From assembly GCF_018882415.1 (NCBI RefSeq), contig NZ_JACVOL010000001.1:458253-522252 (forward strand): a DNA stretch of 64,000 nt, given 5' to 3'. This stretch comes from Polynucleobacter sp. 86C-FISCH (GTDB lineage: Bacteria > Pseudomonadota > Gammaproteobacteria > Burkholderiales > Burkholderiaceae). A model generated the notes under the pieces. That model saw only the letters and a list, made by a program, of their open reading frames with translations. It was not told where the DNA came from and made no database searches. The translations under genes and the position numbers were made by a program. Below are positions 1 to 64,000 of the stretch, in pieces (position 1 is the first letter of the stretch; each line of letters opens with the position of its first letter).

Positions 1-42
1 GAGCCTCCTCAGAAACCTCCGACAGGCAGTATGGGCAATTCA

Positions 43-480
43 TTATTTATTTACTACTAGATTCATTACAGAATTTGTTTCACGACCTTCGGAATCTTTT
101 ACAGTCACGCGGATGGTATGCGTTCCTGGAGGCACATCCGCTTTTGCAAAATCAATGCCATTAGCGGAGATCGCACTTTTAAGACGAGGGGTGAGATCAA
201 CAAAGGGTGACTTCATATATACGACTTTTACTGAACTGGGATCAATCTTTGCATCACCACGTGCCTCAAAATTCACTTTGAAATCAAATGGAGCAACTAC
301 TGGGGTGTCAGCTTCAGGAGACGCTAATTTAATTGCTGGGCCACGAGAAATTCCTCGAGTTGCCAAAGCTCCTGAGGCTGGAGGCAAAGCTGCCTCTTTT
401 GCGCTGATCAAAGGTGCAGAGATGGCTAATTGGGAAGCAGTTAATACGAGTGAGGCGAACAATACTTTAGTGAATTTCAT
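43..480 (-). CDS. Small exported protein, partner of the TPR-CHAT gene
   Basis: A 145-residue protein with a clear Sec signal peptide: basic N-terminus, hydrophobic core to about residue 20, and a likely cut after AISA. The mature part is about 120 residues. Its second half (about 60-143) alternates short hydrophobic strands and ends in a PPGTHTIRVTVKDSEG stretch, which resembles the last strands of an immunoglobulin-like or cadherin-like beta sandwich. It lies 44 bases downstream of the CHAT gene on the same strand, with AAAGG ahead of the ATG, so the two are probably cotranscribed. I do not recognise a named family. The Ig-like fold and the partnership are inference; export is well supported. 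Confidence 0.75.
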   Translation of the reverse strand: MKFTKVLFASLVLTASQLAISAPLISAKEAALPPASGALATRGISRGPAIKLASPEADTPVVAPFDFKVNFEARGDAKIDPSSVKVVYMKSPFVDLTPRLKSAISANGIDFAKADVPPGTHTIRVTVKDSEGRETNSVMNLVVNK

Positions 481-524
481 AAAAGCCTTTAATAATTAAA
501 GTTACTCAATGGGTAGATCTTAAA

Positions 525-3500
525 TCAATCTCCAACCACCACGAACGGAGCCCAGAACAAGGGGTGGGCATAGGCATACTTCATACTGCCACCCTCCTTC
601 ATACCGCCTTGATCAATTTGGTTCAACATAGCCTGTCTCAAAAGCTCAGCCTTGCTGGTGCCTTGAGCTTTTTGTTGATTTCTAAACAAGTCCGTCATCA
701 TCGTTCTCGAGGCTACTGAGTCTACTGGCCAGTTAGAAACCAAAAGCGCTTTGGCGCCCGCAAAGAAGAAGGCTCTACCCAAACCTGATACCGCCTCTGA
801 GCCAGCACCCTCACCAGCAGCGGTATTACATGCTGACAGCACTACCCAGTCTGCATCCAATTTCAAGGTAATAACTTTATCCATAGTGAGCAAGCCATCA
901 TCTTTATCGCCAGTGACATCAGGGGATGACAAAGCAAGCGCTGGCTGAGTGAGGCCATTCAGCTCTCCTGGGACTAGGCCATGAGTAGCAAACATCACCA
1001 CCTTACGATTCGATAAGTCGGTTGACATCACTTGCTTCACGGAAGCCTGTTGATGCAAGAAGATATCCCCGTCTCCTGCGCCGATCGCTTTACCAATCTC
1101 CTCTAACTCAAGACTGGTATCAGGCAAGCGGGGTAAGAGCGCCAACTCGGCAGAGCTCACACCCGAAGTCTTCGGCGCACTCCGTAAAGACAGCGGAATA
1201 CCACGTGTTGCCAATTGCGTCGCTTTTGCTTGCTTTTGCGCAGTCTTCTCTTGCTCGCTACTGAAGTAAGGATCACCAAAGCCAATAAAGTTCTTACGAT
1301 TAGGGTTACCAGCTGGTAAGGCACGCAAGGCAGTCAATGCTGTCACAGATGGAACCTGAGCAACCGCAATATCCCTTGTCAGCCATGGCACAGTCTTATA
1401 GCCGCTAAATGGTGTAGCACCACCTTTAGCAGGCTGCGCTGTTGGCTTAGTTACTAACAACGATAAAGGTAACTGCCCAAGCTCAGCATGCGGCACTGTA
1501 AGCATGACCTTTTTACCCATAAAGGAACTTTGCACCGGCGCTAATACTTGCTGGTAAAGCTGATTTGCTAAGGCAACATCAAATGGCGGAATCTCATCAA
1601 TCGTAGCCACGCCAGGATCTAGCGATTTACGAAGCTGAGTTACCTCTTTAGCAACTTGATTGCGACCGACTGATAGCTGAGCAAATTGCACTGGCTTATC
1701 TTTAGTGATCGCCCATACATACCCCACGTTATCGGCAAAATACCAAGAGATTAAAACCTCATCAGGCTTAAGCGCTTTTTGAGCCCGCTCTACTGAAGCA
1801 GGCTTAGGTTCAACCAACTCAGCATAATCCGGAAACTTACGCTCAATCTCTTTTTTAATATCTTCTCGTTGAGATTTAAAGCTGGCAATATCTGTACGAA
1901 TCTTTGCCTGAACGGCTGGAAGTTGTTGTTCTGAGGGTGCAGACAATAGTCCAGTTAAAAGCTCAGAGAGTGTATTAATGCGTTGCTGTAAATCCTGCTC
2001 GCGCCTCGCCAATGAGGCTAGCTGCGGATCAGAAATGTTTGCCCGTGCTGCGCTAGAAGTCAAAGCGCGCTGCACCCCACTGCCACGCGCAAGATCTGCA
2101 ATTTGAAAGGCTTCAGCAGCAGCAGCGCTGGAGGGGTCTGCCTTAGCTTGCTGAGCAAGTGAAGCTAAGTACTCCTCCAAAACAAAAGTCATTCTTTGGG
2201 TTTGACGTATTGTTGAGGTTGCATTCTCTGAATCATTGCGCGCCTGATCAATCAAAATTGGAATCGACTGCTTAAATTCAGTCAGCGCACTAGAGCCCTG
2301 CCCAGACACTTGGAGAGCTGATGCATTAAATGCCCTGATCATTGCAAGACGCGGAGAGCTCTTTTCCATTCGTGCGCCCGCCTTAGAAAGCATGTCCGCA
2401 GTCATTTTTTCAGCTTGAGATGCTTTACCCGTTTTAATCAAAGCGATGGCCCAGTCTAGGTCACCAGATTGATAACGAGAGGCAATTTCTGGATCGCCCT
2501 TAAGACCTTCTACCATTTCAGTAAAGACCTTATCAGCCGGCAAATACTTACCATCTGCAGCCAGTGCAGTGGCTAATGCCTTTCTGGTAGCAGCTATTAA
2601 GGGTGATGCGGAATAATTTGTAGATTGCTGCGCCACCTTAAGAGCTGCTTGAGACAATAAAACCGCCTCGGCTTGGCGACCTTGTTCGCTAATAATTTTT
2701 GAGAGGGTTAGCAAAGCAAAGCAGGTGCTTGCAGAATTTACCCCCTCACGATTAATGGCCAATACAACAGACTCCCTGGCCCAATATTCAGCATCCATTA
2801 AGCGTCGCTGTCCCAGAAATGCATTTGCCATTTCGTTATACAAATGAATTCTTTGTGCGTAAGCGTATCTTGGCGTACTTGAAATATCCTGCAACACCCT
2901 AACTTCATTATCTAACGCGTCTTTATTACTATCTTTAACGTTATCAAGGATCGTTTTATTTAAGCCAAGAGCGGTTTTGAAACTTCTTTCCGCTTCAATA
3001 AACTTGCCTTCCGACATAAATACTCGGCCACGAGCACGTTCATAACCCAACTGCCAGTTAGTTTTATATATAAAATTCGGATTTCTAGCCACGCTTATTA
3101 AGTTTGAGTAATCATTTTCAAGGGTGGCCAATGCTTTATTAGCGCACTCAAAGTCACCCATCCGCAAACAGATGTTTACGATTGTTTGCCCAATACTTAT
3201 TCTCCAGCCAGCAAGGTTATTGGGAACCATTGCTCTTGTATCTTCCAGAGTTTTCTTGGCAAGAACAAGGTTGCCCCTTAATGCCTCCTGCTGGGCATAA
3301 TTCGCTCTTTCATCAAGCTGCATGGCCATATCACTACTGGGATAATCGAGTGCAGCTTTTCTATAATTCTCTAAAGCTTCTTTGCTGTTTTCCAGAGCGG
3401 TTTCGGCAACGGCTCGCTGATAGTAGTAGTGATTCAGAGCATTTGAGTCATTTGTCGATGGCGGAGATTTGGCAAGAACTTTTTTGGCCTTATCTATAAG

Positions 3501-3677
3501 GCTTTGATCTTGCCGAGTATGGCTCAATATCTGCAATATATCTTTTACATCTCTGGGAGGAGCCTTTACATTCTCGACATCCACTTCATCTTTAGTAGGC
3601 GCTGCAATTAAAGGATTCGACACCACCGCTATGGTGCAGCACAATAATAATGATTGAATTAGTGAGAGCTTACGCAC
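525..3677 (-). CDS. Exported TPR-CHAT domain protein (caspase-like peptidase fold)
   Basis: A 1050-residue protein. It starts at GTG with TAGGAG six bases upstream and has a signal peptide ending near PLIAA, so it is probably periplasmic or surface-exposed. Residues about 60-480 are helical, TPR-like repeats. A charged, coiled-coil-like stretch follows at about 545-620. The C-terminal part, about 680-1050, is a CHAT domain with both residues of the caspase-type dyad: His899 in FATHG and Cys950 in LSACNTAAGEG. CHAT domains are known as peptidases (separase/caspase relatives), often joined to TPRs. The substrate is unknown. An inverted-repeat region lies just upstream and a small exported protein downstream. 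The family call is firm; peptidase activity is inferred from the intact dyad. Confidence 0.9.
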   Translation of the reverse strand: MRKLSLIQSLLLCCTIAVVSNPLIAAPTKDEVDVENVKAPPRDVKDILQILSHTRQDQSLIDKAKKVLAKSPPSTNDSNALNHYYYQRAVAETALENSKEALENYRKAALDYPSSDMAMQLDERANYAQQEALRGNLVLAKKTLEDTRAMVPNNLAGWRISIGQTIVNICLRMGDFECANKALATLENDYSNLISVARNPNFIYKTNWQLGYERARGRVFMSEGKFIEAERSFKTALGLNKTILDNVKDSNKDALDNEVRVLQDISSTPRYAYAQRIHLYNEMANAFLGQRRLMDAEYWARESVVLAINREGVNSASTCFALLTLSKIISEQGRQAEAVLLSQAALKVAQQSTNYSASPLIAATRKALATALAADGKYLPADKVFTEMVEGLKGDPEIASRYQSGDLDWAIALIKTGKASQAEKMTADMLSKAGARMEKSSPRLAMIRAFNASALQVSGQGSSALTEFKQSIPILIDQARNDSENATSTIRQTQRMTFVLEEYLASLAQQAKADPSSAAAAEAFQIADLARGSGVQRALTSSAARANISDPQLASLARREQDLQQRINTLSELLTGLLSAPSEQQLPAVQAKIRTDIASFKSQREDIKKEIERKFPDYAELVEPKPASVERAQKALKPDEVLISWYFADNVGYVWAITKDKPVQFAQLSVGRNQVAKEVTQLRKSLDPGVATIDEIPPFDVALANQLYQQVLAPVQSSFMGKKVMLTVPHAELGQLPLSLLVTKPTAQPAKGGATPFSGYKTVPWLTRDIAVAQVPSVTALTALRALPAGNPNRKNFIGFGDPYFSSEQEKTAQKQAKATQLATRGIPLSLRSAPKTSGVSSAELALLPRLPDTSLELEEIGKAIGAGDGDIFLHQQASVKQVMSTDLSNRKVVMFATHGLVPGELNGLTQPALALSSPDVTGDKDDGLLTMDKVITLKLDADWVVLSACNTAAGEGAGSEAVSGLGRAFFFAGAKALLVSNWPVDSVASRTMMTDLFRNQQKAQGTSKAELLRQAMLNQIDQGGMKEGGSMKYAYAHPLFWAPFVVVGD

Positions 3678-3706
3678 AGGAATCTCCTAGTTTTTATAAG
3701 CAATAT

Positions 3707-3747
3707 GGTAGTCCATTAATGCAATGGATGTAGTAGGTGGGACTACC
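3707..3747. promoter_or_regulatory. Nested inverted repeats upstream of the CHAT gene
   Basis: GGTAGTCC at 3707-3714 is matched by GGACTACC at 3740-3747, a perfect 8-base inverted repeat with 25 bases between. Inside lies CCATT-N5-AATGG (3713-3727), and overlapping the right arm is GTAGT-N7-ACTAC (3730-3746). All of it sits 30-70 bases upstream of the CHAT GTG codon, where a promoter is expected. It could be an operator for a dimeric regulator or a leader-RNA hairpin. It is too short and isolated to name. Confidence 0.5.
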
Positions 3748-3790
3748 TAGTTATAAGGATGTAGCGGCTAAAAGAATGCTGGAACTTAGC

Positions 3791-4810
3791 TTATAAGGGA
3801 TTAGCCAAGAAACCAGAATTGGCTTCTAGCCACTCAATATATCTGCCTACGCCCTGCTCGACATTGAGGAAGGGCTCGGAGTAGCCGGCAGCCCTGAGTT
3901 TGGTGAGATCAGCCTGAGTGAAGCACTGATATTTTCCTTTGAGCGCATCCGGAAATGGGATGTATTCAATCGCTTTTTCTTTTACTAGCTCTTGCAGTGA
4001 TGCTGGAGCTGCTTTATCAAGCTTACGCATCGCATTTGCAACTGCATGAGCAACATCATTAAAGGGTTGAGCGCGACCGCTACCCAAATTAAAGATGCCG
4101 CTGATTTCTGGATGATCTAGGAAGAAGAGGTTTACCTTCACTACATCTTCAACTGATACAAAGTCACGACTTTGTTCACCAGCACCATAACCACCATATT
4201 CACCAAAGAGTTTTACATGGCCATTTGCTTTGTACTGGTGGTATTGGTGAAACGCAACAGATGCCATGCGACCTTTGTGTGACTCGCGGGGACCATATAC
4301 GTTGAAGTAGCGAAAACCCACCACTTGGGCTGTATTAGCTTTCTCAGCAAAGCGCTTACGCATCACTTGATCAAACAAGAACTTGGAGTAGCCGTAAATA
4401 TTGAGAGGCTTCTCATGCTCGCGGCTTTCTACAAAAACGTCTGAGCCGCCGTAAGTTGCAGCTGAAGAGGCGTAAAGCAACTGTACCTTTTGCTCAGTAC
4501 AGATGTCTAGCAAATCCATGGTGTAGCGGTAGTTATTCGCCATCATGAAAATACCATCGGTCTCCATGGTGTCTGAACAAGCACCCTCATGAAAGACTGC
4601 TTTTACCTTGCCAAAGCGACCACTTCTAAATGCCTCCAGAAATTCATCTTTATCGAGGTAATCAATGATGTCCAAATCCGCAAGGTTGCGGTATTTATCT
4701 GCAGGACGAAGGTCATCAACTGCAATGATGTTTTTCTCGCCACGCGCATTAAGCGCCTGGACAATGTTTGCGCCAATAAACCCAGCCGCGCCGGTTACGA
4801 TAATAGTCAC
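3791..4810 (-). CDS. hldD: ADP-L-glycero-D-manno-heptose 6-epimerase
   Basis: Interconverts the two C6 epimers of ADP-heptose, the last step in making the lipopolysaccharide inner-core heptose donor; cytoplasmic, NADP-dependent. The 339-residue protein opens with the Rossmann motif TGAAGFIG and carries the short-chain dehydrogenase pair Tyr139-xxx-Lys143 (IYGYSKF), as in E. coli HldD. I chose the GTG at 4810: it overlaps the hldA stop in a GTGA arrangement and has GAGGA about seven bases upstream. A longer in-frame reading from 4906 adds 32 unrelated residues inside hldA. It is coupled to hldA and is the last gene of the lapB-ugd-hldA-hldD run. Confidence 0.95.
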
Positions 4811-5736
4811 TGTAATTCCTCTGAAGTAACGGTTGCAGTACCTAGCTTGCCAACTACGATGCTGCCCGCACGGTTTGCAAGAGCCATGGCTTTTTCCAAA
4901 GGCCATTTAGCAGCCAAGGCCACGGCCAATGTTGCAATCACGGTATCGCCAGCACCAGATACGTCAAATACCTCACGCGCCTGAGCTTTTACATGACTTA
5001 CGCCTGCATCTGTATACAAACTCATTCCCTCTTCAGAACGAGTCAAAAGCAATGCTTGCAAGTCGAGAGACTTTCTCAGTTCCTGGGCTTTCTTAGTTAA
5101 CTCTTCTTCACTACTCCACTTGCCAACTACTTGGCGTAACTCACTACGATTGGGCGTTAAAACAGTAGCGCCACGATACTTTTCGTAGTCTTCGCCCTTG
5201 GGATCAACCAAAATCACTTTGTTTTGCGCTCTAGCTTGCTCAATCATATGAGCCACTTGACCTAATGCCCCTTTACCGTAATCCGACAGAATCACAACAT
5301 CAGCATCGCCAACCAATTTTTCAAAACGCTCTAACTTGTGAGCCAACGCTTTTGCACTGGGGGTTTCTTCAAAATCCAAACGGATCAATTGTTGTTGGCG
5401 AGCAATCACGCGCAACTTCACAATCGTTGGGACTTCAGCATCAATCTCTAATTGACTATCAACACCGCCTGCTTTTAATAATTCCACTACACGCTTGCCA
5501 GGCTCATCATTGCCGACGATTCCAAGAATCGTTGCATTCGCATCAAGCGCAGCCACGTTACGAGCTACGTTAGCAGCGCCACCCAAGCGCTCATCAATCT
5601 TGCCTACCTGGACCACCGGTACAGGAGCTTCTGGAGAGATGCGATTGGTGTCACCAAACCAATAACGATCGAGCATCACATCACCTACAACCAGTAGGCG
5701 GGCTTTAGAAAACTGTTCTCGATTAGCTTTTTCCAT
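4807..5736 (-). CDS. hldA: D-glycero-beta-D-manno-heptose-7-phosphate kinase
   Basis: Phosphorylates heptose 7-phosphate at C1 in the ADP-heptose pathway. The 309 residues match only the kinase half of the bifunctional E. coli HldE; the nucleotidyltransferase half (hldC) is absent here and must lie elsewhere, as is usual in betaproteobacteria. It is a PfkB/ribokinase-family protein: the sugar-binding N-terminus has [11 protein letters not shown] and [17 protein letters not shown] lies near residue 52, and the anion-hole and catalytic-base motif GAGD ends at Asp264. Its stop overlaps the hldD start (GTGA) and it follows ugd by 41 bases. Confidence 0.93.
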
Positions 5737-5777
5737 TTAGATACTTTATATGCTTTTATCTTTATTTTTAAATCTAC

Positions 5778-7142
5778 TTAATTATGTCGCCCGATACCAT
5801 AGTACTCAATACCTAATTCTTGCATAGATGCTGGCTCATATAAATTACGGCCATCAAAAATGACCGGACGCTTAAGCTTTTGCATCACTTGCTCAAAGTC
5901 TGGGCTTCTAAAGGCTTTCCACTCAGTGACAATAATCAAGGCATCAGCACCATCCAGGGCTGCCATAGGATTCTCAGTCATCGATACCTGCTTGCAACCC
6001 TCTGGGTTGTTAATAAAGTCAACCTCCAGGGCATGCTTAGCTTCAGGCATTGCAACAGGATCGTGCGCCACTACTTGGGCGCCACGCTTTACTAGTTCTT
6101 GAATAATTACACGACTAGGTGCTTCGCGCATATCGTCGGTATTGGGTTTAAAAGCTAAGCCCCAGAGTGCAAATTTCATACCCTTAAGGTCTTTGCCAAA
6201 GCGCTTTTCAATCTTCTCAACCAAGATGTATTTTTGCAATTCATTAACCGCTTCTACGGCATCCAAGATCTTGAGATCGCGGCCATGCTCTTTAGCAGTT
6301 TTCGATAAGGCAGATACGTCTTTAGGGAAACAGGATCCACCATAGCCGGTACCTGAATATAGGAAGCCATAACCAATGCGCGAGTCTGAACCAATACCTT
6401 GACGCACTGCTTCGATATCGGCGCCCACTAAGTCTGCTAAGTTAGCCAACTCATTCATAAAGGAGATACGGGTTGCTAACATTGCATTAGCGGCGTATTT
6501 GGTGAGCTCAGCACTTTTGACATCCATGTAGTAGGTGCGCTCATGGTGGCGATTAAAGGGGGCATAGAGCTTGCGCATCTGCTCTTTAGCGCGCATCCCA
6601 GCTGGAGTCGATTCAGTGCCGATCACAATACGGTCTGGGCGCATGAAGTCTTCTACGGCAGCGCCTTCTTTGAGAAACTCTGGATTAGAAACTACAGAAC
6701 AAAGCTCTGGAGATAAACCTCTTTTTTCTAATTCTTCAGTAATGGCGGTTTGCACCTTATCAGCCGTACCCACTGGCACAGTCGATTTATCAACAATGAC
6801 TTTAGGGGTGGTCATATGACGACCAATATTGCGCGCGGCTGCTACAACGTATTGCAAATCAGCTGATCCATCTTCATCCGGAGGCGTGCCTACCGCGATG
6901 AACTGAATATCACCATGTGCTACTGAAGCAGCAATATCAGTAGAGAACTGCAAACGACCTGCAGCGCGATTGCGCTCAATCATTTCTTTAAGGCCTGGCT
7001 CATAAATCGGCACGCCACCAGAATTGAGGATCTCAATCTTCTTAGGATCGACGTCTACGCAAAATACGTTATTGCCTTGCTCGGCTAAACAGGCGCCAGT
7101 GACAAGACCTACGTAACCGCTACCGATGATGGTGACTTTCAA
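5778..7142 (-). CDS. ugd: UDP-glucose 6-dehydrogenase
   Basis: Oxidises UDP-glucose to UDP-glucuronate in two NAD-dependent steps, supplying sugars for surface polysaccharide or lipid A decoration. The 454 residues are full length. The N-terminal Rossmann motif is GSGYVG (7-12), the conserved helix contains Lys215 ([12 protein letters not shown]), and the catalytic Cys271 lies in GGSCFPKD. The UDP-binding C-terminal domain is complete. It starts 17 bases after lapB and precedes hldA, so it belongs to an envelope-sugar operon. Confidence 0.96.
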
Positions 7143-7159
7143 TTGCTCTCCAAAGTTCT

Positions 7160-8371
7160 TTACATCGAGGGACCGCTTGGCGCAGCACCTTCACTACGTC
7201 TTGGGGAATAGGCTTCCCAATGATTGCATCCAGGACACTGCCAATAAAATCTTCTTGCTCTAAAGCCACAGTTACCGCATGTATAACGAGCCAAACTGGT
7301 CGTACGCTGACGCAATAGATTCAGAATTGACTGAAGCTCTAACAATCTCTCGGGATTAGCGCTGCCCTCTTCTAATGCAAGACGGGTTTCAGCTAACTTT
7401 GACAAAGCAATTAAAGTTGGGGAATGCTGCATCACTTCTGACAACATGGCATTTGCAGCTTGAGGACCACGAATTTTCATCAGGTGCTTATGCACAATGT
7501 CGAGCAACTCACCAGTTGCCTGAGTTTTAAGTAACTCGCAAAGACGATCTAAACCTTCACCCTCTTTATTAATGGCTGCATGCGCCAACATCCAGCGGTC
7601 CGCCAATAAATGCATGTACGCAGGGTGAGAATTGGCGACTATGCTCCAGGCCTCAATAGCTTGAGTGGGTCGATCCATGGCCATTAAATAATCGCCTTGC
7701 AAAATTAAAGCGCGAGCATGATTAGGTACAGCCTGTAATGCACGCTGTATTGATTGCTCAGCCTCAACCAAATCTTTACGACGCAATGCTTCTTGACCTA
7801 GCTCGCAATGGAATTGCGCAATCTCAGTATGGTGTGATTTACCCTGCAGACCTTCAAGCTCACTTGCAGCGATGATGGCTTTTTTCCAATCATGCTCAAT
7901 TTGATACATCTCGAGCAAGCTCTCTTTTGCTGGCTCGGCATATTTACCTGCACCCACACGATTGAGCGATGCCTCGGCACGATCAAGCAAGCCAGCGCGC
8001 AAAAAGTCACGGCCCAATTCATAGGCAGCATGATCACGATCACGCGGCTTTAGATCGTCGCGATTGGCTAAATGTTGGTGGACCTTGATCGCACGCTCAG
8101 TTTCACCGCGGCGGCGGAATAAATTACCTAAGGAAAAATGGAGTTCAATTGTTTCCGGATCTAATTGTGCAATTTTGACCAGCGTTTCAATTGCTTGATC
8201 AGGCTGCTCATTGAGCAAAAGACTTAAGCCTTTAAATGTAGAGCGCTGCTGACGCATACGCTCACGCTCGTCCATACGGTTCTCAAGGCGCAAGTCCCAG
8301 CGTGCAGCCAACCAACCGATACCAAACATGACCGGCAGAAGCAATAACCAAGCGGTAGCTATCTGAATCAT
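7160..8371 (-). CDS. lapB: LPS assembly protein LapB (TPR protein with rubredoxin-like end)
   Basis: LapB is an inner-membrane TPR protein that in E. coli controls LpxC turnover and lipopolysaccharide synthesis. The 403-residue protein has one N-terminal membrane helix (about residues 3-24), then tandem TPR-like helices (about 45-340), and a rubredoxin-like metal knuckle at the end with CGNCGF and CPGC. The usual neighbour lapA is missing: only 60 bases lie between lapB and ihfB, and they contain a terminator-like hairpin. No clear ribosome binding site precedes the ATG. Being followed by ugd, hldA and hldD fits a lipopolysaccharide role. Confidence 0.92.
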
Positions 8372-8384
8372 GATGTACAGAATT

Positions 8385-8412
8385 TAAATAAAAAAATGGC
8401 CCGAATGGACCA
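8385..8412 (-). terminator. Intrinsic terminator after ihfB
   Basis: Read on the minus strand, TGGTCC-ATTC-GGGCCA forms a 6-bp stem with one G-U pair and a 4-base loop (arms 8407-8412 and 8397-8402). A run of seven T and then ATTT follows. It lies between the ihfB stop and the lapB start. Confidence 0.7.
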
Positions 8413-8431
8413 CTGAGGTTTAGCCTGAATC

Positions 8432-8776
8432 TTAGGCACCAGAACCCTCTTTGGGGCCCGCCTGCTTCAAAGGCTTGTAATCTACTCGTTCACGCAACTC
8501 TTTGCCAGGCTTAAAGTGTGGAACGCGTTTTTCTGGAATCAATACTTTCTCACCAGACTTAGGATTGCGACCAGTGCGCGCGGGACGATGATGAAGCACA
8601 AAACTCCCAACGCCACGCAGCTCGATACGCTTGCCCTCAGCCAAAGCATGAGTCATTGTGTCCAGCAAAGTTTTTACCGCCAACTCCACGTCCCTAGGCA
8701 GAAGCTGCGGAAACTGTTCCGCAAGGCTCTCCACTAGTTCGGAGCGGGTAATTGCTTGTTGCTCTTGATCCGTCAT
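8432..8776 (-). CDS. ihfB: Integration host factor subunit beta
   Basis: One subunit of the IHF heterodimer that bends DNA in recombination, replication and transcription. The 114 residues include a typical HU/IHF core with the minor-groove arm signature GRNPKSGE and a C-terminal extension of about 15 residues beyond E. coli IhfB ([13 protein letters not shown]). It follows rpsA, as in most proteobacteria. A hairpin with a T tract lies between rpsA and ihfB and another after ihfB, so its level is probably set apart from its neighbours. The only strong Shine-Dalgarno-like sequence, AGGAGG, lies in the loop of the upstream hairpin, 24 bases from the ATG, too far for normal use. Confidence 0.95.
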
Positions 8777-8782
8777 GATCTA

Positions 8783-8822
8783 TCAATAAAAAATCGCCGC
8801 CCTCCTAGTGGAAAGCGGCGAT
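8783..8822 (-). terminator. Terminator or attenuator between rpsA and ihfB
   Basis: Minus-strand ATCGCCGC (8815-8822) pairs with GCGGCGAT (8793-8800) in a perfect 8-bp GC-rich stem with a 14-base loop, followed by TTTTTTATTG. This is a classic intrinsic terminator shape. Because ihfB starts only 16 bases after it, it may act as a partial attenuator. Confidence 0.8.
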
Positions 8823-8828
8823 ATTGAT

Positions 8829-10502
8829 TTAGCCTTGATTATCCAATTTTGCTTTTAACAAAGCACCCAAATTGGTTGTGCCAGACTGCGCATCACCTTG
8901 GAGCTTGCTCATTGCATCTTGTTGATCAGAGCTGTCTTTTGCTTTGATTGAAAGATTGATAACGCGTGACTTACGATCAATGTTGATGATCATTGCAGTA
9001 ACGCTGTCGCCTTCTTTCAATACATTACGTGCATCTTCAACGCGATCTGTTGAGATCTCGGAAGCACGTAAGTAAGCTTCAACTTCATCAGCCAAGTGAA
9101 TAGTTGCACCCTTAGCATCAACTGCTTTCACAGTACCAGTAACGAGGCTACCCTTGTCGCTGACAGATGTGTAGTTGTTGAATGGGTCGCCAGACAATTG
9201 CTTGATACCGAGAGAGATACGCTCTTTCTCAACATCAATTGCCAATACAGTGGCTTCAACTTCATCACCTTTTTTGTATTTCTTAACAGCTTCTTCGCCT
9301 GGCTCATTCCATGAGAGGTCTGAGAGGTGAACTAAACCGTCGATACCGCCAGGCAAGCCAATGAACACACCAAAGTCAGTAATAGACTTGATTGCGCCAG
9401 TTAACTTATCGCCTTTTTGTTGGGCACGTGAGAACTCTTCCCATGGATTAGCTTTGCACTGCTTGATGCCTAAGCTAATACGACGCTTGTCTTCATCAAT
9501 ATCCAGAACCATTACTTCTACTTCGGTTCCTAATGCAGTAGCTTTGCTTGGAGCAACGTTCTTGTTAGTCCAGTCCATTTCAGAAACGTGTACCAAACCT
9601 TCGATACCAGATTCGATTTCAACGAATGCGCCGTAGTCAGTCAGGTTAGTTACCTTACCGAATAAACGGGTGTTTGGTGGGTAACGACGAGCGATACCCA
9701 CCCATGGATCATCACCAAGTTGCTTCACGCCGAGTGAAACACGGTTCTTCTCTTGATCGAACTTCAAAATCTTAGCGGTAACTTCTTGACCAACAGTCAA
9801 CATCTCGCTTGGGTGACGCACACGACGCCATGCCAAGTCAGTGATGTGCAAGAGGCCATCGATACCACCGAGGTCAACGAATGCGCCGTAATCAGTGATG
9901 TTCTTAACGAGGCCAGTAACCACTGCGCCTTCTTTAAGGTTAGACATCAACTTAGCACGCTCTTCACCTTGGCTAGCTTCAACAACAGCACGACGTGACA
10001 ACACTACGTTGTTACGTTTACGGTCGAGCTTGATAACCTTGAACTCCATCGTCTTACCTTCGTAAGGGCTGGTGTCTTTGATTGGACGTGTATCAACGAG
10101 TGATCCAGGCAAGAATGCGCGGATACCGTTAACCATTACAGTCAAGCCGCCTTTAACCTTACCTGTAACAGTACCGGTAACGATCTCAGCTTGCTCGAGA
10201 GCTTTTTCCAAGTTCATCCATGATGCCAAGCGCTTAGCTTTATCACGGGAAAGGATTGTGTCGCCATAGCCGTTCTCTAGAGCGTCAATAGCAACAGAAA
10301 CGAAATCGCCAGGAGCTACTTCAATCTCGCCAGCGTCGTTATGGAATTCTTCAACAGGAATAAACGCTTCAGACTTTAAGCCAGCGTTAACAACGACGAA
10401 GTTATGGTCGATGCGAAGAACTTCAGCCGAAATAACTTGGCCGGTCTTCATATTCGATCGGGTTAATGATTCTTCAAATAGTTCTGCAAATGATTCAGAC
10501 AT
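8829..10502 (-). CDS. rpsA: 30S ribosomal protein S1
   Basis: S1 binds mRNA on the small ribosomal subunit and helps initiate translation on weak or structured leaders. The 557 residues match the full-length six-S1-domain form. Repeats carry the DYGAFV(D/E)-type and (D/N)R(I/V)SLG-type signatures, for example [21 protein letters not shown] and later [13 protein letters not shown]. The ATG at 10502 has no Shine-Dalgarno sequence; instead two hairpins lie in the leader, reminiscent of the autoregulated E. coli rpsA start region. cmk lies upstream and a terminator downstream. Confidence 0.98.
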
Positions 10503-10518
10503 GTGTATTCACTTTGTG

Positions 10519-10598
10519 CCGCCAGAAGGCCTGACGGGTTAGGTTAAAAAAGTCTCAAAGAAACACGCTAATGAAAAGGTCGCGTTGTGGAGTTTCTT
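10519..10598 (-). promoter_or_regulatory. Structured rpsA leader without Shine-Dalgarno sequence
   Basis: Hairpin A has arms 10531-10537 and 10519-10525, 7 bp with one G-U pair and a 5-base loop, and ends 16 bases before the ATG. Hairpin B, further upstream, pairs AAGAAAC with GTTTCTT (10558-10564 with 10592-10598) and ACGC with GCGT (10565-10568 with 10582-10585) around a 13-base loop and a 6-base bulge. The 16 bases before the ATG contain no GGAG-like element. S1 self-regulation through such leaders is known in gammaproteobacteria; its use here is inference. Confidence 0.5.
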
Positions 10599-10645
10599 CA
10601 GACGCCAAAACTACTACTTACAGCTCACTACAACTACTTACAAAA

Positions 10646-11308
10646 CTAGACGATTGCAGATTGATACCAATCCAAAACCGCCTTAACTGCTTGATCTATC
10701 GATAAATCTGAGGTTTCAAGCACTTTTGCACCATCCGCAACCAACAAGGGTGCGGCACCTCGACTACTGTCTCTGGCATCGCGCTCTTGCAAATCTTGCA
10801 GCAAGTCCTCAAGTTTAGCAGAAATTCCCTTAGCTATCAATTGCTTATAGCGACGCTCGGCTCTGGCGGCAGCTGTCGCAGTCAAGAAAACCTTCAAAAC
10901 TGCATCTGGGAATATGACACTTGCCATATCCCTGCCGTCAGCCACTAAACCTGGAGATTGGCGAAAACTGCGTTGCAGACCCACTAAAGCTGATCTGACC
11001 TCTGGATGAACAGCTAAAGCAGAGGCTCTTAAGCCAATTGTTTCTGTGCGGATAGCGTCCGTTACATCCTCACCATTGAGGAATATTTGACTATTTTTGA
11101 ATGAAATCAATAACTTAGAGACTAAAAGGCCTAATTCTGGGCCATTTTTGACATCAATTCCCTGTTTTTCGCTGGCAAGGGCAACCAAGCGATAAAGTGC
11201 GCCACTATCCAAATAATGAAATCCCAACTGCTCCGCCACAAGAGAGGCAACCGTACCTTTGCCTGAGGCGGTAGGTCCATCAATTGCAATAACAGGGGGA
11301 AGATTCAT
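10646..11308 (-). CDS. cmk: Cytidylate kinase
   Basis: Phosphorylates CMP and dCMP with ATP in pyrimidine nucleotide recycling. The 220-residue protein has the P-loop GPTASGKGT (11-19), YLDSGALYR in the CMP-binding region, and [13 protein letters not shown] and RDARDSSR motifs typical of the family. I chose the ATG at 11308, 14 bases after the aroA stop, because the family starts a few residues before the P-loop. A longer in-frame reading to 11434 lies inside aroA and adds 42 unrelated residues. rpsA follows after a 143-base leader. Confidence 0.96.
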
Positions 11309-11322
11309 GAATAGGGTTTGAG

Positions 11323-12651
11323 TTAGCTCACGACTTTCGCAAACTCTGCGAAATACGTTGGGAAAGTTTTTGCTACGCAATTTGGATCGTTGATCTTGAG
11401 TGCATTTGGGCCAAACGCAGCCAACGAGAAACACATCGCCATGCGATGGTCATCGTAGGTATCAATACCTTCGCTTGGTGACTTCCAATCACTTTGTGAG
11501 GGTGGTGCCTGCACAACAATATAGTCAGCACCCTCTTCAATAATAGCGCCAACTTTTTTCAATTCTTTTGCCATTGCTGCAATACGATCTGTTTCTTTAA
11601 CGCGCCAGCTAGCAATGTTGTTTAAACGCGTTGGTCCTTCTGCAAACAATCCCGCTACTGCTAATGTCATTGCAGCATCTGGAATTTCTGTGCAGTCAAT
11701 CGTGATGCCATTGAGTTTGCCATTGGCATTTTTCACGCCAGCAACTTCAATCCAGTCTTCACCAGCGTTAATGTTTGCACCCATTAAAGCGAGTGCATCG
11801 GCAAAAGCCACATCACCCTGGATACTGTCCTTGCCAACGCCCAAGACCTTTACAGGCCCACCACCAATAGCGCCTAGGGCTAAGAAATAGGAGGCTGAAG
11901 ATGCGTCGCCCTCAACGGATAGCTGGCCGGGGCTCTTGTAAACAGAGTCTGAAGTTTTTGCTGGAATAACAAAAGATTGCATATCAGGGCAAGCAACAAT
12001 CACGCCAAAGCGCGCCATTAACTTCAGAGTGATATCAATATAAGGACGAGAAATTAACTCGCCAATCACTTCAATGCGTACCGGTTCATTCGCCACTAAC
12101 GGCAAAGCCATTAGTAATGCGGTTAAGAATTGACTCGATACATCACCACGTACTTTGACGACATCTTTAATCTGAATATCTGCTGCAGATATCTGAATCG
12201 GTGGATAACCTTCTTGTAATTCGTATTCGATCTTCGCGCCTACTTGGCGCAAACCATCTACTAAATCACGAATCGGCCTCTCATGCATACGTGCAACACC
12301 TGATAAACGGTAGTTACCGCCTTGCATTGCTAAAGCAGCAGTCAGTGGACGTATCGCAGTGCCTGCATTGCCCATAAAGAGGTCTGCTTCGCGCACAGGA
12401 AACTGACCACCACAACCCTCAACCACACAAACCTTATTCTCCTTATCGATCACAGAGAGGCCGAGCTGGCGCAAGGCATTACGCATCACCTGCGTGTCAT
12501 CAGCATCCAATAAATTCTTGAGAGTGGTAGTTCCGGATGAGAGAGCGGCCAACAAGAGCGCTCGATTTGAGATGCTCTTTGAGCCCGGCAACACAATCGA
12601 ACCTTGCGCTCGCTTAAATGGCCCAATAGTAATGTCTGGCAAACCGCTCAT
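11323..12651 (-). CDS. aroA: 3-phosphoshikimate 1-carboxyvinyltransferase (EPSP synthase)
   Basis: Transfers enolpyruvyl from PEP to shikimate 3-phosphate, the sixth shikimate-pathway step. The 442 residues are full length. The [16 protein letters not shown] motif near residue 23 holds the phosphate-binding Lys, [14 protein letters not shown] is the second substrate loop (glyphosate region), and DDHRMAM lies near the C-terminus. Its ATG shares one base with the tyrA stop (TAATG), which suggests translational coupling. Confidence 0.97.
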
Positions 12652-13532
12652 TAAAGTGCGTCCAAGTCTTGACGTGCTTTGCTCGCCTTGTTGAATAATT
12701 TCTCTAAACCAGCGCCATCATTTTCTGCAACGAGTTTACGTAAATGGTTCACGATGAGTAAATACTGATCCAGCTCTTTTAGGATTGCAGTGCGATTGCC
12801 CAAGCAAATATCACGCCACATTTCTGGGCTTGAAGCTGCAATACGAGTGAAGTCTTTAAAGCCGGCGCCAACATGACTTAATTTTTGATCGGCATCTTCA
12901 GAGTTCACAACGCTAGCCATCAATGCATAAGACAGAATATGCGGGAGGTGAGATACAGCCGCATAAATCGCATCGTGCTGTACAACGCCAATCTTCTTCA
13001 CTTCGGAGCCGACGGACTCCCAGAAGCCAGTAATTAAAGCTGAATCTTCAGGTGAGTTTTCTTGCAGCGGACAAATAATAGTTTGCTTACCCTGAAATAA
13101 ATCAGCCTTAGCTGCTGCAGCACCATGCTGTGCGCCACCGGCAATCGGATGCGCCGGCACAAATTGGCACGCCTTTTTACCCAACACTTCTTTGGCAGCC
13201 AAAATCACATCACCTTTAGTGCTACCAGCATCGGTAATCATCGTGCGTGGCTCAAGATGTGGCTCAAGCACCTCAAAGGCAGCACGCATTTGCGCTACCG
13301 GTACACAAAGCACAATCACATCAGATTGCTTGGCGGCCTCAACCAAGTCCACCACACCATCAATCGCACCCATCTTTTGCGCTTGATCTAAGTTTTCTTT
13401 GCTGCGACCAACACCAAGCACTTTAGTAACAACACCCGCTTTTTTTAAAGCCAAACCTAATGAAGCGCCAATTAAACCAACACCAACAATGGTGACAGTG
13501 CCGTAATTGCTAGCTGGATTAATGATGGTCAT
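12651..13532 (-). CDS. tyrA: Prephenate dehydrogenase
   Basis: Oxidatively decarboxylates prephenate to 4-hydroxyphenylpyruvate for tyrosine. The 293 residues form a monofunctional enzyme: NAD-binding [13 protein letters not shown] (17-29), [11 protein letters not shown] in the prephenate pocket, and the helical dimerisation domain with [12 protein letters not shown]. There is no chorismate mutase or ACT domain. It overlaps aroA by one base and follows hisC by 15 bases, inside the aromatic operon. Confidence 0.95.
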
Positions 13533-13547
13533 GAGTATTTTTTATTC

Positions 13548-14666
13548 TTAAGCCAAGATTGCTTTTAAGGCATCGATGAAGGCAGCATTCTCTTCAGGCA
13601 AGCCAATCGAGATTCTCAACCACTGCGGCAATCCATAGTTACCCACTGGACGAACAATGATGCCGCGTTTGAGTAAGGCTAAATTGATGCGCGCACCCGC
13701 TTGATCATCATCACCCACCTTCACCAGGACAAAATTCCCAGCGGATGGCAAATACTTCAGACCCAATCCATCAAATGCCGAAGTCAGTTGAGCATAGCCA
13801 GCACGGTTTAACTCAAAACCTTGTTGCAAGAATTCTTTATCTTGAAAAGCGGCAATCGCTGCAGCTTGAGCCAGGCTATTCACGTTAAATGGTTGACGAA
13901 TACGATTAAGCAGATCAGTCAAATGCGGTTGAGCAACCCCATAACCAATCCGTAAGCCGGCCAAGCCATAGGCTTTTGAAAAACTGCGCGACAAAATCAT
14001 ATTTGGGAAACGCTTTACCCAAGCAATCGCATCGTAGCGCTGCTCTGGACTGAGATACTCGTTATAGGCCTCATCAAGCACCACCACCACATTGGATGAC
14101 ACTGCCGCTAAAAAGTCTTCAATCTCCTTGGCAGGCAAATAGCTGCCTGTAGGATTATTTGGATTGGCTACAAAAACAAGTTTTGCTTTATCGCCAGATG
14201 ACTTAATAGCAGCCAACATTGCCGGCAAGTCATGTCCATAAATAGCAGTAGCTGCAACTTCAACAGCCTTTGCGCCAACAGCTTGAGTGGCAAGAGGGTA
14301 AACAGCAAAAGCATGTTTAGAAAAAATAACCTCATCACCAGCTTGAGCCACTGCACGCGCAGCTAATTCCAAAATGTCGTTACTGCCATTTCCTAACGTA
14401 ATCCAATCTGTTGGAACACCAAGGCGTGCGGCAAGAACATTCTTAAGCTCAAAGCCATTGGAATCCGGATAGCGCCCTAAATCACTAGCTGCTTTAAGCA
14501 TGGCATCTTGTGCTGATTTAGGCATACCCAATGGATTTTCATTGGAGGCTAATTTCACAATCTTGCTTTCATCCAGACCATATTCACGTGCAACTTCACT
14601 AATTGGCCGCCCGCCAACGTAAGGGGCAATCGCATGAATATGTTTTAAGCCAATCTTAGATGTCAT
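13548..14666 (-). CDS. hisC: Histidinol-phosphate / aromatic aminotransferase
   Basis: A fold-type I PLP aminotransferase of 372 residues. The Schiff-base lysine is Lys231 in SRSFSKAYGLAGLRIGYG, ANPNNPTGS holds the conserved Asn, and VLDEAY the PLP-ring Asp. Such HisC-type enzymes use histidinol phosphate and often also aromatic 2-oxo acids. Placement between pheA and tyrA points to phenylalanine/tyrosine synthesis, possibly with histidine synthesis as well. Which substrate dominates cannot be read from the sequence. Confidence 0.92.
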   Translation of the reverse strand: MTSKIGLKHIHAIAPYVGGRPISEVAREYGLDESKIVKLASNENPLGMPKSAQDAMLKAASDLGRYPDSNGFELKNVLAARLGVPTDWITLGNGSNDILELAARAVAQAGDEVIFSKHAFAVYPLATQAVGAKAVEVAATAIYGHDLPAMLAAIKSSGDKAKLVFVANPNNPTGSYLPAKEIEDFLAAVSSNVVVVLDEAYNEYLSPEQRYDAIAWVKRFPNMILSRSFSKAYGLAGLRIGYGVAQPHLTDLLNRIRQPFNVNSLAQAAAIAAFQDKEFLQQGFELNRAGYAQLTSAFDGLGLKYLPSAGNFVLVKVGDDDQAGARINLALLKRGIIVRPVGNYGLPQWLRISIGLPEENAAFIDALKAILA

Positions 14667-14719
14667 TCGAGTTTTGCTAATTTTTAATTGCTAATTGTTT
14701 TATCTATTGTTGAGGTGAA

Positions 14720-15799
14720 TCACGCAGAGTGTGGATAAGAACCGAGATTCTTATAGAAAGCAGCAACACCTTTCAACTCTTCGAGCGCCTTCACTACCTT
14801 GTCATCATCAGCATGACCAGCAATATCAATGTAGAAGTGATATTCCCAAGTGCCTTTGCGTGCAGGGCGTGATTCAAAGCGATTCATCGAAACACCATGC
14901 TTGGCCAAAGGCGCTAATAGACGATGTACTGCGCCAGGCTGGTTATCTACAGAAAGAACCAAGGAAGTTTGATCTTTGCCGGTTGATTGACATGCATAGT
15001 TACCCACCACAACGAAACGGGTACGGTTATGAGGATCATCCTGAATTTGCGCAGCCACAGCTTGAAGACCATAAGCTTCTTGCGCAGGATCACCTGCAAT
15101 GGCAGCTAACGTTGGATCTGCAGCTGCCATGCGCGCTGCCTCGGCATTGCTACTTACCGCCTGACGCTTAAGTTGTGGGGCATGAACACTTAACCACTGT
15201 TGGCATTGGGCCAAAGCCTGAGCATGCGCACACACTGTTGTTACGCCATCTAAATTGCCACTCTTCGTTAAAAGATGATGGCGAATTGGCAAAACAACTT
15301 CCCCGCTAATGCGCATTGATGAATCAAGCAACAAATCTAATGTGCGAGAAATCGCACCTTCGCTAGAGTTTTCTACAGGGACAACACCAAATTGCGCCGC
15401 GCCCTTCTCTACTGACTTAAATACTTCATCCAAACTTGCGCATGGCAAACCAGCAATGGAGTGACCGAAATACGTTTGTGCAGCCTGTTCAGAAAATGTT
15501 CCGACTGGACCAAGGTAAGCAATTGTTTGGCGGGCTTCTAAAGCCCTACAAGCTGACATCACCTCACGCCAAATAGCAGCGATGCCATCTGGAAGTAAAG
15601 GACCCTTATTGATTTCTTGTAAACGCGCTACCACTTGGCGCTCACGCTCAGGACGGAAGACTGGTGAAGCGAATCCACCTTTGACATGACCAACTTCTTG
15701 CGCAGCTTTTGCACGCTGAGTCAGTAAATCTAATATCTGCGCATCGAGTGCGTCAATTTTTTCGCGCAAGGGAGCTAAACGCTGCTCTTCAGTACTCAT
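14720..15799 (-). CDS. pheA: Chorismate mutase / prephenate dehydratase (P-protein)
   Basis: Converts chorismate to prephenate and then phenylpyruvate. The 359 residues hold three parts: an AroQ-type mutase helix bundle (about 1-85), the prephenate dehydratase domain (about 92-270, with NSSEGAISRTLDLL and the NRTRFVVVG motif), and a C-terminal ACT domain with ESRPARKGTWEY, the usual phenylalanine feedback site. Its ATG overlaps the serC stop by one base (TAATG). Confidence 0.97.
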   Translation of the reverse strand: MSTEEQRLAPLREKIDALDAQILDLLTQRAKAAQEVGHVKGGFASPVFRPERERQVVARLQEINKGPLLPDGIAAIWREVMSACRALEARQTIAYLGPVGTFSEQAAQTYFGHSIAGLPCASLDEVFKSVEKGAAQFGVVPVENSSEGAISRTLDLLLDSSMRISGEVVLPIRHHLLTKSGNLDGVTTVCAHAQALAQCQQWLSVHAPQLKRQAVSSNAEAARMAAADPTLAAIAGDPAQEAYGLQAVAAQIQDDPHNRTRFVVVGNYACQSTGKDQTSLVLSVDNQPGAVHRLLAPLAKHGVSMNRFESRPARKGTWEYHFYIDIAGHADDDKVVKALEELKGVAAFYKNLGSYPHSA

Positions 15800-16896
15800 T
15801 AAGCCCGCCTTTCAAAATCACGCATAAATTCAACCAAGGCTTTTACACCTTCAATAGGCATAGCGTTATAAATGCTTGCACGCATGCCGCCCGCAGCTTT
15901 ATGACCACGCAAGGCAACTAAACCAGCTGCATTTGATTGGGCTAAAAACTCTGCGTTTAGATTCTCATCTTTTAAGAAGAAAGTCACGTTCATGCGTGAG
16001 CGATATTCTTTTGTGACGCGATTTTCATACAGACTGCTTTGATCTAAAAAGTTATAGAGCAATTCCGCTTTTTCTTGATTGCGTTTTTCAATTGCCTTCA
16101 CGCCGCCTTGCTTGAGCAACCACTTAAAGCCTAAGCCAGCCATGTAGATGGAGAATGTAGGCGGGGTGTTAATCATGGACTGTGTATTGGTTTGCACTGC
16201 CCAATCCCAAATCGTTGGGGTGATGCCCATGCTGTGACCAATTAAATCTTTGCGCACAATCACAATCGTGACACCAGAGGGGCCAATATTCTTTTGTGCT
16301 CCACCAAACCAAACGGCGCACTTATTCACATCCATCTCTTTAGACAGAATGTTGCTAGAGATATCGGCAACCAGTGGGATATCGCCGACATCCGGCACAT
16401 CTGGAAACTCTACGCCGCCAATAGTTTCATTCGCGCAGTAATGCACATAAGCTGCATCACTTGATAGTTGCCAAGTAGATCTGGCAGGAATCGTATTAAA
16501 TTTTTCTGCAGCAGAGGACGCAGCTAAATTTGCTGTGCCATATTTTTGCGCTTCTTTATAGGATTTTTCTGACCAAACACCGGTTACCAAGAAATCTGCT
16601 TTAGGGCCATTCTTAGCCAATGGCATGAGGTTCATGGGAATCGCTGCATTTTGACCAAGACCACCGCCCTGCAAGAGCAAGATCTCATAAGAGTCAGGGA
16701 TATTCATGAGCGTACGAAGGTCTTGAATGACTTCTTCATACACCTCCATGAACTCTTTGCTGCGATGGCTAATTTCCATCACGCTCGTTCCGAGTCCACG
16801 CCAGTTCAGCATTTCATCGGCAGCCTGCTTCAACACCTCTTCAGGCAAAGTAGCAGGCCCCGCAGCGAAATTAAAAATGCGGCGGTCAAAAGTCAT
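15799..16896 (-). CDS. serC: Phosphoserine aminotransferase
   Basis: Transaminates 3-phosphohydroxypyruvate in serine synthesis, and 3-hydroxy-4-phosphooxobutanoate in PLP synthesis. The 365-residue PLP enzyme has FNFAAGPA at the start and the Schiff-base Lys202 in FGGAQKNIGPSG. It is 26 bases downstream of gyrA and overlaps pheA by one base. The gyrA-serC-pheA order is typical of Burkholderiales. Confidence 0.97.
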   Translation of the reverse strand: MTFDRRIFNFAAGPATLPEEVLKQAADEMLNWRGLGTSVMEISHRSKEFMEVYEEVIQDLRTLMNIPDSYEILLLQGGGLGQNAAIPMNLMPLAKNGPKADFLVTGVWSEKSYKEAQKYGTANLAASSAAEKFNTIPARSTWQLSSDAAYVHYCANETIGGVEFPDVPDVGDIPLVADISSNILSKEMDVNKCAVWFGGAQKNIGPSGVTIVIVRKDLIGHSMGITPTIWDWAVQTNTQSMINTPPTFSIYMAGLGFKWLLKQGGVKAIEKRNQEKAELLYNFLDQSSLYENRVTKEYRSRMNVTFFLKDENLNAEFLAQSNAAGLVALRGHKAAGGMRASIYNAMPIEGVKALVEFMRDFERRA

Positions 16897-16922
16897 GATG
16901 TGGTCGAGCCTAAAGGTGACGC

Positions 16923-19631
16923 TTAAGCGTCACCTGCCGTGTCGTCAGTAGAGTCGGTTGCTGGATCCGCAGTGGCATCGCCTTCTTCTGCATCATCAGC
17001 GTCATCATCAGTGTCGCTTTCAGCAATGCGTTGCAAGCCAGACAAACGAGTACCTTCATCCACGTTAATCAAAGTCACGCCTTGTGTAGCGCGACCCATC
17101 TCACGGATTTCGGAAACACGTGTACGCACCAAGACACCGCCAGTAGTGATCAACATGATTTGATCTTCTGGAGAAACCAGTGCGGCTGCTACAACTTTGC
17201 CGTTACGCTCCGAAGTCTGAATGGCAATCATGCCTTTAGTGCCACGACCATGACGGGTGTATTCAGCGATTGGTGTACGTTTGCCGTAACCATTCTCTGT
17301 AGCCGTCAACACGCTGCTTGGAATCGCAATGCCGTTTGCATCAACTACGGCCGCTTCAACACCTTCTGCAGCCTCCGCTGGAGCAACTAACATCGCAATC
17401 ACTTGATGTCCTTCACCAAGGTTCATACCACGCACACCGCGTGCAGTACGACCCATTGGACGAACATCATTCTCATCAAAGCGCACTGCTTTACCAGCGT
17501 CAGAGAACAACATCACGTCGTGTTGACCATCTGTAATGGCAGCGCCAACTAAGAAGTCGTTCTCATTCAAGTCGACAGCAATAATGCCGGCCTTACGTGG
17601 GTTGGAGAAGTCAGACAAGCGCGTCTTCTTCACAGTACCCAGGCTAGTAGCCATAAATACATACTGATCGTCTTGGTAGCCCTTAATTGGCAGAATCACC
17701 GTAATCTTCTCGCCTTCAATCAGCGGGAACATATTGACGATAGGCTTGCCGCGGGAAGTGCGACTTCCTTGCGGAACTTCCCAGACCTTGAGCCAATACA
17801 TGCGGCCACGATCGGAGAAGCACAAGATCGTATCGTGCGTATTCGCCACGAAGAGTGTTTCGATCCAATCTTCGTTCTTTGTAGCTGCAGCTTGCTTACC
17901 GCGTCCACCACGTTTTTGCGCACGGTATTCACTCAGCGGCTGACTCTTCATATAACCAGTATTTGAAAGTGTCACTACCAAATCTTGCGGTGTAATCAAA
18001 TCTTCAGTGAAGAGTTCGGTTGCATTCATTTCAATAAATGAACGACGACCAGTATCGCCACCAGCAATACCAAACTCAGATTGAACTTCTTTTAATTCAG
18101 TTTCAATCACTTGAGTTACACGCTCTGGCTTCGCTAACAAATCGAGCAAGTCAGAAATCTCTGCCATCACTTCTTTGTATTCGTTAACAATCTTATCTTG
18201 CTCAAGACCAGTCAAACGTTGCAAACGCATCTGCAAAATTTCTTGCGCTTGGCTATCTGATAAACGATATAAGCCCGTAGTTTGCATACCGTACTCAGGC
18301 AACAATCCTTCTGGGCGATAAGCGTTGCGGCCGCCTGGCGTATCAGTCTCAGCACGTGCCAACATCTCACGCACCATCGATGAATCCCATGCTTTGCCCA
18401 TCAACTCTTGCTTAGCAATCACTGGGTTCGCAGCAGCTTTGATGATCGCGATGAACTCATCGATGTTTGCTAATGCAACTGCCAAACCTTCTAAGACGTG
18501 ACCGCGATCGCGCGCTTTGCGTAATTCAAAAATCGTACGACGTGTAACTACTTCACGACGATGCTGCAAGAAGTACTCAAGCATTTGCTTCAAGTTCAAC
18601 AAGCGTGGTTGGTTATCTACCAATGCCACCATGTTCATACCGAAGTTATCTTGCAGTTGAGTGCTCTTATACAAATTATTGAGAACGACCTCAGGCACTT
18701 CGCCGCGCTTCAACTCAATCACAACACGCATACCTGATTTATCTGATTCATCACGCAAATCAGAAATGCCTTCAACTTTTTTCTCGTTCACTAACTCGGC
18801 AATGCGCTCGAGCAAGTTCTTTTTATTAACTTGGTATGGCAATTCGTCAACGATGATGGCTTGACGCGCGCCCTTATCCAAATCTTCGAAGTGAGTCTTT
18901 GCACGCATAACCACACGGCCACGGCCAGTGCGATAGCCCTCGCGCACCCCTTGAACGCCATAAATGATGCCGGCAGTAGGGAAATCGGGGGCTGGAATGA
19001 TCTCAATGAGCTCATCAATCGTGCATTCTGGGTTGTGAAGCACGTGCAGACAGGCTGTAACCACCTCATCCAGGTTATGGGGAGGGATATTGGTCGCCAT
19101 ACCCACTGCAATGCCAGAACTGCCATTTATGAGCAAATTAGGTACTTTGGCAGGCAGAATCAGGGGTTCTTTCTCGCTACCGTCGTAATTTGGCCCAAAA
19201 TCGACCGTTTCCTTGTCCAAATCGGCCAAAAGCTCATGGGCGATCTTGCGGAGGCGAATCTCGGTATACCGCATCGCAGCAGCGTTATCGCCGTCTACGG
19301 AGCCAAAGTTACCCTGCCCGTCAACCAGCATATAGCGCAGAGAGAAGTCCTGGGCCATTCGAACGATCGTGTCATACACCGCAGAATCACCGTGCGGATG
19401 GTATTTACCGATTACATCGCCAACTATACGGGCAGATTTTTTGTAAGCTCGGTTCCAATCGTTGTTTAATTCATACATCGCGAATAAGACCCGGCGGTGA
19501 ACCGGTTTGAGGCCATCACGCACGTCTGGCAGGGCTCTGCCGACGATGACACTCATTGCGTAGTCCAAATAGGACCGCCGCATTTCGTCTTCGAGGGATA
19601 TTGGTAGTGTTTCTTTAGCGGCTTGTTCCAT
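16923..19631 (-). CDS. gyrA: DNA gyrase subunit A
   Basis: Breakage-reunion subunit of DNA gyrase. The 902 residues are full length. The catalytic tyrosine is Tyr122 ([10 protein letters not shown]). The quinolone-resistance region reads [11 protein letters not shown] with Ser83 and Asp87 unmutated in E. coli numbering, so no target-site resistance is predicted. The GyrA box in the C-terminal wrapping domain is QKRGGRG. The last 30 or so residues are a very acidic tail rich in Asp, Ala and Thr, longer than in many homologues. It is first in the run to rpsA and diverges from the OmpA-like gene across 159 bases. Confidence 0.98.
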
Positions 19632-19790
19632 CTGGAAATAATATCATTTTGATGACAGGTAGGCCCTATGCTAAGATTCTGTCAGTTTGTACGAAATTGA
19701 GATGTGTCGCTTTGCAGTTTTTGCATCAAGGTAGGGCGAATTACATTTAAGTTTGACTTTAATTAAAAAAGAGATTTTTGAGGACTAAAA

Positions 19791-20357
19791 ATGAACAAAA
19801 CCCTAAAAGTGTTGCTGGCTTCTGTTATCACTGTTTCTGCTTCTGCAGCAATTGCATCTGATAACTGGGAAAACAGCTCTGGCTTGAATTGGAAAAACGG
19901 CGATGGCACATTGTGCTGGCGCGATAACAACTGGACACCTGCTACTGCAGCTAAAGGTTGTGACGGTGCATTGGCTCCTAAAGCCGCTTCTGGCGTTAGC
20001 CAAAGCAAAATCACTTTGCAAGCTGACACACTTTATGACTTCAACAAGTCTGACTTGAAGCCAGAAGGTAAAGCTACTTTGGACAAGATCGCTAAAGATT
20101 TGAGCAAGATCAAGTTAGAAGTAATTATTGCTGTTGGTAACACTGATAGCGTTGGTACAGATGCATACAACATGGCCCTCGGTCAGCGTCGTGCGCAATC
20201 CGTTAAGACATACTTGGTAAGCAAGGGTGTTGACGGTAGCCGTATCTACACAGAATCTAAAGGCAAGAGCAATCCAGTTGCATCAAATGCAACTGCTGAA
20301 GGCCGCGCTAAGAACCGCCGTACTGACATCGAAGTTGTTGGTACAGCAGCTAAGTAA
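19791..20357 (+). CDS. OmpA-family outer-membrane / peptidoglycan-binding protein
   Basis: A 188-residue exported protein with a signal peptide ending near AIAS. A short linker region (about 23-75) with paired cysteines and Trp-rich NW motifs follows. The C-terminal OmpA-like domain (about 80-185) has TLYDFNKSDLKPEG and NRRTDIEV, the peptidoglycan-binding fold. It lacks an eight-strand barrel, so it is an OmpA C-terminal-type envelope anchor rather than full OmpA. GAGGA lies seven bases before the ATG. It is monocistronic, with a strong terminator after it. Confidence 0.92.
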   Translation: MNKTLKVLLASVITVSASAAIASDNWENSSGLNWKNGDGTLCWRDNNWTPATAAKGCDGALAPKAASGVSQSKITLQADTLYDFNKSDLKPEGKATLDKIAKDLSKIKLEVIIAVGNTDSVGTDAYNMALGQRRAQSVKTYLVSKGVDGSRIYTESKGKSNPVASNATAEGRAKNRRTDIEVVGTAAK

Positions 20358-20371
20358 TTCACTTTACTTGT

Positions 20372-20401
20372 AAAAAAGCCCGCTTATAGCGGGCTTTTTT
20401 A
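20372..20401 (+). terminator. Intrinsic terminator after the OmpA-like gene
   Basis: AGCCCGC (20377-20383) pairs with GCGGGCT (20389-20395) across TTATA. Six A precede and six T follow, so it could work in both directions. Confidence 0.9.
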
Positions 20402-20453
20402 TTTCCGCTATATTCATGAACTTCTCCTATAGCCTTACAGATAAGCAATCCAT

Positions 20454-21143
20454 ATGAACGTCGACCAGTCAGAAATCGCCAAATTTAGCGCCCTAGCCCA
20501 TCGCTGGTGGGATCCTAATAGCGAATTCAAACCCCTGCATGCTATTAATCCTTTGCGATTGAATTGGATTAAGTCATTTGTTGATTTGGACGGCAAAAAA
20601 GTGGTTGATATTGGTTGCGGCGGCGGCATATTGGCAGAGTCGATTTCACAATCAGGTGCAGATACAACAGGCATTGATTTATCTGAAAAGGCTCTCAAAG
20701 TAGCCGAGTTACATGCACTTGAAGTGGGTGCAAACCTCACATATCGCTCTATCTCTGCAGAAGCACTTGCAGAAGAGCAACCGGAACAATACGACGTAGT
20801 GACCTGCATGGAAATGCTTGAGCACGTACCTGATCCAGCATCTGTAGTCCGTGCTTGCGCCAAACTCTGCAAACCTGGGGGCACATTATTTTTTAGCACC
20901 CTCAATCGCAGCCCTAAGTCCTACTTATTTGCGATTATTGGCGCTGAATATATTCTTAAACTACTTCCTAAAGGCACTCACGAATACGCTAAATTCATCA
21001 AGCCTTCTGAGTTGGTTGCGTTTACCCGTCATGCAGGCCTGGAGATGGCTGGCATCAAAGGATTGAGCTACAACCCGCTGACTCAGGTTTATAGCCTAGG
21101 TGATGACGTAGATGTGAACTATATGATCGCCGTTAGAAAGTAA
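20454..21143 (+). CDS. ubiG: Ubiquinone biosynthesis O-methyltransferase
   Basis: Performs both O-methylations of ubiquinone synthesis using S-adenosylmethionine. The 229 residues carry the SAM motif [13 protein letters not shown] (about 49-61), the acidic motif TGIDLSE, and the UbiG-typical HRWWDP near the start and [14 protein letters not shown]. It lies 8 bases before gph; ubiG-gph pairs are common in betaproteobacteria. Confidence 0.96.
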
Positions 21144-21151
21144 TCCGATAG

Positions 21152-21832
21152 ATGAGCAAGCTTTTCAGCCCCTATGAAGGCATCTTTTTTGATCTAGATG
21201 GCACGCTAGCGGATACCGCCCCAGATTTGGTTGCAGCAACCAACAAATTGTTAGTTGCCCGTAACCTCACTCCTAAACCATATGAGTTTCTGCGTCCCTA
21301 TGCCTCAGCCGGAGCTCGTGGCTTACTTGAGGGCGCCTTTGGGATCAGCCCAGATCACGAGGATTTTGTTGCACTTCGTGATGAGTTTTTCAGTAATTAT
21401 GAAAAAGCCCTGCTGGTTGATAGCAAGCTATTTGATGGAATTGATCATTTATTGGATCAAATGGATGCTGTGAGCCTGCCCTGGGGAATCATCACCAACA
21501 AAAGTGAGCGCTTTACTAACCCGCTAACCGATCTCATGGGTCTACGTCAGAGAGCTGTTTCTACTGTTTCTGGGGACACCACCCCTTACTCAAAGCCGCA
21601 TCCAGAGCCGATTCTCCACGCAGCCAGAATTAGCAACATCGATCCAAGCAAATCAATTTATGTTGGGGACGATATTAGAGACGTTTTGGCAGGCAAAGCT
21701 GCTGGAATGAAGACCGTGGCTGCCGCTTATGGCTACTGCGGCTGTAAAGAACCTCCAGAGGCCTGGGGGGCGGATTACATCGCCAACAACCCCCTCGATT
21801 TGTTGCAAATCATCTTTCCCAACAGGGACTAA
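21152..21832 (+). CDS. gph: Phosphoglycolate phosphatase, HAD family
   Basis: Hydrolyses 2-phosphoglycolate, a product of DNA repair and oxygenase side reactions. The 226-residue HAD hydrolase has motif I FFDLDGTLADT with the two catalytic Asp, motif II ITNKS, motif III Lys in SKPHPEP, and motif IV VGDDIRD. It is probably cotranscribed with ubiG and lies 61 bases before the tmRNA gene. A related HAD phosphatase role (for example MupP-like) cannot be excluded. Confidence 0.88.
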   Translation: MSKLFSPYEGIFFDLDGTLADTAPDLVAATNKLLVARNLTPKPYEFLRPYASAGARGLLEGAFGISPDHEDFVALRDEFFSNYEKALLVDSKLFDGIDHLLDQMDAVSLPWGIITNKSERFTNPLTDLMGLRQRAVSTVSGDTTPYSKPHPEPILHAARISNIDPSKSIYVGDDIRDVLAGKAAGMKTVAAAYGYCGCKEPPEAWGADYIANNPLDLLQIIFPNRD

Positions 21833-21846
21833 AGATATTCAACAAT

Positions 21847-21869
21847 TTAAAGCTAGCGGCTTTAAAATA
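21847..21869 (+). promoter_or_regulatory. Inverted repeat and possible -10 element before the tmRNA gene
   Basis: TTTAAAGC (21847-21854) and GCTTTAAA (21860-21867) form a perfect 8-base inverted repeat around TAGCG. TAAAAT at 21864-21869, about 25 bases before the mature tmRNA end, would serve as a -10 box. No convincing -35 is seen and no T tract follows the repeat. Confidence 0.35.
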
Positions 21870-21893
21870 GGAAGTTCCAATGCATGCAATCTG

Positions 21894-22251
21894 GGACCGA
21901 CATGGTTTCGACGTGGATTACAAAGCATCAAGGGCATACCGAGGACCCGTTATCTCGTAAATCAATGGGAATGTTTTAACTGCAAACGACGAACGTTTCG
22001 CACTAGCCGCTTAATTGCGGTTGCCCCTGAACTGATTCTCTCTTGGGTCAGCTAGCGCAAGCTAGATCAGGGTCATATACAAGAGATAAGGTCATTTCAT
22101 GTCACGGGGAATGATTCGAAAATTTAGTGAATCGTCAGCAAAGAACGTGTCAATCCGTGCTTAACTGATTAAATCAAATGATATGACTAAGTATGTAGAA
22201 CTTGTTGTGGAGGATTTGCGGACGCGGGTTCGATTCCCGCCGGTTCCACCA
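21894..22251 (+). ncRNA. ssrA: Transfer-messenger RNA (tmRNA)
   Basis: Rescues stalled ribosomes by tagging incomplete proteins. The mature RNA is about 358 bases. Its 5' end GGGACCG pairs with CGGTTCC before the terminal ACCA, and the T arm GGTTCGATTCC sits at the 3' end. The tag reading frame runs 21982-22014 and encodes ANDERFALAA then TAA, the expected betaproteobacterial tag ending in the LAA degron. CCA is encoded. It lies between gph and a terminator. Confidence 0.97.
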
Positions 22252-22272
22252 ATTTGAAGTCTGTAACAAACA

Positions 22273-22298
22273 AACGCCACCTACCAAGGTGGCGTTTT
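22273..22298. terminator. Terminator between tmRNA and the TonB-dependent receptor gene
   Basis: AACGCCACCT (22273-22282) pairs with AGGTGGCGTT (22287-22296) across a 4-base loop, followed by TT and more T-rich sequence. It lies between convergent units and may serve both. Confidence 0.8.
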
Positions 22299-22328
22299 GC
22301 TTTCCTCAAAATGAATTAATGGGATGCA

Positions 22329-24407
22329 TTAATTAAACTGATAACTCATGCCAGCCTGAAAGTTGAGTGGTGCTCCAGCAAAAATGCCATCCGGACTGCG
22401 ACTAGAAATGTAGCGCTTATCAAATACGTTATTGATTACTCCAAATACTTTCCAATCTTTATTAATGACATAGTTAGCACTCCAATTGACTGTCGTAAAG
22501 GCAGGCACCTCGCCTAAAGTTCCAATAGCATTTGGAACAACAGTATTTGCTGAGTCAGCGTATTGATTGGAAACATAGTTCAGGCTAACCAAAGTATTGA
22601 AACCATTCTTTTCATAACTCACGCCAAAGTTGGATGTGAGCTTGGGGGTATAAGGAATGCGATTACCATCACGCCCCAAAGAATTCGTCCCAACAAACTT
22701 TGCAACCGGTATGTAGGTAGCGTTAGCGTTGATAGCCCAACCATGACCCAACTCATAACCCAGGGATGCCTCAGCACCTTGATGCAAACTCTTGCCCCCG
22801 TTAGCTTTAGAAATTCCCGCAGCCAAACTTTGGTTCACAATTTGATTGCTAAAGTTCATGCTAAAGATGGCAGAGTCATAAGAAAACGCGCCCGATCGTC
22901 CACGCAGTCCTAATTCCATATTAGTGGAGCGCTCTGGTGCCAGCTGCTGATCAACCCCCTTATCGTCAATCGCCGTAGCCAATTGAGCTGGTGCAAATCC
23001 TTTGTAAATACTGCCGTAGGCTTGCGCTTGCGGTATGAGCTGCCAGGTTGCTCCAATTTGCGGAATGGTTTCCACATTCTTGGCGGCACCCGATTTACCA
23101 GTGATCACATTTGCGCGGGTTTGGTTATAGCTTTCAACGCGCACCCCTGGAATTAAAGCGAAGTTATCCGTCAACAGAAATCGATTCTGGCCATACAAGG
23201 CAATCGAGTTAGCCTTATTGTCCTCATGAAGCGAAACTCGCCCTGAATACGCTAATGCTTTTGAGCTCACCAACTGATTAATTTGAGATTCAGTGTGCAA
23301 ACGCACTCCAAACTCTGCCTCATTGGCAATTCCCAAAGCCTTATACGCATGATTTATTCGAGAATCTATACCCAACATTTGAAACTCTCGATTACGACCA
23401 ACTAAACAGTCGGCGCCCACATTACAAGCCTTAAAAATCGTGGCATCTTGAGTGCGTTTCACAATACTTTGTCGCCAATAGTCTCGAGATAACTTGCTCC
23501 AATACATCAATGTATTGATTTTGGTATCTGAATCAATTTCTAAAGAGTGGTTGATATCCACAGCATTTCTTTGGGTAATAAAACGATCGTTTGGCGCTGG
23601 GTTATCTTTAGTGCGATTGATGTATTGGGTGGGGCGCAGACCCACATAGGACGTATTGATGTTGTTATCGTAATGGGTGTACTTGACGCTTAGCCACTGA
23701 TTCTGCGCAATCTCAATGCCGCCCTTCATTAAGATGTCGTACATCTTAAAACCATTTACTTGATACCCGCTGGACTCTGACTGAATCAAGTTAATTCCGC
23801 CAATTGCACCATTTGTGGATGATTTACCTCCGGCCTCTATCTCCGCCAAACGATACCCATAGTTACCAACCTTACCGGTTAACTTAAAACCTTGTGATGG
23901 TGTTTTGGTAAGGTAGTTAATTACCCCACCAATATTTGAGGGGCCATACTGAAGACCTGATGCCCCCTTTAATACCTCAATCCCACCAATGCGCTCAACT
24001 GGAGGGCTGTAATAAGAAGCATTGGAAATAAATAGGCTAGGTTGAATTGGTGCGCCGTCCTCTAGTAGCAGCACTTTAGAGCTGCGACTGGGATTCAAGC
24101 CTCGTATACCAATATTCGGAATGGCGCCAAACCCACCCTCATCCCCGCGAATATTAACGCCAGGAACCGTCCTCAATACATCCTGTAATGATTGAGGCTG
24201 CAACTCCTCCATCCTCTTTTGATCAATCACATCGACTGTCCCAGGAATTTTGCTAGAGGCATTTTGCTCACGACCAACAATATCTATTCTGGGTAATTCA
24301 ATATCTTGAGCTTTTACCCAGCTTGAAAAAGCGCTCCCACACAACAATGCTATTGATGAAAACCAGGCGAGCCTGTTTTGATAACGCAAAACATCTTGAT
24401 GCTTCAT
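22329..24407 (-). CDS. TonB-dependent outer-membrane receptor, FecA-like
   Basis: A 692-residue outer-membrane receptor for an iron or heme ligand. The N-terminus is a signal sequence ending near WVKAQ. A TonB-box-like IDIVGRE follows at about 42-48, then the plug domain (about 50-170, with LQDVLRTVPGVNIRG and GIRGLNPSRSSKVLLLEDG), then a 22-strand-type barrel ending in an aromatic residue pair (QFN end). There is no extra N-terminal signalling domain, so it is not a FecA transducer type. It follows tonB and hemP on the same strand. The hemP neighbour favours heme, while plug similarity suggests the FecA/siderophore group; the ligand is unproven. Confidence 0.88.
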   Translation of the reverse strand: MKHQDVLRYQNRLAWFSSIALLCGSAFSSWVKAQDIELPRIDIVGREQNASSKIPGTVDVIDQKRMEELQPQSLQDVLRTVPGVNIRGDEGGFGAIPNIGIRGLNPSRSSKVLLLEDGAPIQPSLFISNASYYSPPVERIGGIEVLKGASGLQYGPSNIGGVINYLTKTPSQGFKLTGKVGNYGYRLAEIEAGGKSSTNGAIGGINLIQSESSGYQVNGFKMYDILMKGGIEIAQNQWLSVKYTHYDNNINTSYVGLRPTQYINRTKDNPAPNDRFITQRNAVDINHSLEIDSDTKINTLMYWSKLSRDYWRQSIVKRTQDATIFKACNVGADCLVGRNREFQMLGIDSRINHAYKALGIANEAEFGVRLHTESQINQLVSSKALAYSGRVSLHEDNKANSIALYGQNRFLLTDNFALIPGVRVESYNQTRANVITGKSGAAKNVETIPQIGATWQLIPQAQAYGSIYKGFAPAQLATAIDDKGVDQQLAPERSTNMELGLRGRSGAFSYDSAIFSMNFSNQIVNQSLAAGISKANGGKSLHQGAEASLGYELGHGWAINANATYIPVAKFVGTNSLGRDGNRIPYTPKLTSNFGVSYEKNGFNTLVSLNYVSNQYADSANTVVPNAIGTLGEVPAFTTVNWSANYVINKDWKVFGVINNVFDKRYISSRSPDGIFAGAPLNFQAGMSYQFN

Positions 24408-24491
24408 ATACCATCTCCAGTGATAACAACAAAAAATCGCTGGCTATATGCATATGAAGATGCTCTTGCTGGCTAGTAAGCTATTTCATTT

Positions 24492-24671
24492 TTACTTCGT
24501 CAGAATGAGTTTTCCCAATTTAGTAATGCGCAATTGATAAGTGTGTCCGTCATGCGTAATAAACATTTGCTTGCCTTGACCAAGCAGAGCTTCACTTGAA
24601 ACAGTCTTTGGGGAAATCTCGGCTGAACGAATGTATTTCAAGTCTAAATCTACGGTTTTGTAATTGGTCAA
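24492..24671 (-). CDS. hemP: Hemin uptake protein HemP
   Basis: A 59-residue protein too short for routine gene calling. It starts at TTG (24671) with GGAGGG about six bases upstream, inside the end of the tonB gene, whose stop is only three bases away. The C-terminal half matches the HemP family: SEALLGQGKQMFITHDG, then YQLRITKLGKLILTK. HemP proteins occur beside heme-uptake receptors in proteobacteria, and in Burkholderia HemP is reported to act as a regulator of the receptor gene. Context here is tonB-hemP-receptor. Confidence 0.85.
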   Translation of the reverse strand: MTNYKTVDLDLKYIRSAEISPKTVSSEALLGQGKQMFITHDGHTYQLRITKLGKLILTK

Positions 24672-24674
24672 GCG

Positions 24675-25208
24675 CTATCCCTCCAGGCTAAAGTGAACTG
24701 GGGCCTGAAAACACTGCGAAGATTGATTGAAAGCTGAAGAAAGCGGCAGAAATCTCCATTGCGACAAAGTAGCGAGCGCCGACCTATCTAAGCTCTGAAA
24801 TCCTGAACTCCTGGAGACACTGGCCTCATCTACAAAACCACCCTGGTTAACGCACAACTTAATCATCACCAAACCCTGCTCCCTGAGTTTTCTACTTAAC
24901 AAGGGATATATGGGCTTGGGGTTATGTAGAACGTGTCTAGGAATTAAGCTCAAGGAGTGACCACCCCCTCTTTCGCTACTGCTTACAGAAGATTCCTCAG
25001 AGGGCCTGGGGTTGAGATTTTCTGTGGAAGTAATTGCGGTTGTTTTAGCCATTGACGTTTCTTTACGCTGACTGGGTTGATGTGTGCGTAGATTGACTAA
25101 ATTCACCATTATGGATTCTGAAGTGTGCGATCTTTCACCCTCAAGAGATGAAGGTGAAAAGAATAGGAAAGCCAAAAGATGGATTGTGACTACACCTGAA
25201 ATAATCAA
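24675..25208 (-). CDS. TonB-like energy transducer
   Basis: About 177 residues from a TTG at 25208. An N-terminal membrane helix (about 2-18) is followed by a Ser/Pro/Glu-rich linker (about 40-90) and a TonB C-terminal domain (about 95-176) with HNPKPIYPLLSRKLREQG and a predicted strand-helix-strand ending LATLSQWRFLP. It would couple the proton gradient to the adjacent receptor. The N-terminus is uncertain: the frame is open for 13 more codons upstream but holds no ATG, GTG or TTG there. No ExbB/ExbD genes are present in the window. I see no convincing Fur box in the 187 bases upstream. Confidence 0.8.
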   Translation of the reverse strand: MIISGVVTIHLLAFLFFSPSSLEGERSHTSESIMVNLVNLRTHQPSQRKETSMAKTTAITSTENLNPRPSEESSVSSSERGGGHSLSLIPRHVLHNPKPIYPLLSRKLREQGLVMIKLCVNQGGFVDEASVSRSSGFQSLDRSALATLSQWRFLPLSSAFNQSSQCFQAPVHFSLEG

Positions 25209-25395
25209 AGTATTTCTAGGTGGAAAACTACAGAGAAAATGACTTCCTTAAAAGTTAAACAAGAAAACAGTGGGTAGCTGAACTGACATAACTTTCAGTA
25301 ACTACGGACTCTTTACAAACATTTTAAGGATGATGCATTTGATAAACAACCACAATCCCAATGGGGACGGGGTTCGTAGGGCTATTGTTGTGTTA

Positions 25396-26568
25396 CTACT
25401 TCAGCGCTAAACGCCAAAGTGAAGTTACTTCTTTAGAGCGCGCTGCATGTAATGCATCTGTTTGATCAAACGCCTTATGATGCGTTGGCTTGGTATCAAT
25501 GCGTGCGAGAACTTTTAAGTTTGCCTGCTCAATCCATTGAAGAAGTTCATCTCTCGATCTCAAACCCAAATGCTCAGCCAAGTCAGACAGAATTAACCAA
25601 CTCTCACCGTCATCAAGCAAATGATTCTTTAAATTACACAAAAAGCCTTTTAACATTTGGCTCTCGGGGTCATATACCGCGTGCTCGAGAGAAGAGCTTG
25701 GCCTAGCTGGCAGCCATGGCGGATTGCAAACAATGAGCGCCGCCTTGCCCGATGGAAATAAATCAGTCTTGAGAACATCAATTTGAGATTGCAAATCTAG
25801 ACGCTCAATGTTTTCTTGTGCGCATGCGATCGCTCTGTCGTCTAAATCCGTTGAAACAATCTTCTGAATTCCTCGCAAAGCCAATACAACCGCAAGCACA
25901 CCAGTGCCCGCGCCAATATCGAAAGCAGTTGAATTTTTCTTGATGGCGGCTGGTAGCGGAGTCTTTAATACCAACTCAATGTACTCACCGCGTACAGGCG
26001 AGAACACGCCATAGTGCGGATGAATGCGAACTTCTTCATCATCTCTAGTAAGAACTTGCACGCCCGTTTTGCGCCATTCATGGGCGCTAATGACGCCGAG
26101 CAGTTCACGAAGGGAAATGACATAAGGCTCAGTCTGCTCACCATATGCTTCAAGACAAGCTTGGGTGACATCTGGAGCACGTCTTAAAGAGATGCTGTGA
26201 TCTGCATTTACTGGAATCAATACCATCCCCAAAATACGGGCACGCTGTGATTGAGCAAGGCGGTGAAGATTAAACGTATCTAAGGGGCCTTTGGTTTTCT
26301 CTTTTGCAACTCGATCAGCTCTAGAGGATTTCTTGGAAGGCTTGTCCACTCTGCGCACCAAAGCCTGCAAAAGCTGTCGGGCATTCTGAAAGTCGCCCTT
26401 GTATAGCATTGCCGTGCCTTCACAAGCCAAACGATAAGCAATATCAGCAGTCAGAGTGTCGTCTGCGATCTGAATCTTTTTATGGGGAGCAATACCATTT
26501 TCAGAGTGCCACTTGGCGCTATGGACTTGTCCGCCATCTTCCCACTGAAGAGTTGTTGATGAGGTCAC
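25396..26568 (-). CDS. Class I SAM-dependent methyltransferase
   Basis: A 390-residue protein starting at GTG immediately after the pirin stop (TAG-GTG with no gap). Residues about 1-180 are a family-specific N-terminal region. The C-terminal Rossmann fold has SAM motif I AFDIGAGTGVLAV (215-227) and motif IV CNPPW (281-285). An (N/D)PPY-like motif marks N-methyltransferases acting on rRNA bases or on protein glutamine, such as RlmG, RsmC and PrmB/C. The true target is not evident. It is last in the TctC / AhpD-like / pirin / methyltransferase unit. Confidence 0.75.
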   Translation of the reverse strand: MTSSTTLQWEDGGQVHSAKWHSENGIAPHKKIQIADDTLTADIAYRLACEGTAMLYKGDFQNARQLLQALVRRVDKPSKKSSRADRVAKEKTKGPLDTFNLHRLAQSQRARILGMVLIPVNADHSISLRRAPDVTQACLEAYGEQTEPYVISLRELLGVISAHEWRKTGVQVLTRDDEEVRIHPHYGVFSPVRGEYIELVLKTPLPAAIKKNSTAFDIGAGTGVLAVVLALRGIQKIVSTDLDDRAIACAQENIERLDLQSQIDVLKTDLFPSGKAALIVCNPPWLPARPSSSLEHAVYDPESQMLKGFLCNLKNHLLDDGESWLILSDLAEHLGLRSRDELLQWIEQANLKVLARIDTKPTHHKAFDQTDALHAARSKEVTSLWRLALK

Positions 26569-27423
26569 CTAGGAAACCACAAAACGGTTATTTTGATAAT
26601 CATCAATAGCCTGCTCAATCTCGGCACGGGTATTCATAACAAAGGGACCGTATTGAACGATGGGCTCATGAAGTGGCAAGGCAGCCAAGACAATAAATTG
26701 CGCGCCAGCTGCTCCTGCCTTCGCCTTTAAACGATCACCATCTCCGAGAACAATAGCAGCCTGCTTTGGAACGGATCTCATGGGGCCACCAATTTCTAGA
26801 TCGCCTTCGTAAACATAAACAAATGCATTTAGCTCTTTAGGAATGCGGTGCTCAAATTCAGCATTAGACGGCAAATGCACATCCAAAAATAATGGGGCCG
26901 TAGTAATTCCCTGAATCGGACCTTGAATTTCATTTCCTTCGTGGCTGTAGGCGCCAGCAATGACCTTCACTGAGCCACCACTTTCTAAAACAACCTTAGG
27001 GATATCTTCAACCTGAATATCTTTGTACCCTGCCGGCTTCATCTTTTCTTTGGCGGGCAAGTTGATCCACAGCTGAAAGCCACGCATGGCACCGCTAACC
27101 TGTTGTGGCATCTCAGAATGAATGATGCCGCGCCCTGCTGTCATCCACTGAACTCCACCAGTCTTAAGATGGCCTTGATTTCCCAAATGATCTTCATGCA
27201 GCATATGACCTTCAAGCATATATGTCACCGTCTCAAATCCACGATGCGGATGGGCCGGAAAGCCTGCTACGTAATCGTTCGGATCGTTTGAAGAAAATTC
27301 ATCGAGCATCAAAAAAGGGTCTAGCCTCACTTGATTCTGCCCACCAAGACTACGGCGCAATTTCACACCCGCGCCATCAGAAGTAGCAATGCCAGGAATA
27401 ATGGTTTGAATATTGCGGATCAT
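26569..27423 (-). CDS. Pirin family protein
   Basis: A bicupin iron protein of 284 residues. The metal-site residues of human pirin are all present at matching spacing: His58 and His60 (PAHPHRGFET), His102 and Glu104 (IIHSEMPQ). Bacterial pirins include quercetin 2,3-dioxygenases and regulators of pyruvate metabolism; the role here is unknown. It sits 21 bases after the carboxymuconolactone decarboxylase-like gene and abuts the methyltransferase. Confidence 0.93.
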   Translation of the reverse strand: MIRNIQTIIPGIATSDGAGVKLRRSLGGQNQVRLDPFLMLDEFSSNDPNDYVAGFPAHPHRGFETVTYMLEGHMLHEDHLGNQGHLKTGGVQWMTAGRGIIHSEMPQQVSGAMRGFQLWINLPAKEKMKPAGYKDIQVEDIPKVVLESGGSVKVIAGAYSHEGNEIQGPIQGITTAPLFLDVHLPSNAEFEHRIPKELNAFVYVYEGDLEIGGPMRSVPKQAAIVLGDGDRLKAKAGAAGAQFIVLAALPLHEPIVQYGPFVMNTRAEIEQAIDDYQNNRFVVS

Positions 27424-27444
27424 GTTCTAAGGCTTATATTTCTT

Positions 27445-27996
27445 TTAAGCAGGTGGATGATCTTCAGGATTGACGTCTAGCGCGATTAAGAAGCGGGACA
27501 CCATGTTGTAAGCGGCGATGACCGTTACCAACTCTACCGTATCGGTACTTCCTAACGCCTTTTGTAAACGCTTCATCAATTCAGGATCTACCTTGATGTT
27601 GCGCGTCATTTGAAAAGTGAGTTCAGCAGCATCGTTTTCTACTGGCGAATACAACTCTTTTGGGAAATTGGATTGCCCAATGAGGCGCAAGCCTTGTACC
27701 TGCTCCTCCGTACCACCCGCCTTTTTGAAAGGTGGTGCATGGTGAAAGAATTCATACTCGGCACCATTGAGCACCGCCACGCCACACATAGCTAATTCAC
27801 GCAACTTGGGATCTAAAGATAAATTATTCCGAATCTCACCAATAAAATGATTCCAGCCTTCTGCAATCGGAATGCTATGCAAAAGCATGCGGTCTAGATT
27901 AATAAACTGACCACCACGTCTTTTGCGTATAGCATCTACCAACTCAGCTGGTTCAGCCAAATCCATTGGCTGATACGGAATTAAACGTTCTGACAT
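27445..27996 (-). CDS. Carboxymuconolactone decarboxylase / AhpD-like protein
   Basis: A 183-residue all-helical protein of the CMD/AhpD superfamily; RRGGQFINLDRMLLHS and LRELAMCGVAVLNGAEYEFFHH match the core helices. The peroxidase-type CxxC pair of AhpD is absent: only one Cys lies in that helix, with EYEFFHH following. It is therefore unlikely to be an alkylhydroperoxidase by the usual thiol route. Function is unassigned. It lies 22 bases after a TctC gene and 21 before pirin. Confidence 0.82.
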   Translation of the reverse strand: MSERLIPYQPMDLAEPAELVDAIRKRRGGQFINLDRMLLHSIPIAEGWNHFIGEIRNNLSLDPKLRELAMCGVAVLNGAEYEFFHHAPPFKKAGGTEEQVQGLRLIGQSNFPKELYSPVENDAAELTFQMTRNIKVDPELMKRLQKALGSTDTVELVTVIAAYNMVSRFLIALDVNPEDHPPA

Positions 27997-28018
27997 AAAT
28001 CCCTCTTATGAATACTGC

Positions 28019-29032
28019 TTACTGAGCAGTTTCTTTAATATTGTTTTCAATGACGAACTTACCCCAAATACCAATTTGCTTGCCAATAAACTCTTGCGCA
28101 GCTTCAGGTGTGCCACCAACAATTTGAATGCCTTGAGCCTTGAATTTCTCAGCAACAGCAGGAGTTTTCAACGCCTTGTTTAAAGCCTTATTCATCGCAT
28201 CCACTACTGCTGGTGGAGTTTTACCAGGGGCTAATACTGCCCACCATGCAGGCGCACTAAATCCAGGGAAGCCACTCTCAGAAATCGTTGGCACATTAGG
28301 CAAGGAAGGCGATCTCTTGGCAGTAGTGATAACCAAAGGAATAACACCACCGCTGTCGACGTGTGGCTTCACTAAAAATTCTGAGCCTACTGCTAGCTCT
28401 ACCTGACCACCTAAAGCATCTTGCATCAACGGACCGCCGCCACGATACGGAATGTGGTTCCAATCAAAGCCAGCCTGTTTTGCTAAACGAGCCATTGCTA
28501 AATGACCCAAGCTACCAATGCCGATAGAGCCATAGCTAAATTGCTTACCTGACTTAGAAAGATCCACTAATTGCTTGAAGCTAGTAATGCCAGATTTTTT
28601 ACTGGCTACTAACACCATTGGTGACGTACCAATCAATACTACAGGTGCAATATCTTTAATCGTGTCGTAGGGAAGCTTGTCTTTGAGACTGGGGTTCACG
28701 CCGTGCGTATCGAACACCACCGCAAAGGTATAGCCGTCTGCATCAGAACGAGTCATTGCGGACGTACCAATTACTCCAGAGGCGCCACCAATATTCTCAA
28801 CAATGACGTTTTGCTTGAGCTCTGCCTGCAAAGCGGGTGCTAGTACACGGGCAACCTGATCAACCGAGCCGCCTGGAGGGAATACGGCAATTAAACGAAT
28901 TGGCTTTTGGGTAGGCCAAGCGCCTACTCCCGCAGATTGGGCACATACAAAACCACTAAAGCCTAAAGTCATTAATGTGCTTAAAAAGATGTTTTTAAAG
29001 GCTCTTTTGGCCGTTTTTGCTAAATCCAGCAT
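28019..29032 (-). CDS. TctC/Bug family tripartite tricarboxylate transporter binding protein
   Basis: A 337-residue periplasmic solute-binding protein. The signal peptide ends near VCAQS. The Bug signature KPIRLIAVFPPGGSVDQVAR follows, then VENIGGASGVIGT and a closing domain with GFPGFSAPAWWAVLAPGKTP. Bug proteins bind carboxylates, amino acids or vitamins. No TctA/TctB membrane genes are in the window, so it is an orphan. CAGGAG lies near the ATG, and a long hairpin lies 16-53 bases upstream. It leads the unit running to the methyltransferase. Confidence 0.93.
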   Translation of the reverse strand: MLDLAKTAKRAFKNIFLSTLMTLGFSGFVCAQSAGVGAWPTQKPIRLIAVFPPGGSVDQVARVLAPALQAELKQNVIVENIGGASGVIGTSAMTRSDADGYTFAVVFDTHGVNPSLKDKLPYDTIKDIAPVVLIGTSPMVLVASKKSGITSFKQLVDLSKSGKQFSYGSIGIGSLGHLAMARLAKQAGFDWNHIPYRGGGPLMQDALGGQVELAVGSEFLVKPHVDSGGVIPLVITTAKRSPSLPNVPTISESGFPGFSAPAWWAVLAPGKTPPAVVDAMNKALNKALKTPAVAEKFKAQGIQIVGGTPEAAQEFIGKQIGIWGKFVIENNIKETAQ

Positions 29033-29047
29033 GGATTTGTCTCCTGT

Positions 29048-29085
29048 AAATAAGACCTCAAGGTTAACACCCCTGAGGTCTATTT
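29048..29085. repeat. Inverted repeat in the divergent TctC / trhO region
   Basis: AGACCTCA (29053-29060) pairs with TGAGGTCT (29074-29081). Flanking AAAT (29048-29051) and ATTT (29082-29085) extend the stem with one bulged A. It lies between two divergent start codons, so it would be in the TctC leader or serve as an operator rather than as a terminator of a known gene. Confidence 0.5.
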
Positions 29086-29120
29086 GCTCGATAATGGCGA
29101 CGTAGCCAAGTGAGAGAAAA

Positions 29121-29903
29121 ATGAAGTCGATTTTAAATATTGCCGCCTATTTATTTGTCAGCCTAGATGGCTTACCTGAGCTTCGCGCCAAGATGCTCGA
29201 AGAATGCAATGCACGCCAACTGAAAGGCACCATCTTATTAACTGGCGAGGGGATCAATATGTTCCTTGCTGGTAAAGCCGATGCACTTCGCGGATTTTTA
29301 GACTGGTTGCGTCTTGATCCCCGCTTTACTCCCCTGCAAGCAAAAGAAAGCTGGTCTGAAGATCAACCTTTCAAAAAGATGTTGATCAAGCTGAAAAATG
29401 AAATTATTCGCATGAACCATCCAGCTATTCGCCCAGAAGAAGGTCGCGCTAACTTTATTAGCCCCAAAAAATTACAAGAGTGGTTAGATCGCGGCACCGA
29501 TGATCTGGGTCGCTCAGTCGTCATGGTAGATACACGTAATGCCTTTGAAGTCGACTACGGCACTTTTGAAAATGCTCTGCATTTCAATATCGAAAAATTT
29601 ACAGAATTTCCTGCGGCTATTTCCGCTCATAAAGATGAGCTTGCAGATAAAACATTGGTTAGCTTTTGCACTGGTGGGATTCGCTGCGAAAAATCCGGTC
29701 TCTATATGCGAGAAATTGGTATGCAACATAGCTACCAATTAGAAGGTGGAATACTGAAGTACTTTGAAGAGGTGGGCTCCGCCCACTACCAAGGCAGCTG
29801 CTTTGTTTTTGATGAGCGCGAAGCACTTGAACCTAATTTAGACTCCATTCCTGTAGAGCATTCCATTCGTAAAAAACTGCGCATGAACTCTTCCACAGAT
29901 TAA
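29121..29903 (+). CDS. trhO: tRNA uridine(34) hydroxylase, rhodanese-like (TrhO/YceA)
   Basis: TrhO makes 5-hydroxyuridine at the tRNA wobble position in an oxygen-dependent way. The 260-residue protein has the N-terminal domain with LKGTILLTGEGIN and a rhodanese domain (about 115-215) whose active-site loop is CTGGIRCEKSG with Cys183 and Cys189. It is a little short at the C-terminus relative to E. coli TrhO, which carries an extra zinc-binding tail. It appears to lead a five-gene plus-strand unit with spacings of 23 bases or less. Confidence 0.9.
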   Translation: MKSILNIAAYLFVSLDGLPELRAKMLEECNARQLKGTILLTGEGINMFLAGKADALRGFLDWLRLDPRFTPLQAKESWSEDQPFKKMLIKLKNEIIRMNHPAIRPEEGRANFISPKKLQEWLDRGTDDLGRSVVMVDTRNAFEVDYGTFENALHFNIEKFTEFPAAISAHKDELADKTLVSFCTGGIRCEKSGLYMREIGMQHSYQLEGGILKYFEEVGSAHYQGSCFVFDEREALEPNLDSIPVEHSIRKKLRMNSSTD

Positions 29904-29926
29904 CCCACCGAAAGCATTATTCATTC

Positions 29927-30904
29927 ATGACCTCATTACCTAATATCGTTGTTCTCGGAGACTATGAGCGAGCACTGCGCCGCTTTTCTAATTGGGACAA
30001 GTTAGATCAACAAGCTAAGCTCACTATTCATCACGAGCCTTTAAGAGATGAAGCGCTCTATGAAGCCGTTAAAGATGCAGATGCGATTGCTATCGTCAGG
30101 GATCGATCTCCTTTTAATGAAGCCATGATTGCGCGCCTGCCAAAGCTCAAGTTTTTAATGTTTACCGGCGAACGCAATGGCACCCTAGAAGCATCCGCTC
30201 TAGTTTCCAGAAATATCCCTATGGCATGCACTCCTGGCGGCCCTTCCAAAGAAACTACAGCTGAGCTGACTTGGGCATTAATTTTGGGCGCATCCAAGCG
30301 CTTGATTGAAGAAAATAAATTGATTGCGTCTGGCGGCTGGCGTGATGCCATGTCTGTTTTACCCATGCTCTCAGGTGAACGTTTAGGCATCATGGGTTTG
30401 GGTGCCATTGGCGGCCGAGTAGCTCGCGTTGGAGCCGCATTTGGCATGGAAGTGGTAGCTTGGAGTCCGCGTATGACTCCGGAACGTGCGGCGGCTGAAA
30501 ATGCAAAAGCAGTGAGTCTTGATGAGCTTCTGAAAACCTCCAAAGTGGTGTCCATGCATTTAGTTGCGGGTCCAGGAACCAAGGGTCTCATTAGCGCTGA
30601 TCAATTAGCACTCATGCGTCCAGATTCCATTTTGGTAAATACCTCACGCTCAGCGCTGATCAACATGTCGGACTTACAAACAGCGTTAACAGCAGGTAGG
30701 CCAGGTCAAGCTGCGGTAGATGTTTTTGATATTGAACCCCTCCCAGAAAAAGATGTGTTGCGTAACACCCCAAATTTACTAGTCACGCCTCATCTTGGAT
30801 TTATTGCTGAGCCTATTTTTGCCACCTTCTCAAAAGGAATCACTGAGACTCTGGAAGCGTGGTTAGAAAATAAGCCTGTGCCGCATCCATTTAAGCCACA
30901 GTAG
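29927..30904 (+). CDS. D-2-hydroxyacid dehydrogenase family protein
   Basis: A 325-residue NAD(P)-dependent dehydrogenase of the D-isomer 2-hydroxyacid family. The catalytic Arg/Glu/His set is visible in order: NTSRSALIN, DIEPLPEKD and TPHLGF. The nucleotide motif is GLGAIGGRVAR. The substrate (glycerate, hydroxypyruvate, phosphoglycerate-like or other) cannot be read. It sits 23 bases after trhO and 19 before the split chromate-type transporter, so it is probably cotranscribed with both. Confidence 0.9.
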   Translation: MTSLPNIVVLGDYERALRRFSNWDKLDQQAKLTIHHEPLRDEALYEAVKDADAIAIVRDRSPFNEAMIARLPKLKFLMFTGERNGTLEASALVSRNIPMACTPGGPSKETTAELTWALILGASKRLIEENKLIASGGWRDAMSVLPMLSGERLGIMGLGAIGGRVARVGAAFGMEVVAWSPRMTPERAAAENAKAVSLDELLKTSKVVSMHLVAGPGTKGLISADQLALMRPDSILVNTSRSALINMSDLQTALTAGRPGQAAVDVFDIEPLPEKDVLRNTPNLLVTPHLGFIAEPIFATFSKGITETLEAWLENKPVPHPFKPQ

Positions 30905-30923
30905 GCTTTACCAGCCAACAATC

Positions 30924-31466
30924 ATGCAGCAAAAAACTCTGACCCCGAAACAGCTATTTATTGGGTTTAGCAAGATCGGCATGTCTGGGTTTGGAGGCGT
31001 TCTTCCCTGGGCTCGCCGAACAATTGTTGAACAAGAGAAATGGTTAACCCCAGAAGAATTCAGTGCAATGCTGGGTATTTGCCAAATTGTTCCCGGCCCC
31101 AATATTGTCAATCTGGGCGTTTGTGTAGGGAGTCGCTTTGCTGGAGTGCGCGGCGCATTCGCAGCAGTCATGGGCTTGATGCTTGGACCCGTGGCCTTAG
31201 TAATACTGCTAGGCATTCTTTACGAGCATTACAGTTATATGCCAATTGTTCAGGGTTTATTACGAGGCATCTCCGCAGTTGGGGTCGGCCTAATAGCAAG
31301 CACCGGCTTTAAGATGATGCGCACCGAAATGAAATACCCTCCCATGCTGTTGGTCATCTTTCTAACAATCTTGGCGGCAACGTATTTTCATTTAGGACTT
31401 GGGTGGGTGGTCTTAATCGCTTCACCATTAGCTTTTTTTCTAGCCTGGAAGAAAGTGAAGCAATGA
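30924..31466 (+). CDS. Chromate transporter, short-chain subunit 1
   Basis: A 180-residue membrane protein, one half of the CHR family. The family motif GFGGVLPWARR follows the first helix (FIGFSKIGMSGFGG), and the FSAMLGICQIVPGPNIVNLG loop is typical. Short-chain CHR proteins come as adjacent pairs that are thought to insert with opposite topology and act together as an anion (chromate/sulfate) exporter. Its TGA overlaps the ATG of the second half (ATGA). Chromate as the natural substrate is not established here. Confidence 0.88.
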   Translation: MQQKTLTPKQLFIGFSKIGMSGFGGVLPWARRTIVEQEKWLTPEEFSAMLGICQIVPGPNIVNLGVCVGSRFAGVRGAFAAVMGLMLGPVALVILLGILYEHYSYMPIVQGLLRGISAVGVGLIASTGFKMMRTEMKYPPMLLVIFLTILAATYFHLGLGWVVLIASPLAFFLAWKKVKQ

Positions 31467-31987
31467 TCAGCACCCTCGTTGGCCTCTTCCTCAAACTCTC
31501 CGCCTTTTCCCTGGTAGCCTTTGGCGGTATCAACGCTCTTCTTCCTACCCTTTACGATCTTTCCGTCAATCAAGAGCATTGGATTAATGGTCAAACTTTT
31601 GCAGACTACTTTGCAATAGCTCAAGCAGCGCCTGGGCCCAACCTCATGACCGTCACACTCATTGGCTGGAATGTAGGAGGTGTCATTGGCGCATTGGTTG
31701 CTACCCTAGCAATTGCTTGGCCATCCTCAATCATGATCTACTTCTTGCAGCGTTCTATTTTAGGTATGCGCGACATTCAAAAGCAGAGGGTAATTCAAGC
31801 AGCGGCTGGCGTACTGGCAGTTGGCTTAGTTCTATCTGCTGCTTGGGGTATCGCACTTCAAATCAATAACAGCACTGCCGCCCATTTATTGACCTTTGGC
31901 ACAATAGCTATAACTTTATTTACTCGCTGGCATCCTCTCTACTTAATTGCTATAGGTGGAGTTTTAGGCGTAGTAGGATTTATTTAA
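31463..31987 (+). CDS. Chromate transporter, short-chain subunit 2
   Basis: A 174-residue partner of the preceding gene, with the equivalent motif SLVAFGGINALLP and FAIAQAAPGPNLMTVTLIGW. I chose the ATG at 31463, which overlaps the upstream stop in ATGA; an in-frame start 20 codons earlier lies inside subunit 1 and adds no family sequence. TctC follows after 18 bases. Confidence 0.88.
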   Translation: MISTLVGLFLKLSAFSLVAFGGINALLPTLYDLSVNQEHWINGQTFADYFAIAQAAPGPNLMTVTLIGWNVGGVIGALVATLAIAWPSSIMIYFLQRSILGMRDIQKQRVIQAAAGVLAVGLVLSAAWGIALQINNSTAAHLLTFGTIAITLFTRWHPLYLIAIGGVLGVVGFI

Positions 31988-32005
31988 TAACTTCGAGAAA
32001 AAAAT

Positions 32006-32983
32006 ATGAGAATCATTCGAAATATTTCTGCTTCCCTGCTTTGTTTATTTGCTGTTTTCTCAAGCTCTGTATTTGCTCAAAGCAATTACCCCAACAAGCC
32101 AATTAACCTGATTGTTCCCTATGGCGCAGGCGGAAGCGCAGATTCGAGGAGTCGTCAGCTAGGTCAAAAGATGAGCCTTATTCTCAAGCAGCCTATCGTG
32201 ATTGATAACAAACCAGGCGCCGGTGGAAATATTGGCACAGAGGCTATCGTGCGTGCAGCCCCTGACGGATACACCATCGGCATGGGTAACTTTGCACCAA
32301 TGGCTGTGAACAAAACCCTCTTCGGCAATTTACGTTATGACCCTGAAACCGACTTAACTCCCATCATCCTAGTGGAAAAGGGTCCCTTGGTTTTGGTGGT
32401 TAATCCGAACTCCCCCTTTAAAACAGTCCAAGATATTGTTGTTGCAGCAAAAGCAAAGCCCGGCGTTCTCACGTTTTCCTCAGGCGGGATTGGCGGCAGC
32501 CACCAACTCTCCGCAGAGCTTTTTGAACTGAGCGCTGACATTCAAATGATTCACGTACCTTATAAGAGTGGATCTGCCGCATTGACCGATCTAATGGCTG
32601 GTAATGTTGACCTCATGTTTGATCAAATGTATTCGGCGGTACCAAGTATTAAAGCGGACAAGATTCGACCACTTGCCATTACTAGCAAAAAGCGCTCACC
32701 CTTACTTCCAAATGTTCCTAGTTTTGTTGAGTTAGGCTATCCCAAGGTAGAGGTTTTAAATTGGCAAGGGCTCATCGCACCCAAAGGAACACCCAAAGCC
32801 ATTATTGATAAGCTCAATGCTGCTGCAAATGAAGCACTCAAAGATCCTCAGCTACGTGAACTAATGCTCGCACAAGGTAATGAGATTGGCGGGGGAAGCC
32901 CTGCAGAATTTGCTGCTCTCGTTAAATCTGAAGCAAGCAAATGGAGCGCAGTAGTGAAAAGCGCAAACATCAAACCAGAGTAA
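32006..32983 (+). CDS. TctC/Bug family binding protein
   Basis: A 325-residue periplasmic binding protein. The signal peptide ends near SVFAQS, then KPINLIVPYGAGGSADSRSR (the Bug motif), DNKPGAGGNIGTEA and a second-lobe region with LNWQGLIAPKGTPK. It is last in the trhO-dehydrogenase-chrA-chrA-tctC unit and has no cognate membrane subunits here. It may feed an organic acid to, or be regulated with, the dehydrogenase. A terminator follows. Confidence 0.93.
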   Translation: MRIIRNISASLLCLFAVFSSSVFAQSNYPNKPINLIVPYGAGGSADSRSRQLGQKMSLILKQPIVIDNKPGAGGNIGTEAIVRAAPDGYTIGMGNFAPMAVNKTLFGNLRYDPETDLTPIILVEKGPLVLVVNPNSPFKTVQDIVVAAKAKPGVLTFSSGGIGGSHQLSAELFELSADIQMIHVPYKSGSAALTDLMAGNVDLMFDQMYSAVPSIKADKIRPLAITSKKRSPLLPNVPSFVELGYPKVEVLNWQGLIAPKGTPKAIIDKLNAAANEALKDPQLRELMLAQGNEIGGGSPAEFAALVKSEASKWSAVVKSANIKPE

Positions 32984-33002
32984 AAAAAGATGTGCAAACA
33001 AT

Positions 33003-33030
33003 AAAGGGGCTTGAGGCCCCTTTATTTATT
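33003..33030. terminator. Terminator between TctC and crcB
   Basis: AAAGGGGC (33003-33010) pairs with GCCCCTTT (33016-33023) across TTGAG, followed by ATTTATTT. The T-rich side favours plus-strand transcription, and it overlaps the end of the convergent crcB gene. Confidence 0.8.
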
Positions 33031-33403
33031 TAAGCGCCTGGTAAGTAAGGATACCCAAGAAGGTAAGGACGAGCGAGCCAACCAAGTTCAGAAGAGCAGT
33101 AAGTAGGGCCCAAGTAAATTCACCGCGCTGCATAAATCCAACTACGTCAGCAGAAAAACTGGAGAAAGTAGTCAGACCTCCCAAGAAGCCTGTTACAACT
33201 AAAAGCTTCCACTCAGGAGACAGGTGTGGGTTATTGCCAAAAAAAGCTACTGCAACCCCTATCAAATAACCGCCAACCATATTAGAGATAAAGGTCCCTA
33301 AAGGCAGCACAGCTCCAGCACCAACAGTCAGAAAATTAAAGGCTGCTCTTAATAGAGCACCTAGACCGGCGCCAAAGAAAATTGCGAAAATTGAAAGCCA
33401 CAT
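33026..33403 (-). CDS. crcB: Fluoride ion channel CrcB/Fluc
   Basis: Dimeric fluoride exporter that protects against environmental fluoride. The 125-residue protein has four predicted helices. The conserved GxxGGLTTFSSFS track with its Phe residues is near residues 73-87 and supports the channel pore; GALLRAAFN lies near the N-terminus. No fluoride riboswitch is visible, since it starts 10 bases after an upstream gene and is probably cotranscribed with it. Confidence 0.92.
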   Translation of the reverse strand: MWLSIFAIFFGAGLGALLRAAFNFLTVGAGAVLPLGTFISNMVGGYLIGVAVAFFGNNPHLSPEWKLLVVTGFLGGLTTFSSFSADVVGFMQRGEFTWALLTALLNLVGSLVLTFLGILTYQALK

Positions 33404-33413
33404 AATCTGTTCT

Positions 33414-34193
33414 TTATTGAATGGAGAAACCTAGCATGCTAATTGAACTCATTTCGATGCCATCAGTATAGATTTTTACTTGCTCACCCTCTTCTTGTAA
33501 AGCTAAGGTATATAGAGCGGGCCAATAATGTTCTGCGGTCGGTATCGACATATGAGCTGCATCACCATAACTCTCCCAATCAATTAAAGGACCATGATGC
33601 TTGGCGTGCATCTCTGAGATGAAAAAATCATTGAAGTCTTTTGCCCAAGGATAAGGCTGTGCATCTTCTTGCCAATGAATAGTACGCAAGTTATGCACCA
33701 CATTGCCGCTCGACAAAATGAGAATATTTTCATCACGTAATGGGCGCAACTGCTTAGCCAATTCATAATGCTCGCGCGCTGACATAGATCCGTCTAGGCT
33801 CAACTGCACTACTGGGACATCAGCTTCCGGGTAAAGATATTTGAGAACTGACCATGCACCATGATCAATGCCCCATTCATTTTCTTCAAGCACTACCGGA
33901 ACACTCAATAACTCTTGCACGCGGTCTGCTAGTGCAGGACTGCCTGTCGCAGGGTATTGAATATCGAAAAGGGCTTGCGGGAATCCGCCAAAGTCGTGAA
34001 TTGTTTTAGGCTTAGACATTGCGGTAACCCATACTCCACGAGTTACCCAATGAGCTGAGATCACCAATATGGCGTCTGGTCGTTTGAATGTTTTTCCTAG
34101 AGCAGACCAGGCCGCTGTAAAGCGGTTGGGCTCTATGGCGTACATCGGACTGCCATGGCCAGCAAATACTGCAGGTTGGCGATGGCTAGTCAT
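33414..34193 (-). CDS. ygiD: DODA-type extradiol ring-opening dioxygenase
   Basis: A 259-residue class III extradiol dioxygenase related to E. coli YgiD and plant DOPA 4,5-dioxygenase. The metal and acid-base histidines are visible in AGHGSPM, SAHWVTRG, HDFGGFP and DHGAWSVLKYL. Such proteins cleave catechol-type rings such as DOPA. The physiological substrate in bacteria is mostly unknown. It sits between a 45-residue membrane protein and crcB. Confidence 0.88.
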   Translation of the reverse strand: MTSHRQPAVFAGHGSPMYAIEPNRFTAAWSALGKTFKRPDAILVISAHWVTRGVWVTAMSKPKTIHDFGGFPQALFDIQYPATGSPALADRVQELLSVPVVLEENEWGIDHGAWSVLKYLYPEADVPVVQLSLDGSMSAREHYELAKQLRPLRDENILILSSGNVVHNLRTIHWQEDAQPYPWAKDFNDFFISEMHAKHHGPLIDWESYGDAAHMSIPTAEHYWPALYTLALQEEGEQVKIYTDGIEMSSISMLGFSIQ

Positions 34194-34202
34194 TAATGCA
34201 GA

Positions 34203-34340
34203 TTAACCGAATACGTAACCTGTGTGAGCTGCAACCAAAGCAAACAAAATAGCCAAGCTAGTAGCGGCGCCCAACATCACGATCAATGTAATGATCTTTT
34301 TGTTGATTTCTTCTTTTGATTCGTTATGCCATTCGTTCAT
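34203..34340 (-). CDS. Small single-helix membrane protein, 45 residues
   Basis: Reads M-N-E-W-H, a charged segment (ESKEEINKK), then a hydrophobic helix of about 22 residues (IITLIVMLGAATSLAILFALVAA in part) and HTGYVFG before the TAA at 34203. AGAGGA lies six bases before the ATG, and the codon pattern looks like that of its neighbours. It is nine bases upstream of the dioxygenase gene. I do not recognise a family. The ribosome binding site, membrane helix and tight spacing support a real gene. Confidence 0.7.
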   Translation of the reverse strand: MNEWHNESKEEINKKIITLIVMLGAATSLAILFALVAAHTGYVFG

Positions 34341-34384
34341 GCTAAATCCTCTGTAAACACATTAATGAGTGGAGTAATTATCCA

Positions 34385-34552
34385 CTATCGACCGCGACCA
34401 GCCTTGCGCATCATGCCTTTTCCCCCGCCAAAGCCTGCCTGAGGCCTTCCAGCAGGTCCAGATGGGCCTTTTGGGACAGGTGGGCGTGCTGGCGGCTTAG
34501 CAATTACAGCCTTAGCCGGGGTCTTTGAATCGGGTTTCTTTTCGTCAGTCAC
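34385..34552 (-). CDS. Small basic Pro/Gly-rich protein, 55 residues
   Basis: Starts at GTG (34552) with AGGAG six bases upstream. It is rich in Lys, Pro, Ala and Gly (PARPPVPKGPSGPAGRP in the middle) and ends GMMRKAGRGR. No signal peptide or membrane helix is seen; a disordered, possibly nucleic-acid-binding protein is plausible but unproven. Its start codon lies only 28 bases from the divergent protease start, so the two promoters must overlap coding sequence. Family unknown. Confidence 0.55.
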   Translation of the reverse strand: MTDEKKPDSKTPAKAVIAKPPARPPVPKGPSGPAGRPQAGFGGGKGMMRKAGRGR

Positions 34553-34580
34553 TTTGAGCTCCTATGGATATCATATTGCC

Positions 34581-35243
34581 ATGATTACTGACTATTCTAT
34601 CCAAGCTGTCGCAATTAATGCGATTCCCCTGATTTTTGCCATCACCATCCACGAAGCAGCCCATGGTTATGCCGCCCGTCGATTTGGCGACAACACAGCG
34701 TATATGCTGGGACGAGTCAGCCTTAACCCCGCTAAACATATAGACCCCGTTGGAACCATCTTGATCCCGCTGGTCTTACTTCTAACTGGGTCGCCATTTT
34801 TAGTGGGCTACGCCAAGCCTGTTCCGGTGAATTTTGGACGCCTCAGAAACCCCAGAATTGACTCGATCTGGGTTGCCTTGGCAGGACCGGGATCAAATTT
34901 CATCCAAGCACTGATTTGGCTCATCCTCTTAATTTGCTTAGTAGGCTTTGGGGTCAATGAAAAATTCCTGATCTCCATGTCTCAAGCGGGCATTACCTGG
35001 AATTTAGGTTTATTGGTATTTAATCTATTTCCCCTGCCCCCTCTGGATGGGGGCCGCGTTCTAGCAAGCCTACTTCCTGCACGTCAGTCGATTGCCCTTG
35101 GCAAGTTAGAGCCTTGGGGCTTTTTTATTGTGCTGGGACTCGTATTTACTGGGGTCATTAGCGCCTTATGGATGACTCCACTGATGAGCTTCTTTGAATG
35201 GCTGATCCTTTTGCTCACTAGCCCTCTCAGAATGATCTTTTAA
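34581..35243 (+). CDS. Site-2 protease family membrane metalloprotease (M50)
   Basis: A 220-residue multi-helix membrane protein with the zinc motif HEAAH (24-28) and the second-site motif NLFPLPPLDGGRV, as in rhomboid-independent intramembrane proteases of the M50B type. It has no PDZ domain, so it is the short form rather than RseP. I chose the ATG at 34581; the frame is open back to a TTG at 34554, which would add nine residues but lacks a ribosome binding site. Substrate unknown. Confidence 0.9.
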   Translation: MITDYSIQAVAINAIPLIFAITIHEAAHGYAARRFGDNTAYMLGRVSLNPAKHIDPVGTILIPLVLLLTGSPFLVGYAKPVPVNFGRLRNPRIDSIWVALAGPGSNFIQALIWLILLICLVGFGVNEKFLISMSQAGITWNLGLLVFNLFPLPPLDGGRVLASLLPARQSIALGKLEPWGFFIVLGLVFTGVISALWMTPLMSFFEWLILLLTSPLRMIF

Positions 35244-35311
35244 GCAAGCGGAAAAGCATTTTCTGGGATATTCTGAATCCACGTAGCGCACCTCACATCA
35301 GGAGAACAATC

Positions 35312-35764
35312 ATGAAACTACAAAAATTGGTTTTAGCAGGCACCGCAACTGTTTTAGCGATTGGCGCAGGAGTAGCATTTGCGCAATTCCAAAAACCAGA
35401 AGATGCCATTAAATATCGTCAGAGCGCATTTACGGTCATGGCAAACTCTTTTGGAAAAATTGGCGCAGTTGTTAAAGGCGAAGCACCTTACAACAAAGAT
35501 GAAGTTGCCAAGAATGCTGCAATCGTTGCAATGCTGTCTACTTTGCCATGGCAAGCCTTTGGTCCAGGCACTGAAGGCGGCAAAGCACAACCAGCTGTCT
35601 GGTCAGACAACGCAAAATTCAAAGCCGCTGGTGACAAGATGCAATTAGCGGTAGTGGATCTTAATAAGGCCGCTCAGTCTGGCGATCTCGAAAGTATTAA
35701 GAAAGCTTTTGGTGCAGCAGGTGCAACTTGCAAAGGTTGCCATGACGATTTCAAAAAGAAATAA
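35312..35764 (+). CDS. Cytochrome c'
   Basis: A 150-residue periplasmic c-type cytochrome. The signal peptide ends near VAFAQ. The mature part is a four-helix bundle with the heme site near the C-terminus, CKGCH (140-144), as in class II cytochromes c (cytochrome c', PF01322). These bind NO and are linked to nitrosative stress. AGGAG lies before the ATG. It converges on a b-type cytochrome gene 17 bases away, a common pairing. Confidence 0.93.
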   Translation: MKLQKLVLAGTATVLAIGAGVAFAQFQKPEDAIKYRQSAFTVMANSFGKIGAVVKGEAPYNKDEVAKNAAIVAMLSTLPWQAFGPGTEGGKAQPAVWSDNAKFKAAGDKMQLAVVDLNKAAQSGDLESIKKAFGAAGATCKGCHDDFKKK

Positions 35765-35781
35765 TCCAACTTTATTGGCTG

Positions 35782-36462
35782 TTACTTTGTAATAAAGTAG
35801 CCCACCACTACAGCGATCACACTCAAGATTACTAAAGCCAGTCCTCGCTGTAGCCCTCCATCCTTGGAGGCTCGACCCAAGTCAGTAGGCAAGTATTTAG
35901 CCTCTTCACTTGGGTCAATTTCTTTGTCACCACTGATCATTGGTTTAATAAGATTTTCACCTTTAAATTTTTTGTAGAACCAGATCGCCGCAATATGAAT
36001 TGTAATCAGCGTATAGATCACCACCTGATTACCCTCATGAATCTGGGACAGAAATGAGCTTACCGAGCTCGATACATATTTTGCTAGCGGCCCCTGAAAG
36101 GCAATCTCATCATCCACAAACAAACCCGTTGCAACCTGTACGCACAATACAAAAAGTAATGCAAACACAGATAATGCGCCAACTGGATTATGACCAAGCA
36201 CGCGAGGTGAACTACCTTGCAAATAAGCAAGAATCGCCTTTTTACTCGGAAAGAAGGAAACAAAACGCGCGTGAGTAGAGCCAATGAATCCCCAGATTAT
36301 TCTGAAGATCAATAAGCACAAAATGCTGTAGCCAAAATAGGCGTGCCATTGAATGGCATTGCCACCTATATTGACGCTAATGAAACTCCCCACAATGCAA
36401 AGCACTAACAACCAGTGAAATAAACGGATCGGCAAATCCCAGACGCGAATGATTTTCTTCAT
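35782..36462 (-). CDS. Cytochrome b561-type membrane protein
   Basis: About 226 residues with four central membrane helices and an extra one at the C-terminus. Histidines in LFHWLLVL, WHAYFGY and ITIHIAAIW are likely heme b ligands, as in the Ni-Fe-hydrogenase-type cytochrome b / b561 group. I chose the ATG at 36462 because homologues begin at RVWDLPIRLFHW; a frame open to 36519 overlaps the divergent MFS start. It probably passes electrons to the neighbouring cytochrome c'. Stem-forming sequence spans its stop codon (ACTTTATT/AATAAAGT, 35769-35798). Confidence 0.85.
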   Translation of the reverse strand: MKKIIRVWDLPIRLFHWLLVLCIVGSFISVNIGGNAIQWHAYFGYSILCLLIFRIIWGFIGSTHARFVSFFPSKKAILAYLQGSSPRVLGHNPVGALSVFALLFVLCVQVATGLFVDDEIAFQGPLAKYVSSSVSSFLSQIHEGNQVVIYTLITIHIAAIWFYKKFKGENLIKPMISGDKEIDPSEEAKYLPTDLGRASKDGGLQRGLALVILSVIAVVVGYFITK

Positions 36463-36505
36463 GTTTAAAGGATAACTCGCTTCTCCCTTAAAATGCTGAG
36501 AATTC

Positions 36506-37711
36506 ATGAATCCCGGCAAAGCCTTTAGAACCTTACTGCTGTACCGTATCGGTGCAACACTCAGCTACCAAATTACGATGGTTGCGGTAGGCTGGCATCT
36601 TTATGAAATCACCAATAGCGTGGTGTCACTCGGGCTCATTGGCCTTGCAGAGCTTGTACCCTACTTTGCACTTGCCCTTTATTCAGGACATGCAGTAGAT
36701 CACTATTCCCGCAAATGGATTGCAGCCATCGCATGCCTGATTCATATTGCAGTAGGCTTATTTTTAACTTGCATTGCACTGGGCTGGCTTTCTCCACCAG
36801 TCCCATTGATTTACACCGCCGTTGCATTTATTGGTGTTGGACGAGCTCTCTTAAGACCATCCTATCAAGCGCTGTTTGGTCAGATTATTCCAAGAGATCA
36901 ACTACCCCGATACACAGCTTATGCATCTTCCGCTTTTCAGATTTGTGTAGTGGCCGGCCCAGGACTGGGTGGCCTCATGATTGGCTTTGCAGGCCTCGAA
37001 TGGACTTACTTACTTGCTGCATTTTGTGGAGCAGTCGGTTTATACGGAATCACTTTTATTACCGCCGTACAAGAAAAGTCGAGCAACTTATCTGGTCACT
37101 TCTTAAAAAGTTTTTTGGAGGGCTTTCATTACGTCAGAAAACATGAGCTCATTTTGGGCATCATGGCACTCGACATGTTTGCCGTTCTCTTTGGTGGCGC
37201 CGTTTCTATCCTGCCTGCCTTTGTTAAAGAGGTCTTGAACGCGGGCCCAGAGACCTTGGGAATCTTGCGTGCCGCGCCCGCAGCAGGCGCTGTGATTACC
37301 GGCATCTACTTAGCTCGACGCCCGGTTCTGACGGATTCAGGAAAACACCTTCTTATCTCAGTTGCTGGATTTGGTGCAGCCATCATTGCCTTTGGTATCT
37401 CCAGTAATTTATGGCTGTGCGCCCTCTTCTTATTTATTTCTGGATGCTTTGATTCTGTGTCAGTAGTGATCCGAGGAAGCATCATGCAGCTTACGACACC
37501 GGATCATATGCGCGGCAGAATTAGTGCCATCAATGGAATCTTTATTGGTTCATCCAATGAATTAGGCGCACTTGAATCTGGCATCGCCGCCAGCATGATG
37601 GGCTTAGTACCGTCTATCGTATTTGGTGGGGTGGCGACGATTGCAATCGTATTGATTACACATCGCCTTGCTCCACACCTTAGCAAGTTGCATTTAAAAG
37701 ATATCTCTTAA
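36506..37711 (+). CDS. MFS transporter, EntS-like
   Basis: A 401-residue carrier with about 12 membrane segments. The loop 2-3 motif is SGHAVDHYSRKW, and GRISAINGIFIGSSNELGALESG near the C-terminal half is typical of the MFS_3 / enterobactin-exporter EntS group. That group includes exporters of siderophores and drugs. No siderophore synthesis genes are in the window, so the substrate is unknown. Confidence 0.85.
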   Translation: MNPGKAFRTLLLYRIGATLSYQITMVAVGWHLYEITNSVVSLGLIGLAELVPYFALALYSGHAVDHYSRKWIAAIACLIHIAVGLFLTCIALGWLSPPVPLIYTAVAFIGVGRALLRPSYQALFGQIIPRDQLPRYTAYASSAFQICVVAGPGLGGLMIGFAGLEWTYLLAAFCGAVGLYGITFITAVQEKSSNLSGHFLKSFLEGFHYVRKHELILGIMALDMFAVLFGGAVSILPAFVKEVLNAGPETLGILRAAPAAGAVITGIYLARRPVLTDSGKHLLISVAGFGAAIIAFGISSNLWLCALFLFISGCFDSVSVVIRGSIMQLTTPDHMRGRISAINGIFIGSSNELGALESGIAASMMGLVPSIVFGGVATIAIVLITHRLAPHLSKLHLKDIS

Positions 37712-37738
37712 AGCAATTGGCTGCATTACTGAATTGCT
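37712..37738. terminator. Possible weak terminator between convergent genes
   Basis: AGCAATT (37712-37718) is matched by AATTGCT (37732-37738) with a 13-base loop. The stem is AT-rich and no T run follows, so activity is doubtful. Confidence 0.3.
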
Positions 37739-37747
37739 AACTTGCCA

Positions 37748-38689
37748 CTATTTAATTTCTGGCAAATCTTTCTGAATAATCTTCAGGCCAGCACGCAGAG
37801 CATCTTGATAGCGCTCACGCTCCGCTTTAATCGTTTCAGCGGTCCAAGTGAAAAAGCCTTCACCGGTTTTCATACCAAACTTACCGCTAGCGATACGATC
37901 ACTCAAACACTTCGCAATCGTTGGTGAATTATTTAGAGTGGGGTAAATGGTTGCTCCGCCAGCACCATGCACCTCAAGGCCAGCATGATCTCTTTGCATA
38001 GCTGGACCGGCTGCAATATAACGAAAGCCAAATCCAAAGCGCACAGCCTTATCAATATCCTCAGGTGTACATATTCCCTCATCAACCATAGCAAAGGCCT
38101 CGCGCGATAAAGCGTGTTGCAAGCGATTTGCCAAAAAGCCAGGGAGATCTTTTTTCACAGTCACTGGCACCATGCCGCAAGCAGTCATTAATCGCGAAAG
38201 ACTTTCGCCAACCATTGGGGAAGTCTTTTGACCATAAACTACTTCTACACATGGCACTAAATGCGCGGGCATAAAAAAATGTAAGCCAATCATTCGGGCA
38301 GATGTTCTCAAACCACTCGCAATTTCGCTAATAGGGAAACTTGTACTATTGCTAGCCAATACTGCCTCTGGCTTTGCATATTTTTCTAGTTTGGCAAATA
38401 GCTCGCGCTTAATATCCAAGCGCTCTGGCACACATTCAATCACTAGATCGATGTCGGTCCAATCGACTTCTTCTAGAGTTCCGGCAACAGTGAGTAAATG
38501 GGTACGATGCTCGTATCCCAAATCAGCCATCGTGTTGGCGAAGTAGTCAGGCAACAGCGCGCGTCGTTCGGTTGTTGGCTCGACTACCTGCACAGCACAA
38601 CCACCGCGTGCGCATACCGCTGCAACGTCTGCACCCATAGTGCCGCCACCGACTATCACCACTTTGGTTTCAGCTGGTGTAAATAACAT
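37748..38689 (-). CDS. 3-hydroxyacyl-CoA dehydrogenase family protein (copy 1)
   Basis: A 313-residue NAD-dependent dehydrogenase. The N-terminal Rossmann motif is VGGGTMGADVA (about 13-23). The conserved SNSTSFPISEIAS and HFFMPAHLVPCVEVV hold the catalytic Ser/His region, and a single C-terminal helical domain follows (PGFLANRLQHAL). It lacks the hydratase domain of fatty-oxidation complexes. Small stand-alone members include 3-hydroxybutyryl-CoA, L-gulonate and carnitine dehydrogenases. It resembles the copy at 45037-45963, and both flank an organic-acid cluster, which favours a hydroxyacid substrate. Confidence 0.88.
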   Translation of the reverse strand: MLFTPAETKVVIVGGGTMGADVAAVCARGGCAVQVVEPTTERRALLPDYFANTMADLGYEHRTHLLTVAGTLEEVDWTDIDLVIECVPERLDIKRELFAKLEKYAKPEAVLASNSTSFPISEIASGLRTSARMIGLHFFMPAHLVPCVEVVYGQKTSPMVGESLSRLMTACGMVPVTVKKDLPGFLANRLQHALSREAFAMVDEGICTPEDIDKAVRFGFGFRYIAAGPAMQRDHAGLEVHGAGGATIYPTLNNSPTIAKCLSDRIASGKFGMKTGEGFFTWTAETIKAERERYQDALRAGLKIIQKDLPEIK

Positions 38690-38773
38690 GAATGCTCTCC
38701 TAAAGGGTGCCGACTTTTTCTGAAAATTACTCTTACAATGGGGTCATTATTTCAATAAAAAAGCTAGCGAGAC

Positions 38774-39703
38774 ATGATCCCCGTCAATTCGGTGCTGCAG
38801 GTCGGCCATTTCCCTGAAATTATGCAGGCTGAGATAGATCGGCGCTTTATCCCCATTCATCATCCCGATCCGCAAGCTCCCGCTCCTGCTGGAAACTTTC
38901 AAGCGATTTTGATTCGCTCCAATACGAAGCTTCCGGAAGCGCTGGTTAAACAAATCCCTGGTATCCGCATGGTTGCAACCTGTGGTGTTGGTTACGACAA
39001 CCTTCCTCTAGACTATTTAAAAGCAAATGGCATTAAGGCAAGCAATACGCCGGGCGTCTTAAACGACGCAGTTTGCGAGCTAGCAGTCGGCATAATGCTT
39101 GCACTTTTGCGCCAACTTCCAGAGGCTCAGGAATACGTCAAAAGCACTGCTTGGTCAAAGGCACCCTTCAGAATCACCACTACCCTGGCTGGCAAGCGCG
39201 TAGGCATTGCAGGCATGGGCCGGATTGGCCAAGATTTAGCCGAACGGTTAAAGCCTTTTAAGGTAGAAATTGCCTATTCAGGGCCAAACAAAAAAACGCT
39301 TCCTTACACTTACCATCGAGATATCAAGGATTTAGCGAAAGACTGCGACATCCTATTTTTAGCTTGTCCTGCCACACCTGAAACCAACAAGATGGTCAAC
39401 GCCGAAGTTCTTGAGGCTCTGGGTTCCACCGGCTATTTAGTTAATATCGCTCGTGGCAGCGTGGTGGATGAGGATGCTCTTTTATATGCACTGCAACATA
39501 AAAAGATTGCCGGCGCCGCTTTAGATGTTTTTGAAAACGAGCCCAACCCAAACAAAGATTTCTTAAATCTTGATAATGTATTGTTAACACCACATATTGG
39601 TAGCGCCACCTCGGAAACACGGATAGCAATGACCCAATTAGCTGTAGATAATTTAGAAGCTTTCTTTAAACAACAACCACTTCCATCGGAAGTAAATAAC
39701 TAG
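38774..39703 (+). CDS. D-2-hydroxyacid dehydrogenase (glyoxylate/hydroxypyruvate reductase-like)
   Basis: A 309-residue family member with GMGRIGQDLAERL for nucleotide binding and the catalytic Arg (NIARGSVVDE), Glu (ENEPNPN) and His (TPHIGSATSET). It is distinct from the paralogue at 29927. It lies 15 bases before the DapA-like gene in a four-gene plus-strand run ending with a TRAP permease. A role in oxidising or reducing a 2-hydroxy/2-oxo acid intermediate is likely, substrate unknown. Confidence 0.9.
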   Translation: MIPVNSVLQVGHFPEIMQAEIDRRFIPIHHPDPQAPAPAGNFQAILIRSNTKLPEALVKQIPGIRMVATCGVGYDNLPLDYLKANGIKASNTPGVLNDAVCELAVGIMLALLRQLPEAQEYVKSTAWSKAPFRITTTLAGKRVGIAGMGRIGQDLAERLKPFKVEIAYSGPNKKTLPYTYHRDIKDLAKDCDILFLACPATPETNKMVNAEVLEALGSTGYLVNIARGSVVDEDALLYALQHKKIAGAALDVFENEPNPNKDFLNLDNVLLTPHIGSATSETRIAMTQLAVDNLEAFFKQQPLPSEVNN

Positions 39704-39718
39704 AAAAACGGAGCCAGC

Positions 39719-40645
39719 ATGACGATTTCTCTGCACCCATCAACCTTACCTGCGGTGCTTTCCCCTGTTCTGACACCATTTAATGCAGACGGCACCCCGG
39801 ATGCTCCTAAGTTATTAAAGCAATGCAAATGGCTAGAAGCTAATGGCGTTGGCCAAGCCATCTTTGGCACAAACTCTGAAGCTAACTCAATGTCAGCCCC
39901 ACAGAAGATGAGCACCCTGACAACACTCATTGAGGGTGGCTTAAACCCAGAACACCTTATGCCAGGCACCGGTGCTACATCAATTGATGCCACTGTCAAC
40001 ATGACACGTCACGCAGTGAACCACAAATGTGCCGGCGTATTAATGTTGCCACCCTTCTATTACAAAGATGTTTCTGACGATGGCCTATTTGCTTACTTCT
40101 CTGAAGTAATTCAAAAAGTTGGCAGTGCTGCACTACAGATCTACATCTACAACATTCCACCAGTTACCAAAATTAATTTAAGCCTCTCTTTGTTAGAGCG
40201 CTTAACAAAAGAGTATCCAAAAACCATTGTTGGCATGAAAGATAGCTCCGGTGATTGGGCTTATACAGAATCCGTCATTAAATTATTGGCGCCTCATGGC
40301 TTCCGCGTATATGCGGGTAGCGAAGTATTCTTAATGCGCGCTTTACGTGCTGGCGGTGTAGGCTGCATCTCCGCTACCGCTAACGTGAACCCAAAAGCAA
40401 TTGCCGATTTAGCTGCGCACTGGAGAGAGTCTGATGCCGACCAACGTCAGGCCAGCCTTGACCAGGTGCGTGGAATTTTTGCTAAATATCAAATGATTGC
40501 TGGCATGAAGACTGCTGTTGCTCATTACAGCAAAGATCCTGAGTGGCTCAGAGTTCGTCCGCCACTCATGCAATTAACCGCTGAGCAACAAGCTCAATTG
40601 TTAAGTGAGTTGCAGAAAATTAATTTCAGTATGCCGGGCCTGTAA
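39719..40645 (+). CDS. Dihydrodipicolinate synthase family aldolase/lyase
   Basis: A 308-residue TIM-barrel class I aldolase. The Schiff-base lysine is Lys174 (VGMKDSSGDW), and Tyr144 lies in YNIPP. FGTNSEANSMS replaces the GTTGE loop of true DapA, so the enzyme is probably a catabolic member (for example a 2-keto-3-deoxy acid aldolase or dehydratase) rather than lysine synthesis. GGAG lies before the ATG. Genes around it encode hydroxyacid dehydrogenases, an enolase-superfamily enzyme and TRAP uptake, supporting organic or sugar acid breakdown. Confidence 0.9.
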   Translation: MTISLHPSTLPAVLSPVLTPFNADGTPDAPKLLKQCKWLEANGVGQAIFGTNSEANSMSAPQKMSTLTTLIEGGLNPEHLMPGTGATSIDATVNMTRHAVNHKCAGVLMLPPFYYKDVSDDGLFAYFSEVIQKVGSAALQIYIYNIPPVTKINLSLSLLERLTKEYPKTIVGMKDSSGDWAYTESVIKLLAPHGFRVYAGSEVFLMRALRAGGVGCISATANVNPKAIADLAAHWRESDADQRQASLDQVRGIFAKYQMIAGMKTAVAHYSKDPEWLRVRPPLMQLTAEQQAQLLSELQKINFSMPGL

Positions 40646-40677
40646 TTTAAAAATATAAAACCAATTAGGAGACAACA

Positions 40678-41628
40678 ATGAAACTACTTAAGATAATTGC
40701 TTTATCACTGAGCTTTTTATGCGCAAGCGTGAGTGCTCAGAACATCTCTATTGCAACAGGCGGTACAGGCGGTGTTTACTACCCAATGGGTGGCGGACTT
40801 GCTTCAGTACTCTCTAGCAAAGTTCCCGGAATGTCTGCTACAGCAGAAGTCACCGGTGGTTCTGTTGACAACCTGAAACTCATTGGCACGGGCAAGCCTT
40901 ATGTTGGTTTCTCAATGGCTGATGCTGCTAAAGATGCAACTAGCGGTGTTGATAAGTTCAAAGATAAGCCAATTGAAGTACGCACTTTGCTAATTCTTTA
41001 TCCAAACTTGATGCACGTTGCAACAGTTGAATCGACTGGCATCAAAACTATGGCTGATCTCAAAGGCAAACGCGTAAGCACTGGATCTCCTGGTAGCGCT
41101 ACAGAAGTCATGGCGTTCCGTCTTCTTGAAGCAGCAGGCATCGACCCAACTAAAGACATCAAGCGCGAGCGCTTAAGTGTTGCTGAATCTGTGAATGCAG
41201 TAAAGGACCGCAAGATTGATGCATTCTTCTGGGTTGGTGGCTTACCTACTGCAGCGGTAACTGATTTAGCCAATAGCCCTGGCATGAAAATTGTCATGGT
41301 CGACACATCGGCTGAAGTCCCGGCAATGAATAAGAAATACGGTAACTTGTATTTCCCATCCCTCATTACCAAACAAACCTATAGCGGTATGGCTAAAGAC
41401 AACAATGTTGCTGCAGTTGCTAACTTATTGGTTGTGAATGCCTCCATGTCTGATGCTGAAGCTTACAAAATCGTGAAGGCTGTCTTTGACAACCAGCTCG
41501 AGTTAGTTCGCTCACATGCCGAATACCGCAATGTCAAACTGGATGCTCAAAAAGCAAACGCAACACCAGTTCCATACCATCCAGGCGCCTTAAAGTACTT
41601 TAAGGAAAAGGGTGTCAAAGTAAACTAA
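40678..41628 (+). CDS. TAXI family TRAP transporter binding protein
   Basis: A 316-residue periplasmic binding protein with a signal peptide ending near SVSAQ. It has the TAXI-family opening IATGGTGGVYYPMGGG, KGKRVSTGSPGSATE in the hinge region, and DAFFWVGGLPTAAV. TAXI proteins deliver glutamate or small carboxylates to fused TRAP permeases. AGGAG sits seven bases before the ATG. An intrinsic terminator separates it from the permease gene. Confidence 0.94.
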   Translation: MKLLKIIALSLSFLCASVSAQNISIATGGTGGVYYPMGGGLASVLSSKVPGMSATAEVTGGSVDNLKLIGTGKPYVGFSMADAAKDATSGVDKFKDKPIEVRTLLILYPNLMHVATVESTGIKTMADLKGKRVSTGSPGSATEVMAFRLLEAAGIDPTKDIKRERLSVAESVNAVKDRKIDAFFWVGGLPTAAVTDLANSPGMKIVMVDTSAEVPAMNKKYGNLYFPSLITKQTYSGMAKDNNVAAVANLLVVNASMSDAEAYKIVKAVFDNQLELVRSHAEYRNVKLDAQKANATPVPYHPGALKYFKEKGVKVN

Positions 41629-41644
41629 GCCAGCATTTGTAGTC

Positions 41645-41673
41645 AGGGGTGAGTCAAACTCACCCCTTTTTGT
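41645..41673 (+). terminator. Terminator between TAXI binding protein and TRAP permease
   Basis: AGGGGTGAGT (41645-41654) pairs with ACTCACCCCT (41658-41667) across CAA, followed by TTTTGTTTT. The stem is a perfect 10 bp. It lies within a functional unit, so it probably limits permease transcripts relative to the binding protein. Confidence 0.85.
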
Positions 41674-41713
41674 TTTAAAGTAGCGCATAAATATAAAAAA
41701 TATAGGTTGAGAC

Positions 41714-43726
41714 ATGAATCAAAACGTTATCGATAACGAAACCCAGGAAAAATTAGATGCCTTCATCAAGCAAGAGGAAGGCGACTCTAACGACTACAAG
41801 GGTCTACTAGCCAAGTTCATCACCCTGGTTGCAGTAGGCATGTCTTTATTTCATCTTTATGCGGCCTACTCTATCGTCCCAACACATCAGCTACGCGTTA
41901 TTCACGTAGCGCTTGTGCTATTTTTAGTATTCCTTAGTTTTCCAATTGCTGCGCGCTTTAAAAATCGCCTCATGATTTGGGACGTTCTATTCGCCATAGG
42001 ATCGATAGCCATCGCATATCACATTCTCAGTGGCGGCGATGATTTCATGGATCGAAACACTGCACCAAACTCTACAGATGTAATGATTGGTATTGGATTG
42101 ATATTGCTAATCCTTGAGAGTGTCCGAAGAACGAATGGCATGGTTCTAGTGACAGTAACTGTTTTATTTTTGCTGTATGCACTATTTGGCAACTACCTGC
42201 CTGCCCCATGGACACATAAAGGTTATGAACTTGATCGCCTAGTAGGTTATATGTACATGACGCTCGAAGGCATTTACGGCACCGCTGTAGACGTCTCTGC
42301 AACCCTCATTATTCTGTTCACCATTTTTGGCGCCTTCTTGCAATTCACAGGCGCAGGTAAATTCTTTATTGATTTCTCATTTGCGGCAATGGGCGGTAAA
42401 TCTTCTGGCGTAGGCAGAACCATCGTGATGTCATCATTTTTATTGGGTGGTCCATCAGGTTCAGGCGTTGCTACAACTGTTACCGTTGGCTCAGTTGCAG
42501 CCCCGATGTTAGATAAGGTAGGTTACGAGAAGAATGCAGCTGGTGGCCTTTTGGCAGCAGGTGGTCTTGGCGCGATTATTTCACCTCCGGTACTCGGAGC
42601 GGCAGCCTTCTTGATTGCTGACTTCCTAAAAATTTCGTATTTAGATGTGTTGTTGATGGCAACTATCCCAACGATCCTCTTTTATCTTGGCTTGTTTGTC
42701 ATGGTAGAGATTGATGTTCGTAAATATGGCATGAAGAGCATTCAGTTTTCATCAGCTGAAACTGCGTGGCAGCTTACTAAAAAGTATTGGTTTCACTTTT
42801 TCTCACTCATCTCCATCGTCGTCTTTATGTTGATGGGCTTTTCTCCTGTCATGTCAGTATTTTGGGCAACCGTAGTTTCTGCACTATCTAGCATGTTGCG
42901 CGAAGATACTGCAATTATTCCTTGGGCATGGTTTAAGGGAAAAGAGCCTATTCTTAAAGGACTCTATAACTCGGGCCTCACGAAGGCGCTTGCCTCTGGA
43001 TCAACCGGTGTATTGGCAATTGCGGCTACCTGTGCTGGTGCTGGCTTGATCGTCGGCACCGTCACCCTGACAGGTCTTGGTCTGAAATTTAGCTCGATTG
43101 TGATTCAATACGCTGGCGGATCTCTTCTGCTAACAACGATCTTTACCGCTTTAGTGGTTTGGGTGGTTGGTCTGGCTGTTCCAGTGACAGCCTCTTACAT
43201 TATTTGCGCCGTGATTGCAGCGCCTGCTCTCATTAATTTGGGCGTACCTGCATTTGCTGCTCATATGTTTATCTTCTATTACGCCGTGCTTTCTGAAGTA
43301 TCGCCACCGACTGCGCTCTCCCCATTTGCAGCTGCGGCGATATGCAAAGGTAATCCCTATAAGACCACCTTGCAAACTTGGAAGTATGTTGCTCCAGCCA
43401 TCCTAGTGCCATTCATGTTTGTATTAGATAAGTCTGGTGTGAGCTTATTGCTGATGGGATCTACTACTGCACTTGAGCAGGCTGACTGGATGCAAATCGC
43501 CTGGGTCTCATTTACAGCAGTGGTTGGAATCATCTGCCTGGCTGGAGGACTGCAAGGCTGGTTCATCGAGAAAACCAAAATCTTTGAACGCGTGATTATG
43601 GTGATCTCTGGAGTTGCTCTTGCCTACCCTTCTACTGAAGCAGACTTGATTGGCTTCATCGGATTTGGTTTGGTTCTGGTTACTCAAACCATTACGCATT
43701 TCAAACTCAATCCGCGATCATCTTAA
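41714..43726 (+). CDS. TRAP transporter fused permease (DctQM type)
   Basis: A 670-residue membrane protein combining the small four-helix (DctQ) and large (DctM) subunits, the form that partners TAXI binding proteins. GPSGSGVATTVTVGSVAAPMLDKVGY and ISPPVLGAAAFLIADFL are DctM signatures. It imports carboxylates using a sodium or proton gradient. Its partner is the preceding TAXI protein. The extra C-terminal helices (about 560-660) are usual for the fused form. Confidence 0.94.
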   Translation: MNQNVIDNETQEKLDAFIKQEEGDSNDYKGLLAKFITLVAVGMSLFHLYAAYSIVPTHQLRVIHVALVLFLVFLSFPIAARFKNRLMIWDVLFAIGSIAIAYHILSGGDDFMDRNTAPNSTDVMIGIGLILLILESVRRTNGMVLVTVTVLFLLYALFGNYLPAPWTHKGYELDRLVGYMYMTLEGIYGTAVDVSATLIILFTIFGAFLQFTGAGKFFIDFSFAAMGGKSSGVGRTIVMSSFLLGGPSGSGVATTVTVGSVAAPMLDKVGYEKNAAGGLLAAGGLGAIISPPVLGAAAFLIADFLKISYLDVLLMATIPTILFYLGLFVMVEIDVRKYGMKSIQFSSAETAWQLTKKYWFHFFSLISIVVFMLMGFSPVMSVFWATVVSALSSMLREDTAIIPWAWFKGKEPILKGLYNSGLTKALASGSTGVLAIAATCAGAGLIVGTVTLTGLGLKFSSIVIQYAGGSLLLTTIFTALVVWVVGLAVPVTASYIICAVIAAPALINLGVPAFAAHMFIFYYAVLSEVSPPTALSPFAAAAICKGNPYKTTLQTWKYVAPAILVPFMFVLDKSGVSLLLMGSTTALEQADWMQIAWVSFTAVVGIICLAGGLQGWFIEKTKIFERVIMVISGVALAYPSTEADLIGFIGFGLVLVTQTITHFKLNPRSS

Positions 43727-43744
43727 GAAGCTCTCTTAAAAACA

Positions 43745-43773
43745 ATAAAGCCCGCACTAGCGGGCTTTATTTT
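43745..43773. terminator. Bidirectional terminator after the TRAP permease
   Basis: ATAAAGCCCGC (43745-43755) pairs with GCGGGCTTTAT (43760-43770) across ACTA, with A-rich and T-rich flanks. It lies between the convergent TRAP and enolase-superfamily genes. Confidence 0.88.
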
Positions 43774-43797
43774 TAGGCGAGAACGGAAAACTCTAGC

Positions 43798-44931
43798 TTA
43801 TGAGATCTTAGTCCAAGCAGCCTTGCCTGCGTACTTCTTTACAGCTGCTTCATCAAACTCAAATCCTAGTCCCGGGGTTTTATGTAATATCAGATCACCA
43901 TTCTTAAAGGTGAGCTGCTTGTTAATTAATCTACGGAAGTTGAGCACTTGGTCATCCAAGAAGAACTCAACAAAACGCGCATTAGGGGTGGCGGCTACCA
44001 AGGGTGCATGTAAATCATGCATCCAGTGCGGACAAACAATGACACCCTTTAAATCCGCATATGCAGAGATTCTTCTCCACTCAGTAATGCCGCCACACAC
44101 TGCGGCATCAGATTGCAAAATGGCGGCGCCACCAGCATCAATTAATTCTCTAAAACGCCAACGTCCCGCTTCCATTTCTCCAGTAGCAACATTGATCTTA
44201 GTTTGACGTGCTAATGCAGCATGCAAATCGATCGCATCTGGCGAAAAAGGCTCTTCTATCCAGTAAGGGTTGTAAGCTTCAAAGCGACGCACGTACTCAA
44301 GAGCGGTTGGTAAGTCACGCCATGCATTGTTCGCATCTAAAGTGAGTAAAACATCATCACCCACCGCTTTACGAGCCGCTTTAACTCGAGCCTCTTCTTC
44401 TGATGGAGATAGGCGACCCACCTTCATCTTCACCGCCTTAAAGCCTTGCTTAACGTAAGACTCCATCTCTTTGCCAAGCTTGGCCGGGGTCTTTCCTTCA
44501 AGGTAGTAGCCGCCACTGGCATAAGCTGGCACGCGATCATCCACCACTGAGCCGAGGTATTGATGCAAGGGCAAGCCAACTGATCGTGCATTTAAATCCC
44601 ACAGAGCTGTATCCAAAATAGAGATTCCACGCATCACGGCACCAGTCCGCCCCTGCAATATGGACTCGTTATACATATCCATCCACAAACCTTCACTGCG
44701 GTGACTATTTTGACCAATCAGTTTGGGGGCCAATAATTGCTCCACGGCAACCTTGGCGATATCTCCACCAGCGCTACCAACATAACAAAAGCCAATGCCT
44801 TCGTTCCCATCCTTGCCACGAACTTTCACTAGACAATAATGACGTTCAGAAACAGTGCGAGTAGAAAATGAGGTGACCTTGTCTAAAGGTACTGCTACAG
44901 AAGCAACTTGGATGGATTCAATAATCGGCAT
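43798..44931 (-). CDS. Mandelate racemase / muconate lactonizing family enzyme
   Basis: A 377-residue enolase-superfamily enzyme with the full mandelate-racemase-type set: Lys168-x-Lys170 (VKMKVG), metal ligands Asp199, Glu226 and Glu252, the Asp275/His302 dyad (LQSDAAV and CPHWMHD), and Glu322. In this subgroup such residues serve racemases and acid-sugar dehydratases. Neighbouring DapA-type and hydroxyacid dehydrogenase genes favour an acid-sugar or hydroxyacid dehydratase. It is transcribed against the TRAP genes. Substrate unknown. Confidence 0.9.
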   Translation of the reverse strand: MPIIESIQVASVAVPLDKVTSFSTRTVSERHYCLVKVRGKDGNEGIGFCYVGSAGGDIAKVAVEQLLAPKLIGQNSHRSEGLWMDMYNESILQGRTGAVMRGISILDTALWDLNARSVGLPLHQYLGSVVDDRVPAYASGGYYLEGKTPAKLGKEMESYVKQGFKAVKMKVGRLSPSEEEARVKAARKAVGDDVLLTLDANNAWRDLPTALEYVRRFEAYNPYWIEEPFSPDAIDLHAALARQTKINVATGEMEAGRWRFRELIDAGGAAILQSDAAVCGGITEWRRISAYADLKGVIVCPHWMHDLHAPLVAATPNARFVEFFLDDQVLNFRRLINKQLTFKNGDLILHKTPGLGFEFDEAAVKKYAGKAAWTKIS

Positions 44932-45036
44932 CTAAACTCCTTAATCAAAAAATGATTGTATCCAGAATTTAAATTGCCGGCAGGAGTCTAAATAAGGAAT
45001 AATCGACTCATTCCTAACAGAATACGCAGGCTAAAA

Positions 45037-45963
45037 ATGAGCAAAGTGGTTGTCATCGGAACGGGAACTATGGGTGTTGGCATTGCTGCTGGATTTTTAG
45101 CCAGTGGCGCCAACATTGTCATGCTAGGTCGCACCCCAGAGAAGGCTTTAGCATGCCTCGACTCCATTAGGTCATGTGCAGATTCAATTAATACCGAATG
45201 GCCAAAGGCAAACCCCTCGTTACAAAGCGGCAGCATTGAAACCTGGCAAGACTGGGATGATGTGGACTTTGTGATTGAAACAGTATCCGAGCAACTGCAA
45301 TTGAAGCAGGACATCTTTGCCCTGCTAGACCAACGTGTTCCGCCTCACATTCCCATTGGTAGCAATAGTTCTGGCTTTCCTATCAGCGATATTGCAAAGG
45401 ATCTGCCAACAGCACATCGCATGTTTAATGCCCACTACTTTATGCCTGCGCACATCGTGCCACTCGTAGAAATTGTTACGGGGAAACGTTCTGATTTAGT
45501 CTTGGCAGAAAAGCTCTGTCAGTTTTATCGCGCCCACGGCAAGAAGCCGGTGCTAGTTAAAAAAGATATCCCGGGGTTTTTAGCAAATCGCATTCAGCAT
45601 GCATTAATGCGTGAAGCACTTTCGCTTGTAGAGGAAGGTGTCGCCACTCCTGACGATATAGATACCGCTGTTCGCTATAGCTTTGGATTTCGCTACGCTG
45701 CAGTTGGGCCTATGACTCAAAAAGAAATCTCCGGCTGGGAAGGCATGACCTTAGCTGCAGAATTGATATACCCCTCACTGTCCAATATCACCCATCCACC
45801 AAGTTGTGTGACCAATTTAGTTAAAAGTGGCAAAACTGGCATTGCTAAGGGCGCAGGATTCAAAGACTGGCCGACTCATGAGGCAACCCTCATGAAGCAG
45901 AAGTACGAACAAAGGCTAAAAGCTGCCTTTGAAGTTCTGAAGATCGCACCAGACCAAGATTAA
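45037..45963 (+). CDS. 3-hydroxyacyl-CoA dehydrogenase family protein (copy 2)
   Basis: A 308-residue dehydrogenase with VIGTGTMGVGIAAGF, SNSSGFPISDIAKDL and NAHYFMPAHIVPLVEIV, and a C-terminal domain with PGFLANRIQHALMRE. It shares the length and the key blocks with the copy at 37748-38689, so they are paralogues. It diverges from the enolase-superfamily gene over 105 bases that include a GGAAT-N9-ATTCC repeat near 44997. Confidence 0.88.
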   Translation: MSKVVVIGTGTMGVGIAAGFLASGANIVMLGRTPEKALACLDSIRSCADSINTEWPKANPSLQSGSIETWQDWDDVDFVIETVSEQLQLKQDIFALLDQRVPPHIPIGSNSSGFPISDIAKDLPTAHRMFNAHYFMPAHIVPLVEIVTGKRSDLVLAEKLCQFYRAHGKKPVLVKKDIPGFLANRIQHALMREALSLVEEGVATPDDIDTAVRYSFGFRYAAVGPMTQKEISGWEGMTLAAELIYPSLSNITHPPSCVTNLVKSGKTGIAKGAGFKDWPTHEATLMKQKYEQRLKAAFEVLKIAPDQD

Positions 45964-46028
45964 ATCTAATTTGTTGCAGCACAGCATATTTATTCGCCCA
46001 CGCTTTCACATTATTAGATAATTGAGGG

Positions 46029-47483
46029 GTGAATACAAAAGCATCTTTTAGCTCCCTGTTCAGTAGGGCTGTCATTATTTTGTCTGGCTGCGCCTTTCTA
46101 AGCTCAACACCGGGCTTTGCATACGCACAGAGCAAGCAAACTCAAAGCACCAGCCAAGCGCGCAACAAAATTACCGTCCAAACCACTAAGCAAGTTGGCT
46201 TTAAAGATAAATCTGCAGGTTCTAACTCAAAGACTAGCAGCATGAGCTTGAACCCAGCCCTCTTTCAGCGCAAAGCACCTGATGAGCTCATGCTTGATAG
46301 CGACGCCAATCTTGACTATCGCGTGGTACAAGGATGTTTACGACGAAGCTTTACCGAAGATAGTCTTCCCGCAAGTATTGGCATCAACAACAGCCAATTT
46401 GCCGAATTCTTTAAGAATCAGACCAAAACATTTTTTGATCACATGCGTGGGGACTGCATCCCTTATGCGGTTGCTTTCGGTAGTCGCAATCGCTTTGACT
46501 CGCTCAGCATCATGAATGGCCCAATTCAAGATAGCAAAACTGAAGTATGGACATTTACACCATCAGCAGTTGGTGGCTTTTTAATTCAACAAGACTTACT
46601 TAAAGATGAATCTAAGCGTTTAACGGAGATTCGCATTCCGCTAAGAGATGTTTTGTATGACCCCCGCAAAGTAAGCGATCAACTACCAGTTGAACTGGTT
46701 TGGGAATTGAACTCCCTGATCAAGCAAATTTATCCAGAAGAAAATAATTCTCTCGAAAATACCAATAGCGTTGTGCGCTTAATTGTAGATTTTGGTGATC
46801 GTGAAAAATGGGCTCAAATTTGGGCTGCAGAAATCATTGATCCAACTACTAAAGAAGTTTATGCAAATGCGTTTTGGGTAGAACGTAACGACATCCCTGG
46901 TGGCTTTTTTACTGGCTCAGGCGAATCTCTTGAGCGCTCTTTCTGGACCAACCCCTTAAGCTATCGCCGCATCTCTCGCGGTGTTGGCATGGTAAGGGCG
47001 TCCTCAGGCAAGCGTAGCAAAGCACCTGCGGCGGCAACCAAATCTGCACCTGCAACCCCCGCACCCGCTCCTAAGCAACGTTATCGCGCCCATATGGGCA
47101 TTGATTACTCTGCGCCAACTGGCACACCTATCTTTAGTGTCGCCAATGGCAGAGTTGCTCACATTGGCTACAGCGGCGCATTTGGTAACTTGATTATTTT
47201 GGAGCATCCAGGCAATTACCATACCTACTATGCTCACTTAAGCAACTACAACGTCGAGCTCGAATTAGGCAATGAAGTGCGTCGCGGATTAGAGATTGGT
47301 TATGTTGGATCTACCGGCAGATCAACTGGACCGCATCTTCATTTCGAACTGAGAAAAAATGGTATTTACGTTGATCCTTATGCACCAAAGACTCAACTTG
47401 ATTTATGGTCTATGCGCGATAACGAAAGCGGACAACTGACCAGAGAAATATTATTACTTGGCAGCCCCATTAAAAATAACTAA
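46029..47483 (+). CDS. M23 family metallopeptidase (LytM domain)
   Basis: An exported 484-residue protein; the signal peptide ends near GFAYAQ. Residues about 70-300 are a region I do not recognise. A Pro/Ala/Lys-rich linker (about 325-350) is followed by the LytM domain (about 350-460) with zinc ligands in HMGIDYSAP and GPHLHFEL. It is a murein endopeptidase or a related activator, cell-wall directed. The only possible start for the signal peptide is GTG at 46029, because TGA lies two codons earlier in frame; GAGGG directly abuts it, giving unusually short ribosome-site spacing. Confidence 0.9.
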   Translation: MNTKASFSSLFSRAVIILSGCAFLSSTPGFAYAQSKQTQSTSQARNKITVQTTKQVGFKDKSAGSNSKTSSMSLNPALFQRKAPDELMLDSDANLDYRVVQGCLRRSFTEDSLPASIGINNSQFAEFFKNQTKTFFDHMRGDCIPYAVAFGSRNRFDSLSIMNGPIQDSKTEVWTFTPSAVGGFLIQQDLLKDESKRLTEIRIPLRDVLYDPRKVSDQLPVELVWELNSLIKQIYPEENNSLENTNSVVRLIVDFGDREKWAQIWAAEIIDPTTKEVYANAFWVERNDIPGGFFTGSGESLERSFWTNPLSYRRISRGVGMVRASSGKRSKAPAAATKSAPATPAPAPKQRYRAHMGIDYSAPTGTPIFSVANGRVAHIGYSGAFGNLIILEHPGNYHTYYAHLSNYNVELELGNEVRRGLEIGYVGSTGRSTGPHLHFELRKNGIYVDPYAPKTQLDLWSMRDNESGQLTREILLLGSPIKNN

Positions 47484-47529
47484 GCAATATTGCTAGCGAG
47501 TGATTTGAATTTACTTACTTCAGCTAAAC

Positions 47530-47556
47530 AAAAAGGGTCCTTACGGACCCTTTTTA
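47530..47556. terminator. Bidirectional terminator between M23 gene and uspA
   Basis: AAAAAGGGTCC (47530-47540) pairs with GGACCCTTTTT (47545-47555) across TTAC, between convergent genes. Confidence 0.9.
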
Positions 47557-47579
47557 CTGAATGCTGAGTGCTAAGTGAA

Positions 47580-48020
47580 TTAACCCAAAACCAATACCGG
47601 TAGTTTTGAGTGAACAATGACTTCATGAGTCTCGCTACCCAACAAGACACTCTTGATACCCGTGCGCTTATGGGAGGCCATCACAATGACATCTGCCTTC
47701 GCCCTTTTTGCCCCATCCAAAATGCCTTCAGATAAGTTGCTATTTGCAATATGAAGACTCTTTACCTTGATACCAGCACCAAGTGCAGTCGTTGCCTTCT
47801 TAAATATATCTTTTGCATAAGCCTCGCAAACCTTAGCATGCTCTTTTTGTGAAATTCCATAGCCCATGGTGCTATCTGAGTAGACCATTGGAGGCAGGGG
47901 GTCAGAAACATAAACCAGAGTTACAGCGGCGCCATCTGCCTTAGCAAGTGCAGCAACCTTCTTCAAGGATTTTTTGCTGACATCCGAACCATCTACAGGT
48001 ACTAATAAATGCTTAAACAT
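47580..48020 (-). CDS. Universal stress protein UspA family
   Basis: A 146-residue single-domain Usp with PVDGSDVSKKSL at the start and the ATP-binding end ASHKRTGIKSVLLGSETHE, a variant of the G-2x-G-9x-G(S/T) motif. Such proteins respond to growth arrest and oxygen or energy stress. It diverges from the DUF2177 gene across 87 bases in which I see no FNR box. Confidence 0.92.
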   Translation of the reverse strand: MFKHLLVPVDGSDVSKKSLKKVAALAKADGAAVTLVYVSDPLPPMVYSDSTMGYGISQKEHAKVCEAYAKDIFKKATTALGAGIKVKSLHIANSNLSEGILDGAKRAKADVIVMASHKRTGIKSVLLGSETHEVIVHSKLPVLVLG

Positions 48021-48107
48021 GTTTACCTCTCCCTAAATTGGACTACTAACCTACTCTTTCCATCATAATGCTTATTATTAGCCTATAAAAGAATAAAGGT
48101 AACTTAA

Positions 48108-48509
48108 TTGCTCAAGAATTTTGCTATCTACGCCACATTTTTAGTCACCCTAATCGCAATTGATTTGGTATGGCTTTTGGGTATCGCAAAGAATCTCTAT
48201 CGAGATCAAATGGGTGACTTAATGGCTAGCGAACCCAAGCTTATAGCTGGACTTGCTTTCTACCTTCTCTATGCCCTCGGGGTCTGTATTTTTGTCATTG
48301 TTCCAGCGCTATCAAAACAGTCCTGGATATATGCACTGCAATATGGCGCTCTTTTTGGGTTGTTCTGCTACATGACGTACGACCTCACCAATCTTGCAGT
48401 CATTAGAAACTTTCCAACACAACTAGCATTGATTGATATTGCATGGGGCAGTTTTGTTACCGCCGCATGTTCAGGCATCGCCTACTGGGTTGGCAACCGC
48501 TTCTCATAG
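48108..48509 (+). CDS. DUF2177 family membrane protein
   Basis: A 133-residue protein with four predicted membrane helices. It starts at TTG (48108). The motifs LVWLLGIAKNLYRDQMG and FCYMTYDLTNLAVIRNFP match the DUF2177 family (function unknown). SulP follows after 19 bases, so the two may be cotranscribed. Confidence 0.85.
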   Translation: MLKNFAIYATFLVTLIAIDLVWLLGIAKNLYRDQMGDLMASEPKLIAGLAFYLLYALGVCIFVIVPALSKQSWIYALQYGALFGLFCYMTYDLTNLAVIRNFPTQLALIDIAWGSFVTAACSGIAYWVGNRFS

Positions 48510-48528
48510 CGTATTTAATATTGAGCTT

Positions 48529-50154
48529 ATGTTTTTTCGCCCACGACTACTAGACGCATTTAACGGATATAACCGCACCCTTTTCACAAAGGATGTATTG
48601 GCTGGTCTGACGGTTGGTATTGTTGCGCTGCCATTGGCCATGGCCTTTGCAATCGCCAGCGGACTCAAGCCGGAGGCGGGTATTTTTACTGCCATTATTG
48701 CTGGCGGCCTCATATCACTTTTGGGTGGCAGTCGCGTTCAAATCGGCGGTCCAGCAGGCGCCTTCATTGTTATTGTTTATGGCATCGTCGAACGCTACGG
48801 TGTGCCGAATTTATTGCTAGCTACTGCTATGTCAGGAGTATTTTTATTTCTGATGGGCGTGTTTCGTCTTGGAACGCTAGTGCGCTTTATTCCCATAGCA
48901 GTCATTATTGGCTTTACGAATGGCATTGCTTTCTTGATTGGCTTATCTCAAATCAAAGATTTCTTTGGGCTCCAGATTGAAAAAATGCCTGCCCAATTTT
49001 TCCAATCCATTCATACACTCTATTTAGCTGCGGATACTTTTAATCCTGTAGCTCTTGGCTTGGCTTGTGGCAGTCTTGCTCTATTAATATTTTGGAAGAT
49101 ATTTCAGAATCGCCTGGGATGGCTATCGCATCTTCCCGGCACAGTAGTGGCAATGGTTGTGGCAACTATTATTACCAGCGCCTTTAACTTGCCAGTCGAT
49201 ACCATCGGCAGTCGCTTTGGAGGTATTCCCTCTGGACTTCCTTCTTTTGAATGGCTACCGGTCAGCTGGGATAACGCGCAGTACATGGTTGCACCAGCCT
49301 TAACACTGGCGCTACTAGGAGCAATTGAATCTTTGCTTTGCGCCCGTATTGCTGATAGCCTGATTCATGATCGCCATGAATCAAATCAAGAATTAATGGC
49401 ACAAGGTATTGCCAATTTCACTATTCCATTCTTTGGTGGCATGCCAGCAACTGGAACGATTGCGCGCACCGTTACCAATGTTGAAAGTGGTGCCACCACC
49501 CCGATTGCCGGTCTTATTCATGCCGCAACCTTACTGATCATCGTCTTGTTTGCTGCACCACTCGCTAAAAATATTCCACTAGCTAGCCTTGCCGCCATCT
49601 TGATGTATGTCGCCTGGAATATGGGTGAATGGAGAAAGTTTATCGATCTCAAGCAGTTCCGCCTGCCATACCGAATCACCATTCTCAGCGTCTTTATTCT
49701 TACGGTTGTACTAGATCTCACCATCGCAGTTCAGGTGGGTTTACTGCTGGCTTTTATCACTTTCATTTACCGAATCTCTAGCCTATCGCGCTGTGAGATT
49801 GCTTTAGCGAGTGACTTCCCTGGACTAAGCAACCAGCAAGGCCGCATTGATGCTTACCGCATTCATGGGGCAATCTTTTTTGGTGCCGTCAAACTGCTAG
49901 AAAAGATTGAGACAAACTTACCATCTCACACTCTCTTACTTGATTTAAAAAATGTAATCTACATTGATACTTCAGGCATGGATACGATCATGGAGCTTGC
50001 ACACCTTTGCAAGATTCGTAATATTCGCTTGCTAATTTGTGGCTTGGCACATCAACCACTGGAGATGGCTGAACGTAGCAACTTCATTGCTATGCTTCCG
50101 CCAAACTCTTTCTACCCTGACCTGATTTCTGGAATTGAAGCAGCGACAACTTAA
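48529..50154 (+). CDS. SulP family anion transporter with STAS domain
   Basis: A 541-residue SLC26/SulP carrier: about 10-14 membrane helices with GIVALPLAMAFAIASGLKPEAG near the start, and a C-terminal STAS domain (about 420-540) with DLKNVIYIDTSGMDTI. Members carry sulfate, bicarbonate or dicarboxylates. I chose ATG 48529, since a longer frame to 48433 lies within the DUF2177 gene. Its end is seven bases from the convergent TauE-like gene. Substrate not readable. Confidence 0.9.
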   Translation: MFFRPRLLDAFNGYNRTLFTKDVLAGLTVGIVALPLAMAFAIASGLKPEAGIFTAIIAGGLISLLGGSRVQIGGPAGAFIVIVYGIVERYGVPNLLLATAMSGVFLFLMGVFRLGTLVRFIPIAVIIGFTNGIAFLIGLSQIKDFFGLQIEKMPAQFFQSIHTLYLAADTFNPVALGLACGSLALLIFWKIFQNRLGWLSHLPGTVVAMVVATIITSAFNLPVDTIGSRFGGIPSGLPSFEWLPVSWDNAQYMVAPALTLALLGAIESLLCARIADSLIHDRHESNQELMAQGIANFTIPFFGGMPATGTIARTVTNVESGATTPIAGLIHAATLLIIVLFAAPLAKNIPLASLAAILMYVAWNMGEWRKFIDLKQFRLPYRITILSVFILTVVLDLTIAVQVGLLLAFITFIYRISSLSRCEIALASDFPGLSNQQGRIDAYRIHGAIFFGAVKLLEKIETNLPSHTLLLDLKNVIYIDTSGMDTIMELAHLCKIRNIRLLICGLAHQPLEMAERSNFIAMLPPNSFYPDLISGIEAATT

Positions 50155-50161
50155 AGGCGAC

Positions 50162-50881
50162 TTAAGAAATACAGAAGCCGCCTTTTAATAAAGCTTCCGG
50201 CAAAACCCAAGCGCGGTATAAACCAAAGCCTCCTGCAATGAGCAAAAGCGAAGCAGCTAAATAACGCACCCAACGATATTGTCCAAACTGGGTGAGTGCT
50301 GCAGAAAATTTAGAGATCAACAATAGGTTGGGCAAGGTCCCCAATCCAAAGGCTAGCATTAGCCCAGCACCAGTGAGCACATCGCCTGATAAAAACGCCA
50401 GCGGCAAAACGCTGTAGACCAATCCGCAGGGTACTAAACCCCAGAGCATGCCGCTAAACCAACGCGATGGACCACTCGCCATACGCCCCAAGTATTTAGC
50501 CCAGTAAGCGGCAATTTTGGAGCTGATCCACTTACCTCCCAGCAAACCTTCTGATGAGCCCGCTTTTAAAAGACGAATGCCCATCAGTATCAAAATAAGG
50601 GAGGTTAGAGCAAACAAGGGTCGCTGAATGGGAATCAGATTTTGCTGCCAAACCACCACACCTACAGCAGCGGCAAGAGCACCCAAAAGAACATAAGTAG
50701 TTACGCGCCCCAAATGCATGATTAACTGCAGGTAAAAAAGCTCGGATTTGGGCCTTAATGGGGCCTCCAAAGCGATGGGTCTCTCGATGGCTGCCGCTAT
50801 ACCCCCGCACATCAGGGCGCAGTGCCAGCCGCTCACAAGAGCGCCCAAAAATACGGCAATCAGTAGGCTAGAAGTTAGCAT
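50162..50881 (-). CDS. TauE/SafE- or DsbD-like six-helix membrane protein
   Basis: A 239-residue membrane protein with the HCALMCGG motif after the first helix and a Pro-Cys (GLVPCGLVYS) in a central helix, as in the cytochrome-c-biogenesis-type (DsbD_2) branch of the sulfite exporter superfamily. In betaproteobacteria such genes often accompany cbb3 oxidase genes and are suspected in copper or thiol supply. It diverges from fnr over 76 bases that include ACGGG-N8-CCCGT. Function inferred from context only. Confidence 0.75.
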   Translation of the reverse strand: MLTSSLLIAVFLGALVSGWHCALMCGGIAAAIERPIALEAPLRPKSELFYLQLIMHLGRVTTYVLLGALAAAVGVVVWQQNLIPIQRPLFALTSLILILMGIRLLKAGSSEGLLGGKWISSKIAAYWAKYLGRMASGPSRWFSGMLWGLVPCGLVYSVLPLAFLSGDVLTGAGLMLAFGLGTLPNLLLISKFSAALTQFGQYRWVRYLAASLLLIAGGFGLYRAWVLPEALLKGGFCIS

Positions 50882-50957
50882 CCGCTATCGAAATAAAGGT
50901 TAAAAAACGGGATTCACTACCCGTATAGAATAAACTGACTGCATAATTAGTTCCAAT

Positions 50958-51728
50958 ATGAATTACAAACCTACCGATACCCCAACCAGCAAATGCTCAG
51001 TATGTGTACTGGGTCAGTTTTGCCTGCCGGTTGGTCTAAACAGTAGCGAAGTCTCAAAAATTGACAGCCTGGTTAAAGAACGCGTCCACCTGCAAAAAGG
51101 GGAAAGCTTATATCGCCATGGCGATCTACTCAGCTCTGTATACAGCGTCCGCTTTGGCACACTCAAAACTGAATTTTGCCTCCAAGATGGTCGCCAACAA
51201 GTCATTGGTTTTCACCTTCCTGGTGAAATCTTAGGTTTAGATGGAATTGGTGAAGGTCATTACCAATCGGATGCAATTGCGTTAGAAGAGAGTGAAGTTT
51301 GCATTATTCGCTACGAAGCATTTGAAGATTTAGCGCGTCAAATTCCAGTATTGCAAAATCAGTTTCATAAGATCATGAGTCGTGAGCTGACTCAAGATCA
51401 ACGCCACTTACTTTCTCTTGGCACAATGCGCGCTGAAGAAAGATTGGCTGCATTTTTATTAAGTCTCTCTCAACGCTTAGCAGCGCGCGGATATCTGAAT
51501 AACGAATTTGATTTACGCATGAGTCGTAATGACATCGGCAGTTACCTTGGCATTCAAATTGAAACTGTTAGCCGCATGCTCTCGCGCTTTGCTGAATCAG
51601 GTCTGATTCAAATTAAGCAACGTCATATCAAACTGATCGATATGAACGGTCTATATGAATTGGCAGGCATTCCAAACCCTGACCGCCAGGGCTGCTCTAC
51701 CCCAGAAATCCCAATCAAACAGGCTTAA
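50958..51728 (+). CDS. fnr: FNR-type oxygen-sensing transcription regulator
   Basis: A 256-residue Crp/Fnr-family regulator. The four [4Fe-4S] cysteines of FNR are present: Cys13, Cys16 and Cys22 at the N-terminus and Cys116 (SEVCIIRYE), equivalent to E. coli Cys122. The recognition helix ETVSRMLSRF keeps the Glu, Ser and Arg that read TTGAT-N4-ATCAA. It should be active without oxygen and activate the cbb3 operon next door, which has a perfect box. Its TAA overlaps the stop of the convergent last cco-locus gene. Confidence 0.94.
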   Translation: MNYKPTDTPTSKCSVCVLGQFCLPVGLNSSEVSKIDSLVKERVHLQKGESLYRHGDLLSSVYSVRFGTLKTEFCLQDGRQQVIGFHLPGEILGLDGIGEGHYQSDAIALEESEVCIIRYEAFEDLARQIPVLQNQFHKIMSRELTQDQRHLLSLGTMRAEERLAAFLLSLSQRLAARGYLNNEFDLRMSRNDIGSYLGIQIETVSRMLSRFAESGLIQIKQRHIKLIDMNGLYELAGIPNPDRQGCSTPEIPIKQA

Positions 51729-51985
51729 ATTAAGCCGCGATCTACTTCCTTGCTATCTGGTGCATCAATACCTGGCAAGATATAAGCTGTAAGCGCACTA
51801 GATGCAGCGCAAAAGATCCAAATAGCAAAAAATCCAATTGTATAGATACCCTCATCCGAGATATCTGGGTGATGACCAAAAAATAGCAAATCCTGTGGAT
51901 GCACTATGGTGAATAACAAGCCTTCTGCCATGCCAGCCACCAAAAAGGAAGGCCACAAAATCCAGATCAGTAGGCGGTACTTCAT
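51725..51985 (-). CDS. Small membrane protein at the end of the cco locus
   Basis: An 86-residue protein with two predicted membrane helices (about 5-27 and 48-70), and Pro/Asp-rich segments between and after (HPQDLLFFGHHPDISDEG). Its ATG overlaps the stop of the FixH-like gene (ATGA), so it is translationally coupled to the oxidase accessory genes. I do not recognise a named family; a role in cbb3 assembly is inference from position. Confidence 0.8.
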   Translation of the reverse strand: MKYRLLIWILWPSFLVAGMAEGLLFTIVHPQDLLFFGHHPDISDEGIYTIGFFAIWIFCAASSALTAYILPGIDAPDSKEVDRGLI

Positions 51986-52185
51986 TTTTGTACCTGCGTC
52001 TCTTTAAGCTGCTCAACCTTTAAACCCTGCTTCATTACGCCATCGCGCAAAGGTTTATCGGCCTGATAATTGATTGCCAGGTAAATGGTAATGATGCAAC
52101 CGATCATCGCAACTGCCGGCCCACTGATCAATAACCATGGCCACAATTGTTTAAACCAAGGTTTAGTAGTTTGCTGTTCTGTCAT
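51982..52185 (-). CDS. FixH/CcoH-like small membrane protein
   Basis: A 67-residue protein with one N-terminal membrane helix (PWLLISGPAVAMIGCIITIYLA) and a short soluble tail of about 35 residues with YQADKPLRDG. It resembles the N-terminal part of FixH/CcoH, which stabilises cbb3 assembly, but is much shorter than the roughly 150-residue family norm. ATG 52185 is chosen because GAGAGG lies six bases upstream. Adjacent to ccoG. Confidence 0.7.
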   Translation of the reverse strand: MTEQQTTKPWFKQLWPWLLISGPAVAMIGCIITIYLAINYQADKPLRDGVMKQGLKVEQLKETQVQK

Positions 52186-52210
52186 ATACATCCTCTCCAT
52201 TGCTTTTAGC

Positions 52211-53668
52211 TTAACGGGGAATAATAAAAGTAGATTTTTCTTCGCGGGTTCTAGTGACTTCCTTATCGCCCATTACCTCTTGCGCCGTTACATCAAAATG
52301 TATTGGATAGTTTCCAGAATTATTCTGACCAATACTAGTGCTTACTTTAATTGGCATCAACTGATTACTTGCCGGTGCCACGTCGATTTCTTGAATTTCT
52401 TTGCCCTGCGAATTCAAAATCTTCAAGTCATCCAAGCCTGTAGCCTTAACTCGTACCTTCATTGGATGTTCAGAGGCATTCATAATCTGAATACGATAAA
52501 TATTCTCTATACGAACGCCATCAACCTCGCGCGCCAAGGCACCACGATCACGCATGACATCGACCCTTAATGGATTACGCGTTACTAAAGAAAATAGAAA
52601 AGCCGAGGCAAGGACTGTAATAAAAGCTGTGTAAATTAAGACCCGTGGTCGCAAGATATGACGAATAGCACTTTGATTCGATTCTTTATCCTCAATAGCA
52701 CGCTCAGTTGTATAACGTATCAAGCCTTTGGGATAGTTCACCTTCTCCATCACCTGGTTGCAGGCATCAATACAGGCGCCACAACCAATGCACATGTATT
52801 GCAGACCATCGCGAATATCAATACCGGTAGGACAAACTTGAACACAAATACTGCAGTCAACACAATCACCCAAGCCTAGAGAGCTATGATCAGCAGACTT
52901 GCTGCGACTACCTCTTGGCTCACCACGTACTTTGTCATACGTTACCAAGAAGGTATCCTTATCTACCATCACGCTCTGGAAGCGTGCATATGGGCACATA
53001 TATTTGCAGACTTGCTCACGCATAAAGCCTGCGTTGCCCCAAGTAGCAAAGGCATAGAAACATAACCAGAAGGTCTGCCAAGGTCCGAGCGAGAGGTGAA
53101 GCAATGACGCGCCTAAAGTTTCAATCGGCGTGAAATAACCAATAAAAGTAAAGCCAGTCCAGAATGCGATCAACAACCATAAAAAATGCTTGGTGATCTT
53201 CAAGCGCCATTTGCGGAAACCCCATGGCCACTCTTCACCATCCAAACGAATACGGGCAAAGCGATCACCTTCGACCTTACGCTCGATCCACATAAAAATT
53301 TCGGTATATACCGTTTGAGGGCAAGCATAGCCACAGAAAAGACGTCCGGCAACTGCTGTAAACAGAAATAAAGCTAAGGCGGATAAGATTAATAAGAGTG
53401 TGAGGTAAATCACATCCTGTGGCCAAAGTACTAGACCAAAGATATAAAACTTACGCTGAATTAAATCGAAGAGAACTGCTTGACGGTCATTCCAACTCAA
53501 CCACGGCAAACCATAAAACAGTAATTGCGTTGCAAAAACAAGGATGAAACGCCAGCGGGCAAAGAGGCCCGATACGGAACGTGGGTAGATCTTTCGCCGA
53601 ACCTCATAAAGAGATTCCTCAATTACTTCTATCGGAACAGGTTTCCCACCCGGCGGAAGATCTGACAC
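52211..53668 (-). CDS. ccoG: Cytochrome c oxidase accessory protein CcoG (FixG)
   Basis: A 485-residue inner-membrane iron-sulfur protein implicated in copper reduction for cbb3 maturation. It has about five membrane helices with CGYACPQTVY. Two [4Fe-4S] ferredoxin motifs, CVDCSICVQVCP and CIGCGACIDACN, lie around residues 255-295, and an Ig-like C-terminal domain (about 370-485) follows. It lies 12 bases after ccoP. Confidence 0.96.
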   Translation of the reverse strand: MSDLPPGGKPVPIEVIEESLYEVRRKIYPRSVSGLFARWRFILVFATQLLFYGLPWLSWNDRQAVLFDLIQRKFYIFGLVLWPQDVIYLTLLLILSALALFLFTAVAGRLFCGYACPQTVYTEIFMWIERKVEGDRFARIRLDGEEWPWGFRKWRLKITKHFLWLLIAFWTGFTFIGYFTPIETLGASLLHLSLGPWQTFWLCFYAFATWGNAGFMREQVCKYMCPYARFQSVMVDKDTFLVTYDKVRGEPRGSRSKSADHSSLGLGDCVDCSICVQVCPTGIDIRDGLQYMCIGCGACIDACNQVMEKVNYPKGLIRYTTERAIEDKESNQSAIRHILRPRVLIYTAFITVLASAFLFSLVTRNPLRVDVMRDRGALAREVDGVRIENIYRIQIMNASEHPMKVRVKATGLDDLKILNSQGKEIQEIDVAPASNQLMPIKVSTSIGQNNSGNYPIHFDVTAQEVMGDKEVTRTREEKSTFIIPR

Positions 53669-53680
53669 TAAGTACTTTTC

Positions 53681-54607
53681 TTACTTGGCTGCTGCTGGCT
53701 GCTTATTATTAGATAAGCCCCAAACATAAGCTGTTAACAACTGGATTTTCTCAGGACTCAATACTTTGTCTTGAGCAGGCATTTGTGCCATACGACCTTT
53801 AGTCACAGTCTCAACAATTGTTGCTTCTGAGGCACCATATAACCATGTTTTATCAGTTAAGTTAGGCGCGCCCAGGGCGATGTTGCCTTTGCCGTCAGCA
53901 CCATGACATGCAGCGCAATTCGACTTAAATACATCAGCACCACGAGCCGCCTTCAAATCATCTGCAGGCAAACCGGAAAGGCTACGAACATAATTAGCAA
54001 CATCAACAATTTGTTTGCTATCTAGCTGTGGGAATGGAGGCATGACACCAGCACGACCATTCACAATAGATGCCTTGATATTCTCTGGCGAACCACCATA
54101 TAGCCAATCACCATCAGTTAAATTCGGGAAACCTTTAGCTCCGCCTGCATCTGAACCATGACACTGCGCACAAGAATTTAAGAATAAACGTTGACCCATT
54201 TCACGCGCTTTTGGATCGGCCGCTACTTGTTCAATATCCATCTTCACGTATTTGGCATAGACAGGCTTAAGCTCATCATTAGCATTGGTCATAGACTGCA
54301 TTAAGGCACCGTCAGTGCTGTAACCCAATACACCAGGATAGGAACCGAGACCTGGATACAGAACTAAGTAAACCAAAGCAAAGATGCAGGAAATTAAGAA
54401 CATCCACATCCACCAACGCGGTAATGGATTATTCAGTTCACGTAAATCGCCATCCCAAACGTGACCAGTGTCATCCACTTGACCGTCCGGCTTCAGCGTT
54501 ACCTTGGTCTTACGTTGAGAAAATAATAACCAGATGCACCAAAAGATACCGACCAATGTTACTAGGGCGATATAGGCACTCCAACCGGCACCAAGAAAGT
54601 CACTCAT
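53681..54607 (-). CDS. ccoP: cbb3 oxidase diheme subunit CcoP
   Basis: Electron-entry subunit of the cbb3 cytochrome c oxidase. The 308 residues include two N-terminal membrane helices and two cytochrome c domains with heme motifs CAQCH and CAACH, each followed by PNLTD and a Met ligand region. ATG overlaps the ccoQ stop (ATGA). Confidence 0.96.
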   Translation of the reverse strand: MSDFLGAGWSAYIALVTLVGIFWCIWLLFSQRKTKVTLKPDGQVDDTGHVWDGDLRELNNPLPRWWMWMFLISCIFALVYLVLYPGLGSYPGVLGYSTDGALMQSMTNANDELKPVYAKYVKMDIEQVAADPKAREMGQRLFLNSCAQCHGSDAGGAKGFPNLTDGDWLYGGSPENIKASIVNGRAGVMPPFPQLDSKQIVDVANYVRSLSGLPADDLKAARGADVFKSNCAACHGADGKGNIALGAPNLTDKTWLYGASEATIVETVTKGRMAQMPAQDKVLSPEKIQLLTAYVWGLSNNKQPAAAK

Positions 54608-54780
54608 GATTTATCCTTACTGAATTCATCGGGTAGATCGAACGGAAGTTCGGCGGATTCTTGATTGGCAGACTGTCTTTTTGAAGACCAAGCCCACCAA
54701 ACGATTCCTATAAAAAATACCAAGCCAAGCACGGTAGATATTGCTGAGAGGTAAGGTGCAATAGTTTGCATAGTTCTCAT
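54604..54780 (-). CDS. ccoQ: cbb3 oxidase small subunit CcoQ
   Basis: A 58-residue single-helix protein (LSAISTVLGLVFFIGIVWWAW) with a hydrophilic tail, typical of CcoQ, which stabilises the complex. I prefer the ATG at 54780; a TTG two codons earlier and an ATG three codons later are also possible, and none has a clear ribosome binding site. It lies between ccoO and ccoP. Confidence 0.88.
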   Translation of the reverse strand: MRTMQTIAPYLSAISTVLGLVFFIGIVWWAWSSKRQSANQESAELPFDLPDEFSKDKS

Positions 54781-54789
54781 CGCCAAGAA

Positions 54790-55437
54790 TTACTTAGCAA
54801 CCACCTCATCAACAATGATGTATCTACGATTCACGCCAAGACCCTGAAGATATGCAATCAACGCATCTTCTTCAGTTTTACCTTCCAACTCTTTAGGTGC
54901 ATTTGCGATTTGCTCATCGGTGTAAGGAACACCTAAGCGACGCATAGCAACCATATGAGAAGAAATGGTGTCTGCAGCTGCTGGTTTTTGTAGATATGGA
55001 TAAGCAGGCATATTGGACTCAGGAACCACATCGCGTGGATTACGCAAGTGAATACGATGCCAGTCATCGGAATAGCGACCACCTACGCGAGCCAAATCTG
55101 GACCAGTACGCTTACTACCCCATAGGAATGGGTGATCAAATACTGACTCACCAGCCAAAGAGTAAGGACCATAACGCTCTACTTCAGAGCGCAAAGTGCG
55201 AATCTGTTGTGAATGGCAACCCAAGCAACCCTCACGCTGATAGATATCGCGACCAGCTAAACGCAATGCAGAGTATGGCTCAACACCTGGGCTAGGCTCA
55301 GTGGTTGAGTGTTGGAAAAATAATGGCACGATCTGCACTAAGCCTGCAATCGAGATTGCGGCGATAGTAGCAATGATCAGCCAACCAACATTACGCTCAA
55401 GCGTTTCGTGGGAGAAAAATCGACGTTGTTCTGACAT
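54790..55437 (-). CDS. ccoO: cbb3 oxidase monoheme subunit CcoO
   Basis: A 215-residue membrane-anchored cytochrome c with one N-terminal helix and the heme motif CLGCHSQQ; the [20 protein letters not shown] region is diagnostic. AAGGAT precedes its ATG by seven bases. It starts 10 bases after ccoN. Confidence 0.97.
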
Positions 55438-55447
55438 GTTCTTATCC

Positions 55448-56890
55448 TTAATGAGCTGCTACAGATGCTTGTGGAATCGCAGCGTCGATGAATTTTTTAC
55501 CAATCACAGTCTTGTACACGTTATAGGCCATAACAAACATGCCGCTTAGGTAGCACAAGCCGCCCAACAAACGAATTACATAGAATGGATAAGTAGCTTT
55601 TACAGACTCAACAAAGCTATAAGTCAAAGTGCCATCTGGTTCAAATGCTCTCCACATCAAACCTTGCATTACACCGGCAATCCACATTGCTGCGATATAA
55701 ATCACCACACCAATAGTTGCAATCCAGAAATGCACCTCAATTAACTTCGTGCTGTACATATCCTTTTGACCAACTAAACGTGGGATTAGGTAGTACAGGG
55801 AGCCGATAGTAATCATGGCAACCCAACCTAAAGCGCCTGAGTGAACGTGTCCGATGGTCCAGTCCGTGTAGTGAGACAAACTATTCACAGTCTTAATCGA
55901 CATCATGGACCCTTCAAAGGTAGACATACCGTAAAAGGACAGGGCTACAACTAAGAATTTCAGGATAGGGTCACGACGGAGTTTGTACCAAGCGCCAGAC
56001 AAAGTCATGATGCCGTTAATCATGCCGCCCCAAGATGGCGCCAACAAGATCAAAGAGAACACCATACCTAAAGACTGAGTCCAATCTGGCAAAGAAGTGT
56101 GTTGCAAATGGTGAGGGCCAGCCCACATATAAGTAAAGTTCAAGGCCCAGAAGTGAACAATTGATAAGCGATATGAGTAGATTGGACGCTCAGCCTGTTT
56201 TGGAATGAAGTAGTACATCATGCCCAAGAAGCTAGTAGTCAAGAAGAAGCCCACTGCGTTATGTCCATACCACCACTGAATCATGGCATCTTGCGCACCG
56301 GCATATGCTGAGTAAGACTTAAAGAGGCTTGCTGGCATCTCAACGTTATTCACGATATGCAATACAGCAATCGTCAAAATATAAGCGCCGAAGAACCAGT
56401 TCGATACATAAATATGTTTTGTTTTACGCTTAATCACGGTACCGAAAAACACAACCGCATAAGCTACCCAAACCACAGTGATCAATAAATCAATTGGCCA
56501 CTCTAGTTCTGCGTACTCTTTTGAAGTGGTGATCCCTAGTGGCAAGGTAATAGCAGCGGAAACAATCACCGCTTGCCAACCCCAGAAGGTAAATGCAGCT
56601 AATTTGTCACAGAAGAGTCGTACTTGGCACGTGCGCTGAACGATGTAATAAGACGTTGCGAATAACGCTGATCCACCGAACGCAAAAATCACGGCATTGG
56701 TATGAAGCGGACGCAAACGACCGTAACTCAACCAAGGAATATTAAAAGTGATTTCAGGCCAGATTAACTGAGCTGCGAGGATAACCCCCACAAGCATGCC
56801 AACGATTCCCCAAAGTACGGTAACGATGGCAAATTGGCTGATAACCTTGTAATTGAAGTTATCTTGATTACTCCCCACGGTAAGTCCCAT
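55448..56890 (-). CDS. ccoN: cbb3 oxidase catalytic subunit CcoN
   Basis: Catalytic heme-copper subunit reducing oxygen with high affinity. The 480 residues form about 12 helices with histidine ligands in [32 protein letters not shown] and [13 protein letters not shown] chose ATG 56890, with AGGAG five bases upstream; an in-frame start 11 codons earlier adds non-family sequence with no ribosome site. A perfect FNR box lies 82 bases upstream of this ATG. Confidence 0.97.
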
Positions 56891-56943
56891 GGTTTCTCCT
56901 TTTTTGTGACCAAACAGCGACATAATCCAAATAGACTGGATCG

Positions 56944-56985
56944 ATTATCAAAGTAAGGCCCCCAAGGGGGTTTGATCTATATCAA
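56944..56985 (-). promoter_or_regulatory. FNR-activated class II promoter of ccoNOQPG
   Basis: TTGAT-CTAT-ATCAA at 56972-56985 is a perfect FNR palindrome. On the minus strand GATAAT at 56949-56944 is a strong -10 element. If the start is seven bases beyond it (56937), the box centre is at -41.5, exactly the class II activator position. The predicted leader is 47 bases and includes the ccoN AGGAG. Confidence 0.88.
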
Positions 56986-57055
56986 AAAGGGTGGGGCAAA
57001 TTCAGGAAGCGGAGAAAGAAAATAGATTATTTTCTAGATCTCTTTAATTATCTGG

Positions 57056-57235
57056 CTATTTTTGAGAGTGCTTACTAACTTCTTTGGGTCTAGGCGCATC
57101 ATCATCCATCAAAATGGCCTCACCTGGACCATCCAAATCATCAAACTGACCACTCTTAATTGACCAGTTCAAAATCCAGACCAAAAGACCAATGAGGACT
57201 AGCGACAAAGGGATGAGGAGATAGAGACTTTCCAT
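57056..57235 (-). CDS. ccoS: cbb3 oxidase maturation protein CcoS
   Basis: A 59-residue protein too short for routine calling. One membrane helix fills residues 4-23, then WSIKSGQFDDLDGPGEAIL, the characteristic CcoS block, and a Asp/Lys tail. CcoS is needed for cofactor insertion into cbb3 oxidase. It starts nine bases after ccoI and precedes the FNR-driven promoter. Confidence 0.92.
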   Translation of the reverse strand: MESLYLLIPLSLVLIGLLVWILNWSIKSGQFDDLDGPGEAILMDDDAPRPKEVSKHSQK

Positions 57236-57244
57236 CCCTATAGT

Positions 57245-59677
57245 CTAAGCCTTTCGCAAACGCCAGGCATTTAAGGTCACTGCAAGCGAGGAAAGTGACA
57301 TGCCGATTCCAGCAACCCATGGATTGACCCAGCCCATCATCGCAGCCGGAATGGCAAGTAGGTTATAGATCAGAGCCCATAATAAATTCTCTTTAATAAT
57401 TGCCTGCGTTTTATCCGCTAATAGCAATGTTTTTGCCAAGGGCTCTAATGAGGCAGCGGTGAGAATGGCATCAGCTCCAGCTGCAGCTAACGGCGCACCC
57501 GCTCCAACAGCTATTGAGATATCTGCACGCGCAAGTAAAGGCGCATCGTTTACGCCATCGCCAATAGCCCATATAAAGCGCCCTTCTTTTTGCAAGCGCT
57601 CAATGTAATCATATTTATCTTCGGGTGTACAGCCACCTTGATAGTGCTCTATACCAACATGATGGGCCCACCAAGCAACCGTCTCACGATCGTCACCAGA
57701 AACCAAATGAACGGCAATATTTCTAGACTTCACTACTTTTAAGAATTGCTCCAGCCCTACTCTTGGTGTATCCAAGAAAACAAAGCTAGCTATTAACCCC
57801 TGTTCATCAGCTAAATGCACCTGACCATATTGCCCCTGTTGAGCGCCTTGATTTACACCCAACCATAGCGCGCTTCCCAATCGATAGGGTCCGGAACTTA
57901 AACCTCTACCCAAAAGATTAATAACGGGTTCGCTTAACAAAGGCAGTGTGAGTTTTTCACTTTCTGCAGCACGTAACAATGAAAGTGCTAGTGGATGTCT
58001 CTGCCCAATCTCTAATGCTGCTGCCAATGCTAAGGCATCCTCACGGCGATAACCGGAGCGCAAATTGATAACTTCTTGCAGCTCTGGCTGGCCCATTGTT
58101 AAGGTGCCGGTTTTATCTAGCACTAAATCAGTTGCTTTTACCAGGCCCTCCATCACGTGTCCACGCACGATCAGCAAACCTAATTTAGTTACAGCGCCTT
58201 GAGCTGCTGCCATGGCAGTAGGCACAGCTAGCGATAAGGCACAAGGACAACTAGCAACAAGAACTGAAACTAAAACTGTCCATGCGCGACTAGGATCAAA
58301 GTAAAACCAAATTGCTGAGGAAACAAATGCACTTAGTAATAAAAAAGTAACAAAGTATGCCGTCCATTTTTCTGCAAGACTCACCATTACCGGCTTTGCA
58401 AGCAATGCTTGATCTAGGAGGGATGCAATTCCAGCAATACGAGTAGATTGCCCCACAGCTTCAATACGTATAAACAATGGGTTAAGAATATTGTGCGTTC
58501 CTGCATATACGCGATCGCCAATTTTTTTCTCGACCGGTTTTGATTCACCGGTTAGTAATGACTCGTCTAATGCACTTGCATTTTCAATTAAGACACCATC
58601 GGCAGGAACTACTTCGCCAGGGGATACTCGCAACACTTCACCAGGATTACAGTTGACTACTGGCACAACTTCGATCTCTTGTGTTGCAGGGTAATTAAAT
58701 GCGCGCTCACAGGTAGCAGGCAATTGCTTTGCCAAAGCCTCTGCACCACCCTGCGCATCTTGCCTTGCCAATAACTCAACATATCTTGCGGCCAATATAA
58801 ACGCCACGAACATCGTGATGGAATCAAAATAGCTTTTTCCAGACCCTGTTACTAAATTTATAGTACCCGCAATAAAGGCTAAGGCTAAAGCCAAGGCTAT
58901 AGGAACATCCATCCCAAGCATATGCGTCTGCTTGACCGACTGAATACTGCGCCAAGATGCCTGGAATATGGGTCCAGCTGAGTAAACAATTACGGGGACA
59001 GTTAGAGCCCAACTTGCCCAACCCATCAATAACTCAAACTCTGGTGTAATGTCAGCGCCAGTATAGGTTGGCCATGCATACATCATGACCTGCATCATGC
59101 CAAGCATTGCAACGCCCAGGCGCATCAGCAATTTACGTCTCTCAACTTTTGCCCTATCCAAAGATTGAGATGGCTCGAATGGCCAAGCCTCGTACCCAAT
59201 GCGTTCAATTTCAAATAGCAATCGCGCTAAGCTTGTTTTGACTGGGGAAAAACGCACCATCACCTTTTGGGTGACGTAATTAATTTGTACGTCCTGCACG
59301 CCCGCATTACGACGCAAATGCTGTTCACATAGCCATACACAAGCTGCGCAACGAATTTTTTCTAAACGTAGAGTGGTCTCTAGACTACCTTCATCTCCAG
59401 ATGGTCGAGTAAAGCGACCACGCAAAGATGGATCATCGTAAGGCTTGAGTTTTTCTGGAATTTCATTGCTTGCAAGATAGGCCGCTGGTTTGTCGCCAGA
59501 CTGCGAACGCCTGGCATAAAAAACCTCTAAGCCCTCACCGTGGATGGTTTGGGCAATAGCCATGCAACCTGGACAGCAAAATGATCTAATCTCACCGCCC
59601 AATTCTGCTTCAATTAAATCACTTGGAAGGATCTGGCTTGAGCAGTGATAGCAAACTAAAGAATTTGATTTATTCAT
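57245..59677 (-). CDS. ccoI: Copper-transporting P-type ATPase CcoI
   Basis: An 810-residue P1B-type ATPase supplying copper for the cbb3 binuclear centre. N-terminal Cys clusters CYHC (9-12) and CCPGC (34-38) belong to the CcoI-type putative metal-binding region, followed by an HMA-like CAAC (110-113). The membrane CPC is Cys477-Pro-Cys479, TGES at 376-379 is the actuator motif, Asp521 (DKTGT) is phosphorylated, and GDGVNDAPLL is the hinge. It sits eight bases after an MFS gene and just before ccoS. Confidence 0.95.
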   Translation of the reverse strand: MNKSNSLVCYHCSSQILPSDLIEAELGGEIRSFCCPGCMAIAQTIHGEGLEVFYARRSQSGDKPAAYLASNEIPEKLKPYDDPSLRGRFTRPSGDEGSLETTLRLEKIRCAACVWLCEQHLRRNAGVQDVQINYVTQKVMVRFSPVKTSLARLLFEIERIGYEAWPFEPSQSLDRAKVERRKLLMRLGVAMLGMMQVMMYAWPTYTGADITPEFELLMGWASWALTVPVIVYSAGPIFQASWRSIQSVKQTHMLGMDVPIALALALAFIAGTINLVTGSGKSYFDSITMFVAFILAARYVELLARQDAQGGAEALAKQLPATCERAFNYPATQEIEVVPVVNCNPGEVLRVSPGEVVPADGVLIENASALDESLLTGESKPVEKKIGDRVYAGTHNILNPLFIRIEAVGQSTRIAGIASLLDQALLAKPVMVSLAEKWTAYFVTFLLLSAFVSSAIWFYFDPSRAWTVLVSVLVASCPCALSLAVPTAMAAAQGAVTKLGLLIVRGHVMEGLVKATDLVLDKTGTLTMGQPELQEVINLRSGYRREDALALAAALEIGQRHPLALSLLRAAESEKLTLPLLSEPVINLLGRGLSSGPYRLGSALWLGVNQGAQQGQYGQVHLADEQGLIASFVFLDTPRVGLEQFLKVVKSRNIAVHLVSGDDRETVAWWAHHVGIEHYQGGCTPEDKYDYIERLQKEGRFIWAIGDGVNDAPLLARADISIAVGAGAPLAAAGADAILTAASLEPLAKTLLLADKTQAIIKENLLWALIYNLLAIPAAMMGWVNPWVAGIGMSLSSLAVTLNAWRLRKA

Positions 59678-59685
59678 TCAATTAC

Positions 59686-60921
59686 TCATGCACTCGCTGC
59701 GCTACCCCAACCTCTTCGACGCTCGTAAATTACGAACAAAACGCCCCATATCACCACGGCAACATATGCCCAAACCCAAGCGACTTGAGAAGAGCGCGAA
59801 CCCGATATATCCAATACGAAACCAAATATTGCGGGGCCCAATAAACCGCCGCCAAATCCCATTAGCGAGTGCAAACCCATCGCTGCGCCCTTAATATTTT
59901 CCTGAGCACTAATGACCAAGCCTGCGGTAAGTGTTGATGAATCCGCCATGATGAAAATAGCATGTCCAATAGCAAGAGCAACAATCAACCACCATGATTG
60001 CCCCGTTGAACAAGCAAATGCAATGCCCAATACAGCGCTAGTCAGCATCACAATACAAACCCACTTCTGGCGCCCCACTCTTAAAGCAATCTCATTACCC
60101 AATATTGAGGCAGGTACGCCAAAGAAATTAATCACTCCAGCCAAGGTCGTTGCCGCCAGAAAAAAGGATTCTCCTGATGCCACTGCACAAAAAGCGAAGA
60201 AGGCAACAATCCAACTTCTAGAGGCAAAAAGTTCTAATGTATGAGCGGTATAGCCAAAAATAAATCCAGAGGCATTTTTATCTTGCAAAACCAGCTTCCA
60301 TTTACCCACTGGGAAGATGTCGTGCAGGCGTATATTGATTGGCCCCTTCCACTTGTCATGCTGCAATGCCGGAATAAAAATCAAGACAATCAAAAATGCA
60401 GTCAATGGGCCTAATGCAATCAGACTAAATACATAATGCCAACCTAACGCACTCAAAATCCAACCGGAACATAAGTAAGAAAACCCTGTACCAATCCCAA
60501 AGAAGGCTGTGTAAAAAGCAATGTGTCGCGTTAGCTCGCCAGACTGAATCCGATCGGACAAAATTTTGAGGCCCGGCATATAGGTGCCAGCAAGGCCAGC
60601 CCCATTTAATGCCATAAACAATAGTGCTGTCCAAAAGTTATATGCCAACAGACCCATGCCAAGAAGTCCGCAAGTAGCAATAAGACCGCCAACCAGGTAA
60701 ACCTTGCGCGCATCAACCCGATCCGTCAGTGCGGTTGCTAATGGAACCGCTAGCATGTAGCCAAAGAAAAAAGCACTGGCAATTAAGCCCGATTGCAAAT
60801 TACTGAGGTGCCACTCTTCTTGAAGGGCGGTTAGCACTACTGCGTAGCAAGCAAAGCCCAATAAGGCACAGGTTTGTGCCAAGAGCATAAGAGGGGTATA
60901 GCCAGCTGAACGAAAGCGCAT
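59686..60921 (-). CDS. MFS transporter
   Basis: A 411-residue carrier with about 12 helices and an MFS loop motif ALTDRVDARKVY. It differs in sequence from the EntS-like carrier at 36.5 kb. It lies eight bases upstream of ccoI on the same strand, so it may be cotranscribed; whether it relates to copper supply (as CcoA MFS copper importers do in Rhodobacter) cannot be decided by eye. Confidence 0.85.
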   Translation of the reverse strand: MRFRSAGYTPLMLLAQTCALLGFACYAVVLTALQEEWHLSNLQSGLIASAFFFGYMLAVPLATALTDRVDARKVYLVGGLIATCGLLGMGLLAYNFWTALLFMALNGAGLAGTYMPGLKILSDRIQSGELTRHIAFYTAFFGIGTGFSYLCSGWILSALGWHYVFSLIALGPLTAFLIVLIFIPALQHDKWKGPINIRLHDIFPVGKWKLVLQDKNASGFIFGYTAHTLELFASRSWIVAFFAFCAVASGESFFLAATTLAGVINFFGVPASILGNEIALRVGRQKWVCIVMLTSAVLGIAFACSTGQSWWLIVALAIGHAIFIMADSSTLTAGLVISAQENIKGAAMGLHSLMGFGGGLLGPAIFGFVLDISGSRSSQVAWVWAYVAVVIWGVLFVIYERRRGWGSAASA

Positions 60922-61007
60922 AAATAGTCAGTAGAAACGTGAACTCATTCTACTCGCCCAGATAAAAATTGACCCGCTACACTAATAAAAAACAAGATGG
61001 AGGCAAT

Positions 61008-61991
61008 ATGAATACCAAGTCACTAACCGTCAGACTCCTGCAAATTGGCGCCAGCCTCTTTGTCGGGCTGAATAGCTCCTTGGCAATTGCCGATACCTAC
61101 CCATCCAAACCCATTAAAGCAATTGTTCCCTTTGCCCCAGGAAGCACAACAGATCAAATTGGGCGTGCATTTGCCGCAAAGATGTCGGAGACCCTGGGTC
61201 AACCGATTGTCATTGAAAATAAGCCTGGAGCCAACGGCTTAATTGGTGCCGATTTTGTAGCCAAAGCGCCTGCAGATGGTTACACCATCCTGATTGGGAC
61301 CAATAGCACTAATGCTGCACTTAAAAGCTTAGTCAAAAATTTACCGTACATACAAGATACGGCATTCACTCCGATTGGATATTTTGGCTCGGCTCCACTG
61401 ATTGTTGCAATCAACAATGATGTGCCCGCAAAATCACTGAATGGATTTGTCTCGCTTGCCAAAGCAAACCCTGGAAAAATGACTTTTGCTTACGCAAGTA
61501 CATCGCAGCGCGTTTCCTCAGAAATGCTTGCAAGCTTTGCCGACATCCAAATGACTGGGGTGTCATACAAGAGCGGACCCAATGCCATGACAGATTTAAT
61601 CGGTGGCCAGGTCAATATGTTTACATCTGACTTTGGGGTCTCCTTACCTCAAGTACAGTCAGGAAAAATTCGTGGTCTCGCTGTGACCTCTCTGAAACGC
61701 TCACCCGTGATTCCCGAATTACCTACTGTAAATGAAGCGCTGGGCATTAAAGGCTATGAGCTTATCGCCTTCTTTGCAGCATTTGGACCAGCTGGCATGC
61801 CCAAAGATGCCGTCCTCAAACTCAATCAGGCCATAAACAATGCCGCTAAATCAAAAGATTTAGTTGAAAGACTTTCTGCCAATGGTTTTGAAACACAACC
61901 TGGCACGCCTGAGGCACTCGGTCAAAAAATTAAACTTGAAACCGCTAAATGGGCTAAGGCCATTAAAGAAGCAGGCATGCAACCAGAGTAA
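61008..61991 (+). CDS. TctC/Bug family binding protein
   Basis: A 327-residue periplasmic binding protein with signal peptide ending near LAIAD, Bug motif KPIKAIVPFAPGSTTDQIGR, ENKPGANGLIGADFV and a normal C-terminal lobe. ATG 61008 is chosen, with GGAGG five bases upstream; a TTG 13 codons earlier lacks one. It is the third orphan of this family in the window, with no TctAB genes nearby. Confidence 0.93.
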   Translation: MNTKSLTVRLLQIGASLFVGLNSSLAIADTYPSKPIKAIVPFAPGSTTDQIGRAFAAKMSETLGQPIVIENKPGANGLIGADFVAKAPADGYTILIGTNSTNAALKSLVKNLPYIQDTAFTPIGYFGSAPLIVAINNDVPAKSLNGFVSLAKANPGKMTFAYASTSQRVSSEMLASFADIQMTGVSYKSGPNAMTDLIGGQVNMFTSDFGVSLPQVQSGKIRGLAVTSLKRSPVIPELPTVNEALGIKGYELIAFFAAFGPAGMPKDAVLKLNQAINNAAKSKDLVERLSANGFETQPGTPEALGQKIKLETAKWAKAIKEAGMQPE

Positions 61992-62001
61992 GTCCTTGGA
62001 T

Positions 62002-62757
62002 TTATTGCTGGCTACGATTAGGAGAGTCTTGGAAACCGTTAGAGCGGTAAGTTAAGACCAATGTATCTCGGTATCCGTAATCCGCCAATGGCTGAATAGG
62101 TGTTGATTCATGGATCATGCGTTGATCATTCATTAATAGCAAAGACCAAGGCTGTGTGAGAGTAAAGCGTAGACCTGCAGAACCAGAGGCATCAAATATT
62201 CTCGTCTCACCACCTTTGATACCTGAACGATCCAACAAGAAGACCGCTACAAAATCTACGCCATCACGATGAGCGCCCTCAGGCGTAGGACGCCCAATAC
62301 CGTCAGTTGTATCAATCCGAAATTGATGTGCCTCAACAAACCAAGTATTGACTTGTTTTAAGCCATTCAAAATATGTGCAAGTCCGAGTAAGACAGCTTG
62401 CCATTCAGGATTACTTATTAACTCTTTCTGAATGGGCTCAAACCAACGTTCAATGCCGCCGTGAAGCGCGTTGTAGTCAAGTGATTGCCAATGCGCTCGA
62501 TGTGGCACCAGGGTTAATTCATCACCCTTAATTTCATAACTAGCGTGACGACGGAAACGATATCGGCCACCGTCCTTTAAGTATGGGTCACGCGGCAAAT
62601 CCCCCCAGAACTTGACGAGGCTTTGAAGATTGGCCAGATCTACATGACTAAATTGAGCAACGGTCTCGGCAGAAATAACTGCGAAACCATCTTCACGCAA
62701 AGCCTGGTCAATCTGCTTAAGAGGGGTCAGCGAAGGCGCAAGGCCGGCAATAATCAT
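62002..62757 (-). CDS. 2-oxoglutarate/Fe(II) dioxygenase, amino-acid hydroxylase type
   Basis: A 251-residue protein of the 2OG-Fe dioxygenase group that includes BsmA and the L-isoleucine dioxygenase IDO. The iron triad is His163-x-Asp165 (GAHRDGVD) and His216 (RMIHESTP), and Arg230 (GYRDTLVLTYR) would hold 2-oxoglutarate. Related enzymes hydroxylate free amino acids. It converges with the TctC gene ten bases away. Substrate unknown. Confidence 0.85.
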   Translation of the reverse strand: MIIAGLAPSLTPLKQIDQALREDGFAVISAETVAQFSHVDLANLQSLVKFWGDLPRDPYLKDGGRYRFRRHASYEIKGDELTLVPHRAHWQSLDYNALHGGIERWFEPIQKELISNPEWQAVLLGLAHILNGLKQVNTWFVEAHQFRIDTTDGIGRPTPEGAHRDGVDFVAVFLLDRSGIKGGETRIFDASGSAGLRFTLTQPWSLLLMNDQRMIHESTPIQPLADYGYRDTLVLTYRSNGFQDSPNRSQQ

Positions 62758-62815
62758 CTGCTTATTTTAGGGCAGATGGCAGAATCGGGTTTGGTCTGTA
62801 TTCCAGTATTTCATC

Positions 62816-64000
62816 TCAATGCACTAGATTTAAGCGCCCGCGTACTTCACCCACATGCCCTTTTAGGTCATATAGCTCTTTGGCATCCAACATAGAAACC
62901 TTGATATTGCCAACCCGTCTTTCGATAGCCTCGAGATCTTTAAAGTTCTTTTCCTTAAGCTCGGGGTTTTGAGCATTTCTCTCAATCACCTTAAGCTCTT
63001 CGTATACCTGAGCTAACTTCAGTCGCAAGAAGAAATTCTTGGCTGATGGAATGTAAGTAAATAACGGAATCAAAATTACCAATAATGGAATAACAATTTT
63101 GACAAAGCGACCTGCCCAAACTGCAGTCCAAAACGGCAGGTGACGATGCAGGAATGAAGGTCCATCTTTCAAATAAATTTCTGCATCTACATGCAAGGGA
63201 AAATCCAATCCAGCACTGGATGGAAATTCACCTACTTTTTGTAAGCGCGAATACGATTTCAAAATATCGTATGAAGCTCCAAGCACCAGAGAAACCAATG
63301 CTGGATTGATATCCTCATGCGCAACTAATGTGGCTGTAGCAGCCATGACTTGAATGTCTTGACGTGGCTGATCATGCTGAATGCTCAATAACCCTCTGGG
63401 TACTGTCACTTTAGATAAATACGTGAGATTGCGGGTATAGGCATCTGCCTGATCAAAGTTCATCAAACGAATCCCAGGAATAGAGTAAAACTTTCTCAGG
63501 ATTGGAGCCTCTGCTGCGGCGACGATAAATACTGCATCCAATTCACCACTACTTAATTTAGCAATGGCTTCATCTGGTTTAAGTCTCTGTGCGCCAATTT
63601 CTTTATCGGTAATGCCGCTGGCCTGCAATAAATCTTTAGTGAGAGCTAAAGTACCACTGCCTTCATTTCCAATGGAAACTTTTTTTCCTTTTAACTGACT
63701 CAATATCTTGAGTTGGCCGCCATCGCTTTTAAATGCACCCTCGCGATACCAAACCCAAATAGGCTCATAAAACATGCCTGCTATAGAAACCAAATTAGGA
63801 TAATCGCCAACATTGGCAACGCCACCCTGAACCATCGCAAAATCTACACCTGATTTGGGATCCTTTAGCAGCGCGAGGTTATCCAATGTCCCACCAGTTG
63901 AGCGAACCTTGAGATTGACACCTTCTTTAGATAGGTCTGCCTTTAAGCGCTCCCCAAACTGGTAATACAGCCCCGTCGGAAATCCTGTAGCCATTTCAAT
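62816..64000 (-). CDS. TAXI-type TRAP binding protein with C-terminal membrane helix (5' end cut)
   Basis: The coding frame continues past the window end, so the signal peptide and first residues are missing; reading back from 64000 gives ...IEMATGFPTGLYYQF. The TAXI region (to about residue 270) has KGKKVSIGNEGSGTLAL and DAVFIVAAAEAPILR. After it come a hydrophobic helix (FVKIVIPLLVILIPLFTYIP) and a coiled-coil-like, charged tail of about 70 residues. Membrane-tethered TAXI proteins of this form usually lack a neighbouring permease, and none is seen here. Confidence 0.85.
   Translation of the reverse strand: MEMATGFPTGLYYQFGERLKADLSKEGVNLKVRSTGGTLDNLALLKDPKSGVDFAMVQGGVANVGDYPNLVSIAGMFYEPIWVWYREGAFKSDGGQLKILSQLKGKKVSIGNEGSGTLALTKDLLQASGITDKEIGAQRLKPDEAIAKLSSGELDAVFIVAAAEAPILRKFYSIPGIRLMNFDQADAYTRNLTYLSKVTVPRGLLSIQHDQPRQDIQVMAATATLVAHEDINPALVSLVLGASYDILKSYSRLQKVGEFPSSAGLDFPLHVDAEIYLKDGPSFLHRHLPFWTAVWAGRFVKIVIPLLVILIPLFTYIPSAKNFFLRLKLAQVYEELKVIERNAQNPELKEKNFKDLEAIERRVGNIKVSMLDAKELYDLKGHVGEVRGRLNLVH

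Follow-up and report, generated by a model that had tools for sequence, protein, structure and literature searches.

Across Burkholderiales, and in genomes from other orders of the same phylum (probably Alphaproteobacteria, by our placement), a small, putatively exported Ig-like protein (IG) and a predicted polytopic membrane protein (ZR) are encoded beside a caspase-fold protease that belongs to one of two families, CHAT or Peptidase_C14 (C14). That the trio is kept together in many distant bacteria despite this enzyme swap suggests an undescribed switch for envelope signalling or defence; we found no description of a CHAT/C14-IG-ZR trio in the open-licence PubMed Central literature (titles and abstract starts). 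We put at about even the chance that the trio is a small envelope switch, in which the protease cuts IG and the signal passes through ZR.

The CHAT-IG-ZR locus

The window analysed here is a stretch of 64,000 nucleotides from Polynucleobacter sp. 86C-FISCH (contig NZ_JACVOL010000001.1, positions 458,253 to 522,252). The original prediction placed at its start an exported TPR-CHAT protein gene followed, after a gap of 44 bases, by a gene for a small exported Ig-like protein, and this arrangement was confirmed with exact coordinates (Table 1). Downstream of the CHAT gene come IG, ZR and a hydrolase-like gene; ZR overlaps IG by 1 nt, and beyond the window edge ZR and the hydrolase-like gene appear to be translationally coupled.

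Table 1. Features of the CHAT-IG-ZR locus (window positions unless a genome coordinate is given)
Feature	Position	Strand	Basis or remark
TPR-CHAT cysteine-protease-like protein, exported (putative)	525..3677	-	GTG start, 1050 aa; PF12770 and dyad
TPR solenoid of CHAT protein, residues about 45-530	2088..3545	-	AF2 model, block identities
CHAT domain, residues 702-1050	528..1574	-	PF12770
Catalytic His899 codon	981..983	-	Invariant 51/51
Catalytic Cys950 codon	828..830	-	Invariant 51/51
LATRGI, CHAT residues 822-827, candidate self-processing/pseudo-substrate site	1197..1214	-	Within disordered loop 815-852
IG, exported Ig-like protein, 145 aa	43..480	-	AF2 model, structural matches
TRGISRGP linker, IG residues 41-48, candidate Arg-Gly cleavage/docking site	337..360	-	Motif conservation
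Ig-like beta-sandwich, IG residues 49-145	46..336	-	AF2 model, structural matches
ZR gene (262 aa), first 43 bases inside window	1..43	-	Remainder left of window, G000:C1:457507-458295
Hydrolase-like gene, exported, after ZR, outside window	G000:C1:456774-457517		

The CHAT domain matches PF12770 with 167 bits (Pfam cut-off 24). Its His899/Cys950 dyad was correctly numbered in the original prediction, which would have been refuted by a dyad not conserved among close homologues; it is invariant in all 51 complete CHATs compared (>900 aa, >300 bits; the window's own included, a few not beside IG), and 19/19 C14 proteins (>250 bits) keep their catalytic His and Cys without exception. With the dyads invariant, a pseudo-enzyme reading is unsupported for this candidate protease. 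A hydropathy rule called a hydrophobic N-terminal segment in the window's CHAT and IG, and overall in 47/52 CHATs against 268/786 other genes; of the five CHATs without the call, four miss the threshold only marginally and the fifth begins with an over-long start. In the AF2 model the CHAT domain is weakly predicted (block means mostly 35-80) and loop 815-852 is disordered. Block identities revealed that the first ~450 residues of the TPR region are hypervariable and exchanged between species.

The AF2 model of IG reached 10-residue block means of 88-95 from residue 51 onward, while its linker region is less certain (block mean about 73) and probably flexible. Comparison with PDB structures gave weak-to-moderate matches to Ig, PKD, FnIII and CopC-type beta-sandwiches (best Foldseek E 5.8e-4, with a target-length TM of 0.63; best Z 8.5, with an rmsd of 2.3 across 87 residues). 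The Ig-like pattern proposed earlier is thereby borne out at the level of the model: IG is predicted to have an Ig/PKD/FnIII-type beta-sandwich, a likeness of fold and not a family membership. It had no match at family cut-off in Pfam and a single, PKD-type match among PDB sequences (E 0.39). The Pfam matches of IG and of ZR, taken up to E 1, included no gasdermin family, in a search where sequence models can miss gasdermin.

ZR is predicted to be polytopic, with a topology drawn from hydropathy only, and owes its zinc-ribbon name to four Cys and to the depositor's label for a Variovorax relative; its zinc-ribbon matches in Pfam and PHROGs are below cut-off or short, and a PDB sequence search gave nothing relevant. 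The Pfam matches of the hydrolase-like gene are also below cut-off.

Conservation of the neighbourhood and exchange of the protease

The comparison covered 89 IG genes, the majority of them from Burkholderiales (each distinct over the last 110 residues; loci drawn from overlapping sets and merged by sequence only). Using home-made models, a CHAT gene (>40 bits) was found within 6 kb of 61 of them and a C14 gene (>100 bits) within the same distance of 20, from which we conclude that two caspase-fold families serve one IG-ZR pair. Altogether 81/89 IG genes have a protease within 6 kb, and 7 of the remaining 8 lie near contig ends; one complete locus (L110, genome G235) has no protease beside IG-ZR, with a C14 gene about 224 kb away. 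Where CHAT is the neighbour, no more than 100 bases separate it from IG in 52/61 loci, so that the adjacency on which the proposed pairing had been staked is kept in relatives. ZR lies on the strand of IG and within 20 bases of it in 73/80 ZR-holding loci, and was undetected in 9/89 IG loci, some of them cut by contig ends. A suspected IG-ZR fusion (L179) proved to be overlapping ORFs, and an intact IG (TRGITRGP, beside ZR and CHAT) is thus lost from the counts. A weak IG match was seen in one genome (G330, E 0.003).

Within the genus, CHAT or C14 occurs anywhere in 55/56 ZR-positive genomes versus 18/130 ZR-negative ones (Fisher P 3.7e-30, uncorrected for kinship; the tallies include fragments and distant CHATs). 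C14 is found without the system in 14/130 ZR-negative genomes, and two Bradyrhizobium plasmids carry C14 without an annotated IG-like neighbour. Chance adjacency of protease and IG is ruled out by the 89-locus count together with the co-occurrence in the genus.

A shared Arg-Gly motif

In 85/89 IG proteins the linker carries R-G-[ILV]-x-R-[G/A]-P, exactly or in a closely similar form, constant in protein while the codons vary. A matching (L)ATRG island is present in IG-linked CHATs, in the disordered loop before the catalytic His: [ST]RG lies at most 130 aa before this residue in 58/64 of them, and the six exceptions comprise two that are fragments or unscorable and four beside an IG with an altered or absent motif. 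Among control CHATs not linked to IG, from which truncated proteins and those without the His pattern were left out, [ST]RG was found in 3/15 scored, two of the three being orphans of the same subfamily; five of the controls left out (L006, L008, L013, L017 and L020) have TRG outside the scored stretch. The LATRGI pattern occurs at two sites in the 1.99 Mb genome, one each in the CHAT and IG genes, where we estimate about 0.7 to be expected, and at none in a backward control; the chance of a shared 6-mer is P = 0.018. Covariation between the IG linker and CHAT loop motifs, as it appears in the sequences, comes from a small number of lineages, with kinship as a confounder. A search of the C14 partners for TRGI found none; they carry RGL/KGL after the catalytic Cys, which may be generic to C14.

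Because the IG linker is conserved and matched by the LATRG island of CHAT, we infer that IG may undergo Arg-specific cleavage, or dock as a pseudo-substrate, and signal through ZR; the earlier proposal of a protease and its substrate gains support from the same two motifs. They would also fit if IG were a pseudo-substrate inhibitor or chaperone of the protease, its R-G linker occupying the active site without being cut and competing there with the LATRG loop of CHAT until ZR or the ligand unblocks the enzyme. Co-production of IG and the protease from genes 44 bases apart agrees with such a role, as does the primed-side Pro of RGxRGP, which could resist cleavage, and PMC3501461 mentions a Rhizobium metacaspase operon in which protease and protease-inhibition functions occur together. 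We nonetheless regard inhibition as unlikely: the motif sits in a probably flexible part of the model, as a cleavable site would, and no inhibitor family was among the Pfam matches, although match lists can miss such folds.

The linker could also bind ZR, since it is kept where ZR is the constant partner. IG and ZR would then form a constant receptor-transducer complex, and the protease would have another target, for instance the periplasmic loop of ZR or envelope proteins. ZR is indeed the tightest neighbour of IG, and the linker is unchanged across the CHAT/C14 swap, but the LATRG island of CHAT is left unexplained, and two C14-linked IGs without detected ZR (L209 and L211, where a diverged ZR was possibly missed) retain RGIxR[GA]P. 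We consider this arrangement quite improbable.

Comparison with known protease systems

Separase, a eukaryotic and non-exported protease with Arg at P1, acts on SCC1 and combines a helical-repeat arm with a caspase-like domain, as in the CHAT model. It ranked first in a Foldseek search with that model (E 5.9e-10), which also listed the Craspase TPR-CHAT protein 7xsq_B (E 1.1e-5). Since the identity is 10-12%, the rmsd is 8.7-12 Å over about 670-730 residues and a second structural comparison placed plain TPR proteins above separase, the likeness is architectural only. A PDB sequence search with CHAT returned only TPR matches to kinesin light chain together with a single ribosomal protein (best E 0.076). 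In heterocyst formation, HetF and PatU3 pair a CHAT protease with a dedicated substrate in cytoplasmic developmental control; we know of no Ig or ZR protein in that system.

Polynucleobacter itself has a second operon with an exported TPR-CHAT, linked to two-partner secretion (TPS) and accompanied by a TPS adhesin, a ShlB-type transporter and a CHASE2-cyclase (one copy scanned). This operon has no IG or ZR match and no LATRG loop, and the window's CHAT has no TPS adhesin or ShlB neighbours downstream. The original prediction had set the exported CHAT apart from cytoplasmic effectors; the hydrophobic N-terminal segment stands, but export alone does not make a CHAT unusual, given this second operon.

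Craspase (Csx29/Csx30 of type III-E CRISPR) likewise places a TPR and CHAT protease beside a protein substrate, and in the published account Csx29 cleaves the adjacent Csx30, a cut that switches the partner (PMC10028731). Csx29 works with Cas7-11 and target RNA, whereas in the window the CHAT and its Ig-like partner are putatively exported and ZR is the third member; unlike the cytoplasmic Craspase protein, the window's CHAT has a hydrophobic N-terminal segment by the hydropathy rule. The BovA (Borvo) model matched CHAT at just 14.5 bits (E 0.0025) and over residues 945-1003, not the whole protein.

The family that replaces CHAT beside IG-ZR is that of the bacterial metacaspases or orthocaspases (Peptidase_C14), to which two articles ascribe Arg/Lys specificity (PMC6426788, PMC3501461), the former stating that orthocaspases cleave after basic residues (PMC6426788). 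The operon section of a 2012 metacaspase survey names no Ig-like and zinc-ribbon partner pair.

Proposed mechanism and biological role

In the proposed envelope switch, the exported caspase-fold protease, here TPR-CHAT and elsewhere C14, would bear a sensor region, which in this case would be the variable TPR. Once a trigger is bound in the periplasm, the protease would cleave IG within its linker, R|G-[ILV]-x-R-G-P, on the C-terminal side of Arg; where the protease is CHAT, it may in addition process itself in the loop that holds ATR|G. Cleavage would detach about residues 22-42 of IG, its N-terminal segment, from the Ig domain, the split IG would act differently on the polytopic ZR, and the N-terminal zinc ribbon and coiled coil of ZR would relay the signal into the cytoplasm.

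A variable and exchanged sensor, together with a patchy distribution, suggests a role in conflict (phage, toxin or rival) or in an envelope-stress response; by analogy, such a TPR sensor resembles those of conflict systems. An envelope housekeeping or stress module without any conflict function, compatible with any of the mechanisms above and with sensor variability reflecting varied self ligands, is possible, though its probability is well short of even. The single chromosomal site in the window's lineage, between rfaD-like and comEA-like genes (named by eye), would suit it, as would the absence of IG from the phage records and viral contigs searched and its presence in only 2/72,556 plasmid records. 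Set against this are the minority presence of the system (56/186 genomes, by ZR), different chromosomal sites in different lineages, exchange of sensor alleles between species, and tandem and decayed copies. A CRISPR, Borvo or phage origin appears unlikely: the searches gave a weak local BovA match, no IG in the phage records and viral contigs covered, and no PHROG match for CHAT or IG up to E 0.1.

The fuller proposal, in which interchangeable CHAT and C14 proteases, the CHAT form with hypervariable and horizontally exchanged sensors, cut a shared IG at its Arg-Gly linker in the periplasm and signal inward via ZR as envelope-facing innate immunity, is tentative and in our judgement somewhat doubtful. 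To our knowledge, all bacterial caspase relatives with known substrates are intracellular. The comparisons between genomes suggest that two caspase-fold families have in common a dedicated substrate that is exported, a motif where it is likely to be cleaved, and a partner in the membrane. The targets and purpose of exported bacterial caspases thereby become directly testable with three small genes. Polynucleobacter offers natural controls in loci without an adjoining protease, tandem proteases and decayed copies. If the proposal is true, it would mean an envelope-facing immunity that works like the caspase and Craspase pathways but outside the cytoplasm.

Organization of the locus

The original prediction, an exported CHAT protein followed closely by a small exported Ig-like protein (IG), had placed both genes and the gap between them exactly. 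CHAT residues 702-1050 match PF12770 at 167 bits in a Pfam scan, and this protein is the sole CHAT match at E 0.001 in its own 1.99-Mb genome.

Genes of the window locus, in window coordinates
Gene	Position	Strand	Description
CHAT gene	525-3677	-	GTG start, 1050 aa
IG gene	43-480	-	145 aa, 44 bases downstream of CHAT gene

The window end cuts a third gene, which encodes the zinc-ribbon membrane protein ZR. In a wider stretch around the locus (L002), the ZR gene (262 aa) shares 1 nt with the IG gene (TAATG) and is overlapped by 11 nt by the gene of an alpha/beta-hydrolase-like exported protein (247 aa; Pfam matches below cut-off) that is present in only part of the relatives. The N-terminus of ZR carries a CPYC...CxxC motif, with all four Cys invariant in 13 aligned proteins, followed by a likely coiled coil (judged by eye) and then, in 69 relatives, 3-5 hydrophobic segments. 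At loci L075, L076 and L077, another exported hydrolase-like protein (~272 aa, by eye) occupies the hydrolase slot between ZR and CHAT, and CHAT is the final gene of the operon.

CHAT and C14 caspases alternate beside IG and ZR

As queries, the window's own CHAT and IG matched 16 and 2 of 150 genomes of the family, respectively, after which IG was sought with profiles. The profile search gave 54 named loci, from Polynucleobacter, Curvibacter, Hylemonella, Jezberella, a Comamonas MAG and unclassified MAGs. With a limit of E 0.01, 16 of 399 genomes in the order contained IG. It was also found in 12 of 398 genomes of the phylum and in 2 of 72,556 plasmid records (Variovorax and Bradyrhizobium), and was absent from the phage records and viral contigs searched.

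Among 89 distinct IG genes, the nearest protease within 6 kb was CHAT in 61, a Peptidase_C14 caspase (C14) in 20 and neither in 8. In seven of these eight the contig ends within 2.4 kb of IG, so the partner protease may have been cut off, although at two of them (L124 and L142) another gene lies on the usual upstream side. The eighth, L110 (genome G235), truly departs from the pattern, with no protease near IG. ZR was undetected in 9 of the 89 loci; where present, it lies on the strand of IG and at most 20 bases away in 73 of 80.

Across 186 genomes of Polynucleobacter, CHAT matched in 55, ZR in 56 and Peptidase_C14 in 34, with CHAT present in 47/56 ZR-positive versus 8/130 ZR-negative genomes. 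Eight of the nine ZR-positive genomes without CHAT hold a C14 gene, which adjoins IG-ZR in six (G169, G222, G228, G241, G295 and G306) and is located away from it in G235 and G294. For the ninth genome, G271, the assembly is fragmented and the contig ends at IG. The association of ZR with either protease gave P = 3.7e-30, kinship ignored. C14 is found apart from IG as well, in 14/130 ZR-negative genomes and, by annotation, on two Bradyrhizobium plasmids.

C14 fills the slot beside IG in several Polynucleobacter (e.g. L138, L145, L146, L154), in Jezberella (L156), in other Burkholderiales (L183, L184, L186, L187) and in further genomes of the phylum (L209, L211, L219). The last three are probably alphaproteobacterial, since their IGs share 41-46% identity with the Bradyrhizobium plasmid IG and the flanking DNA best matches alphaproteobacterial records, as does that of their CHAT-bearing sister L214. 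All seven IG-linked C14 proteins scanned exceeded the Pfam cut-off, and the catalytic His and Cys are invariant in C14 (19/19) and CHAT (51/51). By a hydropathy rule, a hydrophobic N-terminus predicting export was found in 47/52 CHAT, 66/77 IG and 10/19 C14 proteins versus 268/786 other genes; C14 proteins failing the rule mostly have Tat-like or over-long starts. Some IG-linked C14 proteins bear Tat-like signals, and one Sel1 repeats. The best reason to think that proteolysis is important here is that two caspase-fold families have the same partner genes in common.

In L187, the IG-linked C14 gene is followed by a second caspase-like gene (L187:12812-14524), which a domain scan showed to be C14 + DUF4384; L183, L184 and L186 have weaker matches in the corresponding position. 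Polynucleobacter also holds a second exported CHAT operon (L221-L228), whose CHATs are without the LATRG loop; at L225:155-11963 it comprises a TPS adhesin, CHAT, a 263-aa protein without Pfam match, a CHASE2-cyclase and a ShlB/FhaC transporter.

An Arg-Gly motif occurs in both IG and CHAT

Between its signal peptide and Ig domain, IG carries a conserved LIxxxEAxLP segment and a TRGISRGP linker. TRGI[SATV]RGP was found in 70 of 78 distinct IGs of a first set; among the 89, the looser pattern R(x)G[ILV]xR[GA]P is matched by 85. Because codons within the linker vary synonymously, the kept unit is the peptide. Weighted conservation of R42, G43, R46, G47 and P48 is 0.78-1.00, near the level of the Ig core, versus a mature-protein mean of 0.59.

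Most CHAT relatives have LATRGxPLxLR within an otherwise variable loop (residues 815-852), modelled as disordered (pLDDT < 50). The LATRGI pattern has exactly two sites in the genome, in the CHAT and IG genes (backward control, 0); CHAT alone among 57 window ORFs has a 6-mer in common with IG (P = 0.018 against shuffled CHAT). [ST]RG lies at most 130 aa before the catalytic His in 58 of 64 IG-linked CHATs versus 3 of 15 other CHATs scored; of these three, L220 and L230 are orphans from the subfamily of the IG-linked CHATs. The six IG-linked exceptions are a fragment (L107), the unscorable L074, and L180, L182, L189 and L194, whose IGs have RGGLTRGP, RAGLTRGP or no motif, a co-occurrence confounded by kinship (L180 and L182 are one genus).

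The CHAT sensor is variable

Averaged over all pairs of 51 CHATs, identity is 0.38 in residues 1-150 and increases to 0.82 in residues 900-1050. Block identities were compared with flanking genes at 11 loci. In the closest relatives by flanks (L104, L085, L086), rfaD-like and cysM-like genes are 0.86-0.93 identical in DNA to the window's and the first 300 CHAT residues only 0.35-0.50, whereas in more distant species (L088, L089) these residues are 0.75-0.91 identical; sensor halves thus appear to have been exchanged between species. Against L104, identity climbs from 0.49 (150-300) through 0.78 to 0.96 (450-600).

Decayed CHAT copies with internal stops or deletions (L010 in G094, L052 in G182, and G181:C1:1066534-1069211) are consistent with repeated loss. 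G167 has tandem CHAT copies: at L078 (G167:C3:31000-50000) two genes adjoin IG, with 69% and 63% identity to the CHAT of the window, and the ZR gene is broken by a stop. In G103, CHAT copies are interrupted by four contig ends (L079-L082; contigs C1, C2, C3, C6), located at residues 588 and 1010; this looks as though the assembly had collapsed two copies with identical catalytic halves.

Predicted structures

The AlphaFold2 model of IG (26 sequences) has a mean pLDDT of 84.9, with block means of 90 (residues 21-30), 75 (31-40), 73 (41-50) and at least 88 beyond. It matches Ig, PKD, FnIII and CopC sandwiches (Z up to 8.5), which is no more than a likeness of fold. In the CHAT model (22 sequences; mean pLDDT 71), the TPR solenoid is confident and the CHAT domain weak. 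Foldseek ranked human separase top (E 5.9e-10), DdvA, an anti-sigma factor with long helical repeats, fifth, and the Craspase TPR-CHAT 7xsq_B 28th (E 1.1e-5). A second comparison put plain TPR proteins top (Z up to 26); separase scored Z ~19-22, and its rmsd was 8.7-12 A across ~670-730 residues.

Proposed mechanism

Systems in which a caspase-fold protease has a dedicated substrate encoded beside it are already known. The closest worked example of such logic is Csx29, described as cleaving the adjacently encoded Csx30, a step for which release of a sigma factor has been proposed (PMC10028731). No description of an exported form with Ig-like and zinc-ribbon membrane partners and interchangeable CHAT/C14 was found in the literature searched. 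The original prediction had suggested protease and substrate, or protease and receptor. That the protease active site reads the IG linker at all, as substrate or inhibitor, we consider likely; for cleavage of IG with signalling we see roughly even chances. Orthocaspases are described as cleaving after basic residues (PMC6426788). In the proposed sequence of events, a trigger would bind the TPR (or another) sensor and activate the exported protease, which would cut the IG linker after Arg. Detachment of the IG N-terminal segment would then alter the action of IG on ZR, and ZR would pass the signal to the cytoplasm.
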